From Vreelandella profundi (GTDB lineage Bacteria; Pseudomonadota; Gammaproteobacteria; Pseudomonadales; Halomonadaceae): a DNA stretch of 64,000 nt. The notes under the pieces were generated by a model. It saw nothing but the letters and a program-made list of their open reading frames with translations. It searched no databases and was not told where the DNA came from. A program made the position numbers and the translations under genes. The stretch's first letter is position 1; each line of letters starts with the position of its first letter. The stretch is taken from positions 124,001 through 188,000 of the forward strand of contig NZ_CP077941.1 in assembly GCF_019722725.1 (NCBI RefSeq), in the 5' to 3' direction. Below are positions 1 through 64,000 of this stretch, piece after piece.

Positions 1-518
1 TGGCTGCCAGGGGCCGATTCAGGCTGCCACTGGCGATAGTAGTCGATCATTGCTGCTTCGCTATCGACCGCGTCCGGAAACTGCAGGGGCAGCTCACCGG
101 CCGTGTAGGTGGCCAGCTCTAGCAGCGTGATCTCATCGAAGGCGCTACCTTCCAGGGCAGGCAGATAAAGGCTAGCGCGATCAGAGAGCGAGAGCGCCCC
201 GCTAGACTGCGCGTAAGCCGCAAGCGTTGCAGTGAAAATCTTACTCACCGAGCCAAGCTCAAAAAGCGTCTCTTCGGTGACCGGTATGCCGGCTTCCTGA
301 TCGGCGTTACCAAACTGAAAGTAACGCGGCTGGCCATTGATACTCAGCGCAACCGACATGCCGGGAATACGATGCTCGGCCATCAGCGGCACGATGGTGT
401 CATTCACCAGCGCCTCAATGCGTTCGTTATCCGCATCCCCAAGCGCCCAGGCGGAGCTACCGAATAAGAGTGAGCCCGCCATAAGAAGGCTGATCTGTGC
501 TGCTAACCGTTTAGGCAT
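1..518 (-). CDS. ampC: class C beta-lactamase (AmpC-like), N-terminal part
   Basis: Serine beta-lactamase of class C, a periplasmic enzyme that hydrolyses cephalosporins and penicillins. The first 172 residues are visible; the gene runs off the left edge of the window. A signal peptide is clear (MPKRL, hydrophobic core, AWA cleavage region near residue 25). The catalytic SxxK motif is SVSK at residues 90-93 within FELGSVSK, and ATYTAGELPLQFP at about 145-157 is an AmpC hallmark. The YxN and KTG motifs would lie outside the window. It starts 18 bases after znuA on the same strand, so it may be co-transcribed with the zinc operon. No ampR-like regulator is seen in the visible part. A related penicillin-binding esterase is possible but the motif set favours AmpC. 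Confidence 0.88.
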   Translation of the reverse strand, partial: MPKRLAAQISLLMAGSLLFGSSAWALGDADNERIEALVNDTIVPLMAEHRIPGMSVALSINGQPRYFQFGNADQEAGIPVTEETLFELGSVSKIFTATLAAYAQSSGALSLSDRASLYLPALEGSAFDEITLLELATYTAGELPLQFPDAVDSEAAMIDYYRQWQPESAPGS

Positions 519-536
519 ACCAGGACCCTGCTGATA

Positions 537-1643
537 TTAGTGGTGAACGTGGCCGCTATGGCCGTGTTCATTCTCATGGTCGTGATCATGGTCATTGTGG
601 CCGTGTTCATGCTCATCATGACCTGGCTCTTCATGCCCGGGCTGGGCCAGCGCATCATGCAGCATGCGAGCATTGTGGTGCATCATACCCAGGTAAGTGC
701 TGGCCTCGCCTTCACTGGCCAACGCGTCCGCGTATAGCGTACCTGCAATGGGCAGGCCGGTTTCTTCGGCTAGCTGAGTGATGATCGATTGGTTGGTCAT
801 GTTTTCGTGAAACAGTGCCTGCACGCTCTCTTGATTAATCACGTCTACCAGCGCCGCCATGCTGGCGCCACTAGGGTCGGCTTCTGTGGAAAGCCCCACT
901 GGAGACAGGAAGTTAACGCCATAAGCGTTTGAGAAGTAGCCAAAAGAGTCGTGGCCCGTAATCACACTGGTGGAGGCCGGTATTTCCTCTATTAACGCAC
1001 GAATCTCAGCGTCGACATCAGCTATTTCTTGTAAATAGCGTTCTGCGTTAGCGCGGTATTCATCTTCATGGTCGGCATCTGCCGCGATTAATCCATCGCG
1101 AATATTGGCGATATACACCTCGGCTTGGCGCATATCCTGCCAAGCGTGCGGGTCCTCATCACCATGATCATGTCCGGCATGGTCGTCGCTATGCTCGTCA
1201 TGCGCATGCGCTTCATGATCGTGCCCTTCATGGCTGTGATCGTGTTCATGATCATGATCGTCATGCCCGGCATAAGAGAGCGGCTGAATGCCATCGGTCG
1301 CGGTGACCAGCGCGCCGTCGTAGTCGCTGGCGCTAATCAAACGCTCCATCCAGCCCTCAAACAGCAGGCCGTTAAACACCACCAAATCAGCATCGGCCAG
1401 CGCGCGTGCATCGCCTGGGCTTGGGGAGTAAACATGGGCATCGCCATCGGCCGCGACCAGGGAGCTCACCTCGACATGGTCGCCGCCTACGTTTTCCACC
1501 ATATCCGCCAAGATAGAGAAACTGGTTACGACCTGAATGCGCTCATTCGCCATGGCAGCAGGCAGCGCCAACAGGGCGGAAACGCCGACTAACCAGCGTG
1601 CCGACTGGTGTGATAATCGATATGAAAAATGGCCAAGCGACAT
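537..1643 (-). CDS. znuA: zinc ABC transporter, periplasmic binding protein ZnuA
   Basis: High-affinity Zn2+-binding protein that delivers metal to ZnuBC (cluster A-I binding protein family). The 368-residue protein has a signal peptide ending near AMA and a long His/Asp-rich loop at about residues 130-170, followed by DPHAWQD, which carries a metal-ligand histidine. ITGHDSFGYF supplies another, and a second His-rich tail closes the protein. Two His-rich stretches are more than most ZnuA proteins carry. I chose the ATG at 1643 because AAGGAG lies at 1650-1655 with a 6-base spacer; an in-frame ATG 24 bases upstream has no comparable site. It is the last zinc gene of the operon, 35 bases after znuB. 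Mn2+ or broader specificity cannot be excluded, but the His-rich loop and Zur-like operator favour zinc. Confidence 0.93.
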   Translation of the reverse strand: MSLGHFSYRLSHQSARWLVGVSALLALPAAMANERIQVVTSFSILADMVENVGGDHVEVSSLVAADGDAHVYSPSPGDARALADADLVVFNGLLFEGWMERLISASDYDGALVTATDGIQPLSYAGHDDHDHEHDHSHEGHDHEAHAHDEHSDDHAGHDHGDEDPHAWQDMRQAEVYIANIRDGLIAADADHEDEYRANAERYLQEIADVDAEIRALIEEIPASTSVITGHDSFGYFSNAYGVNFLSPVGLSTEADPSGASMAALVDVINQESVQALFHENMTNQSIITQLAEETGLPIAGTLYADALASEGEASTYLGMMHHNARMLHDALAQPGHEEPGHDEHEHGHNDHDHDHENEHGHSGHVHH

Positions 1644-1678
1644 ACAACACTCCTTACGATTAAGCATGAAACGGACAA

Positions 1679-2569
1679 TTAAGACCCGTGCTCAACAGCC
1701 AGCGGCGTTGTTTTACGCCTAAGCTTGGCTGCCAAACTGTGGTAACGACCAAACAGGGCCGAAAAAAGGTATCCCACGCCGGCCAGCAGAATAATGCTCG
1801 GGCCGGAAGGAATATCCAGATGAAATGAAAGCAGTAGGCCGCCGGTGCTAGACACCATAGCCAGCACAATCGAAATGCCGATTAGTCCTTCTAAACGCTT
1901 GCTCCAAAAGCGTGCCGAGGTGGCGGGAAGCATCATTAAACCCACCGCCATCAGCGTGCCTAGGGTTTGAAAGCCGGCCGTTAAATTCAGCACCAGTAGT
2001 CCCAAAAACACGCTGTGCACCCAGCCGCTGCGGCGGCTTTGGCCGCGCAAAAATAGCGGGTCCAAACACTCCACCACTAAGGCCCGAAAAACCACCGCCA
2101 GCGTCACGACAATCAGCGTGCTGATACCTGCAATCAGCATTAGGGCGGTGCCATTAATCGCTAAAATAGAGCCAAACAGCACGTGGGTAAGATCCACGCT
2201 GCTACCGCCTATCGAAATCAGCATGACCCCTGCGGCCAGCGAAATAATAAAAAAGCTCGCCATCGCCGCGTCTTCACGCTGGCCGCCCATCTTGGACACC
2301 GCGCCCGCCAGCAGCGCGACCATTAATCCAAACAGCACCCCACCAATACTCATAATGGGCAGCGAAAATCCTGCCAGTAAAAAGCCGAGCGCCACGCCAG
2401 GGAGAATCGCGTGGGCCATGGCGTCGCCAATCAGGCTCATCCCGCGTAACACCAAAAACACCCCCAGCGGGGGGGCCGCCAGCGAAAGCGCTAAGCCGCC
2501 CACCACCGCACGGCGCATAAAGCCGTAGTCGAACGGCGCGACAAACCAAGCATTCAGTAGATCAAGCAT
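1679..2569 (-). CDS. znuB: zinc ABC transporter permease ZnuB
   Basis: Inner-membrane permease of the zinc ABC transporter, 296 residues, ABC-3 family. It is almost entirely hydrophobic, with about eight predicted membrane segments. The family pattern GMSLIGDAMAHAILPGVALG lies near residues 43-62. The start overlaps the znuC stop by 8 bases, which suggests translational coupling, and znuA follows after 35 bases. Together with ZnuA and ZnuC it should import Zn2+ under zinc starvation. Confidence 0.93.
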   Translation of the reverse strand: MLDLLNAWFVAPFDYGFMRRAVVGGLALSLAAPPLGVFLVLRGMSLIGDAMAHAILPGVALGFLLAGFSLPIMSIGGVLFGLMVALLAGAVSKMGGQREDAAMASFFIISLAAGVMLISIGGSSVDLTHVLFGSILAINGTALMLIAGISTLIVVTLAVVFRALVVECLDPLFLRGQSRRSGWVHSVFLGLLVLNLTAGFQTLGTLMAVGLMMLPATSARFWSKRLEGLIGISIVLAMVSSTGGLLLSFHLDIPSGPSIILLAGVGYLFSALFGRYHSLAAKLRRKTTPLAVEHGS

Positions 2570-3287
2570 GCTGACCTCCCGGGCTAAACGGCATCACCTG
2601 AGCGGGCGCATGCTGATGAGTAAGCGTTGCGGGGGCCACCCAGCGCGCATGACCGCCGTTGAGCATCAGCACTTCATCGGCGAGGCGGCGCAGATGATCC
2701 ATATCGTGCAGCACTACAATAATCGTCGCGCCGTCATCGGCCATCTGACGCAAGATACGAATCAAAATATCGACCGTTTCACTGTCCACGTTGGCAAACG
2801 GCTCATCTAGCAGCAATAGCTCGGCTTCCTGCATCAGCGTTCGCCCAATCAGCGCACGCTGGCGCTGGCCGCCGGAAAGCTCGCCTAGCGGCCGATGAGC
2901 CAAGTGCGAAATGCCCAGCCGCGCCATGATCTCACGGCCTTTTCGATAGTGCCCGGCACAATAGCCGGTTAGCGCACCGTGGCTAGGCCAGCTGCCGGTC
3001 ATGACCAGTTCTTCCACGCTCATCGGGAAGGTAAGGTCCAGCGCCAACTGCTGGGGCAGCCACGCCCGGCGCTCTTTGGCGACGTTGCAAACCACTTCAC
3101 CGCTGATCGGCCGCAGTTCGCCCATAATCGCCTGAATTAACGTACTTTTACCGGCACCGTTAGCGCCAATCAGGGCAGTAATCGCGCCCGGCTTGAAGTC
3201 GCCTTCAATGTGTTCCAGCACCGTTCGGCGCGCCTGCGCCAAGTGTAGGTCGTGCAGATGTAGGCGAGAGACAGAAGGCTCACTCAT
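2562..3287 (-). CDS. znuC: zinc ABC transporter ATPase ZnuC
   Basis: ATP-binding subunit that energises zinc import at the cytoplasmic face of ZnuB. With the start chosen here it has 241 residues. Walker A is GANGAGKST at residues 41-49, the ABC signature is LSGGQRQR, Walker B is ELLLLDEPFANVD, and the switch histidine is in VVLHDMDHL. I placed the start at ATG 3287 because it overlaps the stop codon of the upstream small gene as ATGA, the usual form of coupled translation. A longer reading frame begins 36 bases upstream but would overlap the small gene further. The znuC order before znuB and znuA on one strand supports a single transcript. Confidence 0.92.
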   Translation of the reverse strand: MSEPSVSRLHLHDLHLAQARRTVLEHIEGDFKPGAITALIGANGAGKSTLIQAIMGELRPISGEVVCNVAKERRAWLPQQLALDLTFPMSVEELVMTGSWPSHGALTGYCAGHYRKGREIMARLGISHLAHRPLGELSGGQRQRALIGRTLMQEAELLLLDEPFANVDSETVDILIRILRQMADDGATIIVVLHDMDHLRRLADEVLMLNGGHARWVAPATLTHQHAPAQVMPFSPGGQHA

Positions 3288-3433
3288 CCCCACCACCCGC
3301 CAGCCCAACCCACCAAACCCCACAGCGCCAGCAGCGGCGCGGCAACAAACAGCAGTCGCTTAACCGCCGACAATGACATTAAGGAAAAGTGACAAGGACC
3401 TTCCTTGTTATGGCGGTGCGTATGCTCACTCAT
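3284..3433 (-). CDS. small His-containing single-pass membrane protein, first gene of the znu operon
   Basis: A 49-residue protein of unknown function. The N-terminus is polar with four histidines and one cysteine in its first 15 residues (MSEHTHRHN, then PCH). One hydrophobic segment, about residues 27-46, is rich in Ala, Leu, Gly and Trp. It ends in WWG, and its TGA overlaps the znuC ATG as ATGA, so the two are probably translated together. I chose the ATG at 3433 because it follows the Zur-like operator and has GAGG upstream. The context suggests a small accessory factor for zinc uptake or metal sensing. That role is inference only, and the frame might instead be a leader that only serves coupling. 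Confidence 0.6.
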   Translation of the reverse strand: MSEHTHRHNKEGPCHFSLMSLSAVKRLLFVAAPLLALWGLVGWAGGWWG

Positions 3434-3459
3434 CAAGTGGCCTCGTGTAATATAAAATA

Positions 3460-3474
3460 GGTTATAACATAACA
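3460..3474 (-). promoter_or_regulatory. Zur-like operator upstream of the zinc operon
   Basis: On the minus strand the 15-mer TGTTATGTTATAACC matches the gammaproteobacterial Zur core TGTTATA-n-TATAACA at 12 of 14 positions. It lies 26 bases upstream of the small-protein start, a position that would let a zinc-loaded Zur block the znu promoter. The AT-rich stretch between it and the gene (TATTTTATATT) could hold the -10 element. No zur gene is in the window. Confidence 0.6.
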
Positions 3475-3529
3475 CATGGTAAAGCCGAAAAATTGCTTGA
3501 TATTTTACGCCTAAACGCCGTGCTGGCAA

Positions 3530-3921
3530 TCATAAAGCGCTGGATTGAGTGGCGTCGTAAATGCTACCCCAGCCCGCCTGCCAAATCATGAGCTGGCACA
3601 CATCATTATCAAGCACCGCATCGTATTCGCGCAGCTGCGCTTGTATAGGGTAAATCTGGCTGTGGATAAGTCTTTGGGTAAGGTTGTGAATAAACGTGTG
3701 CATAAAGCGGCAGAACCATTAATAGAGGGCTAATCAACGCCGCGAACAGTGCATAAAGCGAACAGGACAAAGACGTATTTATTCATTTAATGGCGCTATC
3801 CGTAGCATGGAGCTGGCATATCACTAACGTGGAAACAGCATTAGCTAAGTAAGACTAAGTTTAATGGCGCTTAAGAGTAAAGAATGATTTGATGGGGAAA
3901 GGTGATGACTAGGAGCGTGCC
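3530..3921. other. intergenic region between znu and cas1, containing three DnaA-box-like 9-mers
   Basis: This 392-base gap separates the divergent znu and cas1 genes. It holds three copies of TGTGNATAA in the same orientation: TGTGGATAA at 3661-3669 (exact reverse complement of the consensus DnaA box TTATCCACA), TGTGAATAA at 3685-3693 and TGTGCATAA at 3697-3705. A weaker copy AGTGCATAA lies at 3748-3756. A reading frame of 62 codons at 3545-3733 has no ribosome-binding site and no recognisable family, so I do not call it a gene. Whether DnaA binds here is unknown. Confidence 0.45.
3786..3871. repeat. 12-bp direct repeat upstream of cas1
   Basis: TTTAATGGCGCT occurs at 3786-3797 and again at 3860-3871, 74 bases apart and both within 140 bases of the cas1 start. 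It may be a pair of regulator sites in the cas1 promoter or a chance or insertion-related duplication. Confidence 0.5.
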
Positions 3922-4896
3922 ATGGATGACTTTTCGCCCAATGATTTAAAAACCATTCTTCATTCCAAGCGTGCAAATCTCTACTACTTGCAGCACTGCC
4001 GCGTGTTGGTGAATGGTGGCCGAGTGGAGTACGTCACCGATGAGGGTAGCAAGTCACGCTACTGGAACATCCCTATTGCCAACACCACTTCGATACTTTT
4101 GGGCACCGGCACTTCTATCACTCAGGCAGCCATGCGCGAACTGGCGAAGGCAGGTGTGTTAGTCGGGTTTTGTGGCGGTGGCGGTACGCCGCTCTTTGCG
4201 GCTAATGAAGTCGATGTTGATGTCGCTTGGCTGACCCCGCAAAGCGAATACCGTCCTACAGAGTATCTCCAATATTGGGTGCACTTTTGGTTTGATGATG
4301 CAAAGCGTCTGGATGCAGCCCGTGCATTCCAGCAAGCGCGCCTGACTCGCATTGAAGCCCTGTGGACAAGCCGTGTAATGAAAGATGCAGGCTTTAGCAT
4401 TTCAACGGATCAACTGCATAGCGCACTTGCCCACCACCGTGAAGCGATCAAGAAAGCACCTAGTACCGTTGACCTGCTCACCCTGGAAGCGCGCTTAACC
4501 AAAATGCTGTTTAAGCTGGCGGTGAATGCTACCGAGTATGGCGACTTCACCCGCGCCAAGCGCGGAACAGGCGTGGATCCCGCCAACCGCTTTCTCGATC
4601 ACGGCAACTACCTCGCCTACGGGTTGGCCGCCACGGCCACCTGGGTGCTGGGCATTCCTCACGGCCTGGCCGTACTTCACGGCAAAACTCGTCGAGGCGG
4701 GCTAGTCTTTGATGTCGCCGACTTAGTCAAAGACGCAGTGATTTTACCCCAGGCATGTATTTCCGCCATGCGCGGCGATGAAGAGCAGGAGTTTCGCCAG
4801 GCCTGTATCGAGCGCCTGACCCGCACCGAATCCCTCGACTTCATGATCGATACACTCAAGGAAGTGGCTCAAGCGCTGGGGAGCGCAAAACAATGA
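3922..4896 (+). CDS. cas1: type I-F CRISPR-associated endonuclease Cas1
   Basis: Integrase of the spacer-acquisition complex; with the Cas2 domain of Cas2-3 it inserts new spacers at the leader end of the array. At 324 residues it has the usual type I-F length. The likely catalytic residues are E189 (in LEARLTKMLF), H253 (in VLHGKTRRGG) and D264/D267 (in VFDVADLVKD), which correspond in position to the E-H-D set of Pseudomonas aeruginosa Cas1. AGGAG at 3911-3915 with a 6-base spacer supports the start. It overlaps cas2-3 by ATGA. No defect is seen, so acquisition should be possible. Confidence 0.97.
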   Translation: MDDFSPNDLKTILHSKRANLYYLQHCRVLVNGGRVEYVTDEGSKSRYWNIPIANTTSILLGTGTSITQAAMRELAKAGVLVGFCGGGGTPLFAANEVDVDVAWLTPQSEYRPTEYLQYWVHFWFDDAKRLDAARAFQQARLTRIEALWTSRVMKDAGFSISTDQLHSALAHHREAIKKAPSTVDLLTLEARLTKMLFKLAVNATEYGDFTRAKRGTGVDPANRFLDHGNYLAYGLAATATWVLGIPHGLAVLHGKTRRGGLVFDVADLVKDAVILPQACISAMRGDEEQEFRQACIERLTRTESLDFMIDTLKEVAQALGSAKQ

Positions 4897-7800
4897 ATGT
4901 GCTGCTGATTTCCCAGTGCAATAAAAATGCGCTGAAAGAAACCCGCCGCATTCTAGACCAGTTTGCCGAGCGCCGCGGCGACCGCACCTGGCAAACGCCC
5001 ATCACTCAGGCCGGGCTGGATACACTCCGCAAACTGCTGCGTAAAACCGCCCGTAAAAACACCGCCGTGGCCTGCCACTGGATTCGTGGGCATGATCACA
5101 GCGAGCTGATGTGGGTGGTGGGGGATGCTGCGAAGTTCAATATCAATGGCGCTGTACCGACCAATACCACCGCCCGAGATATCCTGCGCCGTCGGGATGA
5201 AAACGACTGGCACAATGGTGAAGATATTCTTTTGCTCACCGCTATGGCTGCGTTACTGCACGACCTGGGAAAAGCCTGCGATGCCTTTCAACAGCGGCTT
5301 AAAGGCAAGCTAGAAGGGCGTAACTTATACCGCCATGAGTGGATATCGCTGCGCCTTTTCCAAGCGTTTGTAGGAAGTGATAACGACGCCACATGGTTGG
5401 CGCGACTCGCCGCAGGCAGCTATCACGATCAAGACTGGCTAGAGGGTTTAGAGCGTGACGGCATGGACACTCCTACTTCTGCAGTGTTTGGTCGTTTACC
5501 GCCGCTGGCTGCTGCGCTTGGTTGGCTAGTGCTTAGCCACCATCGGCTACCGCTAAAGCCGCCTGAAAAAGATGGTGAAACTGAGCGGCGCTGGGGGCGA
5601 GGAAAGTCGCCACTGCAGGCGGAGCAACTAGGCGGGCTGTTTGCTTCTATCCATGCTGAGTGGAACGAGATTCCCGAGACACAAGACCCTAAGCGGATCG
5701 CGCCTTACTGGCAGTTCAAGGGTGGATTGCCGGTTAGCACACCACGTTGGCGCGAGCGTGCCACAAAGCTTGCCACGCGGTTACAGGCGCGGCTGAAAAG
5801 CGATAGCCACTGGCTGGAAAGCCGCTACGTCATGCACTTAGCCCGGCTTAGCTTAATGCTCGCCGACCATCACTATTCAAGCCTAGAAGACTTACAGCAT
5901 CGTGTTCGCGGCGAGCCCAACTATCCGCTGATTGCCAACACCGTGCGTAAAACCGGTAAGCCTAATCAGCCGTTAGATGAGCATATTCTGGGTGTTGAAA
6001 AACATGCGGCCGCAGTTGCTCGTGCGCTGCCCAGCGTAGACAGCCACTTGCCCCGTCTAGCGCGCCATAAAGGCTTTCGTAAGCGTAGCAGTCACTCGCG
6101 TTTTCGCTGGCAGGATAAAGCCTTTGATCTGGCCCAGTCGCTAAGGGAACTCAGCCAACGCCAAGGCTTTTTTGGCATTAATATGGCCTCCACCGGCTGC
6201 GGTAAAACCCTAGCGAATGGGCGCATTATGTACGCGCTAGCCGACCCCTTGCAGGGCGCGCGCTTTAGCATTGCGCTAGGGTTGCGCACGCTAACGCTAC
6301 AAACTGGCCAAGCCCTCCGCGACCGTTTGCATTTGGGCGAAGATGAGCTCGCCGTACGTGTAGGTGGCAGCGCTAATAAAGCCCTGTTTGAGCACTACGA
6401 GCAAGAAGCTGAAGCCAGTGGCTCTGCGTCTAAACAGGCGCTGATAGAAGAAGATGCCCACGTGGTGTTTGACGGTAATTTTGATGCCCATCCGGTACTC
6501 CGCCGTTTGAGCGATGAACCGGGCACCCGCGCGCTGATAGCGGCCCCCATTCTGGTATGCACGGTTGATCACTTAGTGCCTGCCACGGAGAGCACACGAG
6601 GCGGACGACAAATTGTGCCCATGCTGCGCCTAATGAGCAGTGATTTGGTACTCGATGAAATAGACGATTTCGATATCAACGACCTGCCCGCGCTTACCCG
6701 GTTAGTCAATTGGGCCGGGCTATTAGGTTCACGAGTGCTGCTTTCCTCTGCCACCTTGCCGCCTGCGCTGGTGGAGGGTTTGTATGAAGCCTATCGCAGC
6801 GGTCGTGAAGCTTTTCAGCGCCATCGCGGCGAGCCAGGATTAGCGACAGATATCTGCTGCGCCTGGTTCGACGAACATGATCGTCAGCATGCAAACTGCG
6901 CTAGTAGCGAGACCTTCCAAACGGCTCATCACGCCTTTGCCAAGCGTCGGTTAGACCGCCTATCCAAAAGCCCAGTACGCCGCCGCGCAGATATTTTAGC
7001 GTTGCCACCGATGGGCAAACGTCCAGAAGAAATAAGGCCCGCCATTGCCACCCTGCTGCGTGAAAATGCGTTAGCACTCCACCAGCAGCATCACTGCGTT
7101 GACCCTCACTCAGGCAAGCGGATCAGTTTTGGCTTAATGCGAATGGCCAATATTGACCCCTTGGTTGATGTAGCCAGGGCGCTTTTTCAGCAGGGCGCCC
7201 CTGAAGGTGTGCGCATTCACCTCTGCGTTTACCACTCTCGCCACCCGCTGGTAATGCGCTCGGAGATTGAGCGCCGGCTAGATAAAACGCTACAACGGGC
7301 TGAGCCAGATAGGGTTTTTCAGCAGCCGGATATCCGCCACCTGCTGGATAGCAGCGAAGAAAGCGACCATCTGTTTATCGTTCTAGGATCACCGGTCACA
7401 GAAGTAGGCCGCGATCATGATTATGACTGGGCGATTGTTGAGCCATCTTCTATGCGCTCAATTATTCAGCTCGCGGGTAGAGTTCGCCGCCACCGCGAGC
7501 AGGGATGTGAATCGCCCAATATCTTACTGCTCGATACCAACCTCAAACACTTGGAGCAGTCTGGAAAGCCTGCCTTCCACAAGCCTGGCTTTGAAACAGA
7601 TATCAATTGGCGGTTAAGCAGCCACTCACTGAAGGATCTATTAAACGAAGAGGAGTACCAGGTCATCGATGCCCGCCCCCGCGTGCTGGCGCGAGACACG
7701 TTGCGCGCCAAAGAAAGTCTCGTCGATCTGGAGCACGCGCGGCTGCATCAGTTAATGATTGAGCAGCCCGCCGAGCCGTTAACCAAAAAAGATCTACGCC

Positions 7801-8237
7801 TAGGAAAAACCCCCAAACCACCGCCGCTTGGCGCTTATAGCTGGCATGTGATGCCGCAATTTCACTTAACCGGCGTGTTGATTCAGCGCGACCCATTTCG
7901 CAAGCAGCTCGAACCGGAAATAACCCTGGCGCTGCTGCCCGATGAAGGCGGTGAAACCTGGACGCTAAACCGTGTAGACGACGGCGCGAGACGTGGTGAA
8001 AAGCTCTATGTGCCGGTGGAAGAGAGTCTGCTGGTACGGGTAGACCTAGCCAAAGAGCGGGGCGAGCGGATTCAGACTTGGGGTGCCAGCGACTACTTAA
8101 CAGCCCTGGCGGACTTAGCAGAAGACCTGGATATCTCTCTTGATCGCGCCGCCCGTACCTTCGGCACGGTGACAGCCTCGGCTAGAAACCAGCGGTGGGG
8201 GTATCACCCGGTGTTGGGGTTTTGGCGGAGCCGCTAG
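4893..8237 (+). CDS. cas3: type I-F Cas2-Cas3 fusion (HD nuclease-helicase)
   Basis: A 1114-residue fusion that serves both adaptation (Cas2 part, about residues 1-90, MNVLLISQCNK) and interference (HD nuclease and superfamily 2 helicase). The HD motif is H123-D124 in ALLHDLGK. Walker A is STGCGKT at about residues 433-439, the Walker B box is LDEID at about 587-591, and motif III is SSATLPP near 617. The helicase motif VI region reads IIQLAGRVRRHR. All catalytic motifs are intact. It is coupled to cas1 by ATGA. Its stop codon abuts the stop codon of the convergent hicB with no base between, so the two transcripts must run into each other unless one is stopped inside a gene. Confidence 0.97.
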   Translation: MNVLLISQCNKNALKETRRILDQFAERRGDRTWQTPITQAGLDTLRKLLRKTARKNTAVACHWIRGHDHSELMWVVGDAAKFNINGAVPTNTTARDILRRRDENDWHNGEDILLLTAMAALLHDLGKACDAFQQRLKGKLEGRNLYRHEWISLRLFQAFVGSDNDATWLARLAAGSYHDQDWLEGLERDGMDTPTSAVFGRLPPLAAALGWLVLSHHRLPLKPPEKDGETERRWGRGKSPLQAEQLGGLFASIHAEWNEIPETQDPKRIAPYWQFKGGLPVSTPRWRERATKLATRLQARLKSDSHWLESRYVMHLARLSLMLADHHYSSLEDLQHRVRGEPNYPLIANTVRKTGKPNQPLDEHILGVEKHAAAVARALPSVDSHLPRLARHKGFRKRSSHSRFRWQDKAFDLAQSLRELSQRQGFFGINMASTGCGKTLANGRIMYALADPLQGARFSIALGLRTLTLQTGQALRDRLHLGEDELAVRVGGSANKALFEHYEQEAEASGSASKQALIEEDAHVVFDGNFDAHPVLRRLSDEPGTRALIAAPILVCTVDHLVPATESTRGGRQIVPMLRLMSSDLVLDEIDDFDINDLPALTRLVNWAGLLGSRVLLSSATLPPALVEGLYEAYRSGREAFQRHRGEPGLATDICCAWFDEHDRQHANCASSETFQTAHHAFAKRRLDRLSKSPVRRRADILALPPMGKRPEEIRPAIATLLRENALALHQQHHCVDPHSGKRISFGLMRMANIDPLVDVARALFQQGAPEGVRIHLCVYHSRHPLVMRSEIERRLDKTLQRAEPDRVFQQPDIRHLLDSSEESDHLFIVLGSPVTEVGRDHDYDWAIVEPSSMRSIIQLAGRVRRHREQGCESPNILLLDTNLKHLEQSGKPAFHKPGFETDINWRLSSHSLKDLLNEEEYQVIDARPRVLARDTLRAKESLVDLEHARLHQLMIEQPAEPLTKKDLRLGKTPKPPPLGAYSWHVMPQFHLTGVLIQRDPFRKQLEPEITLALLPDEGGETWTLNRVDDGARRGEKLYVPVEESLLVRVDLAKERGERIQTWGASDYLTALADLAEDLDISLDRAARTFGTVTASARNQRWGYHPVLGFWRSR

Positions 8238-8567
8238 CTATACGTTTGCGAGCCGATCACTGACTAAGCGGTTGAGGCTGATATTTTCTTCTGCTGCCTT
8301 AATCGCAAGCTCGCGGTGTTTTTCTGGGGGAATACGCACATTAAAACGGCCAGAATAGTGGCGTTCAGAAAGTGGGAGCGGGGGTGTTTCTCCTTCAGCT
8401 TCCATGTCTGCCACCACGTCGGAAACTAGGGAAAGAATACCTTCCAGCGCTTCTTGGTGAGTATCTGCAAGCCAAGAGAGGCTGGGTAGTTCGGTGCATA
8501 AACCAACGAATTGGTCATCTTCTTCTGACCAGCGTATGCGGTACGTGTAATGGGTATGGTTCACCAT
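8238..8567 (-). CDS. hicB: HicB-family antitoxin
   Basis: Antitoxin of a HicAB module, 109 residues. The N-terminal part (TYRIRWSEEDDQFVGLCTEL, then a segment with HQEALEGI) is the degenerate RNase-H-like HicB fold, and the C-terminal part (GRFNVRIPPEKH, then SLNRLVSDRL) is a ribbon-helix-helix DNA-binding domain like those of HicB repressors. I chose ATG 8567 because GGGAG precedes it; a longer frame reaching 8744 overlaps hicA and has no better start. It follows hicA by 16 bases, so the toxin is encoded first, as is usual for hicAB. The module sits between cas2-3 and csy1 on the opposite strand, splitting what is normally one cas cluster. Confidence 0.88.
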   Translation of the reverse strand: MVNHTHYTYRIRWSEEDDQFVGLCTELPSLSWLADTHQEALEGILSLVSDVVADMEAEGETPPLPLSERHYSGRFNVRIPPEKHRELAIKAAEENISLNRLVSDRLANV

Positions 8568-8583
8568 GGTACTACTCCCATCG

Positions 8584-8835
8584 TCATGCTGATGACGACA
8601 ATTTATCAATGGCAGCGAGCGCTTGGCGTATCTGATAAGCCTTGGCCTCTCCATTCTTCCCCCGCTGAATATTAACGCGAGGGTCGCCTGGCCAGGGTGT
8701 TTTATACACACGATGGCTGGTTTTTTGCTGGCGAGGAGGGCCAAAGTAGTGATCGCATAAATAGGCCAATTCGTCGAAGCTCATGCTTTTGGGCTGTCGA
8801 CGTGCTTTATCCAGAAGCTTATCAAGCTTTGCCAT
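8584..8835 (-). CDS. hicA: HicA-family toxin (mRNA interferase)
   Basis: HicA toxins are small double-stranded-RNA-binding-fold ribonucleases that cleave mRNA when HicB is lost. This protein has 83 residues. The likely catalytic histidine is H41 in KTSHRVYKTP, which corresponds to the SHH/SHR motif of HicA, followed by RVNIQRGKNGEAKAYQIRQAL, matching the end of the family. I chose ATG 8835, preceded by GAGAG; a TTG 12 bases upstream is an alternative. The gene is first in the operon, and a palindrome lies 19 bases upstream. It diverges from the csy genes. Confidence 0.82.
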   Translation of the reverse strand: MAKLDKLLDKARRQPKSMSFDELAYLCDHYFGPPRQQKTSHRVYKTPWPGDPRVNIQRGKNGEAKAYQIRQALAAIDKLSSSA

Positions 8836-8853
8836 AAGCGCTCTCAAATAGTA

Positions 8854-8869
8854 GTACTAATAATAGTAC
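8854..8869. promoter_or_regulatory. palindromic operator upstream of hicA
   Basis: GTACTA-ATAA-TAGTAC is a perfect inverted repeat with 6-bp arms and a 4-bp centre, 19 bases upstream of the hicA start. HicB proteins with a ribbon-helix-helix domain repress their own operon at such sites, so autoregulation is a good inference. Confidence 0.65.
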
Positions 8870-8912
8870 CGTAGCTGGTGTGTGTCACGTTCTGTTGGCA
8901 GAAATAAGTTGC

Positions 8913-8983
8913 TCCTACTACCTGGTCGGCAGCAATAAATTACTAGAACACTTTCCTAAGCTGTCTTCGCAACAGAAAATTAG
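8913..8983 (+). ncRNA. candidate crRNA-like mini-array (pseudo-repeat, 15-nt pseudo-spacer, pseudo-repeat)
   Basis: Two segments can be laid on the 28-nt I-F repeat without gaps. Pseudo-repeat 1 (8913-8940) has GGCAGC at 8928-8933, identical to repeat positions 16-21, and a hairpin CTACC-TGGTC-GGCAG with four of five pairs. Pseudo-repeat 2 (8956-8983) has the hairpin CTGTC-TTCGC-AACAG, again with five-base arms, a five-base loop and four of five pairs, one of them a C-G to U-A exchange. This is the Csy4 substrate geometry. The 15 bases between (8941-8955) begin TACTAGAACACT, and TACTAGCACACT occurs at 9000-9011 in the probable csy promoter. The arrangement resembles CreA/CreR-type crRNA-like regulators. 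Sequence identity to the true repeat is low (12 of 28 for pseudo-repeat 1), so this remains a candidate. Confidence 0.45.
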
Positions 8984-8999
8984 TATAGAAGATAATTTC

Positions 9000-9023
9000 T
9001 ACTAGCACACTGGAAAATATAAG
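9000..9023 (+). promoter_or_regulatory. probable csy promoter core with match to the mini-array pseudo-spacer
   Basis: TATAAG at 9018-9023 is a fair -10 element for the csy operon, with a weak -35 (TTTCTA, 8996-9001). TACTAGCACACT at 9000-9011 lies between them and matches the start of the pseudo-spacer at 11 of 12 positions. The two bases before it are TC, one change from the canonical I-F PAM CC. A Csy complex bound here would block transcription. An ordinary repressor reading the direct repeat is the main alternative. Confidence 0.4.
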
Positions 9024-9108
9024 TAGAAGTTTAATTAAAATTCGAATAAATTGAGTGTAGTGAACTAAATCTATTGAGAGATTGAATAGACAAACACAAG
9101 GATAATTC

Positions 9109-10482
9109 ATGGCCATTACTCAGCAACTGGGTATCCGAAGTACCATTGAGCAGTTTCTAAAAGAGCGCTTTGATACCAAGGCGGAAAAGCTGCAGCCCGA
9201 CGATCCGAAATACCAAGCGCTAGTTGAACAATTTCAGTTCGATACTTGGATCAACGATGCGGCAAGGCGTGTAGGCCAGCTGCAAGTGGTTACCCACTCA
9301 CTAAAACCTATTCACCCTGATGCTAAAGGCTCCAGCCTTTATGCCCCGCCTGAATCGCTGAACAAACATAATCTTGTCGGCAGCCACACGCTATCTGCTA
9401 ATTTTGCGGGGGATGTTGTGGGGAACGCTGCAGCTTTGGATGTTTATAAATTTTTAAAGCTGACGTTTGAAGACAAATCACTGCTTGAACGTGCGCTAGA
9501 AAATGACTCTGAGCTTGCCAAAGCGTTAAGTGGTAAGCCCGAACAAGCTCAGGCGTGGATCAGCGCTTTTGCTGCTATTACCGAGCCACGTGGGGAACAT
9601 GCCTCACATACCCGCGGTAAACAACTTTATTGGTTAGTGGGTGATGATGCCGCAGACGTAGAAAATGAAGCCGAGAACTTCCGTCTGCTAGCCCCGCTCT
9701 ACGCAACCTCGCTGGCGCACCGCGTATTTCAAACTATTAACCATGACCGCTTTAGCGAAGAGGCCAAAGATGCCCGTAAAGCCAAGCGGGAAGGCAAGTA
9801 CGTGGAGCAGCCCGTGCATAGCTACCCCAATTTAGCTGTGCAGAAAATGGGTGGTACTAAGCCACAAAATATCTCGCAGTTGAATAGCGAACGCGGTGGC
9901 AATAACTATTTACTGGCTTCAATGCCTCCGAGCTGGAATGTTCGTGATACTCGGCCCCCTCTAAAAGTAGCATCGGTTTTTTCGGACCCAGGAGTATTTG
10001 GCAGCCGTTCAGAAGTACGCTCCCTGGTTAAAGACCTCAAGCAATTCCTTGAAAAAAATCCTACGTCAGACATGCACACACGCGATTTACGCGATGACTA
10101 TACCGCGATGCTAATGGATGAGCTGGCGCTGTTTGCGATGCAAATGCATAGCCTGCCTGCAGGTTGGAGCAGCGATGAAAAATGCGAATTGGTCTCCGAA
10201 GAAGCTTTCTGGCTAGATCCTGGCCGCGCCGTAGAAGATGTCGCTTTTCGCGAGGCGCGGAATAGCGTGGAGTGGTCAGAAGATATTCGCCACCGATTTG
10301 CTAACTGGCTGAATGCCGCGCTCGGTGGAAAGCTTCCCCTTGGTGATGTGGAGTTTCGCCACTGGAAGAAAACGCTGGCAAAAGATATGACGCATCAACG
10401 TTTGCTGGATCGTGACCGCCGCTGGATGGAAAGCTTAATGGAAGACTTAACCAACCTGCCAGGAGGTGATGACGATGAGTGA
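9109..10482 (+). CDS. csy1: type I-F Csy1 (Cas8f), large subunit
   Basis: Large subunit of the Csy surveillance complex; with Csy2 it holds the 5' handle of the crRNA and reads the PAM. The protein has 457 residues, near the family length (434 in P. aeruginosa). Conserved Csy1 stretches include KMGGTKPQNISQLNSERGG and LLASMPPSW. AAGGA at 9098-9102 supports the start. It is the first gene of csy1-csy2-csy3-csy4, which has its own promoter region because hicAB separates it from cas2-3. Confidence 0.97.
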   Translation: MAITQQLGIRSTIEQFLKERFDTKAEKLQPDDPKYQALVEQFQFDTWINDAARRVGQLQVVTHSLKPIHPDAKGSSLYAPPESLNKHNLVGSHTLSANFAGDVVGNAAALDVYKFLKLTFEDKSLLERALENDSELAKALSGKPEQAQAWISAFAAITEPRGEHASHTRGKQLYWLVGDDAADVENEAENFRLLAPLYATSLAHRVFQTINHDRFSEEAKDARKAKREGKYVEQPVHSYPNLAVQKMGGTKPQNISQLNSERGGNNYLLASMPPSWNVRDTRPPLKVASVFSDPGVFGSRSEVRSLVKDLKQFLEKNPTSDMHTRDLRDDYTAMLMDELALFAMQMHSLPAGWSSDEKCELVSEEAFWLDPGRAVEDVAFREARNSVEWSEDIRHRFANWLNAALGGKLPLGDVEFRHWKKTLAKDMTHQRLLDRDRRWMESLMEDLTNLPGGDDDE

Positions 10483-11443
10483 AGTGAAAAACCTCCTAGT
10501 CCTGCCGCGCCTACGGGTGCAAAACGCCAATGCGATTTCTAGCCCAATGACCTGGGGCTTTCCCGCCATGAGCGCTTTTGTCGGCTTGATGCACGCCCTG
10601 GAGCGCAAGCTGTTTTCAGCGGGTATTAACGTTTCGCTTAGTAGCATCGGCATTATTTGTCACGATTTCGATGCTCAGACGACGGAAGGCGGCTACATTC
10701 GCGGCTTTCACCTCACCCGTAACCCGGTGGATAAAACCGGCGGCACGGCAGCTATTGTAGAAGAAGGGCGTGTTCATCTGGATATCACGCTGGTCTTCTC
10801 AATTGAAACCGCTGCGGCAGAAAGTGAACATAGCAATATGGCTCACCAAATCAATGACATCGTGGCGGGCATGCGTATTGCCGGGGGCAGCGTGGTGCCT
10901 AACCGTAGCGTGCCAAGCCATCAGCAACGCCCGCAATGGGTTGTGCTGGATGACAAAGAGGAAGAGCGGGCCAAGCAATTTGCGCGCTTAAAGCGCCGTT
11001 GGCTGCCGGGCTTTGCGCTCACCCTGCGCGATGACTACCTCTCGGGACATCACCAGACGCTGCAACAGCAAAACCCCGAGGCCAGTTTGCTGGATGCGTG
11101 GCTAGATCTGTCGCGCCTCAACCACCACTGCTCAATGGAAAACGAAGGCCAGCCCAACGAGAAACCCGCCTGGCAGGTGCAGCGACCTTATCGCGGCTGG
11201 CTGGTGCCGATCCCTGTGGGGTATGGCGCTATTTCCGATCTTTTCAATCCCGGAGAAGTGGCCAACGCCCGTGATGAAAAAACCAGATTTCGCTTTGTCG
11301 AAAGCCTCTATTCCATTGGTGAGTGGGTTAGCCCGCACCGCATGAAGCAACCCGAAGACCTGCTTTGGTACGTTGATAATGACGAAGAAGCGGATCTTTA
11401 CCGACTCAATAACGATTACCACCTTCGCGCCACTGCACAATAA
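10475..11443 (+). CDS. csy2: type I-F Csy2 (Cas5f)
   Basis: Cas5-type RAMP subunit that forms a heterodimer with Csy1 and caps the crRNA 5' handle. It has 322 residues (327 in P. aeruginosa). The N-terminus LVLPRLRVQNANAISSPMTW and the WGFPAMSAF segment are family hallmarks. Of three in-frame ATG codons I chose 10475 because AGGAGG at 10461-10466 is 8 bases upstream. The gene overlaps the end of csy1 by 8 bases, which suggests coupled translation. Confidence 0.96.
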   Translation: MSEVKNLLVLPRLRVQNANAISSPMTWGFPAMSAFVGLMHALERKLFSAGINVSLSSIGIICHDFDAQTTEGGYIRGFHLTRNPVDKTGGTAAIVEEGRVHLDITLVFSIETAAAESEHSNMAHQINDIVAGMRIAGGSVVPNRSVPSHQQRPQWVVLDDKEEERAKQFARLKRRWLPGFALTLRDDYLSGHHQTLQQQNPEASLLDAWLDLSRLNHHCSMENEGQPNEKPAWQVQRPYRGWLVPIPVGYGAISDLFNPGEVANARDEKTRFRFVESLYSIGEWVSPHRMKQPEDLLWYVDNDEEADLYRLNNDYHLRATAQ

Positions 11444-11458
11444 ACAAGGAGCTTTATC

Positions 11459-12487
11459 ATGGCTAAAAACGATACCCTCAAAACCGCCTCCGTCCTCGCC
11501 TTTGAGCGCAAGCTCGACCCTTCTGATGCACTGCTTTATGCCAGCAGTTGGGAAAAACGGGAAGATGAACAGCAGTGGCAGCCAGTCGCGGTGCGTGAAA
11601 AATCGGTGCGCGGTACTATTTCCAACCGCTTAAAAGCCAAAGACCAAGATCCCGCCAAGCTAGATGCCGCGATTGAAAACCCTAATCTTCAAACCGTCGA
11701 TGTTGCCACGCTGCCCCACAATGCAGACACGCTGGTCGCCCGTTTCTCTCTTCGTGTGCTGGCCGGTGCCGGAACGCCTTCGGCCTGCAACAACGCTGAG
11801 TACCAAGCCAAGCTGGAGCAGGCAGTCGCAGAATATAAGCAAGCACAAGGATTTGGCGAGCTGGCGCATCGCTATGCCAATAACCTCGCTAATGGTCGCT
11901 TTCTGTGGCGCAACCGCATGGGCGCTGAGCAAGTAGAGGTAAGCATTCGCCAGTTAGCTCAAGGCAAAGCCATCAAAGAGTGGACGTTTGATGCGCTGTC
12001 GCTTTCTTTGCGAGCTTTCGAGGACACCGCCGAGCTTAAGGAGCTCGCCAGTGTTATCGCCAAAGCATTGGCGGGTGAGCTGCACTTGCTGCTTGAGGTT
12101 GTGGCCTATGTGCGCATGGGTCGTGGCCAAGAAGTATTCCCTTCTCAAGAGCTGATTCTTGACCCGGAGCAAAAAAAGAAAAAAGGCAAAACGCTTTATC
12201 ACGTCAGCGATATTGCCGGTATTCACTCGCAGAAGCTGGGTAACGCCATTCGAACGATCGACACCTGGTACCCCAATGAGAACGATGAGGACCTTGGCCC
12301 TATCGCCGTAGAGCCCTATGGTTCGGTGACGACGCAAGGCAAAGCGTATCGGCAGCCTAAGCAAAAAGCTGACTTCTACTCACTGCTGGATAACTGGATG
12401 ATCAAAGACCAAGTGCCTTCTAAGGAAGATCAGCACTTTGTCATGGCCACTCTGATCCGCGGCGGTGTGTTCGGCGAAGCGGGGTGA
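11459..12487 (+). CDS. csy3: type I-F Csy3 (Cas7f) backbone subunit
   Basis: Cas7-type protein that forms the six-subunit backbone along the crRNA spacer. It has 342 residues, identical to the usual length. Family stretches include [11 protein letters not shown] at the N-terminus, [10 protein letters not shown] at about residues 45-54 and [14 protein letters not shown] at about 140-153. AAGGAG at 11446-11451 precedes the start. csy4 follows after 3 bases. Confidence 0.97.
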
Positions 12488-12490
12488 GCC

Positions 12491-13060
12491 ATGGATCACT
12501 ATATTGATATTCGCCTAAGGCCAGACCCGGATTTTCCCGAACCAATGCTGATGGGCGCGCTTTACAACAAGCTGCATCGTGCGCTTTTCGACCTGGAAGC
12601 AAACGGTATTGGCGTAAGCTTTCCGCTATGCAAACACGGCGTTCGCGCCCGCACGTTGGGCGTTCACCTACGCTTGCACAGCACCCAAGCGAGCCTTGAG
12701 CAACTGATGGCGTCTAACTGGCTGGCCGGCATGCGCGATCACGTTAGCGTCAGCGACGTATTGGTGGTGCCTAACCACGCGAAGCACATCAACGTAGCGC
12801 GCAAGCAGTTCAATACGGGGAGCCTCAGTCGTGCAAAGCGCTATGCCAAGCGGCATGACATTTCTGAAGAAGCAGCGCGCCAAATCTACGCCAAGGTAGC
12901 TGAAAAGCGCATTGAGCTTCCCTTTGTGCAGATTAACAGCCGCTCTACGCACCAGCGTTTTGCTCTATTCATAGAGCATCGCAAGCCGCAGGAGGAGCCG
13001 GTTGCAGGGACGTTTAACCATTATGGATTAAGCAATAATGCCACCGTGCCCTGCTTTTGA
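12491..13060 (+). CDS. csy4: type I-F Csy4 (Cas6f) pre-crRNA endoribonuclease
   Basis: Endoribonuclease that cuts each repeat RNA at the base of its hairpin and stays bound to the crRNA 3' end. The 189-residue protein aligns along its whole length with P. aeruginosa Csy4 (MDHYIDIRLRPDPDFP start). The general-base histidine is H29 in NKLHRAL. The serine-rich segment NSRSTHQRFALF and the end YGLSNNATVP match the RNA-binding C-terminus. All key features are present, so the 28-nt repeats downstream should be processed. Confidence 0.97.
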   Translation: MDHYIDIRLRPDPDFPEPMLMGALYNKLHRALFDLEANGIGVSFPLCKHGVRARTLGVHLRLHSTQASLEQLMASNWLAGMRDHVSVSDVLVVPNHAKHINVARKQFNTGSLSRAKRYAKRHDISEEAARQIYAKVAEKRIELPFVQINSRSTHQRFALFIEHRKPQEEPVAGTFNHYGLSNNATVPCF

Positions 13061-13189
13061 CCCTTTTTTCTAGTATGAAAAAGGGCGACCAGTAATCAAC
13101 CACTTAGCGGTATCTCTCAAAAAAGGGTGATATCGCTTTTTTTGGCTAAAGCTCTTTAACAATCAGTAGATTATTTTTGGTAAGCTCTA
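13061..13189 (+). promoter_or_regulatory. CRISPR leader with IHF site
   Basis: The 129 bases between csy4 and the first repeat form an AT-rich leader. AATCAGTAGATTA at 13161-13173 fits the IHF consensus WATCARNNNNTTR at every defined position and ends 17 bases before the first repeat, as expected for IHF-assisted spacer integration. CCCTTTTT and AAAAAGGG at 13061-13085 form an inverted repeat just after the csy4 stop that could act as a weak terminator or processing site. Confidence 0.7.
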
Positions 13190-16100
13190 GTTCGCTGCCG
13201 CCCAGGCAGCTCAGAAAAAGCCCAGCAACAAGAAAGCGGCCGCCCCACGGTTCGCTGCCGCCCAGGCAGCTCAGAAAAAAGCCCAGCGCGAAGCTGCTGA
13301 GAAGCGCAAGTTCGCTGCCGCCCAGGCAGCTCAGAAAATGCCATCGTGCGGCACACGCTTGCGCCCAGGGTTCGCTGCCGCCCAGGCAGCTCAGAAATGC
13401 TCATCGCCCCAGGCCCATGCATCGTTCACGTTCGCTGCCGCCCAGGCAGCTCAGAAAAGATATTTAATCAGCAATGGCTCGATCAGTGAGTTCGCTGCCG
13501 CCCAGGCAGCTCAGAAAAAAACGATAATGGGGTGCCTTTTGACACCGGTGTTCGCTGCCGCCCAGGCAGCTCAGAAAAAGAATCGACGAGAACACGTCAA
13601 CAATGCCGCGTTCGCTGCCGCCCAGGCAGCTCAGAAAAATTGGCGATAACGATCGTCGCCTAGCGCATCGTTCGCTGCCGCCCAGGCAGCTCAGAAATAG
13701 CGCATCCCATAAATCGCCCTTGCTTAGCTGTTCGCTGCCGCCCAGGCAGCTCAGAAAGTACGCCGCGACGCGTGGCGAGGATGACTATCGTTCGCTGCCG
13801 CCCAGGCAGCTCAGAAAGTAGACAGCTTTCGTACGATTCGCGTCGGGCGGTTCGCTGCCGCCCAGGCAGCTCAGAAAATTAAAAAGCCTCCCGCGCCTGT
13901 AGGGTTATCGTTCGCTGCCGCCCAGGCAGCTCAGAAAGTAGTGCTAATAGCGGATTCCAGCGCATAGCCGTTCGCTGCCGCCCAGGCAGCTCAGAAAGCC
14001 GTGATCAGCGGTACTGCAACGCCTTAACAGTTCGCTGCCGCCCAGGCAGCTCAGAAAGCTAGCCCCTGACTCTATGGAGAAGGTCATGAGTTCGCTGCCG
14101 CCCAGGCAGCTCAGAAATAAGAAAAAGGGTCGCCCATTATGCATCCATGGTTCGCTGCCGCCCAGGCAGCTCAGAAAAGATGACACTGACGACGAACGCA
14201 TCACTCGCGGTTCGCTGCCGCCCAGGCAGCTCAGAAAACATTGCCTGAGGCGCTAAACGCCGATTTAACGTTCGCTGCCGCCCAGGCAGCTCAGAAATCT
14301 AGCTGCCAGTCCCTCCGGGCTAGCATGTTGTTCGCTGCCGCGTAGGCAGCTCAGAAAATCTAAAAATGCATAAATACAATCAGTAAAGCGTTCGCTGCCG
14401 CGTAGGCAGCTCAGAAAAGCGGCATTGAGTGTAGCCATCGTGGGGAATCGTTCGCTGCCGCGTAGGCAGCTCAGAAATAATTTACTCTCATTAATACAAT
14501 ACATTTTAAGTTCGCTGCCGCGTAGGCAGCTCAGAAAAGCGAGATCATTTATTTAACGCTGCGCATGTAGTTCGCTGCCGCGTAGGCAGCTCAGAAAAGG
14601 TTAATCAGGGCGAAAAACTCAACGACCCCGTTCGCTGCCGCGTAGGCAGCTCAGAAAATGAGCGAAGAGCGCGCCTTCCGGGGTGTCTGGTTCGCTGCCG
14701 CGTAGGCAGCTCAGAAACAGTCGGTTTCTGTAGCCGGGTCGCTGTAATCGTTCGCTGCCGTGTAGGCAGCTCAGAAAATCAAGCTGGAAGCCGATCGGAA
14801 CCGAGCGCAGTTCGCTGCCGCGTAGGCAGCTCAGAAATCGACCGTATTCCTGGAACGATATGCATCCAGGTTCGCTGCCGCGTAGGCAGCTCAGAAAGCT
14901 AGCTGGCTGGTGTTTTTGCACTCAATGGGGTTCGCTGCCGCGTAGGCAGCTCAGAAAAAACAGGCACAGTAGCGATAGCTCCATAGCGAGTTCGCTGCCG
15001 CGTAGGCAGCTCAGAAAATACGCGAAAACCAACCGTTGCTGTGCTGCGTGTTCGCTGCCGCGTAGGCAGCTCAGAAATCTATTTGAAACACAGGAAGCCG
15101 CCGACCTGAGTTCGCTGCCGCGTAGGCAGCTCAGAAACGCATCCCCCATCAGCTGTAGCGATTCAACCAGTTCGCTGCCGCGTAGGCAGCTCAGAAAAAC
15201 ACGCTGTTAATCGTTATTTCACCAGCCAGGTTCGCTGCCGCGTAGGCAGCTCAGAAAATGATAGAGGCGGAGAAGATAGCTACCGCCCAGTTCGCTGCCG
15301 CGTAGGCAGCTCAGAAATTCCATATCAACTGGCACATGCGCGCTTCAAGGTTCGCTGCCGCGTAGGCAGCTCAGAAAGGCGGGGCCTTCTCAGTCTCATA
15401 CGCATAAACGTTCGCTGCCGCGTAGGCAGCTCAGAAAGGAGCACCCATTGGGGCTTCTATTGAGGGGCCGTTCGCTGCCGCGTAGGCAGCTCAGAAATCA
15501 CCGAAGATGAGGCATTCCTGCGTATTCACGTTCGCTGCCGCGTAGGCAGCTCAGAAATGCGCCGCTGCCCGCTGCTCATCCATCGCTGAGTTCGCTGCCG
15601 CGTAGGCAGCTCAGAAAAGATTCGCAAGCCAGCTATCGATGCTATTGCCGTTCGCTGCCGCGTAGGCAGCTCAGAAAAAACAGATCTTACCGCTGTTTAA
15701 ACCGCATACGTTCGCTGCCGCGTAGGCAGCTCAGAAAGTTGGGGTTTTCCGGCGTACTTCCGGGCGCTAGTTCGCTGCCGCGTAGGCAGCTCAGAAATAT
15801 TTGCGCTGGCTCAGCAGTTGACAGGTAAGGTTCGCTGCCGCGTAGGCAGCTCAGAAAATAAACGCGAGGCTTAACGTTGCCGCCAATGTGTTCGCTGCCG
15901 CGTAGGCAGCTCAGAAAAGCTACGCCGTCGCCCACACGGTTGTTAAAGAGTTCGCTGCCGCGTAGGCAGCTCAGAAAAAGGCAGCTCAGAAAAAGGCAGC
16001 TCGATGTAAGAGCCAGCTGACGCCGTTCGCTGCCGCGTAGGCAGCTCAGAAAAAAACAGAAACGGTAACGACAGCGATCACCATGTTCGCTGCCGCGTAG

Positions 16101-18091
16101 GCAGCTCAGAAACCTGGGAAGTCGAACTATGCGATGCGCGCGGGGTTCGCTGCCGCGTAGGCAGCTCAGAAAATGCTCAAAATGCACATAACATTGCAAC
16201 GGCGGTTCGCTGCCGCGTAGGCAGCTCAGAAAAACTAATACTATCCAGCGCCTCGATTGAAGCCGTTCGCTGCCGCGTAGGCAGCTCAGAAAATAACGCT
16301 CTCCTGTGTAATTCGTGATAGACGGTTCGCTGCCGCGTAGGCAGCTCAGAAAACGATAGCGCACCGCAATCCATACCACCGATGGTTCGCTGCCGCGTAG
16401 GCAGCTCAGAAACGAAGGATAACGGGAACCCTATCACCCACGTTGTTCGCTGCCGCGTAGGCAGCTCAGAAAGACCAGGAAAATCTCGACAAGCTGCTCA
16501 GCTTGTTCGCTGCCGCGTAGGCAGCTCAGAAATAGCCAACAACCGTAAGCCGTGGTCTGCCAGTGTTCGCTGCCGCGTAGGCAGCTCAGAAATAGCGCGC
16601 TGATTCTTGCGCGCCTTGGTTTTGTTCGCTGCCGCGTAGGCAGCTCAGAAAATACCAGAACATGCCGTTTATAGCGTTAAACAATTCGCTGCCGCGTAGG
16701 CAGCTCAGAAATTGTTGATTGGCTGCATACTCTGCGGCTTCAGGTTCGCTGCCGCGTAGGCAGCTCAGAAAGCTAACTTGTCAGGCCGGAACCCGCTCCA
16801 ATGGTTCGCTGCCGCGTAGGCAGCTCAGAAACTGATCCAAGTTGCGTCCGTGTAACGTTGTCGGTTCGCTGCCGCGTAGGCAGCTCAGAAACTGATCCAA
16901 GTTGCGTCCGTGTAACGTTGTCGGTTCGCTGCCGCGTAGGCAGCTCAGAAAGCGATAAAGCCGAGCTAGTAGCGCTGCGCCAGGTTCGCTGCCGCGTAGG
17001 CAGCTCAGAAAAACTCCACATCCCGTTATTGATTTTAAAGCCCGTTCGCTGCCGCGTAGGCAGCTCAGAAATGATATCAACGCAGCACTCAACACATCGA
17101 GCAGTTCGCTGCCGCGTAGGCAGCTCAGAAATCACCGACTCATCTATTCGGGTGCGAATAATTGTTCGCTGCCGCGTAGGCAGCTCAGAAAAAATTGATA
17201 TGGCTGGACATATTGTGGTTTGCGTTCGCTGCCGCGTAGGCAGCTCAGAAAACGTTAACCGCCTCCTGATGACGCTTTGAGCAGTTCGCTGCCGCGTAGG
17301 CAGCTCAGAAAAGAGGGCGAATAATGAAAATAACCCTAGAAACGTTCGCTGCCGCGTAGGCAGCTCAGAAAGGTTGGGACGACCTCACGCTAACGCACGA
17401 AGAGTTCGCTGCCGCGTAGGCAGCTCAGAAATGCTCGATGCGGCACTGCTGTTTGATGATGTCGTTCGCTGCCGCGTAGGCAGCTCAGAAAGCGATGGGC
17501 AGCGACCCGGTGCCGGATGTTGAGTTCGCTGCCGCGTAGGCAGCTCAGAAAGCGATGGGCAGCGACCCGGTGCCGGATGTTGAGTTCGCTGCCGCGTAGG
17601 CAGCTCAGAAAACGGTATGCGGCGCTTGATGCGACACCTGCACGTTCGCTGCCGCGTAGGCAGCTCAGAAAAAAACATATCGACATCAAAACCAGCATCA
17701 ACGGTTCGCTGCCGCGTAGGCAGCTCAGAAATCTTGCTCAAGCGCGGTGATGCGGCGGCGCAGGTTCGCTGCCGCGTAGGCAGCTCAGAAAGATGAGTGC
17801 GCAGCAGCAGGCGCTATGGGCCAGTTCGCTGCCGCGTAGGCAGCTCAGAAAGAGTCAGGCGGTACCTACCAGTATGTGGCTGAGTTCGCTGCCGCGTAGG
17901 CAGCTCAGAAAACCCATCTCGTTAAGCCCGAGGTGCTGCTCGTGTTCGCTGCCGCGTAGGCAGCTCAGAAAGTCACAACGCCCACCGGCGGTGTGTATCA
18001 GCTGTTCGCTGCCGCCCAGGCAGCTCAGAAAGCTGGCAGGTTCACTTGAGCGACGGCATCGGGGTTCGCTGCCGCCCAGGCAGCTCAGAGC
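13190..18091 (+). CRISPR. type I-F CRISPR array, 82 repeats and 81 spacers
   Basis: The 28-nt repeat reads GTTCGCTGCC, then a variable loop, then GGCAGCTCAGAAA, with the Csy4 hairpin CTGCC/GGCAG. Period is 60 (32-nt spacers) with two exceptions: a 47-nt spacer at 15978-16024 and a 31-nt spacer at 16593-16623. Two loop alleles exist: GCCCA in repeats 1-19 (13190-14270) and in the last two (18004, 18064), and GCGTA in nearly all between (one GTGTA at 14750). The repeat at 16684 starts with A. The last repeat (18064) ends AGC instead of AAA, which marks the leader-distal end. Two spacers are present in duplicate (after 16804 and 16864; after 17464 and 17524). The leader is on the csy4 side. Apparent long reading frames here are periodicity artefacts. 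Confidence 0.99.
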
Positions 18092-18103
18092 CAAACCACC
18101 CAC

Positions 18104-18128
18104 AAAAAAAGCCACCTCGTAAGGTGGC
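18104..18128 (-). terminator. Rho-independent terminator of the gene at 18160-18462
   Basis: On the minus strand GCCACCT-TACG-AGGTGGC is followed directly by seven T. It lies 31 bases after the stop of the hypothetical gene and just beyond the CRISPR array, so it also shields the array from antisense read-through. Confidence 0.9.
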
Positions 18129-18159
18129 TGTCAGTACTGAGTGATCAACGCTAGCGCGT

Positions 18160-18462
18160 TTAACTTTCTTTCGGTGACGTTTCCATGGCGCGTTTGTCGT
18201 CGGGTACTCTGACTATGTTACCGACTTCGAGTTTTTCATGGCGCTGGTGGCGGCTGCCGTTGGAACCAATGATGGCGGCCACTTCGCCGATGCTCACCGC
18301 GTCATCTTCCCGGTAGGCCTCTACTTTGATGCGTACCATGGCGCCTTGGTAGCGCGCGGAAATAATATCGCCCGGGTCGGGGGCGTGATGGTCAGGGTCG
18401 TTCTTGAAGTACTCAGATACGCTGGCGCTGCCTGGGGCATCCCATTCGACATGTTGATGCAT
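18160..18462 (-). CDS. conserved hypothetical protein, 100 residues
   Basis: I do not recognise a named family. The protein is acidic at the N-terminus (DPDHHAPDPGD) and then forms what reads like a small beta-rich domain (ARYQGAMVRIKVEAYRED, EVAAIIG, VGNIVRVPDDKRAME). The repeated pattern of a GD turn followed by short hydrophobic strands suggests an SH3-like or OB-like barrel, which is a guess. AAGGA lies 8 bases before the ATG, and a strong terminator follows. It lies between the CRISPR array and an esterase gene on the same strand, 45 bases from the esterase stop. No membrane segment or signal peptide. Confidence 0.65.
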   Translation of the reverse strand: MHQHVEWDAPGSASVSEYFKNDPDHHAPDPGDIISARYQGAMVRIKVEAYREDDAVSIGEVAAIIGSNGSRHQRHEKLEVGNIVRVPDDKRAMETSPKES

Positions 18463-18507
18463 CGCTGTTTTCCTTATCGTGTTGGGTGTTTCTGCAGTGT
18501 AGTGCGT

Positions 18508-19488
18508 TCAACCGCTCACTTCCTGTGTGCTTTGCGCCTCCGCTGATTTTTCTGTTGTTTCTACGCTGTTTTCTTGCCCAACGTACTGAAATAAGAAGTT
18601 GAGCGCGGCCGGTAGGCTGGCGCGCCAGACGTGCCAGGTGTGGCCGCCGGGGTAAAGGTCGAGACGCACGTCGTTGGGCTGAATGCGTTCCATGGCTTGG
18701 CGCATTAGGCGGGCATGAAATTCGGCGTCGTAAACGTCACTGCGTCCCGCGCTTATATACAGCGGCACGGGCGGAATCTCGGCCTCTTGATCGGCGCTGC
18801 GAGGCGTCACGCGTAGGCGGTACTCCTCAAGATGAGCGGTATAGTTGAGCGATTCCCACAGGTCAGGATCAAACCGGCCCTGTTCATCAAGAAAGGCCGG
18901 GTGGCGGTGGGCCGATGAGTTACGCGGTGGCTGCGGTGAGTAGCTGGCGGGGCTTAGCGCTGCAACAGCGGCGAATAAGTCAGGCCGTTCAAGCGCGAAG
19001 TTAAGCGCGCCATAGCCACCGGCTGAAAGCCCGGCCACGCCACGCAGGCGGCGTTCCTGGCCTACACGGTAGGTCGCTTCCACGTGGGGCATTAAATCGT
19101 TAAAAAACGCGCTGCGAGCGGGCTCGTTGTAGCCATCTACCCACCAGCTGCGGCTGCCGGGCATAATATAAACGGCAGGCGGAATGTGCCCTGCGCTAAT
19201 TAACCTGTCGGCAACTTGCTGCAGGTTGCCGCGTGACACCCAGTCGCGATCGGTTCCAAACGAGCCGTGCAGCATATAGATGACTGGATAGGCGTCTGTC
19301 GCCTGGGCGTCATAATGATCGGGTAAATAAACGCTGTAGGGGTAGTCGTAGCCGAGCGTGGGCGAGAAGAATTTATGGTGCTCAACCTCGCTGGCCAAAC
19401 TATGGCCGCTAAACGTTAGCCATCCAATTAGCGCTGTTAACAGGGCTTGAGATCGATACGAGCAGAGCGGTCGCTTGAGTTTGAGCAC
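18508..19488 (-). CDS. secreted alpha/beta-hydrolase, esterase D family
   Basis: A 326-residue serine hydrolase with a signal peptide (hydrophobic segment, then HSLAS near residue 33). The oxyanion-hole segment is MLHGSFG, the nucleophile elbow is GLSAGGYGAL, the likely acid is the aspartate in AGRSDVYDAEFH, and the histidine is in PGGHTWHVWR. The family includes carboxylesterases, S-formylglutathione hydrolase and mycolyltransferase-like proteins; the signal peptide points to an exported esterase with unknown substrate. The start is GTG, preceded by GGAGG at a short spacing of 4 bases; MLKLK follows. It lies upstream of the small hypothetical gene on the same strand. Confidence 0.85.
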   Translation of the reverse strand: MLKLKRPLCSYRSQALLTALIGWLTFSGHSLASEVEHHKFFSPTLGYDYPYSVYLPDHYDAQATDAYPVIYMLHGSFGTDRDWVSRGNLQQVADRLISAGHIPPAVYIMPGSRSWWVDGYNEPARSAFFNDLMPHVEATYRVGQERRLRGVAGLSAGGYGALNFALERPDLFAAVAALSPASYSPQPPRNSSAHRHPAFLDEQGRFDPDLWESLNYTAHLEEYRLRVTPRSADQEAEIPPVPLYISAGRSDVYDAEFHARLMRQAMERIQPNDVRLDLYPGGHTWHVWRASLPAALNFLFQYVGQENSVETTEKSAEAQSTQEVSG

Positions 19489-19589
19489 CTTGCCTCCGGG
19501 AATTAAAACGCTTCAATAAGGTCGGACAACGGGACGGCGTTAGATGTTCATTATAGTAAGGATGGCATTATGTAGCGGCGGGAGGCCTA

Positions 19590-20618
19590 ATGCGGAAAGT
19601 TGACGAGATTTATTGGCTGCGTGCTTACGGCTGCATGGCCGTTTTTTTATTTCATCTATTAGACCATGTAAATCAACGCGTTGATAACGTTGCCACTGAT
19701 CTCCTGCGCCTGCCGCTTGTGCTGGGTACGCCCATTTTCCTGTTTATTTCGGTGTTTGTGTTTGCCGTTCGTTACGATAAATCGGTGCCAGAAGGCTTCC
19801 TCATCCAGCGCGTAAAATATGTGATGGTGCCGTATTTTGTGTATGGCTTTATCTATTCAACGGCCGAGTGGGTGAGCTTACAAGGCTCGGATGAGCCGGT
19901 GGGGTTTGTCGCCAATGCCATTGAGTATTTTGTCTACGCGGGCTGGCACGGCTATTTCTTAATCATTGCGATGCAGTTTTATGTGGCGTATTGGCTGTTT
20001 ACACGCTGGCAGCTGTGGCGCTTAAATCCGGTGCCTTGGCTGTGGGGCGCTTGTGTGATCAGTATGGCGTACTGGGGGCTTGCATATTGGTTTGATATTG
20101 ATCTGCCCGGCTACTTGCTTTGGGTCGCGCCGCTAGGATGGATCTATGTGTTTTTCCTGGCGCTGGTGCTGGTGCGTTATTACCCGCTAGCGCCAGAGAG
20201 CGTGCTTGCCCAGCGGCCTGTTTGGATGCAGCAGCTGGCTCAGCCCGTTTGGCTTGTGCTGCTCGTCGCGCTGGTCGTTGCAGGCACTTTCGCGGGCCAG
20301 CTAGCCTTTTCATCTAAAGAAGTATGGGTGATCCCTTTCTTTGTGATGTTTACGCTTTGCGCGATGCGCTACTTAGCCGGACGTACGGTGCCGGTGTGGG
20401 TGCGTCATGTGAACGCGCATTCGTTTGGCATTTACTTGGCGCATCCCATGTTTTTTGTGCTTGCCGATTTGGCCGTTGCGCCTCTGGCGCTGCCCGTTGT
20501 GGTATATGCCTTGGTGCTTATTGTGGTGGGCGTCGTGGGGTCGGTAGCGCTTAATAAACTGGCAAATACCTTTACGCTGGGGGCGATGTTGTTTGGTAAA
20601 CAGCTGAAGGTGGCCTAA
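19590..20618 (+). CDS. membrane acyltransferase, acyltransferase 3 family
   Basis: A 342-residue integral membrane protein with about ten hydrophobic segments. The N-terminal pattern YWLRAYGCMAVFLFHLLDH contains the conserved Arg and His of acyltransferase 3 proteins, which O-acylate surface sugars or membrane-derived glycans. SFGIYLAHPMFF near residue 280 is the typical C-terminal signature. GGGAGG precedes the ATG by 5 bases. It diverges from the esterase gene and converges on the glycosyltransferase-like gene, so a role in surface polysaccharide decoration is plausible. Substrate unknown. Confidence 0.85.
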   Translation: MRKVDEIYWLRAYGCMAVFLFHLLDHVNQRVDNVATDLLRLPLVLGTPIFLFISVFVFAVRYDKSVPEGFLIQRVKYVMVPYFVYGFIYSTAEWVSLQGSDEPVGFVANAIEYFVYAGWHGYFLIIAMQFYVAYWLFTRWQLWRLNPVPWLWGACVISMAYWGLAYWFDIDLPGYLLWVAPLGWIYVFFLALVLVRYYPLAPESVLAQRPVWMQQLAQPVWLVLLVALVVAGTFAGQLAFSSKEVWVIPFFVMFTLCAMRYLAGRTVPVWVRHVNAHSFGIYLAHPMFFVLADLAVAPLALPVVVYALVLIVVGVVGSVALNKLANTFTLGAMLFGKQLKVA

Positions 20619-20638
20619 GGGTGGAAGATCAAAATAGG

Positions 20639-21259
20639 TTAAAGGCGCGGCGTGTAAGCGGCGCTAAGCTTGCTGGGCGAAACCGTGCTTGGTTCGCTTA
20701 ACTGGCGGATTAGTTGGCCGCTGTAGGTTTTCAGGCGAATGGGGCAGGCGTGTAAGCGCTGCACAAAATCAGCAACCGCACGTTCTTCATCCAGCTCAGG
20801 GTCAAAACCTCCTAAGCGCTCGAACCAGGCCCGTTTAATCGCGATGTAGGGCGGTAATAATGGGGCGCTTGCCAGTAGCCGCCGCAGAAAACGCTCTGGC
20901 AATGTGGGCTGCGTAAGGCTGACAAGCAGTGCATCCAAGGCATAGGTGTTTAGCTGAGAATAGAGTGAGCCCCAAAGGCTTGCCGGCACTGGCTGTTTTT
21001 GCAGCGCAACGATCAACCATTCAGCTTGGCTAGTAAACGCCGCTTGGTTAACGCGTGCGCCGAGCCCCAGCGTTGGCGTGATGAGGCTGCGCGTGTGATA
21101 GCGCTGTTCGATAGAGGGCAGGCGAGCATGAGCGCAATTGCTGGTCACTAGAATAGGCAGTAGATGGTCGGCAACACCCGATGCACGGATGGATCTTAAA
21201 TGGCGTGGCAGCATTGCCCCTGTCACCATGGCATCAATGATAAAGCAGACCGATCCCAT
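20639..21259 (-). CDS. glycosyltransferase-like protein
   Basis: A 206-residue protein that resembles the C-terminal half of family 2 glycosyltransferases: an aromatic and hydrophobic stretch (LPPYIAIKRAWFERLGGFDPELDEE) carries the GGF(D)xxL-x-ED-like acceptor-site motif. The N-terminal nucleotide-binding DxD region is not clear, although MGSVCFIIDAM could be its first strand. GGAG precedes the ATG. The short length suggests a degenerate or truncated enzyme, or a distant family such as the TIGR04283-like transferases. The stop lies 20 bases from the convergent acyltransferase. Confidence 0.5.
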   Translation of the reverse strand: MGSVCFIIDAMVTGAMLPRHLRSIRASGVADHLLPILVTSNCAHARLPSIEQRYHTRSLITPTLGLGARVNQAAFTSQAEWLIVALQKQPVPASLWGSLYSQLNTYALDALLVSLTQPTLPERFLRRLLASAPLLPPYIAIKRAWFERLGGFDPELDEERAVADFVQRLHACPIRLKTYSGQLIRQLSEPSTVSPSKLSAAYTPRL

Positions 21260-21372
21260 TGCCGACTCCGTGTGTGAGTTAATTTGCTGTTATGTAATTT
21301 ATTGTAGTGTCTTGTTTCTTTGGGTAGCAAGAAAAAGTTTGCGAGCCAAACAATAGTGCTCATTATTTTCAA

Positions 21373-21420
21373 TGGTCTATTTTGGGGCATTAATATGTAT
21401 TTTTGTTCTATTTTGGTGCA
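21373..21420 (+). promoter_or_regulatory. two NtrC enhancer sites upstream of glnA
   Basis: The 17-mers at 21373-21389 (TGGTCTATTTTGGGGCA) and 21404-21420 (TGTTCTATTTTGGTGCA) match the NtrC site TGCACCATAATGGTGCA at 11 and 12 positions. Their ends are 31 bases apart, three helical turns, as in the paired enhancer of enterobacterial glnA. They lie about 130-180 bases upstream of the sigma-54 element. Confidence 0.65.
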
Positions 21421-21529
21421 TTGAGCATGTTTTTAGCGCCTGATTGGCTGCAGCTAAGGCGCTATGCGTCATCACGAGGCATCGCGAGGTATTTTTTAAT
21501 GTTTAAAAAACAAATGGTTGTTGTTTTTT

Positions 21530-21566
21530 AATACCATAATGGTGCAGTGTTGGCATGATCTATGCT
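21530..21566 (+). promoter_or_regulatory. sigma-54 promoter of glnA with adjacent NtrC site
   Basis: TGGCATGATCTATGCT at 21551-21566 matches the sigma-54 consensus TGGCACG-N4-TTGCW, with GG and GC at the correct spacing. AATACCATAATGGTGCA at 21530-21546 matches the NtrC site at 14 of 17 positions. Being so close to the promoter, this third site may tune or limit activation. The predicted start is near 21578, leaving an untranslated leader of about 220 bases before glnA. A 61-codon minus-strand frame in the leader is not supported. Confidence 0.75.
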
Positions 21567-21801
21567 TTCTCCTGTGCAGTAAGTTTTACAACGGCTACTG
21601 GTCGTAGGCAGAAGCCCTGCGGCGTGATAAAACGATAGCCGGCCTGAAAGGCTTGCTCAGTGATTTGTTTATATTTTTCAGCAAACGTTGGGTGAGCAAA
21701 AAAATGACAGGCGTGCGTTTTTGCACGTATTTTGTCGCACAACACTTTTATCGATAGCTTACTGTCGCTAGCTTTAAGCCACGCTCATACCGGAGGACAC
21801 T

Positions 21802-23208
21802 ATGTCAGCCAAGACCATCGCGCTAATTGAAGAACATGATGTTAAGTGGGTAGACCTGCGTTTCACCGATACGCTCGGTAAAGAACACCATGTCACCGTG
21901 CCTGCTCGCGACGTGACCGAAGAGTTTTTTGAAAATGGCCAGATGTTTGATGGTTCTTCCATCGGCGGCTGGAAGGGCATCAACGAATCCGACATGATTC
22001 TGAGCCCAGAGGACGGCTCTGCTTACCTCGATCCTTTTACTGAAGACGCGACGCTAGTGCTGCGTTGCGACATCATCGAGCCTGCGACGATGCAAGGCTA
22101 TGATCGTGACCCGCGCTCCATCGCTAAGCGTGCAGAAGCGTTTCTGCAGTCAACTGGCCTTGGCGATACCGCTTTCTTTGGTCCTGAGCCTGAATTCTTC
22201 ATCTTTGACGAAGTACATTGGAAAACCGACATGCAGGGTTCCATGTACAAAATCTCTTCTGATGAAGGCGCTTGGGCGACTGACAGCGTCGTAGAAGGTG
22301 GTAACTTAGGCCACCGTCCGCGTCTGAAAGGCGGCTACTTCCCGGTCCCACCGGTTGATAGCTTCCACGATATTCGTGGCGCTATGTGTAATACGTTGGA
22401 AGCGATTGGCCAGACCGTGGAAGTTCACCACCACGAAGTTGCCAACGCAGGTCAGAACGAAATTGGCGTTAGATTCAACACGCTGGTAAAGAAAGCTGAC
22501 GAAGTGCAGGAAATGAAGTACGTGATCCACAACGTGGCGCACGCTTACGGCAAAACGGCGACCTTCATGCCCAAGCCGCTGGTAGGTGACAACGGTTCTG
22601 GTATGCACGTTCACCAGTCGTTCTGGAAAGATGGTAACAACCAGTTCGCCGGTGACGAGTACGCAGGCCTGTCTGAAATGGCGCTTTATTACATTGGCGG
22701 CATCATTAAGCACGCTCGTGCGTTGAACGCGTTCACCAACGCTTCTACTAACTCGTACAAGCGTCTAGTGCCTGGCTACGAAGCGCCGGTAATGCTGGCC
22801 TACAGCGCGCGTAACCGCTCTGCTTCTATTCGTATTCCTTACACCGCTAGCCCGAAAGGCAAGCGTGTAGAAGCCCGCTTCCCTGATCCTACCGCTAACC
22901 CATACCTGGCGTTCTCTGCCATGTTGATGGCCGGTATCGACGGTATTAAAAACAAGACCCATCCTGGCGATGCTATGGATAAGAACTTGTACGACCTGCC
23001 GCCAGAAGAAGGCAAAGCGATTCCTACGGTCGCCAACAGCCTGGATCAAGCATTGGAAGCGCTCGACGCTGACCGTGCGTTCTTGACCGAAGGTGGCGTA
23101 TTCACCGACGACATGATCAATGCTTACATTGAACTCAAAATGGAAGAAGTGAATCGTATCCGCATGACGACTCACCCGATTGAGTTTGATATGTACTATA
23201 GCTGTTAA
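21802..23208 (+). CDS. glnA: glutamine synthetase type I
   Basis: Converts glutamate, ammonia and ATP to glutamine, the main ammonia-assimilation step, as a dodecamer in the cytoplasm. The protein has 468 residues, the standard length. The beta-grasp domain carries [13 protein letters not shown], the catalytic domain carries [10 protein letters not shown] and [10 protein letters not shown], and the adenylylation tyrosine is Y397 in [10 protein letters not shown], identical in position to E. coli, so GlnE control is expected. GGAGGA precedes the ATG. It is followed by a terminator and then ntrB-ntrC, the classical glnALG order. Confidence 0.98.
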
Positions 23209-23278
23209 ATGACAATAGCTGCTAATCAGCGCATTAGCCGCCGACTGTTGCTGACGAGATGTTAACAGCAGTGATAAA

Positions 23279-23300
23279 CCCCGCTTCGGCGGGGTTTTTT
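23279..23300 (+). terminator. Rho-independent terminator after glnA
   Basis: CCCCGC-TTCG-GCGGGG is followed by six T, 70 bases after the glnA stop. The UUCG tetraloop makes the hairpin very stable. It would separate most glnA transcription from ntrBC. Confidence 0.95.
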
Positions 23301-23306
23301 ATTGCG

Positions 23307-23323
23307 AGCACCAATATGGTGCA
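23307..23323. promoter_or_regulatory. NtrC binding site upstream of ntrB
   Basis: GCACCA-ATA-TGGTGC is a perfect dyad that fits the NtrC consensus in both half sites. It lies between the glnA terminator and ntrB, where NtrC represses the glnL promoter in enteric bacteria. Negative autoregulation of ntrBC is therefore likely. Confidence 0.8.
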
Positions 23324-23468
23324 ATAATAAAAGCGATAGTGCAGCGGGATGCGCTAAAAGGACTCGGCGTTTGGTATGACGTTGCTCGCAGGCCGTGCAA
23401 CCGGGCATAGGCGCGTAATTGGCGCGCTTATTGCAGTCTCTCATTCATCATCCACCTGTAGGTCTGTA

Positions 23469-24578
23469 ATGGCGATGAAAGACGCGATTTCTCAGGACGG
23501 TTTCTCAGAACATGCAATGCACCAGCGCTTGCTCGAACATCTCACTACGGCAGTACTGCTGTTAGATGGTGAGCTGAGGGTGCGCTGGATGAATCCTGCG
23601 GCCGAGGCGCTATTAGCGGTTAGCCTTAGCCGTGTGCGTGGGAGCAGCCTGGATACGTTACTAGGTGGCGATGAAAGCATTGATGACGTGTTGGCCAAGG
23701 CCCGCGATGCCTTTCACCCGTATACCCAGCGCGAGGCGCGCATTACGCCGCTGAATAGCGACCCGCTAACGGTCGACTATACGGTGACGCCGCTATCAGA
23801 CAATGAGCTGCTGTTGGAAGTAGAGCCTCGCGATCGGTTGATGCAGATCTCTCGAGAAGAGGCCCTGACCACGCGTCAAGAAACTATCAAGATATTAGCC
23901 CGAGGGCTTGCCCACGAAGTTAAAAACCCGCTAGGCGGCATTCGTGGCGCCGCACAGCTGCTAGAGCGAGACTTAGACGACCCGGCGCTGCGCGAATATA
24001 CCCACATCATTGTGGAAGAGGTGGATCGGCTGCGCGATCTGGTTGACTCCATGCTGGGACCTAATCGGATTCTTAAACACGAGCCGGTGAATATTCATCG
24101 GGTGCTGGAGCGCGTACGCACGCTATTAATGGCTGAGCACCCCGATGTGGCTATTAATCGCGATTATGATCCTAGCTTGCCCGATCTTTCCGGCGATGAA
24201 TCGCAGGTGATTCAAGCCGTGCTCAACGTGGCGCGTAATGCGGTGCAGGCGATGAGCGATGCCCAAACGCCTGAGCCCACCTTAATACTGCGCACCCGTG
24301 CCCGGCGCCAGTTTACCCTCGGCGCTGAGCGTCACCGCTTGGTCAGTGAAGTCGCGGTTATTGATAACGGCCCTGGCGTTCCCGATGCGCTACACGAAAC
24401 GCTTTTTTACCCCATGGTTTCGGGGCGTGCTGAAGGCAGCGGCCTTGGACTCTCTATCGCCCAGTCGATTTTGCACCAACATCAAGGATTGATCGAATGC
24501 GATTCACGCGCCGGACATACCGAATTTCGTTTATTGATTCCACTGGTATTAACTTCACCGGAGAAACGTCATGACTGA
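23469..24578 (+). CDS. glnL: nitrogen sensor histidine kinase NtrB
   Basis: Cytoplasmic kinase/phosphatase that phosphorylates NtrC when nitrogen is scarce and is controlled by PII. With the start used here it has 369 residues. An N-terminal PAS domain (about residues 20-110) precedes the H-box with the phosphorylated H149 in GLAHEVKNPLGG. N-box is NVARNAVQAM, G boxes are DNGPGVP and GSGLGLSIAQS. The start is uncertain: a longer frame extends to 23376, but AGGT before ATG 23469 and the length of relatives favour the shorter form. It overlaps ntrC by 8 bases. Confidence 0.95.
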   Translation: MAMKDAISQDGFSEHAMHQRLLEHLTTAVLLLDGELRVRWMNPAAEALLAVSLSRVRGSSLDTLLGGDESIDDVLAKARDAFHPYTQREARITPLNSDPLTVDYTVTPLSDNELLLEVEPRDRLMQISREEALTTRQETIKILARGLAHEVKNPLGGIRGAAQLLERDLDDPALREYTHIIVEEVDRLRDLVDSMLGPNRILKHEPVNIHRVLERVRTLLMAEHPDVAINRDYDPSLPDLSGDESQVIQAVLNVARNAVQAMSDAQTPEPTLILRTRARRQFTLGAERHRLVSEVAVIDNGPGVPDALHETLFYPMVSGRAEGSGLGLSIAQSILHQHQGLIECDSRAGHTEFRLLIPLVLTSPEKRHD

Positions 24579-26004
24579 GGCGACACGTACTGATGTTGCG
24601 CGGGTGGTGATTGTCGATGACGACCGCGCTATCCGCTGGGTGCTTGAGCGCGCATTAGCGCAACCTGATCTTGACGTTGAGTGCATTGAGCGTGCGGACG
24701 TTGCGTTGGCGCGGGTGCTGGAAAACCCGCCGGACGTGCTGGTAACCGATATTCGTATGCCCGGTATCGACGGGTTGGATTTAATGTCGCGAGTCCGCGA
24801 GGCGCATCCTGACCTACCGGTCATTGTGATGACCGCGCACTCCGATCTAGATAGCGCCGTCGCGTCTTATCAAGGGGGCGCGTTTGAGTATCTGCCCAAG
24901 CCGTTTGACGTTGATGAAGCGCTGGCGTTAGTGCGCCGTGCGGTGGCGCATGCGCGTGAGCGCGAACGTCAGCGCCCGGCCACTGTGCCGGAAGGCTTAA
25001 ATACCGAAATTATTGGTGAAGCCCCGGCGATGCAGGAAGTGTTTCGCGCCATCGGTCGGCTTTCGCACTCGCATATCACGGTGTTGATTAACGGTGAGTC
25101 GGGCACCGGCAAAGAGCGCGTCGCCCAGGCGCTTCATCAACACAGCCCGCGATCAGGGAAACCGTTTATCGCCTTAAACATGGCGGCCATTCCACGCGAC
25201 TTGATTGAATCGGAGCTGTTTGGCCATGAGAAGGGCGCCTTTACGGGGGCTGCGCAGCAGCGCCAAGGGCGCTTTGAGCAGGCCAACGGTGGCACGCTGT
25301 TTCTAGATGAAATTGGCGATATGCCCGCTGAAACCCAAACGCGCTTGCTGCGGGTATTGGCCGACGGCGAGTTTTATCGCGTCGGGGGGCATACGCCGGT
25401 TAGGGTCGATGTGCGCATTATCGCCGCTACCCATCAAAATTTAGAGGTATTGGTGGACGATGGCCGCTTTCGTGAGGACTTATTCCATCGCCTGAATGTG
25501 ATTCGGATCCACCTGCCCAAGCTTGCCGAGCGGCGTGAAGACATTCCCCGGCTTACGCGGCACTTTTTGGCTGAAGCGGCAAAAGAGCTGACCACCGATA
25601 TTAAAGTGCTCACCAGTGAAGCAGAAACTCATCTGACGCATTTACCGTGGCCTGGCAACGTGCGTCAGTTAGAAAACATCTGCCGCTGGCTGACCGTTAT
25701 GGCCTCAGGGCGCGAAATCCTTGTTGAGGATCTGCCTCCCGAGTTGCGTTCGCCCAATGCCACTGATAGCCGTGTTCACGGCGACTGGCGCACGGCGTTT
25801 CGCGATTGGGCCGACCATGCGCTGGCAGAGGGCCACACGCATTTGCTGGAAGAAGCCGTGCCGGATTTCGAACGTATTTTGATCGAGACGGCCTTGAAGC
25901 ATACCGGCGGTCGCAAAGGGGAGGCAGCAGAGCTGCTTGGCTGGGGCCGCAATACGCTGACCCGTAAATTGAAAACGCTATTACCGGCGCTGGCCGACGA
26001 GTGA
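24571..26004 (+). CDS. glnG: nitrogen response regulator NtrC, sigma-54 activator
   Basis: Enhancer-binding activator of sigma-54 RNA polymerase, 477 residues. The receiver domain (about 10-130) has the phosphorylated aspartate D60 in VTDIRMPG. The AAA+ domain has Walker A GESGTGKE at about 175-182 and the sigma-54 contact loop GAFTGA at about 222-227. The C-terminal Fis-type helix-turn-helix reads [20 protein letters not shown]. NtrC sites are present upstream of glnA and of ntrB in this window. The ATG overlaps the ntrB end, so the two are translationally coupled. Confidence 0.97.
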
Positions 26005-26007
26005 GCG

Positions 26008-26181
26008 CTATTCTTGCGCTTCTATACGCAGGATCTCTGCCCGAATGGCCTCGGCTTCTTCGGTAAGCGTAGCGTTGGCGCGCATGTCGCCATTACGTGA
26101 TGCCTCCATCGCGGCCTGAAGTTTACGTTCGTAATCTTGCTGCAGTTTCTTTTTGGGGTCGCGCTTAAACATGCCTAACAT
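26008..26181 (-). CDS. small lysine-rich protein, DUF6435-like
   Basis: A 57-residue cytoplasmic protein beginning MLGMFKRDPKKKLQQDYERKL, basic at the N-terminus and then helical with an acidic end (EEAEAIRAEILRIEAQE). It matches the pattern of small conserved gammaproteobacterial proteins annotated as DUF6435; function unknown. I chose ATG 26181 because GGAG is 8 bases upstream; the frame continues further upstream without another good site. Convergent with ntrC, 3 bases between stop codons. Confidence 0.7.
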   Translation of the reverse strand: MLGMFKRDPKKKLQQDYERKLQAAMEASRNGDMRANATLTEEAEAIRAEILRIEAQE

Positions 26182-26252
26182 GAGCAAACTCCGCACTGAA
26201 TGTATACTATTTGTATAGCTTTTTAAGGCTCGTGTCGAATATTTGTTGTATG

Positions 26253-26792
26253 TTAGCCGGCGATGGCTTGACGGGCATCGGCACCGCACTGGTGTAAGAA
26301 GCGTTCGAAATCGAGCAATATCGTATCGAGGCTGGCATGCAGGCGATGATCGTCATCGACCATGCGTAGCGACAGACGCTGAAGGCGGGCGCGTTCAATC
26401 ACTGGCCCCGGGGCAATCACATCATCGCGCCAGCCGTGAATAATATGAGTATGGCGCGCCTGAATGTTGGGGGACGTTTCAGGGTAGTCAATTAAACCCA
26501 GAGCTGGGGCCAAGAGAAAACAGCCCAGCACCGGCTGCTGGGCACTGACCGCCGCACTGAGCCAGCCGCCTAAGCTTGAGCCTGCTAGAACGCAGCAGGC
26601 GGGGTCATCACCACGTTCGGCCAAAACCGCAAGCAGATGCGTAAGGCGTTGCTGCGGTTCTGCCATGCCACGGTAGTCCATAACGACGGGCTCACAGTCG
26701 TCCAGCTTTTCGGCGATGCTCTTCAGCGCCTGAGTTTTCAATGCACCCGGCCCGCTTTCCAAGCCGTGAGACAAGTAAACAGTCATCATCAT
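26253..26792 (-). CDS. yqiA: YqiA-like alpha/beta-hydrolase esterase
   Basis: A 179-residue cytoplasmic hydrolase of the YqiA/UPF0227 type. The N-terminal strand VYLSHGLESGPGA includes the oxyanion-hole region, the nucleophile is in AGSSLGGWLSAA, the acid in HGWRDDVIAP, and the histidine in VDDDHRLHASL. Three ATG codons in a row occur at the start (26784-26792); the first is used here. The start overlaps no gene, but the entericidin stop lies 2 bases upstream, so the two small genes may share a transcript. Substrate unknown. Confidence 0.78.
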   Translation of the reverse strand: MMMTVYLSHGLESGPGALKTQALKSIAEKLDDCEPVVMDYRGMAEPQQRLTHLLAVLAERGDDPACCVLAGSSLGGWLSAAVSAQQPVLGCFLLAPALGLIDYPETSPNIQARHTHIIHGWRDDVIAPGPVIERARLQRLSLRMVDDDHRLHASLDTILLDFERFLHQCGADARQAIAG

Positions 26793-26794
26793 CG

Positions 26795-26923
26795 TTATTC
26801 CGTTGAGCGTTGGATAGCCTGGCCACCCTGTTCAATGTCTTCACCTGCGCCGCGAATAGTATTGCAGCCGCTAAGCAGCAGCGCGGTGATGATGAGAATA
26901 CCCATAGCAACAGCTGATTTCAT
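26795..26923 (-). CDS. ecnB: entericidin-family lipoprotein (42 residues)
   Basis: A small envelope lipoprotein: MKSAV, hydrophobic core, lipobox LLSGC with the modified cysteine at residue 20, and a short mature part CNTIRGAGEDIEQGGQAIQ, which is the entericidin signature. Entericidins form a bacteriolytic toxin-antidote pair in E. coli (EcnA and EcnB); only one gene is seen here, most like EcnB. AAGGAGG is 5 bases before the ATG, giving strong support despite the small size. A 20-bp tandem repeat lies just upstream. In many gammaproteobacteria only this single form exists, and its role there is uncertain. Confidence 0.9.
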   Translation of the reverse strand: MKSAVAMGILIITALLLSGCNTIRGAGEDIEQGGQAIQRSTE

Positions 26924-26943
26924 GGCGGCCTCCTTGAAGGCAT

Positions 26944-27006
26944 AGCTTGAACTGGATGGTAATAGCTTGAACTGGGCGCTAACGGTTTGGACTGGACGCT
27001 AACGGT
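26944..27006. repeat. imperfect 20-bp tandem repeat, about three copies, upstream of the entericidin gene
   Basis: AGCTTGAACTGG recurs at 26944 and 26964, and CGCTAACGGT at 26977 and 26997; a third diverged GTTTGGACTGGA unit links them, so the period is exactly 20. It lies 20 bases upstream of the entericidin start, in the region where its promoter must be. A period of two helical turns would suit cooperative protein binding. Confidence 0.6.
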
Positions 27007-27410
27007 GGGCACCCCTCGGCGAGGGCACTCTTTTCACCATCAAATAGCTTTCACCATCAGATAATAAACTAATCCCTGTTGCGACGTTGCGCTACGGCTG
27101 AGTGAAAGAAATGCGCACTTATGTCGTATGCTTATGTCGCATGTGTCAGTTCTACACATTAATTAGGTATTTAAAAAGCTAGTCTTTAGGATTGTGTGTT
27201 TTTTAAGTATTTGTTTTTAAATTAATTATTTGTTTTTATAGTCATTTGGCCCAGCGTGTGCATTATCTAAGATATAGCAACAAGCGCAGTCATCCATATT
27301 TAATGTTAAGTAAAATTAATTAATAGTGATGTAATAGTTGTTGAGTATCGATTTTCATTTTAAGCAGTTGTTGTGGCGGGTAGTTAAGATTTTTTAAAAA
27401 GACTGAGTGA
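27007..27410. other. AT-rich intergenic region without recognised genes
   Basis: About 400 bases of AT-rich sequence with no credible coding frame on either strand. It should contain the promoter of the sRNA candidate that follows. I searched by eye for a GacA-type upstream site (TGTAAG-N6-CTTACA) and did not find one. Confidence 0.5.
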
Positions 27411-27576
27411 GTGGGCCGAGTACATTAAGGAAGGCAGGAAGCCGAGCAAAAGAACAGGGAGTGAAAAGGACAACCCACCCGCTCATTGGTTACAGCGCAT
27501 AGAGGCGCTGTTCATCAAAGCCAGGGATCGGAATCGATGCAAAACGGCCATCTCATGAAAGTGAGGTGGCTTTTTT
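27411..27576 (+). ncRNA. candidate CsrA/RsmA-sequestering small RNA (RsmY/CsrB type)
   Basis: Six GGA motifs occur at 27429, 27437, 27458, 27468, 27525 and 27530, several in the AGGA or AAGGA context preferred by CsrA. Two lie in hairpin loops: GGC-AGGAA-GCC (27433-27443) and GAT-CGGA-ATC (27526-27535). A further stem CAGCGC/GCGCTG (27493-27510) separates the two groups, and a terminator with six T ends the unit. There is no coding frame with a ribosome-binding site. This is the architecture of RsmY, RsmZ and CsrB RNAs. The 5' end is not defined. No csrA gene is in the window to support it. Confidence 0.5.
27547..27576 (+). terminator. Rho-independent terminator ending the sRNA candidate
   Basis: GCCATCTCA and TGAGGTGGC (one mismatch) flank TGAAAG and are followed by TTTTTT. 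No protein gene lies upstream on this strand within 1.5 kb, which itself argues for a non-coding transcript. Confidence 0.85.
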
Positions 27577-27757
27577 GCGTCTGGAATTTGCTTGGGTGGA
27601 TGAATCTTGCTCGTTATATTTTGGCTGCATAGGTTTTGCATAAATAAAAATTTTGTACAGATTAACGCCGTGTTTTGGTCTATCCTTTTAGCAGGTGTAA
27701 ATATGTTGCGGTTAGAAGACGTCAACGTTGCAACCGCACACTGACAGGGACAAGACT

Positions 27758-27889
27758 ATGGCTATGGCACTGATGTTGTGCATGTTTTTTTTGTTCTTAG
27801 GGTTTTCGGGCGTTGGGCTGTACATGGTGTTTAAAACATCATTTATGGCGAGATTGGATGAGCGCGACGACATGCCTCCCGGTATGTAA
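27758..27889 (+). CDS. small membrane protein, 43 residues, unknown function
   Basis: The frame reads MAMALMLCMFFLFLGFSGVG, then LYMVFKTSFMARLDERDD and a short tail ending in PPGM. One membrane segment is followed by a short charged cytoplasmic tail. AGGGA is 8 bases before the ATG, and a terminator follows within 75 bases. It lies between an sRNA candidate and the PAP2 gene. I recognise no family. The good spacing, isolated position and terminator make it a likely real small gene, but codon evidence is thin at this length. Confidence 0.5.
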   Translation: MAMALMLCMFFLFLGFSGVGLYMVFKTSFMARLDERDDMPPGM

Positions 27890-27958
27890 TAGCCACTTTT
27901 CATCATGGTTCGTGTCTACTGATCATTTTCTCGTACTTTGAGATTTTTATAGGCACAT

Positions 27959-27987
27959 GAAAAACGTCCGCTTAGCGGGCGTTTTTG
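27959..27987. terminator. bidirectional terminator
   Basis: ACGTCCGC and GCGGGCGT (one mismatch) flank TTA, with five A before and five T after, so it can work in both directions. It lies between the convergent small membrane protein gene and the PAP2 phosphatase gene. Confidence 0.85.
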
Positions 27988-27990
27988 CGT

Positions 27991-28530
27991 TCAGCCCATC
28001 CAATAAAGGCTGATCAGCGCAAATGCGTAGCCCAAGGCGGCGCCTGCCAGCACATCGCTTACGTAGTGCAATCCCAGACCCACGCGCGAAATCGCAATTA
28101 GCAGGGTTAACGGCACAATCACTGGCAGCAGCCAGGGAGTGTGCGCGGCGACTAATACGCTAAACATGACCGCGTGCATGGTATGGCCGCTAGGAAAACT
28201 GTAGCGATCACGCGCGGGTTCGCAGCACTGAATACCCTCACCGTAGGTAATGAACGGTCGCTCGCGGCATAGCCGTGTTTTCACCAGTCGATAAACGCCC
28301 ATGGCCAACAGCGCGACAACGCTGTACTGCATAACTCGCCAAGCGCCATTCGGCTGAAGCCAGGGTTGGGCCATGATGAGCAGCACCCAGGCCGGCCAGT
28401 CGCCTAAACGGCTGGCAGCCTGCAGCGTGATACGCCACGGCGAGTAAAGCGATAGGCGTGATATACGCTGGCAAAACTGCCATTCCAGCAGATCAAGACG
28501 ATCGAATACGACAAGCGGACGCGGGCGCAT
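27991..28530 (-). CDS. PAP2-family membrane phosphatase
   Basis: A 179-residue integral membrane phosphatase of the PAP2 superfamily (phosphatidic acid, phosphatidylglycerol-phosphate or undecaprenyl-diphosphate phosphatases). The three catalytic motifs are complete: KTRLCRERP, FPSGHTMH and SRVGLGLHYVSD. Five to six membrane segments. I chose ATG 28530 because a perfect AGGAGG lies 7 bases upstream; the gene then overlaps the end of the glycosyltransferase gene by 38 bases. The pairing with a GDP-mannose-type glycosyltransferase suggests joint action on membrane glycolipids. Confidence 0.9.
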   Translation of the reverse strand: MRPRPLVVFDRLDLLEWQFCQRISRLSLYSPWRITLQAASRLGDWPAWVLLIMAQPWLQPNGAWRVMQYSVVALLAMGVYRLVKTRLCRERPFITYGEGIQCCEPARDRYSFPSGHTMHAVMFSVLVAAHTPWLLPVIVPLTLLIAISRVGLGLHYVSDVLAGAALGYAFALISLYWMG

Positions 28531-29656
28531 GGTGTGCCTCCTGGGCTTGGTGTAAATAACGCAGAAACTGCTCGGTAATGCCTGACCAACTTTGCTCAAG
28601 CGCGCGCAAGCGTGCCACGCGGCCTAAGCGTGCGTAGTCAGCGGGGTGCTGGCAAAGATCGACCGCTGCTCGGCGAAACGCAGCGCTATCACCTGCGGTG
28701 ACGGTGACGCCATTGTGGCCGCTGTTAATGAGCTCAGCGCTGGCGGCGTGATCATAGGCCACCACTGCCAAGCCGCTGGCCATGGCCTCTCCCACCACGT
28801 TCCCCCAGGTTTCTGAAAGCGAGGGAAAAACAAATAAGTCGGCACTGGCATAGTGGCGGGCGAGATCATCCTGATTAATGAAACCAGTGAAATGCACGTC
28901 GGGTAGTGCCCTTTGCAATTGCGCCCGGGCTGGGCCATCGCCCACGATTACCTGGGCCATGTCGGGGCGCACTTCACGCATAGCGTGAAAGCTTTCTTGC
29001 AGTAAGGTGAGGTTCTTTTCTGCAGCTAATCGGCCAACGTACAGCGCCACTGGCTGGTGCTCGCTAACGCCCCAGCGCTTACGTAGCTGTGGGTCACGGT
29101 GTGTCGGCGAAAACCGTTCGCCGTCTAATCCCCGTGAAAGCACGTGAACGTCTCGAATGCCTTGGCGCGTTAGCGTGCCAGCCTGCGCGTGGGTAGGAAC
29201 CAATGTTAAGTCGCAGCCGTTATGGAAGTAGCGCAGATAGCGACGGGCCGTCGAAGCCAGCCATGTGACCCCGTAATCTTTGCAGTAGTGGTCGAAATTA
29301 GTGTGCCAACCGGCTACCAAGGGAATGTTGAGCCGCTTTGCCGCGTGGCGCGCCGCCCAGCCGAGAGGGCCTTGAGTGGCCAAATAGATCACGTCGGGGC
29401 GATGCGTTCGCCAAAAGCGCCGCAGCGCGGCCGGTGTCGTCAAGCCCACCTGAACATCGGTATAGCCGGGTAGCGCAACGCGTGAAACCTGTAGCTCGTG
29501 GTTAATGCGCGTGGTATTTCCAGCCACAAGCGGGCGGGGGCGAATAACGTCAACCGGCACTCCTTGCCGATTGAGCTCACAGCTTAGCCGGCTCAGCGTA
29601 TGGGCAACGCCGTTAATGTCCGGTGACCATGTTTCACTAACGATACAGAGCCGCAT
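28493..29656 (-). CDS. GT4-family glycosyltransferase, MgtA-like
   Basis: A 387-residue retaining glycosyltransferase with the GT-B fold. The N-terminal domain has ETWSPDINGVAHTLSRL, the glycine-rich acceptor region. The C-terminal domain has LYVGRLAAEKNL and the E-x7-E-like segment PSLSETWGNVVGEAMASG. It is close in pattern to GDP-mannose-dependent alpha-mannosyltransferases that modify diacylglycerol-type glycolipids. Overlap with the PAP2 gene suggests an operon: the phosphatase may produce the diacylglycerol acceptor. That link is inference. Confidence 0.88.
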   Translation of the reverse strand: MRLCIVSETWSPDINGVAHTLSRLSCELNRQGVPVDVIRPRPLVAGNTTRINHELQVSRVALPGYTDVQVGLTTPAALRRFWRTHRPDVIYLATQGPLGWAARHAAKRLNIPLVAGWHTNFDHYCKDYGVTWLASTARRYLRYFHNGCDLTLVPTHAQAGTLTRQGIRDVHVLSRGLDGERFSPTHRDPQLRKRWGVSEHQPVALYVGRLAAEKNLTLLQESFHAMREVRPDMAQVIVGDGPARAQLQRALPDVHFTGFINQDDLARHYASADLFVFPSLSETWGNVVGEAMASGLAVVAYDHAASAELINSGHNGVTVTAGDSAAFRRAAVDLCQHPADYARLGRVARLRALEQSWSGITEQFLRYLHQAQEAHHAPASACRIRSS

Positions 29657-30156
29657 GAGCGATTCATCCCTTCATCACGTTTATACGCAGTGTGGGAGAG
29701 GAGAATGACACTGCTGAGTCAAGCCGATGAATAAGCGATGACAAGCGGGGATTAGTCCGGAAGAAATAGGGTGGCTGAACGGGAACAATGCGAGATGGAC
29801 TTAGATTGAGATGCCCTTGTCCTAAAGATTTGATGGCGTTTTTATTTATTCACTATAAATAAAAATTAAGTTAAAAAATAACTCATCCCCTAGTCATTAG
29901 GCGAATATAAGTTTTCTGCTATACTTTTTGACTATTTGATCAAGACGATGAGCGTGAAGTTCCGTTTTCTTCTCCCCCTGCCGGGCACTAATCTTCAAGT
30001 GCTAATTGGAATGCCTCAGGTTCGCCAGATACTTCTAACCTACTATTTGAGAATAGCCCACGGGACTTCGTTAGGGTAAAACCAATCAGGCGACAACTAT
30101 CCTAGCACCGGGGGCATATTAGCACCTCTAATTAGGTGGCCAAATTCACTATGCCA
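29657..30156. other. 500-base gap without recognised genes
   Basis: The sequence shifts from the GC-richer left flank to an AT-richer composition within this gap. No supported reading frame, tRNA or terminator is visible. It borders the AT-rich block 30157-36242 and may contain decayed sequence. Confidence 0.5.
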
Positions 30157-30825
30157 CTACAACCTAACATTAGGAGACGCAGTCAATGAAACACTCTGCC
30201 TTTTAGCTTCTCTCTCTTGTATTTTTAATGACCTTATATAAGCTTCTCTACTGCTTAGTTTATCCCAGTACCTTTTAATGCCATCTCCAAATTTTTCTTC
30301 CATATCTAAATATGAGGCTAGCATTAGAGAGTAACCAACTGATACGTCGGCAGCAGTGAACCTCCCGGAACAAATATAATCTTTAGACAATAGTCTCTCG
30401 TCAATAAGTTTCAGTCTTGAAAGAAACCAGCGTTCATAATCGATCGCCACTTGCTCTATTCTTCTTTCTAACGACTCAAAGTACTTGTATCTAAGGATAA
30501 GCGTCTGTGGGAAAGTGAGTGTAGCTTCTCCGAAATGAAGAAAATTTATATAGCAGCCATAACTTGGTTCCGCTACTCCAACCCCCATTTTATTGGCAGA
30601 GTAGCGGTCGGCTAGGTATTGGCACACTGCCGATGACTCTGTCATGAAGATACTATCGTCATAGAATGCTGGAACAGTTCCCAAGGGGTTTGTTTTTTTG
30701 TAATCGTTTTCTAAATGCCTTGGGGGAAAATCATGCATAACCAAATCATACTCCATCCCCAGCTCTTCCAGCATCCATAAAATTCGAAATGATCTAGCAC
30801 TCATACAGTGGTGTAAAGTAATCAT
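30157..30825 (-). CDS. glutathione S-transferase family protein
   Basis: A 222-residue protein with the thioredoxin-fold N-terminus MITLHHCMSARSFRILWMLEEL, where the Ser in SARSFRILW is the probable glutathione-activating residue. The segment TNPLGTVPAFYDD with the cis-proline and MTESSAVCQYLADRY complete the glutathione site. The helical C-terminal domain has FTAADVSVGYSL. It lies just downstream of the TRAP remnant on the same strand, in an AT-rich block with an acyl-CoA synthetase, which suggests catabolism of an unusual carbon source. Substrate unknown. Confidence 0.88.
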   Translation of the reverse strand: MITLHHCMSARSFRILWMLEELGMEYDLVMHDFPPRHLENDYKKTNPLGTVPAFYDDSIFMTESSAVCQYLADRYSANKMGVGVAEPSYGCYINFLHFGEATLTFPQTLILRYKYFESLERRIEQVAIDYERWFLSRLKLIDERLLSKDYICSGRFTAADVSVGYSLMLASYLDMEEKFGDGIKRYWDKLSSREAYIRSLKIQEREAKRQSVSLTASPNVRL

Positions 30826-30866
30826 AAGTACTCCTAAAAATTATATTGAATTTAAAAACTAAAAAA

Positions 30867-31141
30867 TTACTTAAAGACCATCTCAGGCAGCAATAACATG
30901 ATTGCTATAAATAGGGCTATCAGCACACAGGCCAATGTGATTAGAGCCATAAAGGGATTGCCGCGCGGTAAAGGCCAACGATCTCCACCCCAGGCGGTAC
31001 CGATGGAAAATACTTCGGTAAAGGCAGTGTCTTCCCACCAACAGCATTACCATAGTGGTGATCTTGCTGGCCTCGTCCAGCGTGGGATAGCAGGTCGAGG
31101 CCTTCGTTGAGTGCATCTATAGCCCTAGCAATGGTGTTCAT
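30867..31141 (-). pseudogene. remnant of TRAP permease genes (start of DctQ joined to end of DctM)
   Basis: The frame from ATG 31141 begins MNTIARAIDALNEGLDLLSHAG, which reads like the start of a DctQ small permease. It continues without any membrane segment to VEIVGLYRAAIP, which resembles the late part of a DctM large permease (IYRGVIPF-type). A shift of one base then opens ALITLACVLIALFIAIMLLL and ends PEMVFK-stop, a typical DctM C-terminal helix. A deletion has therefore removed most of both permeases, and the remainder is frameshifted. It lies 87 bases after the binding-protein gene, where dctQ and dctM belong. Confidence 0.65.
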
Positions 31142-31204
31142 GAAAAGGCTCTCTGAAACGAGTGAATCAAACGTATCGGGGTGTTGGAGGTGCCAGAAAG
31201 AGTC

Positions 31205-31222
31205 CGGGGCACGTAAGCCCCG
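31205..31222 (-). other. hairpin just after the dctP stop codon
   Basis: CGGGGC-ACGTAA-GCCCCG starts 7 bases after the stop on the minus strand. There is no T run, so it more likely protects the dctP mRNA 3' end or attenuates downstream genes than terminates fully. Confidence 0.7.
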
Positions 31223-31228
31223 AACTGA

Positions 31229-32329
31229 TTACTGGTTTATGCAAGCTTCAAGTTCTTCAAGGGAGGGTAGGTTGTCCGTGGTGCGGCTCATGTTGAAGGG
31301 AACGGTCAAGTCGCGCCAGATGGAGTAGTGCTCTAGATAGCTGACCATGGAGTGATACACTTGTGCTGTCATTGGATTTTCACATGCACTTTGAACAATA
31401 ACTTGATTAGTAATTTTTTGGATTGTTTCTAAGTCTTCCTCTGATAGCCTATGAATCTCAATTCCTGCCTCAAGAAAACTTTCAGCCCCTTCAGTTGATT
31501 TTCTTTCAAGCCATGAGAGCGACCAAGCCATAGTGGACTCAGCGGCAATTTTTAGTTTATCTTGGGTTTGCTCTGAGAGCCTATCCCAGGCATCCTTATT
31601 GATCATTACGCCCAGGACACTTCCTGTTTGATGCCAGCCAGGAACAGTCCAATGTTCAACGACCTCTGCAAACCCAGCGTCGTAATCTACTCCAGGAGTA
31701 TTAAACTCCATTGCGTCTACAATGCCACGCTCAACAGCTTGATAAATCTCAGCGCCAGACAGCGATACTTGAGAACCTCCCAGGCCACTCAAGACTCTTC
31801 CTTGATCTCGCCCAGCTAGGCGAATTCTTTTTCCATCAATATCATTTAAACTAGTAATTGGAACCCCTCCCATCAAGCCAGATTCGCTACCAACAATTCC
31901 ATACGGGAGATAGACTATATTATATTCCCCGTAAACCTCTTGATAGAGCTCCCAACCGCCCCACTGCATTATCCAATTAAGGTAGTCAACACCATTGAAT
32001 AACATGGTTGTAGTGCCTAAAGGAGAAAAGGCCGAATCAGTACCTGCCCAATAACCTGGCCAGTCACCAGAAGCTTCGATGCTTCCTGTTTCTGTGGCAT
32101 CGAAGACTTCGGTGCTTGGCATAAGGGTTCCGCCAGCACGAAATTCAATAGACAACTCTCCATCCGTAAGCTTATTTACAGTCTCGACCCAATGTCGATC
32201 GATCTCTATTAACCCCAAGCTCTCTGGCCAAGTCGATGTCATAGTCCATGTATCTTGAGCATTTGCTGTTGCCGATAAACCCAGCAAAGCTGTTGAAATG
32301 ATCGTTTTAATTAAAATTGTTTTTTTCAT
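31229..32329 (-). CDS. dctP: TRAP transporter solute-binding protein DctP
   Basis: Periplasmic binding protein of a tripartite ATP-independent transporter, 366 residues with signal peptide (ATANAQ cleavage). Family segments include TSTWPES at the N-terminus, GKRIRLAGRDQGRVLSGLGG with the carboxylate-binding arginines near residues 165-175, and GWHQTGSVLGVMINKDAWD. The pattern is closest to TakP/DctP proteins that bind keto- or hydroxy-acids. TGGAGA precedes the ATG. The permease genes that should follow are deleted, so the protein probably has no dedicated channel here. Confidence 0.9.
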   Translation of the reverse strand: MKKTILIKTIISTALLGLSATANAQDTWTMTSTWPESLGLIEIDRHWVETVNKLTDGELSIEFRAGGTLMPSTEVFDATETGSIEASGDWPGYWAGTDSAFSPLGTTTMLFNGVDYLNWIMQWGGWELYQEVYGEYNIVYLPYGIVGSESGLMGGVPITSLNDIDGKRIRLAGRDQGRVLSGLGGSQVSLSGAEIYQAVERGIVDAMEFNTPGVDYDAGFAEVVEHWTVPGWHQTGSVLGVMINKDAWDRLSEQTQDKLKIAAESTMAWSLSWLERKSTEGAESFLEAGIEIHRLSEEDLETIQKITNQVIVQSACENPMTAQVYHSMVSYLEHYSIWRDLTVPFNMSRTTDNLPSLEELEACINQ

Positions 32330-32538
32330 GGCTATCTCCAGTTGTTATAAAACATCTTTTGGGTAGTTTTCAGCATGAAAGGAGCTAATTAATTTTATTC
32401 AGTTGCAATAAGTCATTGGGGTTAATTAAAATTTATCATTGTTTTGTTATTTTTAAAATCAGCGTCATGAGAAATGATGTTTATGTTGGCATTGTTCGTA
32501 AACATTAGATAAGTATTGCAGTTTCATATAAGTGTTTG

Positions 32539-34158
32539 TTACATTCTTTTAAGCTTCCCACGTATAATTTTTCCAGTAGCTGTCTGCGGAAGCTCATCAA
32601 TGAATGTTATTTCACGCGGATATTCATGTGCTGCTAAACGCTTTTTAACATGACTTTTAAGCTCTTCCGAAAGTTCCTCAGTTGGCTCATACCCTTCCGC
32701 CAACACAATAAATGCCTTTACTATTTCAGTCCTCAGTGCGTCAGGCTTTCCTACTACAGCAGCAAGTCGTACAGATGGATGTTTAAGCAAACAATTTTCA
32801 ATTGGTGCGGGGCCAATTCGATAACCCGCACTAGTTATGACGTCGTCATCTCTTCCAACAAACTTAAAGAAGCCATCTTCATCTTGCACACCCAAATCAC
32901 CGGTTACCAACCAATCACCAATGAATTTTTCTTTAGTGGCCTTGGGGTTGTTCCAGTATCCAATAAACATAACAGGATCAGGGGATTTGATAGCTATACT
33001 TCCTAACTCACCACTTTTAAGAATATTTCCCTTGTTATCTATAACTGCAACTTTATGACCTGGTACAGCCTTACCTGTATGCCCTGGCTTATGAACGCCC
33101 ATCTGTGCGCTAGATGAAACCACAATATTGCATTCAGTCTGCCCATAAAATTCATTTATTGTTACATCAAAAATTTTTCGCCCCCAGTCAAGAAGTTCTT
33201 CCCCTAGTGACTCTCCGCCACTTGCGATACTCCTAACATTCAGTTCCCACTTATCCTTGGGATTCTTTTCTTGCCGCATAATCTTAAGTGCTGTTGGGGG
33301 AAGAAACATATTTCTTACCCCAAAACTTTCAATGAGAGAGAATGCTTCTTCAGCATTAAATTTTAACATTCGCCTAGCAATGACAGGAACACCAAAATAC
33401 AGCGATGGCAATAAGACATCTAATAGGCCGCCAATCCATGCCCAGTCCGCAGGTGTCCACATCACATCTCCGGTTTGCGGAAACCCATCATGTGAAATTT
33501 GAACACCAGGGATATGGCCAATCAGCACCTTATGAGAAAGAACAGCACCTTTCGAGCTCCCTGTAGTACCTGATGTGTAAATTATCATGGCCGGGTCATC
33601 TGCTGATGTTTTCTTCGCTGAAAAATGCTCATCAAACAGAGATATATCTTTATGAAAATCAATAGAATTAATATCTGACTTACAAGGCTCTATAGAATAA
33701 ATTATCTCAATGCTATTAAGGTCGTTGATAATGGATAATAAATTCTCGCCTCCCCTAGCATCCGTTATAACCACGCGCATGGAGCAATCATTCATTCTAT
33801 GAAAAACGGCATCCGGACCAAACAAGCTAAACAAAGGAACGGCAATAGCACCTAATTTATAACAAGCAAAATGAGAAACAGCCGTCTCAGAACACTGTGG
33901 CAGGTAAATGCCAATTCTATCTCCAGACACCACCCCCTTTGCAGCCAAACTATTTGCTAACCTATTTGATTTTTCCTGCAACTCTTTGTAGGTTATCTCT
34001 TTACTGCCCCCTTGGCCGTCGACCTCTATCAACGCAACTCGTGAATTATCTTTGTTGGCCCATTTGTCACAACAAACATCTGCGATGTTAAAATCTCGAC
34101 AACTCGGCCAAGAGAAATTATTTGCAATATCTTCATAACTTGAAAAAGAACTAATCAT
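32539..34158 (-). CDS. acyl-CoA synthetase (AMP-forming), ACSM-like
   Basis: A 539-residue enzyme that activates a carboxylic acid with ATP and CoA. The P-loop-like motif is IYTSGTTGSSKGAVLSH, the adenylate motif is NEFYGQTECN, and TGDLGVQDEDGFFKFVGRDDD contains the hinge. The catalytic lysine is in LPQTATGKIIRGKLKRM. The pattern resembles medium-chain and acetyl/propionyl-type synthetases rather than long-chain FadD. It is in the AT-rich block with a TRAP binding protein and a PAS-LuxR regulator on the same strand, which suggests a small catabolic island. Substrate cannot be read from the sequence. Confidence 0.88.
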   Translation of the reverse strand: MISSFSSYEDIANNFSWPSCRDFNIADVCCDKWANKDNSRVALIEVDGQGGSKEITYKELQEKSNRLANSLAAKGVVSGDRIGIYLPQCSETAVSHFACYKLGAIAVPLFSLFGPDAVFHRMNDCSMRVVITDARGGENLLSIINDLNSIEIIYSIEPCKSDINSIDFHKDISLFDEHFSAKKTSADDPAMIIYTSGTTGSSKGAVLSHKVLIGHIPGVQISHDGFPQTGDVMWTPADWAWIGGLLDVLLPSLYFGVPVIARRMLKFNAEEAFSLIESFGVRNMFLPPTALKIMRQEKNPKDKWELNVRSIASGGESLGEELLDWGRKIFDVTINEFYGQTECNIVVSSSAQMGVHKPGHTGKAVPGHKVAVIDNKGNILKSGELGSIAIKSPDPVMFIGYWNNPKATKEKFIGDWLVTGDLGVQDEDGFFKFVGRDDDVITSAGYRIGPAPIENCLLKHPSVRLAAVVGKPDALRTEIVKAFIVLAEGYEPTEELSEELKSHVKKRLAAHEYPREITFIDELPQTATGKIIRGKLKRM

Positions 34159-34176
34159 ACCTCCTCCTTAAAATTA

Positions 34177-34749
34177 TTATTGAAGCCTGATAATTTTTGA
34201 TATCATCTCCGCCATATTTCGACAGCCAAGCTTTTTCATAACTTTAGATCTATGCGCTTCAACTGTCCTGTAGGATATACCAAGCTCTTTAGCTATTTCT
34301 TTACACGTCATCCCGTTAGCAATATAGCCTGAAACCTCTCTTTCCCTAGCAGATAAGACCTTACTTGGCCCAGAGAAATCTTCAGCTTCAGAAAAGCTCC
34401 AAACTGCCAGCTTGAAAGGATCTTGTGGAGTCAATGTTCTACCCGAAGCTCTAGCCCAAAAAATCTTGCCCCCCTTGGTTTGCATAAACCTCTCATCTAC
34501 ATAGGAGGCAGACTCCATCAATTCTGAATAACTTTTCTCACCAATCTTGTTGAAGTCGGCAACGGAGGGATAAAGCTTCAAAATCAATTCTCCTAACAGC
34601 TCCTCCTTTTCATACCCAAACAACTCGCAAAATTCTGCATTGCAAATTTTTATTGATCTACGCTCAGTCAGCACAAGGGCAACAGGAGCATACTCAAAAA
34701 CTAGGTTCTCAACTTCATCACTAAGCACAGAGATCATGGGCGGCATCAT
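34177..34749 (-). CDS. PAS-LuxR transcriptional regulator
   Basis: A 190-residue one-component regulator. The PAS domain (about residues 10-110) reads EYAPVALVLTERRSIKICNAEF and FGYEKEELLG. The C-terminal LuxR-type helix-turn-helix is LSAREREVSGYIANGMTCKE and IAKELGISYRTVEAHRSKVM. No receiver domain is present. It lies 18 bases upstream of the acyl-CoA synthetase and probably controls that gene. A perfect 36-bp palindrome is 85 bases upstream and is a candidate operator. The effector sensed by the PAS domain is unknown. Confidence 0.9.
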   Translation of the reverse strand: MMPPMISVLSDEVENLVFEYAPVALVLTERRSIKICNAEFCELFGYEKEELLGELILKLYPSVADFNKIGEKSYSELMESASYVDERFMQTKGGKIFWARASGRTLTPQDPFKLAVWSFSEAEDFSGPSKVLSAREREVSGYIANGMTCKEIAKELGISYRTVEAHRSKVMKKLGCRNMAEMISKIIRLQ

Positions 34750-34833
34750 CTAGTCATTTGATAGCGTGACTTGTTTTTTTAGTTACGCGCTTCAATCCAA
34801 TGTCGATGCATTAGAGATTATCAGCACGCACTA

Positions 34834-34869
34834 CGTTCCTCTATACGTAGTACTACGTATAGAGGAACG
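34834..34869. promoter_or_regulatory. perfect 36-bp palindrome upstream of the PAS-LuxR gene
   Basis: The arms CGTTCCTCTATACGTAGT and ACTACGTATAGAGGAACG meet with no loop. The centre TACGTAGTACTACGTA is itself made of TACGTA-type half sites. There is no T run, so a terminator is unlikely. The position fits an operator for the PAS-LuxR regulator. The rest of 34750-35142 holds no supported gene. Confidence 0.7.
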
Positions 34870-34934
34870 CATAATCTTCTACTATTGCATATCCTTTCAA
34901 TGGTCAAGTAAAAACAGCATCCGATTTATAATTA

Positions 34935-35823
<889 letters not shown>

Positions 35824-36019
35824 CCCAATATCACGGATGCGCTTTTAAGCGCGCGAATATTGAGCTGATGGGGTGTCATGGGCGTTGCTGTAGGGCGTTG
35901 GCCATCACGCTCTTGGCGACGTCACCCCTTGATCGAGATTCGGCGGCCTCAAGTTCCAAGCGCAACGCTATTGAAGAGTGCTTGGCCCGGCAACGGACTT
36001 CTTGAGCACCTCGGCGTAA

Positions 36020-36241
36020 ACTTCCAGCGGCGTTCGCGCCAATGAAACCGCGCTGGGTAACTTAATCACCGATGCACAGCTGCTGACGGCGTTCGAAATC
36101 GCGTTGGGCGAATGCGCCTGACGAGAACGGTAGTTTTATGCATGTATCCACGGGGGGTGAGCTGGTGTACGACAGCCGTCAGCCGGTGGGCGAACGCGTC
36201 GTCAGCCACACGGTGCTGGGTGCGGCATTAACTTATAGACT
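36020..36241 (+). pseudogene. decayed fragment of a 5'-nucleotidase
   Basis: One frame reads VRANETALGNLITDAQLLTA followed by a stop at 36119-36121; a second frame from 36138 reads STGGELVYDSRQPVGERVV. Both match the C-terminal domain of UshA-type 5'-nucleotidases (ETNLGNL...DA and F-YD-SQPVGERV patterns) in the right order, with a deletion between them. The fragment ends where ugpC ends on the other strand. About 200 bases between the IS remnant and this fragment (35824-36019) are not recognised. Confidence 0.6.
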
Positions 36242-37295
36242 AATCCCCCATGCGTTTTCCAGTGGCACTGTTAAAAGGATGCAGTGCTTCGCGGGTCACA
36301 AAAAATCGCAGAGTTTCACCTTCGGCGACCGGCGGCTGGCCTGAAACGCGAATGACGATGGGCTGATCGCTGCCGGCAAGCGTCACGTAAAGATGGCTTT
36401 CGGCACCGGCGGCTTCAAATAGCGCAAGGGTTGATTCGACGACTAAATGGGGCTCGGCAGGGGCGGTTAAGTGCATATCATCAGGACGAATGCCGACGAT
36501 ATCGGTGCCCTCTGGCAAGTCATCCAGCAGGCCGCTGGCGCCTTTTTCCATTAGATAGTTCACCGGCAGCATGTTCATGGCGGGGGAGCCGATAAATCCC
36601 GCAACGAATAGGGTCGCTGGTCGCGCATAGATCTCCATGGGAGTGCCGACCTGTTCAATCCGCCCGTCATTAAGAACCACCAAACGGTCGCCCAGAGTCA
36701 TGGCTTCTAGCTGGTCGTGGGTGACGTACAGGCTGGTCGTTTTCAGGCGCCGTTGGAGCTGCTTAATTTCGACACGCATCTGTACGCGTAGCTTGGCATC
36801 CAAGTTGGAAAGTGGTTCATCAAACAAAAACGCGGCAGGATCGCGGACCAGCGCACGTCCCATCGCCACGCGCTGGCGCTGGCCGCCGGAGAGCTTGCGC
36901 GGCTTGCGTTCTAGGAACTCCTCAATTTCGAGCATTTTGGCCGCTTTACGCACGCGCTCTTCGATCTCGGGTTTTTTAAAACCTCGGTTTTTCAGGCCAT
37001 AGGCAAGATTGTTGTACACCGTCATATGTGGATAAAGCGCGTAGTTCTGAAACACCATGGCAATATCGCGTTCGGCGGGTTCGAGTTTATTGACCACGCG
37101 ATCGCCGATTTTAAGCGTGCCTTCGGTTATCGTTTCAAGCCCTGCCACCATGCGGAGTAGGGTTGATTTGCCGCAGCCAGATGGGCCCACCAGCACCACA
37201 AACTCACCGTCGTTAATCGCCAGATCAATGCCCTTTACCGCATGCACATCGCCCGCGTAGGTTTTCTCAAGCCCTTCCAAGGTAATACTGGCCAT
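36240..37295 (-). CDS. ugpC: sn-glycerol-3-phosphate ABC transporter ATPase UgpC
   Basis: ATPase subunit of the Ugp importer, 351 residues. Walker [10 protein letters not shown] (37-45), signature [15 protein letters not shown], Walker [13 protein letters not shown], and a C-terminal TOBE regulatory domain from about residue 235. Proteins of this CUT1 type can serve several sugar transporters, but the order ugpB-ugpA-ugpE-ugpC fixes the assignment. One base separates it from ugpE. The stop overlaps the decayed nucleotidase fragment. Confidence 0.93.
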
Positions 37296-37296
37296 G

Positions 37297-38145
37297 TTAT
37301 TTCTCCGTCTCGGTCAGGCCTTTCACAAACAGTTTTTGCATAAACAGTACCACCAGCACCGGTGGCAGCATGGCAAGCGTGACCGTTGCCATAATCAGGT
37401 TCCAGGCGGGTACGCGGTCGGATGATGCCATCAAGCGCTTAATCCCCATTACAATGGTGTAGAAGTTTTCGTCGGTAGTGACCAGCAGCGGCCAGAGATA
37501 CTGAACCCAGCCGTAAATGAACATGATGACAAACAGCGCGGCAATATTGGTGATCGAAATCGGCAGCAGGATATCGCGGAAAAATTGCATCGGGCTGGCG
37601 CCATCCACCCGGCTCGCTTCCATCAGTTCTTCGGGCACGGTCATAAAGAACTGGCGAAACAGAAAGGTGGCCGTCGCTGAGGCAATCAGCGGCAGGGCAA
37701 GCCCTGCGTAAGAGTTCAGCAGGCCAAGGTTGGCCACCACGGCGTAGGTGGGAATAATGCGCACTTCAACCGGTAGCATTAAGGTGATGAAAATAATCCA
37801 GAAGGCCAACATGCGAAACCTAAAACGAAAATAGACAATCGCAAAGGCCGAAATAATCGAGATAGCGATTTTGCCGATAGCGATCGTTAATGCCATGATC
37901 AGCGAGTTGCCGAGCATCAGCCAGACGGGCGGTGTTCCGCCTACGCTCCAGCCGGAGTTAAGCATTTGTCCGTAGGATTCGAACATATTATTGCCCGGTA
38001 GCAGCGGCATCACGCCGCGCACAAAGGCACTTGGCTCATGGGTCGAGGCGATAAACGCCACGTACACCGGAAACGCCACCACCAACACGCCTATAATCAG
38101 CACAAGGTGCGTCAAGAGGTTAAGAAAGGGTCTGTTTTCAACCAT
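37297..38145 (-). CDS. ugpE: sn-glycerol-3-phosphate ABC transporter permease UgpE
   Basis: Inner-membrane permease, 282 residues with six membrane segments. The EAA loop reads [26 protein letters not shown], which contacts UgpC. It follows ugpA by 17 bases. Length and pattern match E. coli UgpE. Confidence 0.93.
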
Positions 38146-38162
38146 GTTGAAGTCCTTTAACG

Positions 38163-39047
38163 CTAGTAATTGACACGGCGTTCTACAAATCGGAACTGGA
38201 TAAACGTCAAGACAATCACGATGCCCATCAGCAGCACCGACTGGGCCGAGGATGAGCCAATATTGAGGCCAGCGACGCCATCGGTGTAAACCTTATAGAC
38301 CAGCGTCATGGTGGCTTGCCCGGGCCCGCCGCCGGTGGTGGCGTCGATTACCCCAAAGGTCTCAAACATCACGTAGTTAATGTTGATAATCAGCAGGAAG
38401 AACGTGGTGGGCGATAGCAGCGGAAACACGATGGTCCAGAAGCGCTTGAAGGGGCTGGCACCATCGATGGCGGCGGCTTCAATCAGCGAGGGTGGAACCG
38501 ATTGCAGCCCAGCCAGGAAAAACAGAAAGTTGTAAGAAATTTGCTTCCAGGCAGCGGCGATGGTGATCAATATCATCGCTTGGGTGCCTGACACGCGATG
38601 GTTCCAATTGATGCCGAACCAATCAAGCAGGTGCGGGAGCAGGCCGATGGTGGGATTAAACAAAAACCACCACAGCACCCCGGCTACCACTGGAGCGACG
38701 GCGTAGGGCCACACCAACAGCGTTGTGTAAAACCGTGAGGTACGCATTACGCGGTTAACGCATACGGCCAATAGCAGCGCTGTGCCCATGGAGAGCACCG
38801 TCACCGAGACGGCAAAAATCGCGGTTCTGCCCAGCGCATTAAGGTAGCTGGGGTCGGCCAGAATTCTGGCGTAGTTTTCGAGGCCGATAAACGTTGTTTT
38901 GAAGCCGAAAGGATCGGTTCGCTCAAAGCTCGATTTGACCGCCTGGCTCGCCGGCCAGATAAAAAACACCAGCGTGATCGCTAGCTGCGGCGCTAAAAGG
39001 AAAAAGGGTAACCATCGGCTCTGATAGGTGGAGCGTTTTGTCTGCAT
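38163..39047 (-). CDS. ugpA: sn-glycerol-3-phosphate ABC transporter permease UgpA
   Basis: Inner-membrane permease, 294 residues, six membrane segments; EAA loop [19 protein letters not shown] chose ATG 39047 ([14 protein letters not shown]) because AGGAT is suitably placed upstream and the N-terminus matches UgpA; an upstream in-frame extension has no ribosome-binding site. A pair of hairpins separates it from ugpB. Confidence 0.92.
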
Positions 39048-39120
39048 GAAACTATCCTGTCTAGCGGGCGCAACGGATGTAAATCGCCCGGCCAAGCGCT
39101 AACGCATCACCGGCAAGTCA

Positions 39121-39199
39121 GCCATCCCTTACCCTCGCGCTGTGCCGAGGGTAAGGGATGGCCGTCATAGTAGAAGCCCCAGCCTTGAAAGCCGGGGCT
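39121..39199 (-). other. two intercistronic hairpins between ugpB and ugpA
   Basis: The ugpB-proximal hairpin pairs AGCCCC (39175-39180) with GGGGCT (39194-39199). The second has perfect 17-bp arms, GCCATCCCTTACCCTCG (39121-39137) and its complement (39146-39162), around an 8-base loop. Neither has a proper T run. They probably stabilise ugpB mRNA and lower expression of the permease genes relative to the binding protein. Confidence 0.8.
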
Positions 39200-39222
39200 T
39201 TGTAACGGATAGCGGTGCGCGA

Positions 39223-40551
39223 TTAGCTATTGGCCGCTTCAAAATCGCGTAGGATCTGATTGCCACGCTCTGCGGCATCATCTAATGCTTCCTGGCCGCT
39301 CTTGTCGCCTGACAGCACGTTCTGGAACTCTTCATCCAGCACCATGCGCACCTGCGGGTAGTTGCCAAAGCGCAAGCCTTTGGAGTTCTCGGTCGGCTCG
39401 TTTAAGTTGATTTGCTCGATGGCAATATCGGCGCCAGGGTTCTCGTCGTAGTAGCCCTGCTCTTGGCTCAGCTCATAAGCGGCAGTAGTGATCGGCAGGT
39501 AGCCGGTGCCCTGGTGCCACTCGGCCTGTACTTCCGGCGAAGAGAGGAACTGTAGGAATTCTGCAACGCCCGTGTATTCGTTTTCTTCATGGCCGGAAAG
39601 CACCCAAAGGGTCGCGCCGCCAATGATCGAGTTCTGCGGTGCGCCGTCCACGTCATCATAGTAAGGCAGCATGCCAAAGCCCACGTCGAAGTCGGAGTTC
39701 GCCAGTACATCGGCACGCGACGCTGACGAGTTCATGTACATCGCGCAGTCGCTTGAGTAGAACGCCGGTGCGGCATCGGGGCCGTTCGCCGGACCGGCAT
39801 ACATGTAAGCACCGCTGTCGCTCCACTCTTTGAGCTGATCCCAAAAGCGCGCCTGAACGTCACCGTTAAAAGTGAATTCGGTCTCTAATCCACCAAAGCC
39901 ATTTTCCAGGGTGCCGACGGGCAGGTTGTGCATCGCTGAGAAATTTTCAAGGCCGACCCAGTTGGCGGCATAGGCCAGCGTGAAGCCGCACGAGGCTGCA
40001 TCTTCATCCAGAATCTGCTGGCTCATCTCACCCATTTCTTGCCAGGTGGTGGGCGGTGTTTCAGGGTCGAGGCCAGCGGCTTCAAAAACGGCTTTGTTGT
40101 AGTACAAGATTGGTGTCGAGGAGTTGAACGGCATGGAGAGCATGTTGCCGTCGGTATCGGTGTAATAACCAGTGACCACTGAGAGATAATCGGATGGGTC
40201 AAAGTTGTTGCCGTGCTCCTCCATCAGCTCATAAACCGGATAGATAGCGCCCTGAGCGGCCATCATTGTGCCGGTGCCGACCTCGTAAATTTGTACGATG
40301 TGCGGTTGCTCACCCGCGCGAAAGGCCGCAATGGTGTTGACCATCGCCTCTTCGTACTCGCCACGGTAAGAAGGCGCGATAGTGAATTCATCCTGAGAGG
40401 CGTTAAAGTCTTCGGCGATAGCGCTAAGGCGCTCACCCAGCTCACCGCCCATGGAGTGCCACCAAGTTATTTCGGTCGCTGCGTGAGCAGACAAGCTAAG
40501 GCTTGCCGCTGCGATACCTACTGAGAGGGCGTGCAACGTAAAACGAGACAT
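39223..40551 (-). CDS. ugpB: sn-glycerol-3-phosphate-binding protein UgpB
   Basis: Periplasmic binding protein, 442 residues with a signal peptide ending AHA. Very close in pattern to E. coli UgpB: ITWWHSMGGELG, IVQIYEVGTGTMMA, MPFNSSTPILYYNKA, NSIIGGATLWVLSG, EWHQGTGYLPIT and GLRFGNYPQVRMV. The tyrosine and serine residues that contact glycerol-3-phosphate lie in the conserved segments. AAGGAG precedes the ATG. First gene of ugpBAEC. I saw no clear Pho box upstream. Confidence 0.95.
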   Translation of the reverse strand: MSRFTLHALSVGIAAASLSLSAHAATEITWWHSMGGELGERLSAIAEDFNASQDEFTIAPSYRGEYEEAMVNTIAAFRAGEQPHIVQIYEVGTGTMMAAQGAIYPVYELMEEHGNNFDPSDYLSVVTGYYTDTDGNMLSMPFNSSTPILYYNKAVFEAAGLDPETPPTTWQEMGEMSQQILDEDAASCGFTLAYAANWVGLENFSAMHNLPVGTLENGFGGLETEFTFNGDVQARFWDQLKEWSDSGAYMYAGPANGPDAAPAFYSSDCAMYMNSSASRADVLANSDFDVGFGMLPYYDDVDGAPQNSIIGGATLWVLSGHEENEYTGVAEFLQFLSSPEVQAEWHQGTGYLPITTAAYELSQEQGYYDENPGADIAIEQINLNEPTENSKGLRFGNYPQVRMVLDEEFQNVLSGDKSGQEALDDAAERGNQILRDFEAANS

Positions 40552-40757
40552 AACAGCTCCTTGTGAGCCTGAATTTAATCAGGCAGTGCAGTACGTTTGT
40601 TAGGATTTTTGAATGCACTGAACAATAGAAAGTGTAGGTGACGTTTTGATGAATGCGAGGTGAATACGAAATGAAATTCAACAGACGGTAAGCAGAGTAG
40701 GTTTCATAAGGTGGGAGTGGTAGGGTTAGCGCCATATCATTTGAGAAAGAGAAGATC

Positions 40758-41927
40758 ATGTCCGACACCATCGCGCTTTTGGAAAAGTTGATCGCTTTTG
40801 ACACCACCTCTAGCGAATCCAATTTAGCGCTCATCGAGTACGTCGAAGGTTACTTGGCTGACTATGGCGTTAGCGCTGACCGTGTGATGAGCCCCTGTGG
40901 CACCAAAGCTAATCTGGTCGCCAGAATTGGCCCTGATGCACCGGGTGGCGTCATGCTTTCTGGGCATACCGACGTGGTGCCGGTGGCGGGGCAGCCGTGG
41001 TCGAGTGACCCTTTCACGCTGCGCGATGGCGGCGATGGGCGTTTGTATGGGCGTGGCACCTGCGATATGAAAGGCTTTATTGCCTGCGTGTTGGCTAGAG
41101 TGCCTACCTGGGTGAAAGCACCGTTGCAGCAGCCGATTTACCTAGGTTTCTCGTACGATGAAGAAATTGGCTGTGTGGGCGCGCCGGATCTTATCCGTTT
41201 CTTCTGTGAACACTACTCACAAACGGCCAACGTGATTGTGGGCGAGCCCACCAGCATGCAGCCGGTGGTTGCCCAGAAGGGCGCGACTAACCTGCGCACC
41301 ACGGTGATTGGTCGTGAAGCGCACAGCAGTCAAGTCAACCAGGGTACGTCAGCGATTCATGTCGCGGCGCGGTTAGTAACGGTTATTGAAGACACCATGG
41401 CAGCCTTAGTCGAAGAAGGGCGTGTGGATGAGGCCTTTAACGTGCCGCACACTAGTCTGCATGTGGGTAAAATTAAAGGCGGCACGGCGATCAATATTAT
41501 GGCGCGAGAGTGCCAGTTTGATTGGGAAATCCGCCACCTGCCCACCGAAACGTTTGAGTCGATCTATGAGCGTTTCGATGCATTTTGCGCCCAGTTAACC
41601 GCTGAGCTGCAGGCGAAAGGCAAGCATGTTGAAATCACTACGACACCCCTTAGCCCGACGGTGCCAGGGCTTGCTGATCGTGATAATGACTACGTTCTGC
41701 GTTTAGCCAAAGACCATTTGCCTGCTGCCTGCTGCAACCACGCAGTGGCTTACGCCACAGAGGCCGGGCAGTTTCAAGGCCAAGGCTTGCAAACCATTAT
41801 TCTCGGCCCTGGCAGCATCGCCCAAGCGCACCAGCCTGATGAGTATGTCGAGATAGAACAGCTGCAAGCCTGCGATGATTTTCTAGCCAAGATGGGCAAG
41901 GCGCTGGAGCAGCCGTTTGAAGTCTGA
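40758..41927 (+). CDS. argE: acetylornithine deacetylase
   Basis: Zinc metallohydrolase of the M20 family that removes the acetyl group from N-acetylornithine in arginine synthesis. It has 389 residues. The metal site includes H70 and D72 in SGHTDVVP, the catalytic pair is in FSYDEEIGC, and C-terminal residues in GPGSIAQAHQPDEYV close the site. It diverges from ugpB. The neighbours are not arginine genes, so it stands alone; N-acyl amino-acid deacylation of another substrate is possible. Confidence 0.9.
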   Translation: MSDTIALLEKLIAFDTTSSESNLALIEYVEGYLADYGVSADRVMSPCGTKANLVARIGPDAPGGVMLSGHTDVVPVAGQPWSSDPFTLRDGGDGRLYGRGTCDMKGFIACVLARVPTWVKAPLQQPIYLGFSYDEEIGCVGAPDLIRFFCEHYSQTANVIVGEPTSMQPVVAQKGATNLRTTVIGREAHSSQVNQGTSAIHVAARLVTVIEDTMAALVEEGRVDEAFNVPHTSLHVGKIKGGTAINIMARECQFDWEIRHLPTETFESIYERFDAFCAQLTAELQAKGKHVEITTTPLSPTVPGLADRDNDYVLRLAKDHLPAACCNHAVAYATEAGQFQGQGLQTIILGPGSIAQAHQPDEYVEIEQLQACDDFLAKMGKALEQPFEV

Positions 41928-42079
41928 GGCAAAGATGTTATGCCGCGCCCTATTGAAATGTGCGTTTGGCACTGTTGTATGTTTTATCTCTAAATAATAT
42001 TTACGGTAAAAGCTTTGATACCATCAAGTTAGAAGCCATGGCCCTCTCGATGCCATGGTTGTATGATTAACTGCAAATG

Positions 42080-43594
42080 CTACACAGCATGTTGTGATTT
42101 CTGACGTTTCCATCGCACAAGAAGAGGCGATGCTAGTGCCAGCAGAATTAAGCCCATGATGAGCAGCGAGAATGGGCGATCAAAATAATATCCCAGCATA
42201 TTACCTTTAGACATTACCAATGACTGCCGGAACCCGATCTCAGCCATAGCGCCCAATATCATGGCAAGCACAATGGCGGCTGTTGGGAAGTCGGTCTTTC
42301 TCATCAGATAGCCCAATAATCCAAATGTAGCCATGATGTAAACATCGAACATACTGTTGTTGATGGTGTAGGAGCCGACAACTGATAGAACCACAATAAT
42401 CGGCGCAAGAATTGCAAAAGGCACAGAAGCTACCTTAACGACATACTTTGCCAATGCTAAGCCCACGATACCCATCAAGATATTCGCCAGCAGCAGCCCC
42501 ACAATAATGGCATAGACAATATGAGCGTTGGCGGTGAATAGTTCGTGCCCAGGCTGCAAGCCATGAATATACAAACCTCCTAGCATAACCGCCGTTGCTG
42601 CGCTGCCGGGAATCCCCAGTGTTAGCAGCGGAATCATGGCGCCACCCGTCACGGCATTATTGGCTGTTTCAGCAGCAGCCAGTCCTTCAATGTCGCCTTT
42701 GCCAAAGAAACCGGGAGTTTTGGCATTACGTTTGGCCTCATTGTAGGCTACCCAAGATGCGACATCGCCCCCTGCCCCTGGTAATGCCCCCACCAGCACA
42801 CCAATGACTGAGGATCGAGAAATAGTGCGCCGAATTTTTCGCCACTCTTCTCTACTAGGAAATAGATTGCCACTCAACTTTGGTGCTTGGGATGTAAGGT
42901 TATTGGCTCCATGGAGCTTTTCAGCCTGGATCATAACTTGAGAAATTGAAAAGAGACCAATCATAGCGGGAATCAGAGAAATACCATTTTCTAGCTCGGC
43001 AACTCCAAAGGTAAAGCGTGGATAGGCGGTCATAACATCCACGCCGACTAGGCTGATGAGTAGACCCAACAGCCCTGCGGATAGGCCTTTTACCATTGCG
43101 CCACTGGAAAGGCTGCCAATGATGGTCAAACCAAATATTGCGATCAGAAAATACTCAGGTGCACTGAAGCGTAATGAAATCTGTGCCAAAGGCGGTGCCA
43201 GCAGTAGCAAGGCAACTACACTAACTACACCTCCGATTACGGAGCAAAGCGTGGATGTTCCCAATGCTTTCAGCCCTTCGCCACGCTGTGTCATTTGGTA
43301 GCCATCTAATGCCGTGGCTGCTGATGCAGGCGTACCCGGCGTATGAATTAAGATAGCCGTAATAGATCCTCCATAAACGGCAGACGCATATATAGCGGAA
43401 AGCAGTACCATTGCTGCTACTGGCTGCATGCCGAAAGTGACAGGAATCAATAGCGCAATACCCATCGTCGCGCTTAATCCAGGTAAAGCGCCGAGAAAGA
43501 TGCCTCCGAAGACACCCACGCATAGCATTAGCAACACATCTGGTGAGGCTAACTGCGCGAGAACTGACAGTAATAAGGTCGTATCAATAGCCAT
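42080..43594 (-). CDS. tctA: tripartite tricarboxylate transporter large permease TctA
   Basis: A 504-residue inner-membrane permease with about twelve segments. The family motif GALPGLSATMGIALLIPVTF near residue 30-50 and its repeat GALPGAGGDVASWVAY near 260-280 are both present. It acts with TctB and the binding protein TctC to take up carboxylates driven by an ion gradient. Last gene of tctC-tctB-tctA, 12 bases after tctB. Confidence 0.93.
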   Translation of the reverse strand: MAIDTTLLLSVLAQLASPDVLLMLCVGVFGGIFLGALPGLSATMGIALLIPVTFGMQPVAAMVLLSAIYASAVYGGSITAILIHTPGTPASAATALDGYQMTQRGEGLKALGTSTLCSVIGGVVSVVALLLLAPPLAQISLRFSAPEYFLIAIFGLTIIGSLSSGAMVKGLSAGLLGLLISLVGVDVMTAYPRFTFGVAELENGISLIPAMIGLFSISQVMIQAEKLHGANNLTSQAPKLSGNLFPSREEWRKIRRTISRSSVIGVLVGALPGAGGDVASWVAYNEAKRNAKTPGFFGKGDIEGLAAAETANNAVTGGAMIPLLTLGIPGSAATAVMLGGLYIHGLQPGHELFTANAHIVYAIIVGLLLANILMGIVGLALAKYVVKVASVPFAILAPIIVVLSVVGSYTINNSMFDVYIMATFGLLGYLMRKTDFPTAAIVLAMILGAMAEIGFRQSLVMSKGNMLGYYFDRPFSLLIMGLILLALASPLLVRWKRQKSQHAV

Positions 43595-43606
43595 TATCCC
43601 TCTCCT

Positions 43607-44056
43607 TTACAGCAATAAACCAGTGGGAAGCGCGATGCGTAGCTGCCAGACAAAGAGCAGATAAATGAAAGTATTCATGATAAGGAGTACTAACATTACT
43701 TGGACGTATGATCTCACGCCAAAGTAGATCATGAAGAAAATGGCGACGATCGAGCTGGCAGTAAAAAAACCGAGAATGCTGATTAAGACTATATAAAGGC
43801 AAAGTGCTATAAATGTGATGAGTGGGCCACGGATATGCTGAAAAATAGACGTGTGTTTAACACCCTGTTTCTCGGCTGCCCATGTTTTTGATACCCCTGA
43901 CCAAGTAATGAATAGCGAAAATATCATTAAGATGGTTAGAATAAGTTTAGGAAATACCGCTGGGTCAGAAGGCATCTGAGCGGATAAGATTAAAAATATT
44001 ATTGAGAAAATCAGCATAGCCAAGCCGATTAACGCATCGGAGTGTAACGCTTTCAT
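43607..44056 (-). CDS. tctB: tripartite tricarboxylate transporter small permease TctB
   Basis: A 149-residue protein with four hydrophobic segments, the standard size and position for TctB. Sequence is weakly conserved in this family (MPSDPAVFPKLILTILMIFS is a typical early segment). An 80-base gap with a hairpin separates it from tctC. Confidence 0.87.
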   Translation of the reverse strand: MKALHSDALIGLAMLIFSIIFLILSAQMPSDPAVFPKLILTILMIFSLFITWSGVSKTWAAEKQGVKHTSIFQHIRGPLITFIALCLYIVLISILGFFTASSIVAIFFMIYFGVRSYVQVMLVLLIMNTFIYLLFVWQLRIALPTGLLL

Positions 44057-44100
44057 AAAACACCTATTTTATTATTGTAGACGTTTCGCATCTAAGGTTC

Positions 44101-44130
44101 TGATCGTGATATACATCAATATCACGATCA
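44101..44130 (-). other. intercistronic hairpin between tctC and tctB
   Basis: TGATCGTGATAT and ATATCACGATCA are perfect 12-bp arms around ACATCA. The hairpin begins 8 bases after the tctC stop. No T run follows, so it probably protects the tctC mRNA end or partially attenuates tctBA. Confidence 0.8.
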
Positions 44131-44137
44131 GTGATGG

Positions 44138-45103
44138 TTACCAGCCAAGCAAGTTTTCAAGAGAGCGAACGCCTTGTTCTTCCTCTTCCAGCATTTCTCG
44201 ATAGGAATCACCTGTTCGTATATCGACTAGCAGTCCCAGCTCTTCCATTTTTGCTAAATGCTCAGGGTCTTGCATACCGGCAACAAAGGCTTCTTTAAGC
44301 TGCTCCAACACGGAGGGATCGGTGCCTTTAGGAGCCGCAATGCCGCGTGCGGACCAAGAAATCACGTCCGAGTAACCTAGCTCCTCTAGCGTAGGGATAT
44401 CAGGAATAAAATCTGATCGCTCGGGAGCCATGATCGCAAGAATTTTTAAATCGCCATTACGATGCGCCATGTTGGTATCCCCAACGTTTGAAAAATTCAC
44501 ATCAACGTGCCCGCCCTGAATCGCGGCGCGCTGCTCCGCCGTGCCTGTGGTATGGACTGGTACAAACTGCGTCTTATAATTATGATTCATCTTCAACATC
44601 GCAATATGGTCATCACCATTTGCCCCGGTTGTTGAAGCTGTCAGTATGTTTGATTGGGCGTAAGTGACTAACTCGTCAATAGTGTTAAAGCGGGTCTCAT
44701 CTTTATTGATCGAAATGACGCCGTAGTCAGTGACATGATTCGCGATGAGTTCGAAATCATTCAGATCTATGTCGCGACGATACTGTGGATCCAAGTAGCC
44801 GGTGATCAAATTGGGAGTATTTATATAGCCTAGGGTATAGCCGTCATTGGATGAGTTGAGTAACTGTGCCCAGCCTACCCAGCCCCCTCCGCCGGGTCGA
44901 TTGATAATGTTAAGCGGTACACCTAACTCACGATCTACTGCTGGAAACAGGATCCGCGCACCAACATCCGTATTTCCACCAGCTCCAAAGGCGATAATGG
45001 TAGAAATTGGTCTTTCCGGATAGCTATCCGCACCTGAATAGGCTGCAAACGTCATGGGGAATGCAAGGCAGGAGAGCATGCTAATTGCTTTTATAGTTTT
45101 CAT
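44138..45103 (-). CDS. tctC: tripartite tricarboxylate transporter binding protein TctC
   Basis: Periplasmic binding protein of the Bug/TctC family, 321 residues with a signal peptide. The first ligand loop reads YPERPISTIIAFGAGGNTDVGAR and the second includes TASTTGANGDDHIA, the two beta-strand/helix motifs that hold the carboxylate. The ligand is not known; the RraA-like aldolase gene upstream suggests a tri- or dicarboxylic aromatic breakdown product. Confidence 0.92.
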   Translation of the reverse strand: MKTIKAISMLSCLAFPMTFAAYSGADSYPERPISTIIAFGAGGNTDVGARILFPAVDRELGVPLNIINRPGGGGWVGWAQLLNSSNDGYTLGYINTPNLITGYLDPQYRRDIDLNDFELIANHVTDYGVISINKDETRFNTIDELVTYAQSNILTASTTGANGDDHIAMLKMNHNYKTQFVPVHTTGTAEQRAAIQGGHVDVNFSNVGDTNMAHRNGDLKILAIMAPERSDFIPDIPTLEELGYSDVISWSARGIAAPKGTDPSVLEQLKEAFVAGMQDPEHLAKMEELGLLVDIRTGDSYREMLEEEEQGVRSLENLLGW

Positions 45104-45179
45104 TTCAAATCTCTTTAATGTTGTCTAAAGCGCTATTTTATAGTTATTTGTTTCTATTTCTTTAAATTATGAGTAACTT

Positions 45180-45818
45180 TTACGCTAAATTTAATTTTAT
45201 TAAGGTGTCTCTTAGTCCTAGTAGGTCTACGGTGTTGCTCCCTTGCTTTATTTCTTCACGGTATATTGCTTCAGTGTTTTCGCGCTCTTGGGTTGCTTGA
45301 AGCACCGCTGCTAGGTTCTGTGGCGAAACCGCCACGACCCCATCTTCATCGCCAAAAATATAATCACCTGGGTTAATAACCGCATCACCAATACAAATAG
45401 GTACATTGATTTTGCCAGACTGTTTTTTTGCTGTCCCTTTGATGCTTAAGCCGCGACAGAAAACAGGAAATCCAAGTGTTTTTATTGCCTGGGCATCTCT
45501 AACGGAACCATTAATGATAAGGCCTGCAACGCCTTTAGTGATCGCTTGCTCCGTGAGGATATCCCCCCATGGGCCTGCTTCAATAAAGCGTTTTGCATCC
45601 ACGACTAATACATCACCTGGCTGAATATGCAGTAGGGCATAATGCAGCATGAGGTTATCGCCAGGATGTATATCTACCGTGAATGCTGGCCCATATACTT
45701 GCATTGAGTCGCTGAGGGGTTTGATACCACTGTCGAGTGCTCCTATGGCGCCCTGTGCTTCATAAATAGATGCGCTACCAAACTGACTGAGTTGTGAAGC
45801 GATATGCTTATTTATCAT
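45180..45818 (-). CDS. RraA-like aldolase (4-carboxy-4-hydroxy-2-oxoadipate or related)
   Basis: A 212-residue protein of the RraA/LigK fold. The metal and substrate site reads EAGPWGDILTEQA and INGSVRDAQAI; DEDGVVAVSP closes the site. The family contains class II pyruvate aldolases and oxaloacetate decarboxylases; the RNase E regulator RraA is shorter. Placement at the head of tctCBA with a divergent LysR regulator favours a catabolic aldolase. Reaction not proven. Confidence 0.83.
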   Translation of the reverse strand: MINKHIASQLSQFGSASIYEAQGAIGALDSGIKPLSDSMQVYGPAFTVDIHPGDNLMLHYALLHIQPGDVLVVDAKRFIEAGPWGDILTEQAITKGVAGLIINGSVRDAQAIKTLGFPVFCRGLSIKGTAKKQSGKINVPICIGDAVINPGDYIFGDEDGVVAVSPQNLAAVLQATQERENTEAIYREEIKQGSNTVDLLGLRDTLIKLNLA

Positions 45819-45907
45819 TATTATTCTCCTGAGTTGACCTCAGACTCACTATCATATATTTATTATCTTTAATAAATCAGCAAATTGTGCAGGAAAGTTC
45901 ATAAAAA

Positions 45908-46810
45908 ATGAATCTACGGCAAATGCTTTATTTCTGTGAAGTAGTCGATGCGGGCGGCGGCAGTGCTGCCGCAAAGCGGCTTTTTATCGCGCCGACAGCG
46001 ATCAGCGCTCAGCTCGCTCTCTTGGAACAGAATCTGGGAGGCGAGCTATTTGACCGCACAACTCGTCCCATGCAACTCACATCGCTTGGGAAGTTTTTTT
46101 ATCCACGTGCAAAAGAGCTGTTAAATCAGGCCTCTCGACTGGAGCAAGAATCCAAGCAGGTAGCCAGTGGCAGTGGCGGCTGGCTGGGGATAGGATTTAT
46201 TCGCTCCACACTTTTTTCCTTGCTACCCAGTGTGATTAAGAATTATCGAGTGCAGCATCCAGAGGTTCATCTGGACCTTGTTGAGATATTGTCGGAATAT
46301 CAGGAAGAAAGATTAAGACAGCACCGCATTGATGTAGGAATTGCTCGATTTATCGGTATGTTTGAGCGCCATGCTGATATGGATTATGAAGTAATAATCA
46401 ACGATCCATTTATGGTTGCCTTACCTATTGATCATCCACTTGCTAAGCAGGACATCTTTCCTATTCGAGCATTTAATCAAATTCCTTTTATTCTTTATCC
46501 TAAGGATGCTCGAAGCCCTTTTGGGCAAAAAATTCTTTCACATCTTGAAGAAAAAGGAGTACGTCCTTCTGTTACACATGATGCGATTGAAATTCATACA
46601 GCATTGGCACTGGTAGGTGCAGGGTTGGGAGGAACACTGGTAAGTGGTTCAATTGCACTTAACAATCGAAGAGATGTTGTATTTCTACCTGTCGATGGTA
46701 TTGAAATCAGCACAACGCTTGTAGCCGTCACGCGAAAGGGTGAAGAGAATCCCCTGTCAGATAACTTTATCAGTATGCTGATTAGTAATGCTGAGGAAGA
46801 GATGCACTGA
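45908..46810 (+). CDS. LysR-family transcriptional regulator
   Basis: A 300-residue regulator with an N-terminal winged helix (MNLRQMLYFCEVVDAGGGSA and APTAISAQLALLEQNLGGEL) and a C-terminal effector-binding domain. It diverges from the RraA-like gene with 90 bases between, the classical arrangement for control of a neighbouring catabolic operon. The effector is probably a carboxylate imported by TctABC, an inference from position. Confidence 0.9.
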   Translation: MNLRQMLYFCEVVDAGGGSAAAKRLFIAPTAISAQLALLEQNLGGELFDRTTRPMQLTSLGKFFYPRAKELLNQASRLEQESKQVASGSGGWLGIGFIRSTLFSLLPSVIKNYRVQHPEVHLDLVEILSEYQEERLRQHRIDVGIARFIGMFERHADMDYEVIINDPFMVALPIDHPLAKQDIFPIRAFNQIPFILYPKDARSPFGQKILSHLEEKGVRPSVTHDAIEIHTALALVGAGLGGTLVSGSIALNNRRDVVFLPVDGIEISTTLVAVTRKGEENPLSDNFISMLISNAEEEMH

Positions 46811-46822
46811 TGTCCTAACAAA

Positions 46823-46855
46823 AATCCCACCCGTTTCAAGGGGTGGGATTGTTTT
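46823..46855 (+). terminator. terminator after the LysR gene
   Basis: AATCCCACCC and GGGTGGGATT are perfect 10-bp arms around GTTTCAAG, followed by GTTTT. It starts 13 bases after the stop. Confidence 0.88.
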
Positions 46856-46932
46856 CAAACGCACTTAAATACGATGTTTATAATACGTATATTTATAGCG
46901 CGTATGTTCATCGTTCATGTGTTCAAAGCGCG

Positions 46933-47244
46933 TCAGTGCTGAGAGTGCTGTTCATAAAGCTCTGATTTGGCATGGCGCATCACGTCTTCGCACGCCTGTT
47001 GCTGGGCTAACTGCGTTAGCAGGCGCTGAGTGACTTCAAAACCCTTACCTAAACACGTGTCTACTTCTTGGGGACTAACCGCTGGCGTCACCCGGTAGTC
47101 AATTTTTACCGTGCGCCCGCCGCCTTCCAGTCGATCCGCAACGCCCCTGAGCCGCCATGCGACTCTCTCTTTCCAAGTGGCTGATTCTTCCGCGCCTTCG
47201 TTTACGCTAAACGTGCACTGCCATTCCGGTTTGTAAACCTTCAT
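46933..47244 (-). CDS. hypothetical protein, 103 residues
   Basis: The protein begins MKVYKPEWQCTFSVNEGAEES and continues with a basic helix (TWKERVAWRLRGVADRLEGG) and an acidic/helical end with several Gln. No signal peptide or membrane segment. GGAGG 8 bases before ATG 47244 supports this start over an in-frame ATG 15 bases upstream. I recognise no family. It diverges from ychJ. Confidence 0.7.
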   Translation of the reverse strand: MKVYKPEWQCTFSVNEGAEESATWKERVAWRLRGVADRLEGGGRTVKIDYRVTPAVSPQEVDTCLGKGFEVTQRLLTQLAQQQACEDVMRHAKSELYEQHSQH

Positions 47245-47430
47245 AGGGAGAACCTCCAAAATTTTGGAAAGAATGATTGATCGTTATTCGTACTCCGTCG
47301 TTTAAATATTGTGCGTCACCACTATATACCCAACTCAGCGGAAATATCGACACAAAACGCATACATGCCGGGCGACGCGCATAGGACCTTTCGGTTAGGC
47401 TATGAGCGATGTTGTGAAAGAGCGCCGGTT

Positions 47431-47904
47431 ATGACCTTAACGACCCCTAAAACGTGCCCCTGTGGTAACGATTTAACGCTGGATAGCTGCTGTGGCCGCT
47501 ATCATCACGGCGACACAGCGCCTACTCCTGAGGCGTTGATGCGCTCTCGCTATGCCGCCTTTGCGCTAGGGCTTAGCGACTATTTACTCACGACATGGCA
47601 CGCATCGACGCGGCCAAACAGCCTGCCGCCTGACCCCGATACCGAGTGGAAAGCGCTTACTATTGTGGCCGCTGAGCCGCCGCTCGCGAACGCCGGTTAC
47701 GTGCATTTTCGCGCCTTTTTTTATGAACGAAGGCGAGAGCGTGGCCGCTGGCATGTGCTTGAGGAGGTGTCTCGCTTTACCCATGAAGAACAGCGCTGGT
47801 GGTATGTCGACGGCACGCCCACGCTAACGCGCTTAAAGCCGCGCCGTAATGACCCGTGCCTATGTGGTAGCGGGCGTAAATTGAAGGTATGTTGCGGTGA
47901 ATAG
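47431..47904 (+). CDS. ychJ: YchJ-family SEC-C motif protein
   Basis: A 157-residue protein with the zinc-binding CPCGNDLTLDSCCGRYH motif at the N-terminus and a second SEC-C motif PCLCGSGRKLKVCCGE at the C-terminus; between lies a cystatin-like domain. Size fits E. coli YchJ (152). I chose ATG 47431 because the protein then starts just before the first zinc motif; an in-frame extension to 47311 looks unconserved. The ribosome-binding site is weak. Function is unknown. The end overlaps the GIY-YIG gene by 8 bases. Confidence 0.85.
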   Translation: MTLTTPKTCPCGNDLTLDSCCGRYHHGDTAPTPEALMRSRYAAFALGLSDYLLTTWHASTRPNSLPPDPDTEWKALTIVAAEPPLANAGYVHFRAFFYERRRERGRWHVLEEVSRFTHEEQRWWYVDGTPTLTRLKPRRNDPCLCGSGRKLKVCCGE

Positions 47905-48196
47905 TGGCATCGTTGAGCCTCAGAAAGCCGGTACTCAGTGGTATCTGTATTTACTTGAGTGCCAGCGCGGCACCTATACCGGGATTACCAACAACCTAGC
48001 GAAGCGCTATCAGGCGCATTGCCTGGGTAAAGGGGCGCGCTACACGCGGGCGAACCCACCCCTTGCGCTATTAGGCGCTGAGCCTTTTGAGGATCGCGCC
48101 GCCGCTAGCCGGGCTGAATACCAGTTAAAACAGCAAACAGCGAGCCAGAAACGCCGCTGGGCCAAACAGTGGCCGTGTCAATTAGATGCCGATTAA
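47897..48196 (+). CDS. GIY-YIG endonuclease-like protein, YhbQ family
   Basis: A 99-residue protein with a single GIY-YIG domain: WYLYLLECQRGTYTGITNNL has the paired tyrosine motif (YLY and YTG), RYQAH carries the conserved Arg, and RAEYQLKQQT includes the catalytic Glu. It starts with GTG at 47897 inside the end of ychJ, so it is probably coupled to it. YhbQ proteins are of uncertain cellular role in DNA metabolism. Confidence 0.87.
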   Translation: MNSGIVEPQKAGTQWYLYLLECQRGTYTGITNNLAKRYQAHCLGKGARYTRANPPLALLGAEPFEDRAAASRAEYQLKQQTASQKRRWAKQWPCQLDAD

Positions 48197-48205
48197 GGAG
48201 CCTGC

Positions 48206-49267
48206 ATGCTGACGTTTTACTCAGAAAAAAGCCGTTTGCGCCAAGCGCGTACCGAGTTACATGATGGCGCGTTGGTCACGCCATTCGAGTGCCCTGAACG
48301 CCTTGATCTCGTGCTTAAACAACTTCGTCAATCTGGCCTTGGCGATATTTGCACGCCCAACGACTATGGCCTGGCGCCGGTGCTGGCGGTGCATGACGAG
48401 CGCTACGTTACGTTTTTAGCTAACTGTTGGAAAGAGTGGGGAGCGGCAGGGCACGAAGGTGAGGCGATTCCCAATATTTGGCCGGCGCGCAGCATGCGCG
48501 GTGACCGCATTCCGCGCTCTATTAGTGGTCAGCTAGGCTACTACGCGCTGGCGGCGGAAACGTCGATTTCTGAAGGTACCTTTGAAGCCGCCATGGCAAG
48601 CAAAGATGTGGCGCTCGGCGCAGTGGAACACACGCTGCAAACCGGTGAGCCAAGCTTTGGACTATGCCGGCCGCCCGGCCATCACGCCGCTTATGATCAG
48701 TTCGGTGGCTACTGCTTTTTCAATAATGCCGCGGTTGCTGCCCAACGAGCGCTGGATGCAGGCAAACGCCGCGTTGCGATTCTGGACGTTGATTTTCACC
48801 ACGGCAACGGCACTCAGCAAATCTTCTATAGTCGCGACGATGTGCTGTTTATATCGCTGCATGGCGATCCGGAGGTCACCTTTCCCTATTACTTGGGCTA
48901 CGCTGATGAGCAAGGCGAAGGTAATGGCAAAGGCTTTAACGTCAATTATCCGATGCCCCCAGGCACCAGCGTCGCCACTTGGATGGCGACCTTGGAAGTG
49001 GCATTGGCGCAGATTAAGGCCGCTGAATGCGATTGCCTGATTGTGTCATTGGGGGTCGATATTTTTGAGGGCGACCCGATTAGTGCCTTCACCTTTGCGA
49101 GCGCCGATTTTATCGCGCTAGGTAAACGCCTCGCGCAGGCAGGCCTGCCCAGCGTGTTTCTGATGGAAGGGGGCTATGCGGTGGATGCAATCGGTGTCAA
49201 TGTAGTCAATGTGTTACAAGGTTTTGAACAAGGCCTTCCACAGGATTCAACAACGGACAAAGTTTAA
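48206..49267 (+). CDS. acetylpolyamine amidohydrolase / class II histone deacetylase-like
   Basis: A 353-residue zinc hydrolase of the arginase-deacetylase fold. Catalytic H159 and H160 are in RPPGHHAAYD; zinc ligands D196 and H198 are in LDVDFHHGNGTQ, and a third aspartate is in the segment IFEGDPISAF. The N-terminus (MLTFYSEKS) and loop spacing resemble acetylpolyamine amidohydrolases. It would remove acetyl groups from polyamines or similar amines. It follows the GIY-YIG gene by 9 bases with its own AAGGAG, so it may be in the ychJ transcript. Confidence 0.9.
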   Translation: MLTFYSEKSRLRQARTELHDGALVTPFECPERLDLVLKQLRQSGLGDICTPNDYGLAPVLAVHDERYVTFLANCWKEWGAAGHEGEAIPNIWPARSMRGDRIPRSISGQLGYYALAAETSISEGTFEAAMASKDVALGAVEHTLQTGEPSFGLCRPPGHHAAYDQFGGYCFFNNAAVAAQRALDAGKRRVAILDVDFHHGNGTQQIFYSRDDVLFISLHGDPEVTFPYYLGYADEQGEGNGKGFNVNYPMPPGTSVATWMATLEVALAQIKAAECDCLIVSLGVDIFEGDPISAFTFASADFIALGKRLAQAGLPSVFLMEGGYAVDAIGVNVVNVLQGFEQGLPQDSTTDKV

Positions 49268-49331
49268 CCAGTGACAGCGGCCGGTAAATCGGGCAGGCTG
49301 ACGCCCTTTAAACGGGGCAGGGAGCTTAAGC

Positions 49332-49667
49332 GTGGCAGTGTATGGCGGCATTCAAGCACATGAATTGGAGCGTTGGCTCAATGCGTTGACCAACGCGGCG
49401 TATGATCGACGCTGTCCGCTGGCAAAAGTACACGGTGGTAACGCCCGCGCACGCACTGCCCGGCAGAATTTATTACTGTTAGCCCATGATTACCGCAGTG
49501 GCCAGCGCACCCGCGAAGAGAGCGCCTTTATTCTAGGGCGCTGGTGCGAAACCTACCTTTCCGAAGCGGAATGGTACGTACTGGTCGGCATCCGCCAAGC
49601 ACCTTCCCAGCCCCAAAATGAAGAAGAACGCAGCCTCACCGTGCTCAAACAGCATCGAGTGGGATGA
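49332..49667 (+). CDS. hypothetical protein, 111 residues
   Basis: Starts with GTG after AGGGAG. It reads MAVYGGIQAHELERWLNALT, then a helical, Arg- and Leu-rich body (NARARTARQNLLLLAHDYRS) ending in an acidic/basic tail. No signal peptide or membrane span. I do not recognise the family. It follows the deacetylase by 64 bases and is followed by a clear terminator, so it probably closes that operon. Confidence 0.65.
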   Translation: MAVYGGIQAHELERWLNALTNAAYDRRCPLAKVHGGNARARTARQNLLLLAHDYRSGQRTREESAFILGRWCETYLSEAEWYVLVGIRQAPSQPQNEEERSLTVLKQHRVG

Positions 49668-49706
49668 TTTTGCGTGCATGCAAAGCGCAAAGGCACGCAG
49701 CTTTAA

Positions 49707-49730
49707 AACTCCCGCAACGGGAGTTTTTTT
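49707..49730 (+). terminator. terminator after the 111-residue hypothetical
   Basis: AACTCCCG-CAA-CGGGAGTT is a perfect hairpin followed by a run of T up to 49730. Confidence 0.93.
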
Positions 49731-49796
49731 GTACGTGTACGGAAATATTCAGGTGTTAACGGCGGGATAAATGCGCGGGTGCTATACGATTATAGA

Positions 49797-49826
49797 TTGA
49801 CAAAAGTTTAGCAAAATAAGTAGTTT
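49797..49826 (+). promoter_or_regulatory. possible sigma-70 promoter for the peptide transport operon
   Basis: A perfect -35 TTGACA (49797-49802) is followed after 18 bases by TAGTTT (49821-49826). A second possibility is TTGACG (49825-49830) with TAATGG 17 bases later. Either would transcribe the operon starting at 49932. Confidence 0.4.
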
Positions 49827-49931
49827 GACGTAATTACTACATACGACTAATGGTTTACGAAAGCTCTGGGCAGTCTACGTTGACTCTGTTCAAAAGAAAG
49901 CGCTGCCCACGAGCAGGGAGCATGGCATCTT

Positions 49932-51794
49932 GTGATAACGACACCCGCGCTATCGGTTCGCTCCTTGAGCGTGAATTTTGGTTCTAACTGCGTTGTTAAT
50001 AATCTAAGTTTTGATGTTTATCCTGGCAAGACAACCGCCATCGTAGGTGAGTCAGGTTCAGGAAAGTCGGTGACATCACTTGCCATCATGCGTTTAGTTG
50101 AATACATGAACGCTGAGATTACCCAAGGCTCGATACATTTTTGTCGCGATGCCGAGGGGCATCAAACGCAAGATCTCGCTCAGCTTTCCGATAAGGCGAT
50201 GCGCAAGATACGTGGCAAGGAAATCGCCATGATCTTTCAAGAGCCGATGACGTCGCTGAACCCGGTTTATACTATCGGTGACCAAATTACCGAAGTGCTC
50301 GTCCTGCATGAAAAACACACCAAGGCTACTGCTCAAGCTGAGGCGGTCAAACTGCTTAAGTTGGTGCGCTTGGCCGATGCAGAAGCCCTGCTGAAGCGCT
50401 ACCCTCATCAGCTGTCGGGCGGCATGCGCCAGCGGGTAATGATCGCCATGGCTTTGGCGTGCCGACCCAAGGTGCTGGTAGCCGATGAGCCTACCACTGC
50501 GCTGGACGTGACGATTCAAGCCCAGATTCTTACCATCATGCGCGACCTTCAGCAGGAGCTGGGGATGGCGGTTATCTTCATTACGCATGATATGGGCGTA
50601 GTGGCAGAGATGGCTGACCAAGTCGTGGTCATGCGTCATGGCGAAAAGGTCGAAGAAGCCGCAGTGGAGGAGATATTTGCCAATCCACAGCATCCCTACA
50701 CTCAAGCCCTGCTCGCGGCAGTGCCCACGCTGGGGAGTATGCGAGGTGAACCGCTGCCACGAATGGACCCTTTGGTTGAATTTAAGGCGAATGCGGCGGT
50801 TACGCGGGGTGAAAGCAAAACGCAGGATACCGCCAGAACCGATGCCACTCCGGTGGTAGAGGTGGAAAACCTAGTGACTCGCTTTGATATTCGTAAGGGT
50901 TTCTTTGGCGGCATTAGCCATCGAGTGCATGCGGTAGAAAATGTCAGTTTCACTATTTTTCCTGGTGAAACGCTGGCGCTAGTCGGTGAGTCAGGCTCTG
51001 GAAAATCGACTATCGGACGCACTATTCAGCAGTTGCAGGAAAGTACCAGCGGCACGATACGCTTTAATGGTCAGGCGGTAGCAGACATGTCGCGCGCCGA
51101 AAAAATGCGCCTACGCCAGGAAGTGCAGTACATCTTTCAAGACCCGTTCGCCTCCTTAGATCCACGCAAAACGGTGGGCTTTTCGATTGCTGAGCCGATC
51201 CGCACCCATGGTTTGCTGCACGGTACAAAAGCGATACGCCAGCGGGTCGATCAACTGTTAGAACGCGTGGGCTTAAGCGCAGAGCAGGCTGATCGCTATC
51301 CTCACGAGTTTTCGGGCGGCCAGCGGCAGCGAGTCTGCATCGCGCGCGCCTTGGCATCCAAGCCTAAGCTGATCATTGCAGACGAAGCGCTGTCTGCACT
51401 AGACGTGTCAATTCAGGCGCAGATTATCCATCTGCTCATGGAGCTGCAGCAAGACGAAGGCTTGGCCTATCTATTCATTAGCCATGACATGGCGGTGGTG
51501 GAAAAAATGAGCCATCGCGTAGCAGTGCTGCACCTAGGCCAAGTGGTTGAGCTGGGTGGGCGTCAAGCGGTATTCGATACACCCCAGCACTCTTACACCC
51601 GCAAACTCTTGAACGCCGTGCCAGTGGCGGACCCTGGTCATCGGCGAGAACGAGTGTTGCTACAAGGCGATATTCTCAGCCCCATTCGCAAGGTCGGTGA
51701 TGAGCCTGAGCATGTGCCGTTAGTGCAGGTGGGCTGCGGTCATTTTGTTGCTCAAGAGGCCGACACTGACGCGGACGCGCGTTTGGCATCATAG
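49932..51794 (+). CDS. peptide ABC transporter ATPase, fused DppD-DppF type
   Basis: A 620-residue protein with two ABC domains. Domain 1 has Walker A GESGSGKS near residue 39, signature LSGGMRQR and the Walker B segment [11 protein letters not shown]; domain 2 repeats this with GESGSGKS near 356, FSGGQRQR and the segment [11 protein letters not shown]. Each domain is followed by the oligopeptide-transporter C-terminal segment ([12 protein letters not shown] and [12 protein letters not shown]). In domain 2 the glutamate of Walker B is kept. Such fusions occur in GsiA/YejF-like importers. Start is GTG, preceded by AGGGAG at a long spacing; no in-frame ATG is nearby. First gene of a five-gene operon. 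Confidence 0.9.
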
Positions 51795-51893
51795 TTGACT
51801 GTTGAGCAACCGCCCGGCAGATAGTGCTCTAAAAAAAGCATCTTGCTCGTCATTTTCTAGCAAGGTTAGTGATAAAAAACAGGAGTGAACTTC

Positions 51894-53438
51894 ATGCAAA
51901 AACCTAACAAGCTAAAAACTAAAACGGTGCTCAATAGCGTGATTGCGAGCCTGGCATTAAGCGTTGCCTTTTCTGCATCGGCACAAGCGGGTTCATTAAC
52001 TATCGCATCACCCCAGGACCCTGGCACCTGGGATCCTATCGATACTTTTCTAGTCAACTGGGCGTCGGTTGCCACCAATATTTTCGATGGCTTAACGTAT
52101 CGCGGACCTGATTTGGAGCTGGTGCCCGGCCTTGCTACCGAGTGGGAGGAGCTGGATGACGGCACCCGTATTCGTTTCACGCTGCGCGAAGGCGTCACCT
52201 TCCATAACGGCGAACCCTTCAATGCGCAGGCGGTAAAGTTCACCTTTGATCGTCTACTGGGCGAGGAAGGTTCGCGAGGGCCGCAGCGTTCTAACTACAC
52301 GGCGATTGAAAGCGTAGAAGTCATTGATGATCACACCGTTGACTTCCATCTCAATGAGCTGGACCCGGTGTTATTAACCAAGCTTGCTGGTTACGGAGCA
52401 ATGATCGTACCGCCTGCTTACCTGGAAGAGCATGGCGACGAGTATTTCAATACTCATCCCGTTGGCACTGGCCCCTTCAAGGTGGTGGCGTACAACCCTC
52501 GTGAGGATATCCAGCTTGAGGCCTTTGCCGACCATTGGGGCGGCGCGCCGAAGCTTGAAAAAGTGACCTATCGCTTTATTTCTGAACCCTCCACCGCGGT
52601 AGCTGAGCTGCAGGCGGGGCGTGTTGATATCGTCATACCACCGACTATTCCTATTGGTATGATCGATACGATCAAAAATCACGACGGTGTGAGCATTGTC
52701 AGCGTACCTTCACCGACCGTGGAAGCGATTCGCTTTAACACCCAGTCAGGCATTACCGCCGATGAGCGCGTGCGCAAAGCCTTAATCATGGCCGTCGACC
52801 GCCAGGCTATTATTGACGCTATTTTAGCTGGTGAAGGCGAGATGATTGCCAGCTTCCAGGGCGCCCAGTCGTTTGGTCATGACCCTGACATGGAACCGCT
52901 GCCCTATGATCCACAGCAGGCTCGCCAGCTGCTGGATGATGCCGGCATCGAGTCTGGCGCGACCGTACAGATTGATGTGCGTGGTAACGACGCGACCTTT
53001 GCCGAGGTGGCTCAAGTAGTGGCTTCCTACCTGCAGACCGTCGGCGTGACCGCCTCAATCCAGCCTTATGAAACCAATGTGCTGCTTAACGACATTATTC
53101 CCGCAGGGCGTACGGGTGAGATGTTCCAGCAAAAGTGGGGTGGTTGGACGTTCGATTTCGATAATACTGCCTACCTGATGTACCACAGCGGCGAGCGCTG
53201 GAATCCTTACGACAGCGACCCTGAATTAGATGAAATGCTAGAAGCTCAGCGCAGTATTTCAGACCAGGATGAGCGTGAAGAGCTGCTTCAGGCGATTGCA
53301 CGCTATACCCAAGACCGCGCGCTGGAAATGCCGCTGTACAGCATTAATGCCTTGTACGGTGTGAACGACCGCGTCGAGAACTTTGAGCCTGCTCCGGATA
53401 ACCGTATGCGCCTGACCGACGTCGATGTCGCTGACTGA
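51894..53438 (+). CDS. peptide ABC transporter substrate-binding protein
   Basis: Periplasmic family 5 binding protein, 514 residues with a signal peptide ending ASAQA. Typical segments: LTIASPQDPGTWDPIDTF, VPGLATEWEEL, REGVTFHNGEPFNA with the family motif, and VRKALIMAVDRQAIID. AGGAG 8 bases before ATG 51894 decides the start; a GTG 9 bases upstream lies inside that site. It may bind di- or oligopeptides; the M14 peptidase in the same operon suggests the cargo has a processable C-terminal residue. Confidence 0.9.
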   Translation: MQKPNKLKTKTVLNSVIASLALSVAFSASAQAGSLTIASPQDPGTWDPIDTFLVNWASVATNIFDGLTYRGPDLELVPGLATEWEELDDGTRIRFTLREGVTFHNGEPFNAQAVKFTFDRLLGEEGSRGPQRSNYTAIESVEVIDDHTVDFHLNELDPVLLTKLAGYGAMIVPPAYLEEHGDEYFNTHPVGTGPFKVVAYNPREDIQLEAFADHWGGAPKLEKVTYRFISEPSTAVAELQAGRVDIVIPPTIPIGMIDTIKNHDGVSIVSVPSPTVEAIRFNTQSGITADERVRKALIMAVDRQAIIDAILAGEGEMIASFQGAQSFGHDPDMEPLPYDPQQARQLLDDAGIESGATVQIDVRGNDATFAEVAQVVASYLQTVGVTASIQPYETNVLLNDIIPAGRTGEMFQQKWGGWTFDFDNTAYLMYHSGERWNPYDSDPELDEMLEAQRSISDQDEREELLQAIARYTQDRALEMPLYSINALYGVNDRVENFEPAPDNRMRLTDVDVAD

Positions 53439-53449
53439 AACGTGGCGCA

Positions 53450-53477
53450 ACCAGGCCGCTTGAAAGAGCGGCCTGGT
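53450..53477 (+). other. intercistronic hairpin after the peptide-binding gene
   Basis: ACCAGGCCGCT and AGCGGCCTGGT are perfect 11-bp arms around TGAAAG, starting 12 bases after the stop. There is no T run. It separates the binding-protein gene from the permease genes. Confidence 0.8.
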
Positions 53478-53535
53478 GCGTGACAGCAGACACTTCATAT
53501 AACGGCGATACGCGCTTAAGAGCAAAGAGGTCATA

Positions 53536-54459
53536 GTGGCAAAGTTTCTTTTATATCGAATACTGCAGGCTATTTTCGTGGTGATTGCCGTTACGCTAAT
53601 CGTGTCTTTTGCGATTCGGCTTACCGGCGATCCGGCGGTGATGCTAGCGCAGGGCGCGGGCAGTATTACCGAGGCAGATCTGGTAAAAATTCGTGAAGCA
53701 TTAGGCTTGAATCAATCATTTCTGGCGCAGTATCTGGAGTTCTTGCGTGGCTTATTAGTGGGCGATTTTGGCCGCAGCTTTATGGGTGGCACCCCGGTAA
53801 GTGACCTCATTGGGCGTGCTTTACCTGCAACCCTCGCGCTAGCCTTCGTTTCACTGCTGTTGTCTATTGTGATCTCAATTCCGTTAGGCATTAAAGCGGC
53901 CGTATCGCGAGGCAAGTGGCCGGATCAAATGATTAGGATTTTTTCCCTGATAGGGCTCTCTTTTCCTAACTTTTGGCTAGCCATCATGCTGGTGCTGCTC
54001 TTCTCGATTACCTTCAATCTATTGCCGCCCAGCGGTATGGAGGGTATCGCTAGCTTTATTATGCCCGCTGCCACCATGGCGATCATTCTGACCGCTACTA
54101 ACGTACGCCTAGTGCGAACGACCATGCTGGATACGCTGCGCTCGCAATACATTATGGTGGCGCGTGCCAAAGGGCTTTCTAATAACGTAGTGCTCTACAA
54201 GCATGCGCTACGCAACTGCTCTATCCCGTTGATTACTTATTTCGGTTTGCAGTTTGGCGGGCTGCTGGGCGGTATTGTCGTGGTGGAACGAGTCTTCAAC
54301 TGGCCGGGGTTGGGCACGCTTGCCTTCGAAGCGGTGTCGTCGCGTGACTATCCCGTCTTACAAGGTGTTATTACGGTGCTCTCATTAATGATCATCTCTA
54401 TCAATCTGATCGTTGATATCGCTTATGGCTTGGTCGACCCCAGAGTACGCAAGGAATAA
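53536..54459 (+). CDS. peptide ABC transporter permease, DppB type
   Basis: Inner-membrane permease, 307 residues with six membrane segments. The EAA loop lies in YIMVARAKGLSNNVVLYKHAL. The N-terminal MAKFLLYRILQAIFVV and LTGDPAVMLAQ are typical of the DppB/OppB group. Start codon is GTG after AAAGAGG. Followed by the DppC-type permease after 2 bases. Confidence 0.93.
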   Translation: MAKFLLYRILQAIFVVIAVTLIVSFAIRLTGDPAVMLAQGAGSITEADLVKIREALGLNQSFLAQYLEFLRGLLVGDFGRSFMGGTPVSDLIGRALPATLALAFVSLLLSIVISIPLGIKAAVSRGKWPDQMIRIFSLIGLSFPNFWLAIMLVLLFSITFNLLPPSGMEGIASFIMPAATMAIILTATNVRLVRTTMLDTLRSQYIMVARAKGLSNNVVLYKHALRNCSIPLITYFGLQFGGLLGGIVVVERVFNWPGLGTLAFEAVSSRDYPVLQGVITVLSLMIISINLIVDIAYGLVDPRVRKE

Positions 54460-54461
54460 CC

Positions 54462-55316
54462 ATGATGGCTGCTATCAAAACCGATAAATTAAGACGTTTT
54501 AAAAACCTAGAGTTTATTCTCGGTGTGCTGCTATTTGGTGGTATTGGCCTGGCGGTCATTTTCTCCGGCTGGCTGTTCCCGGGCGGCGGCTCGGAGTTAA
54601 ATTTAGCCTATCGCTTAACGCCGCCGTTAACAGAGGCTGGCTTTCCCTTCGGCACGGACCCGCTAGGTCGAGATGTGCTGGCGCGGGTCATTATTGGCGG
54701 AGAAATCTCGCTGAAAGTCGGGGTGTACTCTGCACTCGGTGCGGTGGTTATCGGCATTATTATGGGCTTAATATCCGGCTACTACGGCGGGTTTGTCGAC
54801 ATGATTGTCATGCGCTTTGCCGATGTACAGCTCGCGCTGCCTTTCATTCTACTGGCGATTACCTTCATTGCGGTGATTGGTGGTGGCCTGACCAACATGA
54901 TCATCTTGCTGATTATTTCCCAGTGGGTGCAGTACGCGCGCCTAGTTCGGGGGTCGGTGCTTTCGCTACGAGACCGCGAGTTTATCCTGGCGGCCAAAGC
55001 GATCGGGGTAAAAGATATCCGCATTCTCTTCCAGCACCTGCTGCCCAATTTGATTGGCCCCGTCATCGTGCTGATGACCCTTAACGTGGCGAATAACATT
55101 TTGCTGGAAAGCAGCCTGACCTTTTTAGGGCTAGGCGTGGACCCCGTTATTCCTAGCTGGGGCGGCATGTTGGCGGAAGGGCGCACTTATCTACAAACGG
55201 CGTGGTGGGTTAGCGTGTTTCCTGGCCTAGCTATTTTGTTAACCGTGCTCGGGCTTAACTTGCTCGGCGACTGGCTGCGCGATGCGCTTGATCCCACCGG
55301 ACGTACCTCGTTATGA
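54462..55316 (+). CDS. peptide ABC transporter permease, DppC type
   Basis: Inner-membrane permease, 284 residues, six membrane segments. FGTDPLGRDVLARVIIGG is the DppC/OppC signature, and the EAA loop is EFILAAKAIGVKDIRILFQH. AAGGA in the end of the preceding gene provides the ribosome-binding site. Its stop overlaps the peptidase start as ATGA. Confidence 0.93.
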   Translation: MMAAIKTDKLRRFKNLEFILGVLLFGGIGLAVIFSGWLFPGGGSELNLAYRLTPPLTEAGFPFGTDPLGRDVLARVIIGGEISLKVGVYSALGAVVIGIIMGLISGYYGGFVDMIVMRFADVQLALPFILLAITFIAVIGGGLTNMIILLIISQWVQYARLVRGSVLSLRDREFILAAKAIGVKDIRILFQHLLPNLIGPVIVLMTLNVANNILLESSLTFLGLGVDPVIPSWGGMLAEGRTYLQTAWWVSVFPGLAILLTVLGLNLLGDWLRDALDPTGRTSL

Positions 55317-57076
55317 ATAGGCCCAATAGCGCCCAGGTAACGACGCTGCTTGAGCGCTCTTTTCCCCGTACCACGCGTGCCTTGCTGGAAAAATACGCCA
55401 CGCCAGCCTATCAAGGCTATTTGCTTGAGGCCTGGGTATTCGATGATGAAGCCGAGCGCCAACGTACGCAGGCTGCTTTCAAAGCGGCCGGGGTCAGCGC
55501 TTGTCTACGTAGTGCCTACAAGCCGCTAGTGCACTTCTTTTTGGAAGAGCTTAGCTGGGTATCACTGACGTCACTGGTGATTGAGTATCCGGTGTTGGAA
55601 CACTCGCCGCGTCGATTCCTTCTTGAAGCTTATCCGCTTGCCGCACTGCTTCCAAAAGACGTTACGTTACGCTGGGAGGGCGTTGAGACATCGGCGACCC
55701 ACTACAGCGTTAAGGTGGAACGCAGCTCAGGTAATCAGGAAACGTATCGTGTCGCCGCGCCCAACCGATATCATCAAGATCATGTTGGCGAAGACCAGTA
55801 TTCACCCTGCGGTTGGCTGCGGCTAACCTCGCCTCAGGGCGAAATGAGTGAATCGGTGATTGAGACAGACTACGAAGCGCTCTATCAGGCGGCGATGTCG
55901 ACGCTAGCGTCAGCGCGGTGGCAGAGCGCATCGCCGTATTTTGAGGAGCTCAATTTTACGGTGCATTTGCCCAGCAGCGACCGTCGCTTGGCGTGGGACG
56001 ATGAGCATATTAGCCTCAGCGAAGCGCTCCACGAAGAGCTGTATTTCTCTACTCTGGAGTATTTTCAGCGTCAAGCGGGCCTGGCATTGGGAGATCGTTC
56101 GATTCAACCGGGCCAGATTGTGCCGGAAGTGTCGACCCAAGGTGAAACTGCCTACTTGCGAGTGAGCCTACAACCCCTGGACTCATCGCCGTCGCCACGT
56201 GCCGCCGTGGCGCTAGATACTGCTTCGCAGGCTATTGGCGCTGATCAGATCAAGCAGACGCTGGCCGCGCTGGGTGGCCAGGCGCTGTATGCCACCACCC
56301 GCGCGGGCAGAGCGGTAGAAGCGCGCTATGTCGTCGGCAGTGACCGTGCCGTGATGATCAGTGCTGGGCAGCACGCCAACGAAACATCGGGTGTTGTCGG
56401 GGCATTGCGTGCGGCTGAGCAGCTTGGCGCGCAGCCGCACGCACACTTTGTTATTTCTCCTTTAGAGAACCCTGACGGCTACGCCCTGCAGAATCGGCTC
56501 ATCGCCACGCAGCCGCGTCATATGCATCATGCCGCGCGCTATACCGCCTTTGGTAATGACTTACAGAGCCAGCCGCTAGGTCAGCCTTTCGAACATGCCA
56601 TTCGCGAACAGGCTTTTGCGGCCAGCGCTGCCGGGCTGCATGTTAATCTGCATGGCTATCCGGCTCATGAATGGACGCGACCATTAACGGGCTACGTGCC
56701 CCGTGGCTTTGAAATGTGGACGATTCCTAAGGGATTCTTTTTGATTCTTCGCCACCAGCCAGGATGGGAAAGGGCGGCGATGCAGTTAGTCGAAGCCGTT
56801 ACTCAGGCGCTTGCGCAAGTGCCGGGGCTTGTCGAGCTTAATGCCACGCAAATCGCGCTGTTTGAAACCCATGCGGGCGCGCTCACGTTTCCGGTGCTGA
56901 ATGGCTTTCCTTATCTCATGTTGGAAGATGCTGATCAGTTAACACCATTAATGCTGATTACCGAATATCCGGACGAGACCGTAACCGGCGATGCATTTGT
57001 GCAAGCGCATACCGCCCAAATGGCAACGGTAGTGGCGGCCTATAAAGCTTTCCAAACACTCGCATTGAACGACTAA
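55313..57076 (+). CDS. M14-family zinc carboxypeptidase
   Basis: A 587-residue protein whose second half is an M14 peptidase. Zinc ligands H354 and E357 lie in GQHANETSG, followed by ISPLENPDGY, and a later His is in HVNLHGYPAHEW (H443 or H447). The first 300 residues form an unrecognised N-terminal domain, possibly a beta-sandwich. There is no signal peptide, so the enzyme is probably cytoplasmic and acts on imported peptides or peptide-like compounds. It is coupled to the permease gene by ATGA. The catalytic glutamate of classical carboxypeptidases may lie in LITEYPDET near the end. Confidence 0.85.
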   Translation: MNRPNSAQVTTLLERSFPRTTRALLEKYATPAYQGYLLEAWVFDDEAERQRTQAAFKAAGVSACLRSAYKPLVHFFLEELSWVSLTSLVIEYPVLEHSPRRFLLEAYPLAALLPKDVTLRWEGVETSATHYSVKVERSSGNQETYRVAAPNRYHQDHVGEDQYSPCGWLRLTSPQGEMSESVIETDYEALYQAAMSTLASARWQSASPYFEELNFTVHLPSSDRRLAWDDEHISLSEALHEELYFSTLEYFQRQAGLALGDRSIQPGQIVPEVSTQGETAYLRVSLQPLDSSPSPRAAVALDTASQAIGADQIKQTLAALGGQALYATTRAGRAVEARYVVGSDRAVMISAGQHANETSGVVGALRAAEQLGAQPHAHFVISPLENPDGYALQNRLIATQPRHMHHAARYTAFGNDLQSQPLGQPFEHAIREQAFAASAAGLHVNLHGYPAHEWTRPLTGYVPRGFEMWTIPKGFFLILRHQPGWERAAMQLVEAVTQALAQVPGLVELNATQIALFETHAGALTFPVLNGFPYLMLEDADQLTPLMLITEYPDETVTGDAFVQAHTAQMATVVAAYKAFQTLALND

Positions 57077-57106
57077 GCACTAGCAGAAGGCGGGATGATA
57101 TTGAAG

Positions 57107-57146
57107 CGCCCGGCGATGGGAGTCAGCCCCAATCGCCGGGCGTTTT
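57107..57146 (+). terminator. terminator after the peptide transport operon
   Basis: CGCCCGGCGAT (57107-57117) and ATCGCCGGGCG (57132-57142) form a perfect 11-bp stem, followed by TTTT. It lies between the operon and the convergent membrane-protein gene. Confidence 0.88.
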
Positions 57147-57153
57147 GTTTAGC

Positions 57154-58200
57154 TTAAGCGATGCGGCGCTTAGTTTGCGTTTTGCTACCCGCAAAACCGG
57201 CAGCGCTGCTGATCAGTGCCGCGATAATCATGGCAATGAAGATCATCAGAGCAGAGTTGCGGATGCTCTCGGTGGCGTTTTCGGCAGTTTCACGCAGCGA
57301 TTGCTCAGCCTGCGCAAGCTCTTCCTGAGCCTGCTGAATGCGGGATTCTAAGCGGTCGATTTGACGCTCAAGCTCATTAATACCTGAATCAAGACGCGCC
57401 ATGGACTCATCAACGAAGTTTTCAGCTTCAGGCTGGGTCATATCCGTATTGCTTGTTAGGGCATTGACCAGTGCATCGCGATCTACGTCCTGCTGGATGT
57501 TTTCAAGCCGAGTGCGCTGTTTTTCAAGCAGCTCATTGAGGATGGCTTCGTACTCCATAGGATTATTGGCAAGGCTCCTAACGGCTGTTTGAATATCGCC
57601 GACGGCATCTTGAGCTTGGTTACGTAGGTGCTCTGGCTGGAGTGACTCAGCGCCGGTGTCACGCAGTATCTGGTTGACCTGGTTGCGAATGTTCTGGTCA
57701 TCCAACGGTGAGTCAGTGCTGGGGTCGAAGTCGAAATTCTCGCTTAGCTGTTCGCCCAGTGACGACGTTGCACTGCCGATGCCTTGCGCAACGCTCCCCG
57801 TCACCTGCCCTGCGCCTGATAAAATCGAACCAATAGCGCTAGCGCCACTCGAGGCTACTTGGCCAGCAGCGAAGCCAATCAGCGCTAAAGACAGAATGGT
57901 TGCGGTTGCCCAGCTCAAAAATCCGTGTATGAAGCCGTTACTATTGGCCAGGCGGCCAGCCACAAAACCACCTGCGGCAAAGCTTACGATCAAGAACACG
58001 GCAGAAGAGATGCCAAAGGCAGTACCCAGCCCATCAAAGGGGTTGTCGGACATCGGGTCAATCACGCTAGAACCGATCGCCGTCCCAAGTAGTGATAACA
58101 GAGCAGAAAGGGCGAGGACGGTCACAACACCAGCAATGACGCTTCCCCATGACACGCGGTCGATTGACTCGCGAAACGATCCAATAGTGGTCTCTGGCAT
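57154..58200 (-). CDS. membrane protein with coiled coil, unknown function
   Basis: A 348-residue protein. The first 130 residues hold three hydrophobic segments (WGSVIAGVVTVLALSALLSL, AVFLIVSFAAGGFVAGRLAN, FLSWATATILSLALIGFAAG). A Ser/Gly-rich linker leads to a long helical region, including LERQIDRLESRIQQAQEELA, probably a coiled coil, and the protein ends with a last membrane segment and basic tail SKTQTKRRIA. The layout is seen in conserved proteobacterial proteins annotated as CAP-Gly or YrzE-like; function unknown. Start at ATG 58200 with AAGGAG upstream. Confidence 0.8.
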   Translation of the reverse strand: MPETTIGSFRESIDRVSWGSVIAGVVTVLALSALLSLLGTAIGSSVIDPMSDNPFDGLGTAFGISSAVFLIVSFAAGGFVAGRLANSNGFIHGFLSWATATILSLALIGFAAGQVASSGASAIGSILSGAGQVTGSVAQGIGSATSSLGEQLSENFDFDPSTDSPLDDQNIRNQVNQILRDTGAESLQPEHLRNQAQDAVGDIQTAVRSLANNPMEYEAILNELLEKQRTRLENIQQDVDRDALVNALTSNTDMTQPEAENFVDESMARLDSGINELERQIDRLESRIQQAQEELAQAEQSLRETAENATESIRNSALMIFIAMIIAALISSAAGFAGSKTQTKRRIA

Positions 58201-58554
58201 GGTCTACTCCTTTTATCGAGCACTTACTAAGGTGCCCTTCAGCAAGTCGGTGCTGGTGGGCAGCGACCTGTCGTCCGTTGAAATAAGCCGTATTCGTGGT
58301 TGGTCGTATTGACGCCCTCATACATTTTCAAGATAGCAAAGGATGTGACGATAAGAGTTGTTATTTTTGTTTTGTTTTCTTTAATCTTTAAAGGGCTGAG
58401 GATTGGGCTGCTTTATGACCTGAGAAGGTTCAGGCAAGGCCTCTTGGGCAACGTTGTAAAGCCACTTTTTTGCCCAACGCTCGTTTGCATACACGACTGC
58501 AAAGCGTGTGCGTTGAGCAATTACTTTCACTTATAAAGACCAGTAAGCGAGCCA
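58201..58554. other. intergenic region without recognised features
   Basis: The 354 bases between the divergent coiled-coil membrane protein and TauE-family genes hold no supported gene. Short frames here lack ribosome-binding sites. Promoters for both genes must lie in it. Confidence 0.5.
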
Positions 58555-59337
58555 ATGACCGATTTATTCTGGTACCAGTATCTTCTTATCGGATTGATTT
58601 TCGCCTGGAGCGGCTTTGTGAGAACCAGCCTGGGCTTTGGCGGCGCGGTGCTGGCGCTGCCGTTTTTGCTGTTAGTAGTGAACGAGCCGCTCGTCTTTCC
58701 GCCGATTATCGCTATTCACCTGATGATTTTTTCTAGTTGGATTGCGTGGAGTGGGCATCGCCAGCTGCAAAAAGAAGGAATGGGGGGCGCAAGCGCAGAG
58801 AGCAATATTGACTGGGGCTATCTTTTCAAAGCCTTGAAAATCATGATCATTCCTAAGCTAATTGGAGTGATAGGTCTGTTAACGCTGCCCGCTCAGGTCA
58901 TGACCAGCATTATTTTTGGCATTGTTTTCATTTATGCCATTGGCTATGTACTCAACCGACCGTTCAAGAGTAAAAATAAATACGTTGATTACGTACTGCT
59001 GGCGCTCGGCGGGTACGTCAGCGGCACCTCGTTAATTGGTGCACCGCTGATTGTGGCGGTGTTCGCCACTCATGTGGCCAAAGAGCAGCTGCGGGATACC
59101 ATGTTTGTGCTGTGGTTTATCCTGGTAGTCATCAAGATGGTCTCGTTCCTGATTGCAGGTGTGGATCTTCAGCTAATCCATCAGCTGTGGCTGCTGCCCT
59201 GCGCTTTTCTTGGTCATCTTCTGGGCGAGAAGGCCCACCGCTATATGCTCAAAGCGGATACGGGCCTGTTTTTTCGCGTGTTGGGCGGGGTATTACTGCT
59301 GGTCAGCGTGGTGGGGCTGGTTCATCCGCCGGCGTAG
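58555..59337 (+). CDS. TauE/SafE-family membrane exporter
   Basis: A 260-residue membrane protein of the sulfite exporter TauE/SafE family, with about eight hydrophobic segments. The N-terminal motif GFVRTSLGFGGAVLALPFLL and the internal repeat GGYVSGTSLIGAPLIVA are hallmarks. The substrate (sulfite, sulfoacetate or another small anion) is not given by context. It converges on the MFS gene, 24 bases between stop codons. Confidence 0.87.
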   Translation: MTDLFWYQYLLIGLIFAWSGFVRTSLGFGGAVLALPFLLLVVNEPLVFPPIIAIHLMIFSSWIAWSGHRQLQKEGMGGASAESNIDWGYLFKALKIMIIPKLIGVIGLLTLPAQVMTSIIFGIVFIYAIGYVLNRPFKSKNKYVDYVLLALGGYVSGTSLIGAPLIVAVFATHVAKEQLRDTMFVLWFILVVIKMVSFLIAGVDLQLIHQLWLLPCAFLGHLLGEKAHRYMLKADTGLFFRVLGGVLLLVSVVGLVHPPA

Positions 59338-59361
59338 CCTGGGCCTTTAAAGCGGCGCTGC

Positions 59362-60546
59362 CTAAAGCTGGCTGTCGGCGCGTAAATAGGTTTTGCTCAG
59401 TATCAGCAGGGCGGCTGCGAACAGGCAGCAAAGCATCGCCATGGCGGTGTAAACATTACGCAAGGAGTCGAGCCAAATCAACGCGGTGGCAACCACGACC
59501 GGCGACACAAACTGCCCGAAAAAGAAGGTCGAGGTAAAGCCGCCAAACACACGGCCGCGCACCCGTTGAGGCGTAATGCGCATCAGCCAAGTGGTGGTGT
59601 TGGGCATAAAGGCGCCCAGCCCCAGGCCGGAAATAGCCGCACCGACGATCGCCATGGCATAGCTTGTGGTTAGTCCGACCACCAAAAATCCGGCGCCTGC
59701 CAGCAAGAAACCTAAGATATAAATCGTCATGACCGATAAGAAGGGCTTGTAGTAACCATAGCCAAAGGCAACGATACTGGCCGTAAGAGCGGCCATGGAA
59801 AGCGCAATACCAATCAGCAAACCGCTGATTTCGCCTGACTGAGAAAGCAAAAAGGGCAGCTGGGCGGGAAACATGTAAAACATCATCATGCTTATCATGG
59901 CGATAAAATAAGCCAGCCCGGTACGCCAATAGTCCACGGTGACAGGCGCGTCGCTTACACCGCTGCTGGTGATGCCCGCATTTTTGGGCTCCTGAAGTAC
60001 CGCCAATGCGTACGGCAGCAGAAGCACCCCGGTGAGATAAAGTAAAAACGGCCCGCGCCAGCTCCAGTCGGAAAGTATGCCACCCATATTAATGAAAACC
60101 ACCCCGCCCAGCGCCATGCAGCTACTTTGCAGCCCTAGAAAGCGCACGCGCTCGTGGCCATCGAAATAATCGCCCACCAGCGTGGTGCTGATACTGAGAA
60201 TGCCAGCCACCGCTATGCCCATCAGGGCCCGTGAGCTTAGGAGTAAATCTACGCGGTCGATAAAAAAGCCCGCAACCCCTGCAAAACCATAGATAAACAG
60301 CATCATCAGCAGCAGTTTCTTGCGCCCAAAACGATCGGCAAGATAGCCCATGAGCGGGCTAAACAGGGTAATCATCAGCGCAGGAATAGTCAGAATGAGC
60401 TGGATCAACACCTGAGGCTGGTCAGGAAAATGACGGCTGATACCCGGTAGCGCCGGCGCAATGATTGCGCCCGACATCACCGTCATGGTGCTGGCAAACA
60501 ACAGCACGGCTTTAATATGTTTTAAGGAGCTAATAGTCTTTTCCAC
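59362..60546 (-). CDS. MFS transporter
   Basis: A 394-residue major facilitator protein with twelve membrane segments. The signature between segments 2 and 3 is GYLADRFGRKKLL. The pattern resembles drug/arabinose-type efflux proteins (DHA1). Substrate unknown; no regulator is adjacent. The reading frame is intact. Confidence 0.88.
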   Translation of the reverse strand: MEKTISSLKHIKAVLLFASTMTVMSGAIIAPALPGISRHFPDQPQVLIQLILTIPALMITLFSPLMGYLADRFGRKKLLLMMLFIYGFAGVAGFFIDRVDLLLSSRALMGIAVAGILSISTTLVGDYFDGHERVRFLGLQSSCMALGGVVFINMGGILSDWSWRGPFLLYLTGVLLLPYALAVLQEPKNAGITSSGVSDAPVTVDYWRTGLAYFIAMISMMMFYMFPAQLPFLLSQSGEISGLLIGIALSMAALTASIVAFGYGYYKPFLSVMTIYILGFLLAGAGFLVVGLTTSYAMAIVGAAISGLGLGAFMPNTTTWLMRITPQRVRGRVFGGFTSTFFFGQFVSPVVVATALIWLDSLRNVYTAMAMLCCLFAAALLILSKTYLRADSQL

Positions 60547-60709
60547 ATCAAGAGAGGGGGAGGGGGGACGTTTAAGGCGAAAACGTCAATCTTAACATGT
60601 TTATTAGCAGGCTAGTTATCGCTTGGTGTGAGCCCGCTATCAAGGCCTAAAGGCTAGCTGTCACGAGAGGGTATTAGCGCTAATGTAATGGGCTTGGGAT
60701 CTATCCGTT

Positions 60710-61711
60710 ATGGGTGGGAGTGCCGACAGCAAAGTATCAGGGGTGGAAAACGTGGAGTCTTCGTCGAGTGATAGTTCAGATCCGTTAGCGCACATGCTAG
60801 CTGTCACGGCGTGCTTGTTTGATAACAGCGGTTCAGCGGTTTCCCTGTTCGATGATGACGATCGGTTGCTTTATGGTAATGCTCAATATTATGACCTTAT
60901 CTGTCATGCGCCGGGTACGCACCCGCTGTGGCCGGATATTGTGCGTGACAACTATGCCAATAGTCAGGGGTTGATTATTGAAGCAGATGATATTGAGCTG
61001 TGGATTCAGACGGCGCTATCAAAACGCCGCAAGCAAACGTATCGTCAATTTGAAATTGACGCATGTGATGGCCGCTGGCTGTTGATGACGGAAACATTGA
61101 TTTCGGGTGTTGGTCTGCTAGGTATTGGTGTGGATATCACTCAGTCCAAGAATGTTACGACTGCTTTAAAACAGGAGTATCAAAATGCGTTGGTCAAGGC
61201 GGAAACCGATTTACTGACCGATATGGGCAATCGCCGGGCCTTAGAACGGCTACGTAATATTCTATTGAGTAAGGGTATTCACTTTCAGGTGGCGGCGCTG
61301 ATGATCGATATCGATCATTTCAAATCCTACAACGACACGTTGGGACATCCGCAGGGTGATCTTTGTTTGCAGCAGGTAGCTCGGATAATTCGAAGCAGCC
61401 TCAGAGTGAGCGAAGCCTATCCGATAAGGCTGGGAGGTGATGAGTTCCTAGTGCTGATGATGGGAGCCCCCCTGACTTTGGCCCACCAGATAGCCCAAAG
61501 AATCAGAGACGGAGTACGTCATAGCGCCATCCAGCATCCTGCGAAAGATTCTGGCCTGGTTACTCTCAGCATGGGCCTTGCCTGTCATGAAATTATCGAT
61601 TCGAAAAGCCTTTCATCGCTACTTAAAGACGCCGACGATGCGCTTTATCAAGCTAAGCGTAGTGGGCGTGACCGCATCAGTGCGCCGCTGACAGTGAGTG
61701 ACTGTGTTTGA
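60710..61711 (+). CDS. diguanylate cyclase with PAS-like sensor domain
   Basis: A 333-residue cytoplasmic protein. The N-terminal part (about 25-155) reads like a PAS domain (SLFDDDDRLLYGNAQYYDLI). The GGDEF domain begins near residue 165 (DLLTDMGNRRALERL), with the active-site GGDEF at residues 242-246. The usual RxxD inhibitory site upstream of GGDEF is absent, so product inhibition through that site is not expected. It would make c-di-GMP. The start is uncertain because the ribosome-binding site is weak. A terminator follows. Confidence 0.9.
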   Translation: MGGSADSKVSGVENVESSSSDSSDPLAHMLAVTACLFDNSGSAVSLFDDDDRLLYGNAQYYDLICHAPGTHPLWPDIVRDNYANSQGLIIEADDIELWIQTALSKRRKQTYRQFEIDACDGRWLLMTETLISGVGLLGIGVDITQSKNVTTALKQEYQNALVKAETDLLTDMGNRRALERLRNILLSKGIHFQVAALMIDIDHFKSYNDTLGHPQGDLCLQQVARIIRSSLRVSEAYPIRLGGDEFLVLMMGAPLTLAHQIAQRIRDGVRHSAIQHPAKDSGLVTLSMGLACHEIIDSKSLSSLLKDADDALYQAKRSGRDRISAPLTVSDCV

Positions 61712-61760
61712 GGCTCGCTAATATTTAACGACCGATGAGTGGGCAAAAATATTAACAAAA

Positions 61761-61800
61761 AAAACGGCCACTTGCTCGATGAGCTAAGTGGCCGTTTTTA
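61761..61800. terminator. terminator between the diguanylate cyclase and tRNA-Pro genes
   Basis: AAAACGGCCACTT pairs with AAGTGGCCGTTTT around GCTCGATGAGCT, with A and T runs on the two sides, so it can stop transcription from both directions. Confidence 0.9.
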
Positions 61801-61810
61801 ATAGTGTTCT

Positions 61811-61887
61811 TGGTCGGAATAGCAGGATTCGAACCTGCGGCCTCTGCCTCCCGAAGGCAGCGCTCTACCAAGCTGAGCTATATTCCG
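61811..61887 (-). tRNA. tRNA-Pro (anticodon CGG)
   Basis: On the minus strand the cloverleaf is complete: acceptor CGGAATA/TATTCCG, D-arm GCTC/GAGC, anticodon stem CTGCC/GGCAG around TTCGGGA with CGG at positions 34-36, T-arm GCAGG/CCTGC with TTCGAAT, and CCA encoded at the 3' end. The length is 77 bases. Confidence 0.97.
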
Positions 61888-61977
61888 AAAGCTGCCGAGC
61901 ATGGCTCAGCAGCGGGAGTGGATCATACTTATCCAAGGCCGTTTTTTCAAGCCCTTGATAGCGTGATCGAGCAATTT

Positions 61978-62982
61978 TTATGCTTTACGATCAACGGCTA
62001 AACGGGCTAGCTGCGCCATGCTGTCGCGATAAGGGCTGGGCGGTAGAGCGTTCAATTGCTCAAGGGCTTTGGCGGCCATTTCTTCGGCGCGCTGGCGGGT
62101 GTAGTCAAGCGCGCCGGTGGCATGAACAATTTCCAGTACGGCGTCTAGCTGCTCAAGCCCGCCTTGGCGAATCACCTGGCGAATAAGCTTGGCCTGCTCT
62201 GGAGTGCCTTGCTCCATGGCGTGAATCAGCGGCAGCGTCGGCTTGCCTTCGGCCAGGTCGTCGCCGACGTTTTTGCCCATGGCATCAGCGTCGCCCTGAT
62301 AATCCAGCAGGTCATCAATCAGTTGAAACGCGAGACCCAGATAGCGGCCATAATACTGAAGCGCGTGCTCTTGTTCGGGAGTGGCCTGGGCCAGCACGGC
62401 ACCGCTGTGGGAAGCCGCCTCAAACAGCATGGCGGTTTTACCCAAAATGGTCTCGAAGTAGTCCGCCTCAGAAATGCTGGGATTACCAATGTTGGTGAGC
62501 TGCAGCACTTCTCCTTCGGCGATGATGCAGGTGGCGCCGGAAAGAATCGACATGATGCGAAGTGAGCCCACGTCGACCATCATTTGAAAGGAGCGAGCAT
62601 AGAGAAAGTCACCCACCAACACCGACGGCGCATTGCCCCAGGCATCGTTAGCGGTTTTCTTGCCCCGGCGCATGTGTGATTCATCAACCACGTCATCATG
62701 CAGCAGCGTCGAGGTATGCATAAACTCAATCAGCGTGGCCAACGGGATGTGTTTATCGCCGGTATAGTCGAGTGCGCGCGCGGCTAAAAGCGCCAATAGA
62801 GGACGCAGGCGCTTACCGCCACTTTCAATGATGTACTGGCCGATGGTTTCGACCAGCGGCACTTTAGACGTGAGCTGCTCAATAATTGTCCGATTGACGG
62901 CTGCGAAGTCATCGGCCACCACGGCGTGCAGCGGTGAAGGCGTTGGGCTGACGGGTTGGGCTGAGGAGACGTTAGCGGTCAT
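61978..62982 (-). CDS. ispB: octaprenyl diphosphate synthase
   Basis: Trans-prenyltransferase that builds the long isoprenoid side chain of ubiquinone from farnesyl diphosphate and isopentenyl diphosphate. It has 334 residues. The first aspartate-rich motif is D96-D97-x-x-D100 in LLHDDVVDES and the second lies near residue 220 in LIDDLLDYQGD. It diverges from rplU, the usual gammaproteobacterial ispB-rplU-rpmA arrangement. Confidence 0.95.
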   Translation of the reverse strand: MTANVSSAQPVSPTPSPLHAVVADDFAAVNRTIIEQLTSKVPLVETIGQYIIESGGKRLRPLLALLAARALDYTGDKHIPLATLIEFMHTSTLLHDDVVDESHMRRGKKTANDAWGNAPSVLVGDFLYARSFQMMVDVGSLRIMSILSGATCIIAEGEVLQLTNIGNPSISEADYFETILGKTAMLFEAASHSGAVLAQATPEQEHALQYYGRYLGLAFQLIDDLLDYQGDADAMGKNVGDDLAEGKPTLPLIHAMEQGTPEQAKLIRQVIRQGGLEQLDAVLEIVHATGALDYTRQRAEEMAAKALEQLNALPPSPYRDSMAQLARLAVDRKA

Positions 62983-63143
62983 TGGATCCGTTCATCGCGG
63001 CAGGTGGAGGCGGTAAGTGCCGCCCGTAGTTATGTCATTCGTTATGGTGATGCGTGGGGCTCATGCTATGGCGCTGCCTGTTGGGCGTCAAGGCGCGCTC
63101 AGCAGTGACGGCTTCTCCCAGCCATTGACGAGTACAGGTAGTC

Positions 63144-63172
63144 TTGTGGTAAGAGGAGATAGTCGTTATAAT
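63144..63172 (+). promoter_or_regulatory. probable rplU-rpmA promoter
   Basis: A perfect -10 TATAAT (63167-63172) is preceded at 17 bases by TTGTGG (63144-63149), and followed by a GC-rich start region (CCGCGACC) like those of growth-rate-controlled promoters. It lies about 140 bases upstream of rplU. The rest of 62983-63309 has no gene. Confidence 0.7.
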
Positions 63173-63309
63173 CCGCGACCCACTCATCATGCTCCCTGTC
63201 AGATGGCTCCAGAAGGGGCGCCACTCGCAGCAGGTCGATAAGAGCGGAAGGCGATGAGCGCTGGTTACGCGGGGCGTAATTGGCATTAACGACAAGTCCG
63301 GAGAGCGAC

Positions 63310-63621
63310 ATGTACGCAATTATTAAAAGCGGTGGCAAACAGTACCGCGTTCAAGAAGGTCAGACCCTCAAGCTCGAAAAAATCGAAGTCGCTACGGGCG
63401 AAACGATTGAGTTTGATGAAGTGCTGATGGTTGCAGACGGCGATGACTTCAACATTGGCGCGCCAATGATTGGCGGCGCTAAAGTCTCTGCCGAAGTGGT
63501 TTCCCACGGCCGTGGCGATAAAGTGACGATCATCAAGTTCCGTCGCCGTAAGCACAGCATGAAGCGTCAGGGCCACCGTCAGTGGTTCACTGAAGTCAAA
63601 ATTACCGGAATTTCCGCGTAA
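63310..63621 (+). CDS. rplU: 50S ribosomal protein L21
   Basis: A 103-residue ribosomal protein, beginning [14 protein letters not shown] and ending with [20 protein letters not shown] and a short tail, all typical of L21. I chose ATG 63310 (with GAGAG upstream) over an in-frame ATG 30 bases earlier because the conserved N-terminus starts here. First gene of rplU-rpmA. Confidence 0.98.
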
Positions 63622-63650
63622 GCGGTTAGTCCCTTTAGGAGGTTTTTGCA

Positions 63651-63908
63651 ATGGCTCATAAGAAGGCAGCTGGCTCCACGCGTAACGGTCGCGATTCCGA
63701 GTCTAAACGCTTAGGTGTGAAACTGTTCGGTGGCCAATCGGCGACTGCGGGTAACATCATCGTGCGTCAGCGCGGCACGCGTTTCCACGCTGGCACAGGC
63801 GTTGGCCTAGGCCGCGATCACACGCTGTTCGCGCTGAGCGACGGTTTTGTGAAATTTGAGACCAAAGGTCCCAAAAACCGTAAGTTCGTTAGCATCGTTT
63901 CTGCATAA
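63651..63908 (+). CDS. rpmA: 50S ribosomal protein L27
   Basis: An 85-residue ribosomal protein, with the N-terminal [20 protein letters not shown] that reaches the peptidyl transferase centre and the [13 protein letters not shown] end. AGGAGG precedes the ATG by 7 bases. It follows rplU after 29 bases and is followed by a strong terminator; obgE often follows in related genomes. Confidence 0.98.
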
Positions 63909-63944
63909 ACGAAAAGCGCGGCGCTAGATCGATGCTGCGTGAGA

Positions 63945-63970
63945 AAGCCCCGCTATGGCGGGGCTTTTTT
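63945..63970 (+). terminator. terminator after rpmA
   Basis: AAGCCCCGC and GCGGGGCTT flank TATG and are followed by six T, about 37 bases after the rpmA stop. Confidence 0.95.
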
Positions 63971-64000
63971 GTCGGTTAAAACTCTTTTCGCATACGCTTT

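What the first reader, a model, noticed from the sequence alone, without database searches (positions are those of the whole stretch)
8913..9023. Candidate crRNA-like regulator upstream of the csy operon
Seen: two degenerate I-F repeats (8913-8940, 8956-8983) keep the exact Csy4 hairpin geometry (five-base arms, five-base loop, four of five pairs each, one pair compensated). They flank a 15-base pseudo-spacer starting TACTAGAACACT. The near-identical TACTAGCACACT lies at 9000-9011, in the probable csy promoter. The mismatch is at base 7 with the boundary used here, and would fall on base 6, the base not read in class 1 heteroduplexes, if the spacer begins one base later. Known: CreA/CreR-type crRNA-like RNAs in other CRISPR types repress cas or toxin promoters through short seed matches. 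Inference: Csy complex loaded with this RNA dampens its own operon. Against: low sequence identity to the repeat, PAM TC rather than CC. A 12-bp repeat read by a protein is the rival model.
Basis: partly seen in the sequence, partly recalled or inferred. Interest (0 to 1): 0.85.

Follow-up and report, generated by a model that had tools for sequence, protein, structure and literature searches.

The report
CRISPR RNA restraining its own operon
Beside its type I-F CRISPR genes this bacterium appears to carry a tiny, worn-down CRISPR unit, read from the strand opposite to the one first proposed, whose guide RNA fits the start switch of the CRISPR genes themselves, so the immune system probably turns itself down.

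Summary
The mini-CRISPR lies on the minus strand: psi-repeat 1 (8980-8953) is the best 28-base match to the CRISPR repeat in the window outside the array, the handle is CTTAGGAA, the guide AGTGTTCTAGTA. The site 9013-9000 then reads CC + AGTGTGCTAGTA: an I-F PAM, with the single mismatch at base 6. Both objections in the finding (PAM TC, mismatch at base 7) vanish. In the family, 36 of 77 examined Csy1 loci carry such a unit. The best target, sought without a PAM rule, has CC in 35 of 36; mismatches pile up at bases 6, 12, 18 (27, 26, 23 of 35) and are absent at 1-5 and 7. Guide and target change together. In 24 of 36 the target precedes a tiny toxin-like ORF (CreTA, known for I-F in Acinetobacter); in 12 of 36, the window included, it lies just before csy1 with no such ORF: a CreR, named for I-B, I-E and V-A in what I could read, not for I-F. 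Autorepression of csy by a Csy-CreR complex is the best explanation; no RNA or reporter data were available.

The parts
8953..8980 (-). psi-repeat 1: hairpin CTGTT-GCGAA-GACAG (8975-8961) and 5' handle CTTAGGAA (8960-8953)
   Evidence: 19 of 28 identity to the array repeat, 1 of 117,344 28-mers outside the array reaches it; handle and hairpin position shared with 36 of 77 family loci
8933..8952 (-). guide part (psi-spacer), AGTGTTCTAGTA then ATTTATTG, 20 nt to the next hairpin
   Evidence: bases 1-5 and 7-12 pair with the site at 9011-9000
8918..8932 (-). psi-repeat 2 hairpin CTGCC-GACCA-GGTAG (3' end of the predicted RNA)
   Evidence: 15 of 20 identity over 8937-8918; folds in the minus-strand RNA
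8918..8960 (-). predicted mature CreR RNA after Csy4 cuts, 43 nt
   Evidence: inferred from the hairpins and the known Csy4 cut after the stem (recalled); sequence
8982..8987 (-). candidate -10 box TATACT of creR
   Evidence: same place as in relatives: 18 of 36 have a 5-of-6 -10 box 4-14 nt before the hairpin on this strand, 3.3 expected from shuffles, 0 of 36 on the plus side
9012..9013 (-). PAM CC
   Evidence: CC in 35 of 36 relatives' best sites
9000..9011 (-). target AGTGTGCTAGTA in the csy1 promoter region, mismatch at base 6 only
9036..9041 (+). candidate -10 box TAAAAT of csy1, 22 bases beyond the PAM as in L080 and L086; no good -35
   Evidence: read by eye; the consensus scan found no plus-strand promoter in 8700-9200
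9109..10482 (+). csy1 (cas8f), first gene of the regulated operon
   Evidence: PF09611, E 6e-135
4893..8237 (+). cas2-3 of subtype I-F
   Evidence: PF21384 and others
12491..13060 (+). csy4 (cas6f), the RNase expected to cut out CreR
   Evidence: PF09618, E 1e-60
8238..8567 (-). hicB-like antitoxin gene
   Evidence: PF05534, E 1e-15
8584..8835 (-). hicA-like gene downstream of creR on the same strand
   Evidence: named by position and an SHRxY motif (recalled); no Pfam or NCBIfam family
13193..18100 (+). main I-F CRISPR array, repeat GTTCGCTGCCGC(CC/GT)AGGCAGCTCAGAAA, period 60 (right end approximate)

Best explanation
The stretch is a creR gene of subtype I-F. From a minus-strand promoter (-10 at 8987-8982) a short RNA with two degenerate repeats is made; Csy4 cuts it after each hairpin, giving a 43-nt crRNA-like RNA (8960 to 8918). 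Csy1-3 load it and are led to CC + AGTGTGCTAGTA (9013-9000), where only about 11 base pairs form: enough to bind and block the csy1 promoter, too few for Cas3 cutting. So the csy operon is held down by its own product, and is released when ordinary crRNAs or anti-CRISPR proteins take the Csy proteins away. Shown here by sequence: repeats, handle, PAM, seed match, position, co-variation with relatives, lack of a CreT ORF. Inferred: transcription, processing, loading, repression, release.
For: psi-repeat 1 best repeat match outside the array. Family: 36 of 77 loci with two hairpins and handle; score 32 or more in 0 of 2,310 shuffles (cut-off set after seeing the loci). Unconstrained best target has CC in 35 of 36 and mismatches at 6, 12, 18 in 27, 26, 23 of 35 against 0-8 of 35 at the other bases up to 17. 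Own seed 9-10 of 10 in 36 of 36; foreign loci reach 9 or more in 30 of 1,260 comparisons; window 10 of 10 against at most 7. Stem covariation in psi-repeat 1: 173 of 180 standard pairs, shuffles at most 159. Minus-strand -10 boxes. No mini-ORF with ribosome site between target and csy1 in the window. A search rule of hairpins, handle and target finds 13 of 43 loci of the order outside the family and 0 of 600 shuffles. I-F CreA in the same cas3-csy1 gap, divergent from its target gene, CC PAM, mismatch at bases 6, 11, 18, is proven in Acinetobacter (PMC10097628, sections 6, 9, 15 read).
Against: No transcript or reporter data. The window's copy pairs over 12 bases only, the fewest of the 36, and its 20-base match is not significant by itself (p 0.72). 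Its csy1 -35 box is poor and the promoter scan finds none on +. The psi-repeat 1 hairpin is not in the minimum-energy fold of the 69-nt RNA. The module could be decaying.
Confidence: 0.8

Rival explanations
1. A relic: a CreTA or CreR unit that has lost function and is decaying in this genome, while those of relatives work.
For: Shortest pairing of the 36, handle one base off CTTAGAAA, wobble pairs in both stems, poor -35.
Against: The seed is intact at every read base with the right PAM (10 of 10), although guide and target letters differ wholly from those of the nearest hicBA-bearing relatives, so both have changed and still match.
Confidence: 0.13
2. A CreTA unit whose toxin RNA was missed, the target repressing a toxin rather than csy1.
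For: 24 of 36 family arrays have a mini-ORF after the target, and I-F CreTA is proven in Acinetobacter (PMC10097628).
Against: 97 bases separate target and csy1 start here, with no mini-ORF that has a ribosome site and no terminator; CreTA loci have about 240-280 bases there.
Confidence: 0.04
3. A 12-bp direct repeat read by a DNA-binding protein such as HicB; hairpins are chance.
For: Two near-identical 12-mers; the hicA side has TAGTAGTACTA palindromes.
Against: In L005, L006 and L014, whose HicB is 96-99% identical, the repeated words are different, yet each fits its own CC site with mismatch at base 6.
Confidence: 0.02
4. The plus-strand crRNA-like RNA of the first reader.
For: Hairpins are near-palindromic, so plus-strand arms look similar.
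Against: Plus-strand identity to the repeat 11-14 of 28, no CC PAM, 0 of 36 plus-side -10 boxes at 5 of 6, no handle.
Confidence: 0.01

Closest known systems
CreR, cas-regulating RNA (reported for I-B, I-E, V-A; original paper not held, seen through passages of PMC13131331, PMC12737573, PMC12948488)
   Same: Mini-CRISPR outside the array, limited complementarity to the promoter of its own cas operon, no toxin.
   Different: Subtype I-F, two degenerate psi-repeats divergent from csy1 in the cas3-csy1 gap, next to hicBA in 4 loci; function untested here.
I-F CreTA of Acinetobacter WCHA45 (PMC10097628)
   Same: Same gap between cas3 and csy1, two psi-repeats with Csy4-type hairpins, guide divergent from its target gene, CC PAM, unpaired base 6.
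   Different: Acinetobacter CreA pairs 17 of 20 bases and represses a toxin RNA; the window's pairs 11 of 12 and faces csy1 with no CreT ORF.
tRNA-sequestering CreT (H. hubeiense; PMC8501985, abstract read)
   Same: 24 relatives carry a short ORF at this place with tandem rare-type codons such as AGA AGA or ATA ATA.
   Different: Absent from the window.
CrePA, CRISPR-repressed protein toxin (PMC12737573 section 10 read)
   Same: crRNA-like RNA in a cas locus holding a gene down; a hicA-like gene is beside creR here.
   Different: No seed match of more than 5 of 10 at a CC site in the 300 bases on the hicBA side; CreP has a KilA-N domain.

Membership tests
CreR (cas-regulating crRNA-like RNA) | repeat-like elements outside the array that can be processed by the system's own Cas6 | tested here: met
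   two hairpins with Csy4 geometry and I-F handle, covarying in relatives; processing itself not tested
CreR (cas-regulating crRNA-like RNA) | limited complementarity to the promoter of its own cas operon next to a proper PAM | tested here: met
   CC PAM, 11 of 12 bases, 97 bases before csy1
CreR (cas-regulating crRNA-like RNA) | no toxin gene between target and cas genes | tested here: met
   no mini-ORF with ribosome site in the window's 97 bases
CreR (cas-regulating crRNA-like RNA) | represses cas expression with the effector, relieved by crRNA or Acr | not testable with these tools
   needs RNA and reporter work
I-F CreTA | creA-like guide with CC-flanked partial target in the cas3-csy1 gap | tested here: met
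   PMC10097628
I-F CreTA | creT: mini-ORF with strong ribosome site downstream of the target | tested here: not met
   absent in the window; present by eye in 24 of 36 relatives with arrays
CrePA | guide target in the promoter of a protein toxin | tested here: not met
   best seed match on the hicBA side 5 of 10; read-through from creR into hicA not tested
ordinary I-F CRISPR array | near-identical 28-nt repeats and 32-nt spacers | tested here: not met
   19 and 16 of 28 identity, 20 nt between handle and second hairpin

The most novel reading that the evidence does not exclude
The cas3-csy1 gap of I-F loci is a swap site for guardian modules (CreTA, CreR, CreR with hicBA, small-protein units). 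In the hicBA form, creR has no terminator, runs into hicA on the same strand, and its guide covers creR's own -35 region as well as the csy1 promoter. Csy would then hold down csy, creR and a read-through supply of HicA; loss or inhibition of Csy would raise Cas and toxin together, a CRISPR-guarding toxin switch without a CreT.
Probability: 0.12. Interest if true: 0.8.

Novelty: new member of a known kind. Interest (0 to 1): 0.66.

Why it matters
It would extend RNA-guided autorepression of Cas effectors to subtype I-F, the subtype of Pseudomonas and Acinetobacter work and of many anti-CRISPRs, and it gives a test bed: within one genus CreR, CreTA and no unit alternate at the same gap. The set also gives a natural footprint of I-F pairing: over 35 loci bases 6, 12 and 18 mismatch in 66-77%, close to the 75% expected of free drift, while bases 1-5 and 7 never do, which is strong comparative evidence that these sites are read by a Csy complex.

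Tried and rejected
Plus-strand reading: I first tested the finding's own orientation over 36 loci; matches were present but ended at the far side of the guide and were followed by GG, which showed that the strand was wrong. Wobble pairs as a strand test: right for the window's two stems, but 7 against 5 over all loci, so not used as general evidence. A second target at the hicBA promoter: best 5 of 10. Off-targets: CCAGTGTNCTAG occurs twice in the whole genome, about 1.7 expected by my arithmetic; the second place was not followed. RNA folding: weak support only (z -1.59 on minus, -0.12 on plus; the psi-repeat 1 hairpin is not in the minimum-energy fold). Family tree: labels are scattered (CreR needs 9 changes for 11 rows, unit against no unit 20 changes among 71 rows); the first tree run carried L050 under the wrong label. 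I cannot tell gain from loss or exchange.

Rows dropped: of 78 family genomes with Csy1 I examined one locus each in 77; G242 and the second match in G222 were left out. In the tree 71 of 77 loci were used (complete Csy1 only). Of 45 order-level genomes outside the family with Csy1 I examined 43; G635 and G308 were left out. L056 has two imperfect hairpins and was not counted. Unconstrained 20-base targets: 33 of 36 at p 0.03 or less; L001 (0.72), L005 (0.12), L014 (0.52) not. Classes CreTA and CreR were assigned by eye; L066 has the ribosome site, start and AGA AGA but no near stop codon.

Full report
Setting. The window lies in a 3.64 Mb genome (G000) whose close Csy1 relatives are Vreelandella/Halomonas. 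The order is cas1, cas2-3 (4893-8237), hicB-like and hicA-like genes on minus (8238-8835), the finding, csy1 (9109), csy2, csy3, csy4 (to 13060), and an array of 60-base period. The HicB is a Pfam match; the HicA-like protein matches no family, so its name rests on place and a recalled motif.

The observation. The words and hairpin shapes are at the stated places. The strand is wrong. In relatives the eight bases left of the right hairpin are mostly TTTCT(A/G)AG, whose reverse complement CT(C/T)AGAAA is the I-F 5' handle; the window's own array repeat ends CTCAGAAA. Read on minus, psi-repeat 1 (8980-8953) matches the repeat at 19 of 28, the highest of 117,344 28-mers outside the array; the finding's plus-strand 28-mers reach 11-14. 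On minus the guide is AGTGTTCTAGTA and the site is CC + AGTGTGCTAGTA (9013-9000): the I-F PAM, with the one mismatch at base 6.

Relatives. Csy1 is found in 27 of 82 genomes of the genus and 78 of 275 of the family. I examined one locus in each of 77 of those 78. Of the 77, 36 have a pair of hairpins with the handle motif; the score cut-off was set after seeing the loci, and 0 of 2,310 shuffled upstream regions reach it. I then took the first 20 guide bases of each unit, read on minus, and looked for the best match on either strand downstream, without a PAM rule. In 35 of 36 the best site is preceded by CC (one of them, L050, on the other strand). Mismatches by base over those 35: bases 1-5 and 7, 0; base 6, 27; 8, 5; 9, 3; 10, 1; 11, 2; 12, 26; 13, 2; 14, 8; 15-17, 6 each; 18, 23; 19, 11; 20, 20. 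That every sixth base is unread is the known mark of class 1 effectors (recalled; Acinetobacter CreA leaves 6, 11 and 18 unpaired, PMC10097628 section 9). The loci are related, so they are not 35 independent events. The exception is the window itself: its pairing stops after base 12, and its unconstrained best site is another one (12 of 20, p 0.72). L005 (p 0.12) and L014 (p 0.52) are not significant on that test either, though their best sites have CC.

Test on the window. With the rule taken from the family (CC, bases 1-5 and 7-11), the window's guide has 10 of 10 at 9013-9000, the only such place in 64 kb, and 0 of 200,000 shuffles of the downstream region have one. Over the 36 units, own seeds score 10 of 10 in 25 and 9 of 10 in 11, while seeds tried on other loci reach 9 or more in 30 of 1,260 comparisons, chiefly near relatives; the window's guide scores at most 7 elsewhere. 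The hicA-like proteins of L001, L005, L006 and L014 are 98-100% identical, yet guide and target words differ wholly among L001, L014 and the L005/L006 pair and still fit.

RNA signs. In psi-repeat 1, 13 different stems occur among 36, with compensated changes at four of five pairs; 173 of 180 cells pair, shuffles at most 159. Psi-repeat 2 hardly varies (179 of 180 cells, shuffles reach 179), so it says little. On minus, 18 of 36 units have a -10 box of 5 of 6 just before the hairpin, 3.3 expected from shuffles, against 0 of 36 on the plus side; the window has TATACT at 8987-8982. Folding gives weak support and does not show the psi-repeat 1 hairpin in the minimum-energy form.

What the target controls. 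By eye, 24 of 36 units have after the target a ribosome site, a short ORF with tandem codons such as AGA AGA, AGG AGG or ATA ATA and a terminator-like hairpin, some 240-280 bases before csy1 (L066 lacks the near stop): the CreTA plan proven for I-F in Acinetobacter in the same gap (PMC10097628, sections 6, 9 and 15 read) with codons of the tRNA-sequestering CreT (PMC8501985, abstract). In 12 of 36 (L001, L005, L006, L014, L047, L052, L057, L067, L080, L086, L087, L092) there is no such ORF and the target is within about 140 bases of the csy1 start. There it sits next to a -35-like box (L005, L006, L080, L086, L087, L092), between -35- and -10-like boxes (L014) or on a -10-like box (L047, L052, L057, L067), by eye. 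In the window the PAM is followed 22 bases later by TAAAAT, as in L080 and L086, but the -35 is poor and the consensus scan found no plus-strand promoter.

Wider. A rule of hairpins, handle and target picks 36 of 77 family loci, 13 of 43 examined loci of the order outside the family, and 0 of 600 shuffles. Of the 13, by eye, six look CreR-like (L113, L115, L122, L126, L135, L136), two CreT-like (L104, L105) and five have a small protein ORF between target and csy1 (L111, L112, L117, L124, L125). On the Csy1 tree the kinds are scattered.

Mechanism. Best: Csy4-processed CreR on Csy1-3 binds the csy1 promoter with too little pairing for Cas3, so csy is held down and freed when crRNAs or anti-CRISPRs take the Csy proteins; this is the published logic of CreR (passages of PMC12737573, PMC13131331 and PMC12948488; the original paper is not held). 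All steps after the DNA are inferred.

Known or new. One passage names CreR in I-B, I-E and V-A (PMC13131331). My eight paper searches listed no I-F CreR: the two papers that hold CreR, I-F and CRISPR together are reviews, and I checked the I-F mention in each; it is not about an I-F CreR. Subscription papers and supplements were not readable, so the absence is only of what was searched. I file it as a new member of the CreR kind, in a subtype not reported there, by sequence; the defining repression is untested.

Noticed in passing
L002, L004, L007, L008, L011, L012, L013, L016, L017, L020 (upstream of csy1): 10 of the 20 closest genus loci carry an orphan ORF like the first 41-59 residues of HicB (53-61% identity), divergent from csy1, with no hicA and no mini-array; it may be a third kind of csy regulator.
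   Followed up: partly
L003, L009, L010, L015, L019, L025-L027, L045, L046, L048, L050, L059, L060, L065, L066, L068, L069, L072-L075, L081, L082: CreT-like mini-ORFs of several families (for example MIGYHVNIIF, VVGYCSVRRV, VARHHRKIIIL, VKYRRRRT) with tandem AGA/AGG, ATA or TTA codons between CreA target and csy1.
   Followed up: partly
L111, L112, L117, L124, L125 (between target and csy1): Small protein ORFs, some with a likely membrane stretch, stand where creT would be; possibly CRISPR-repressed protein toxins of a new kind (by eye).
   Followed up: no
window 8584-8835, minus: The hicA-like gene beside a Pfam HicB matches no Pfam or NCBIfam model even at loose thresholds.
   Followed up: partly
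window 8918 down to 8835, minus: No terminator was found between creR and hicA, so creR transcription may run into hicBA.
   Followed up: no
G000:C1:2202325-2202336 (L144): Second genomic CC + seed match to the window's CreR; about what chance gives.
   Followed up: no
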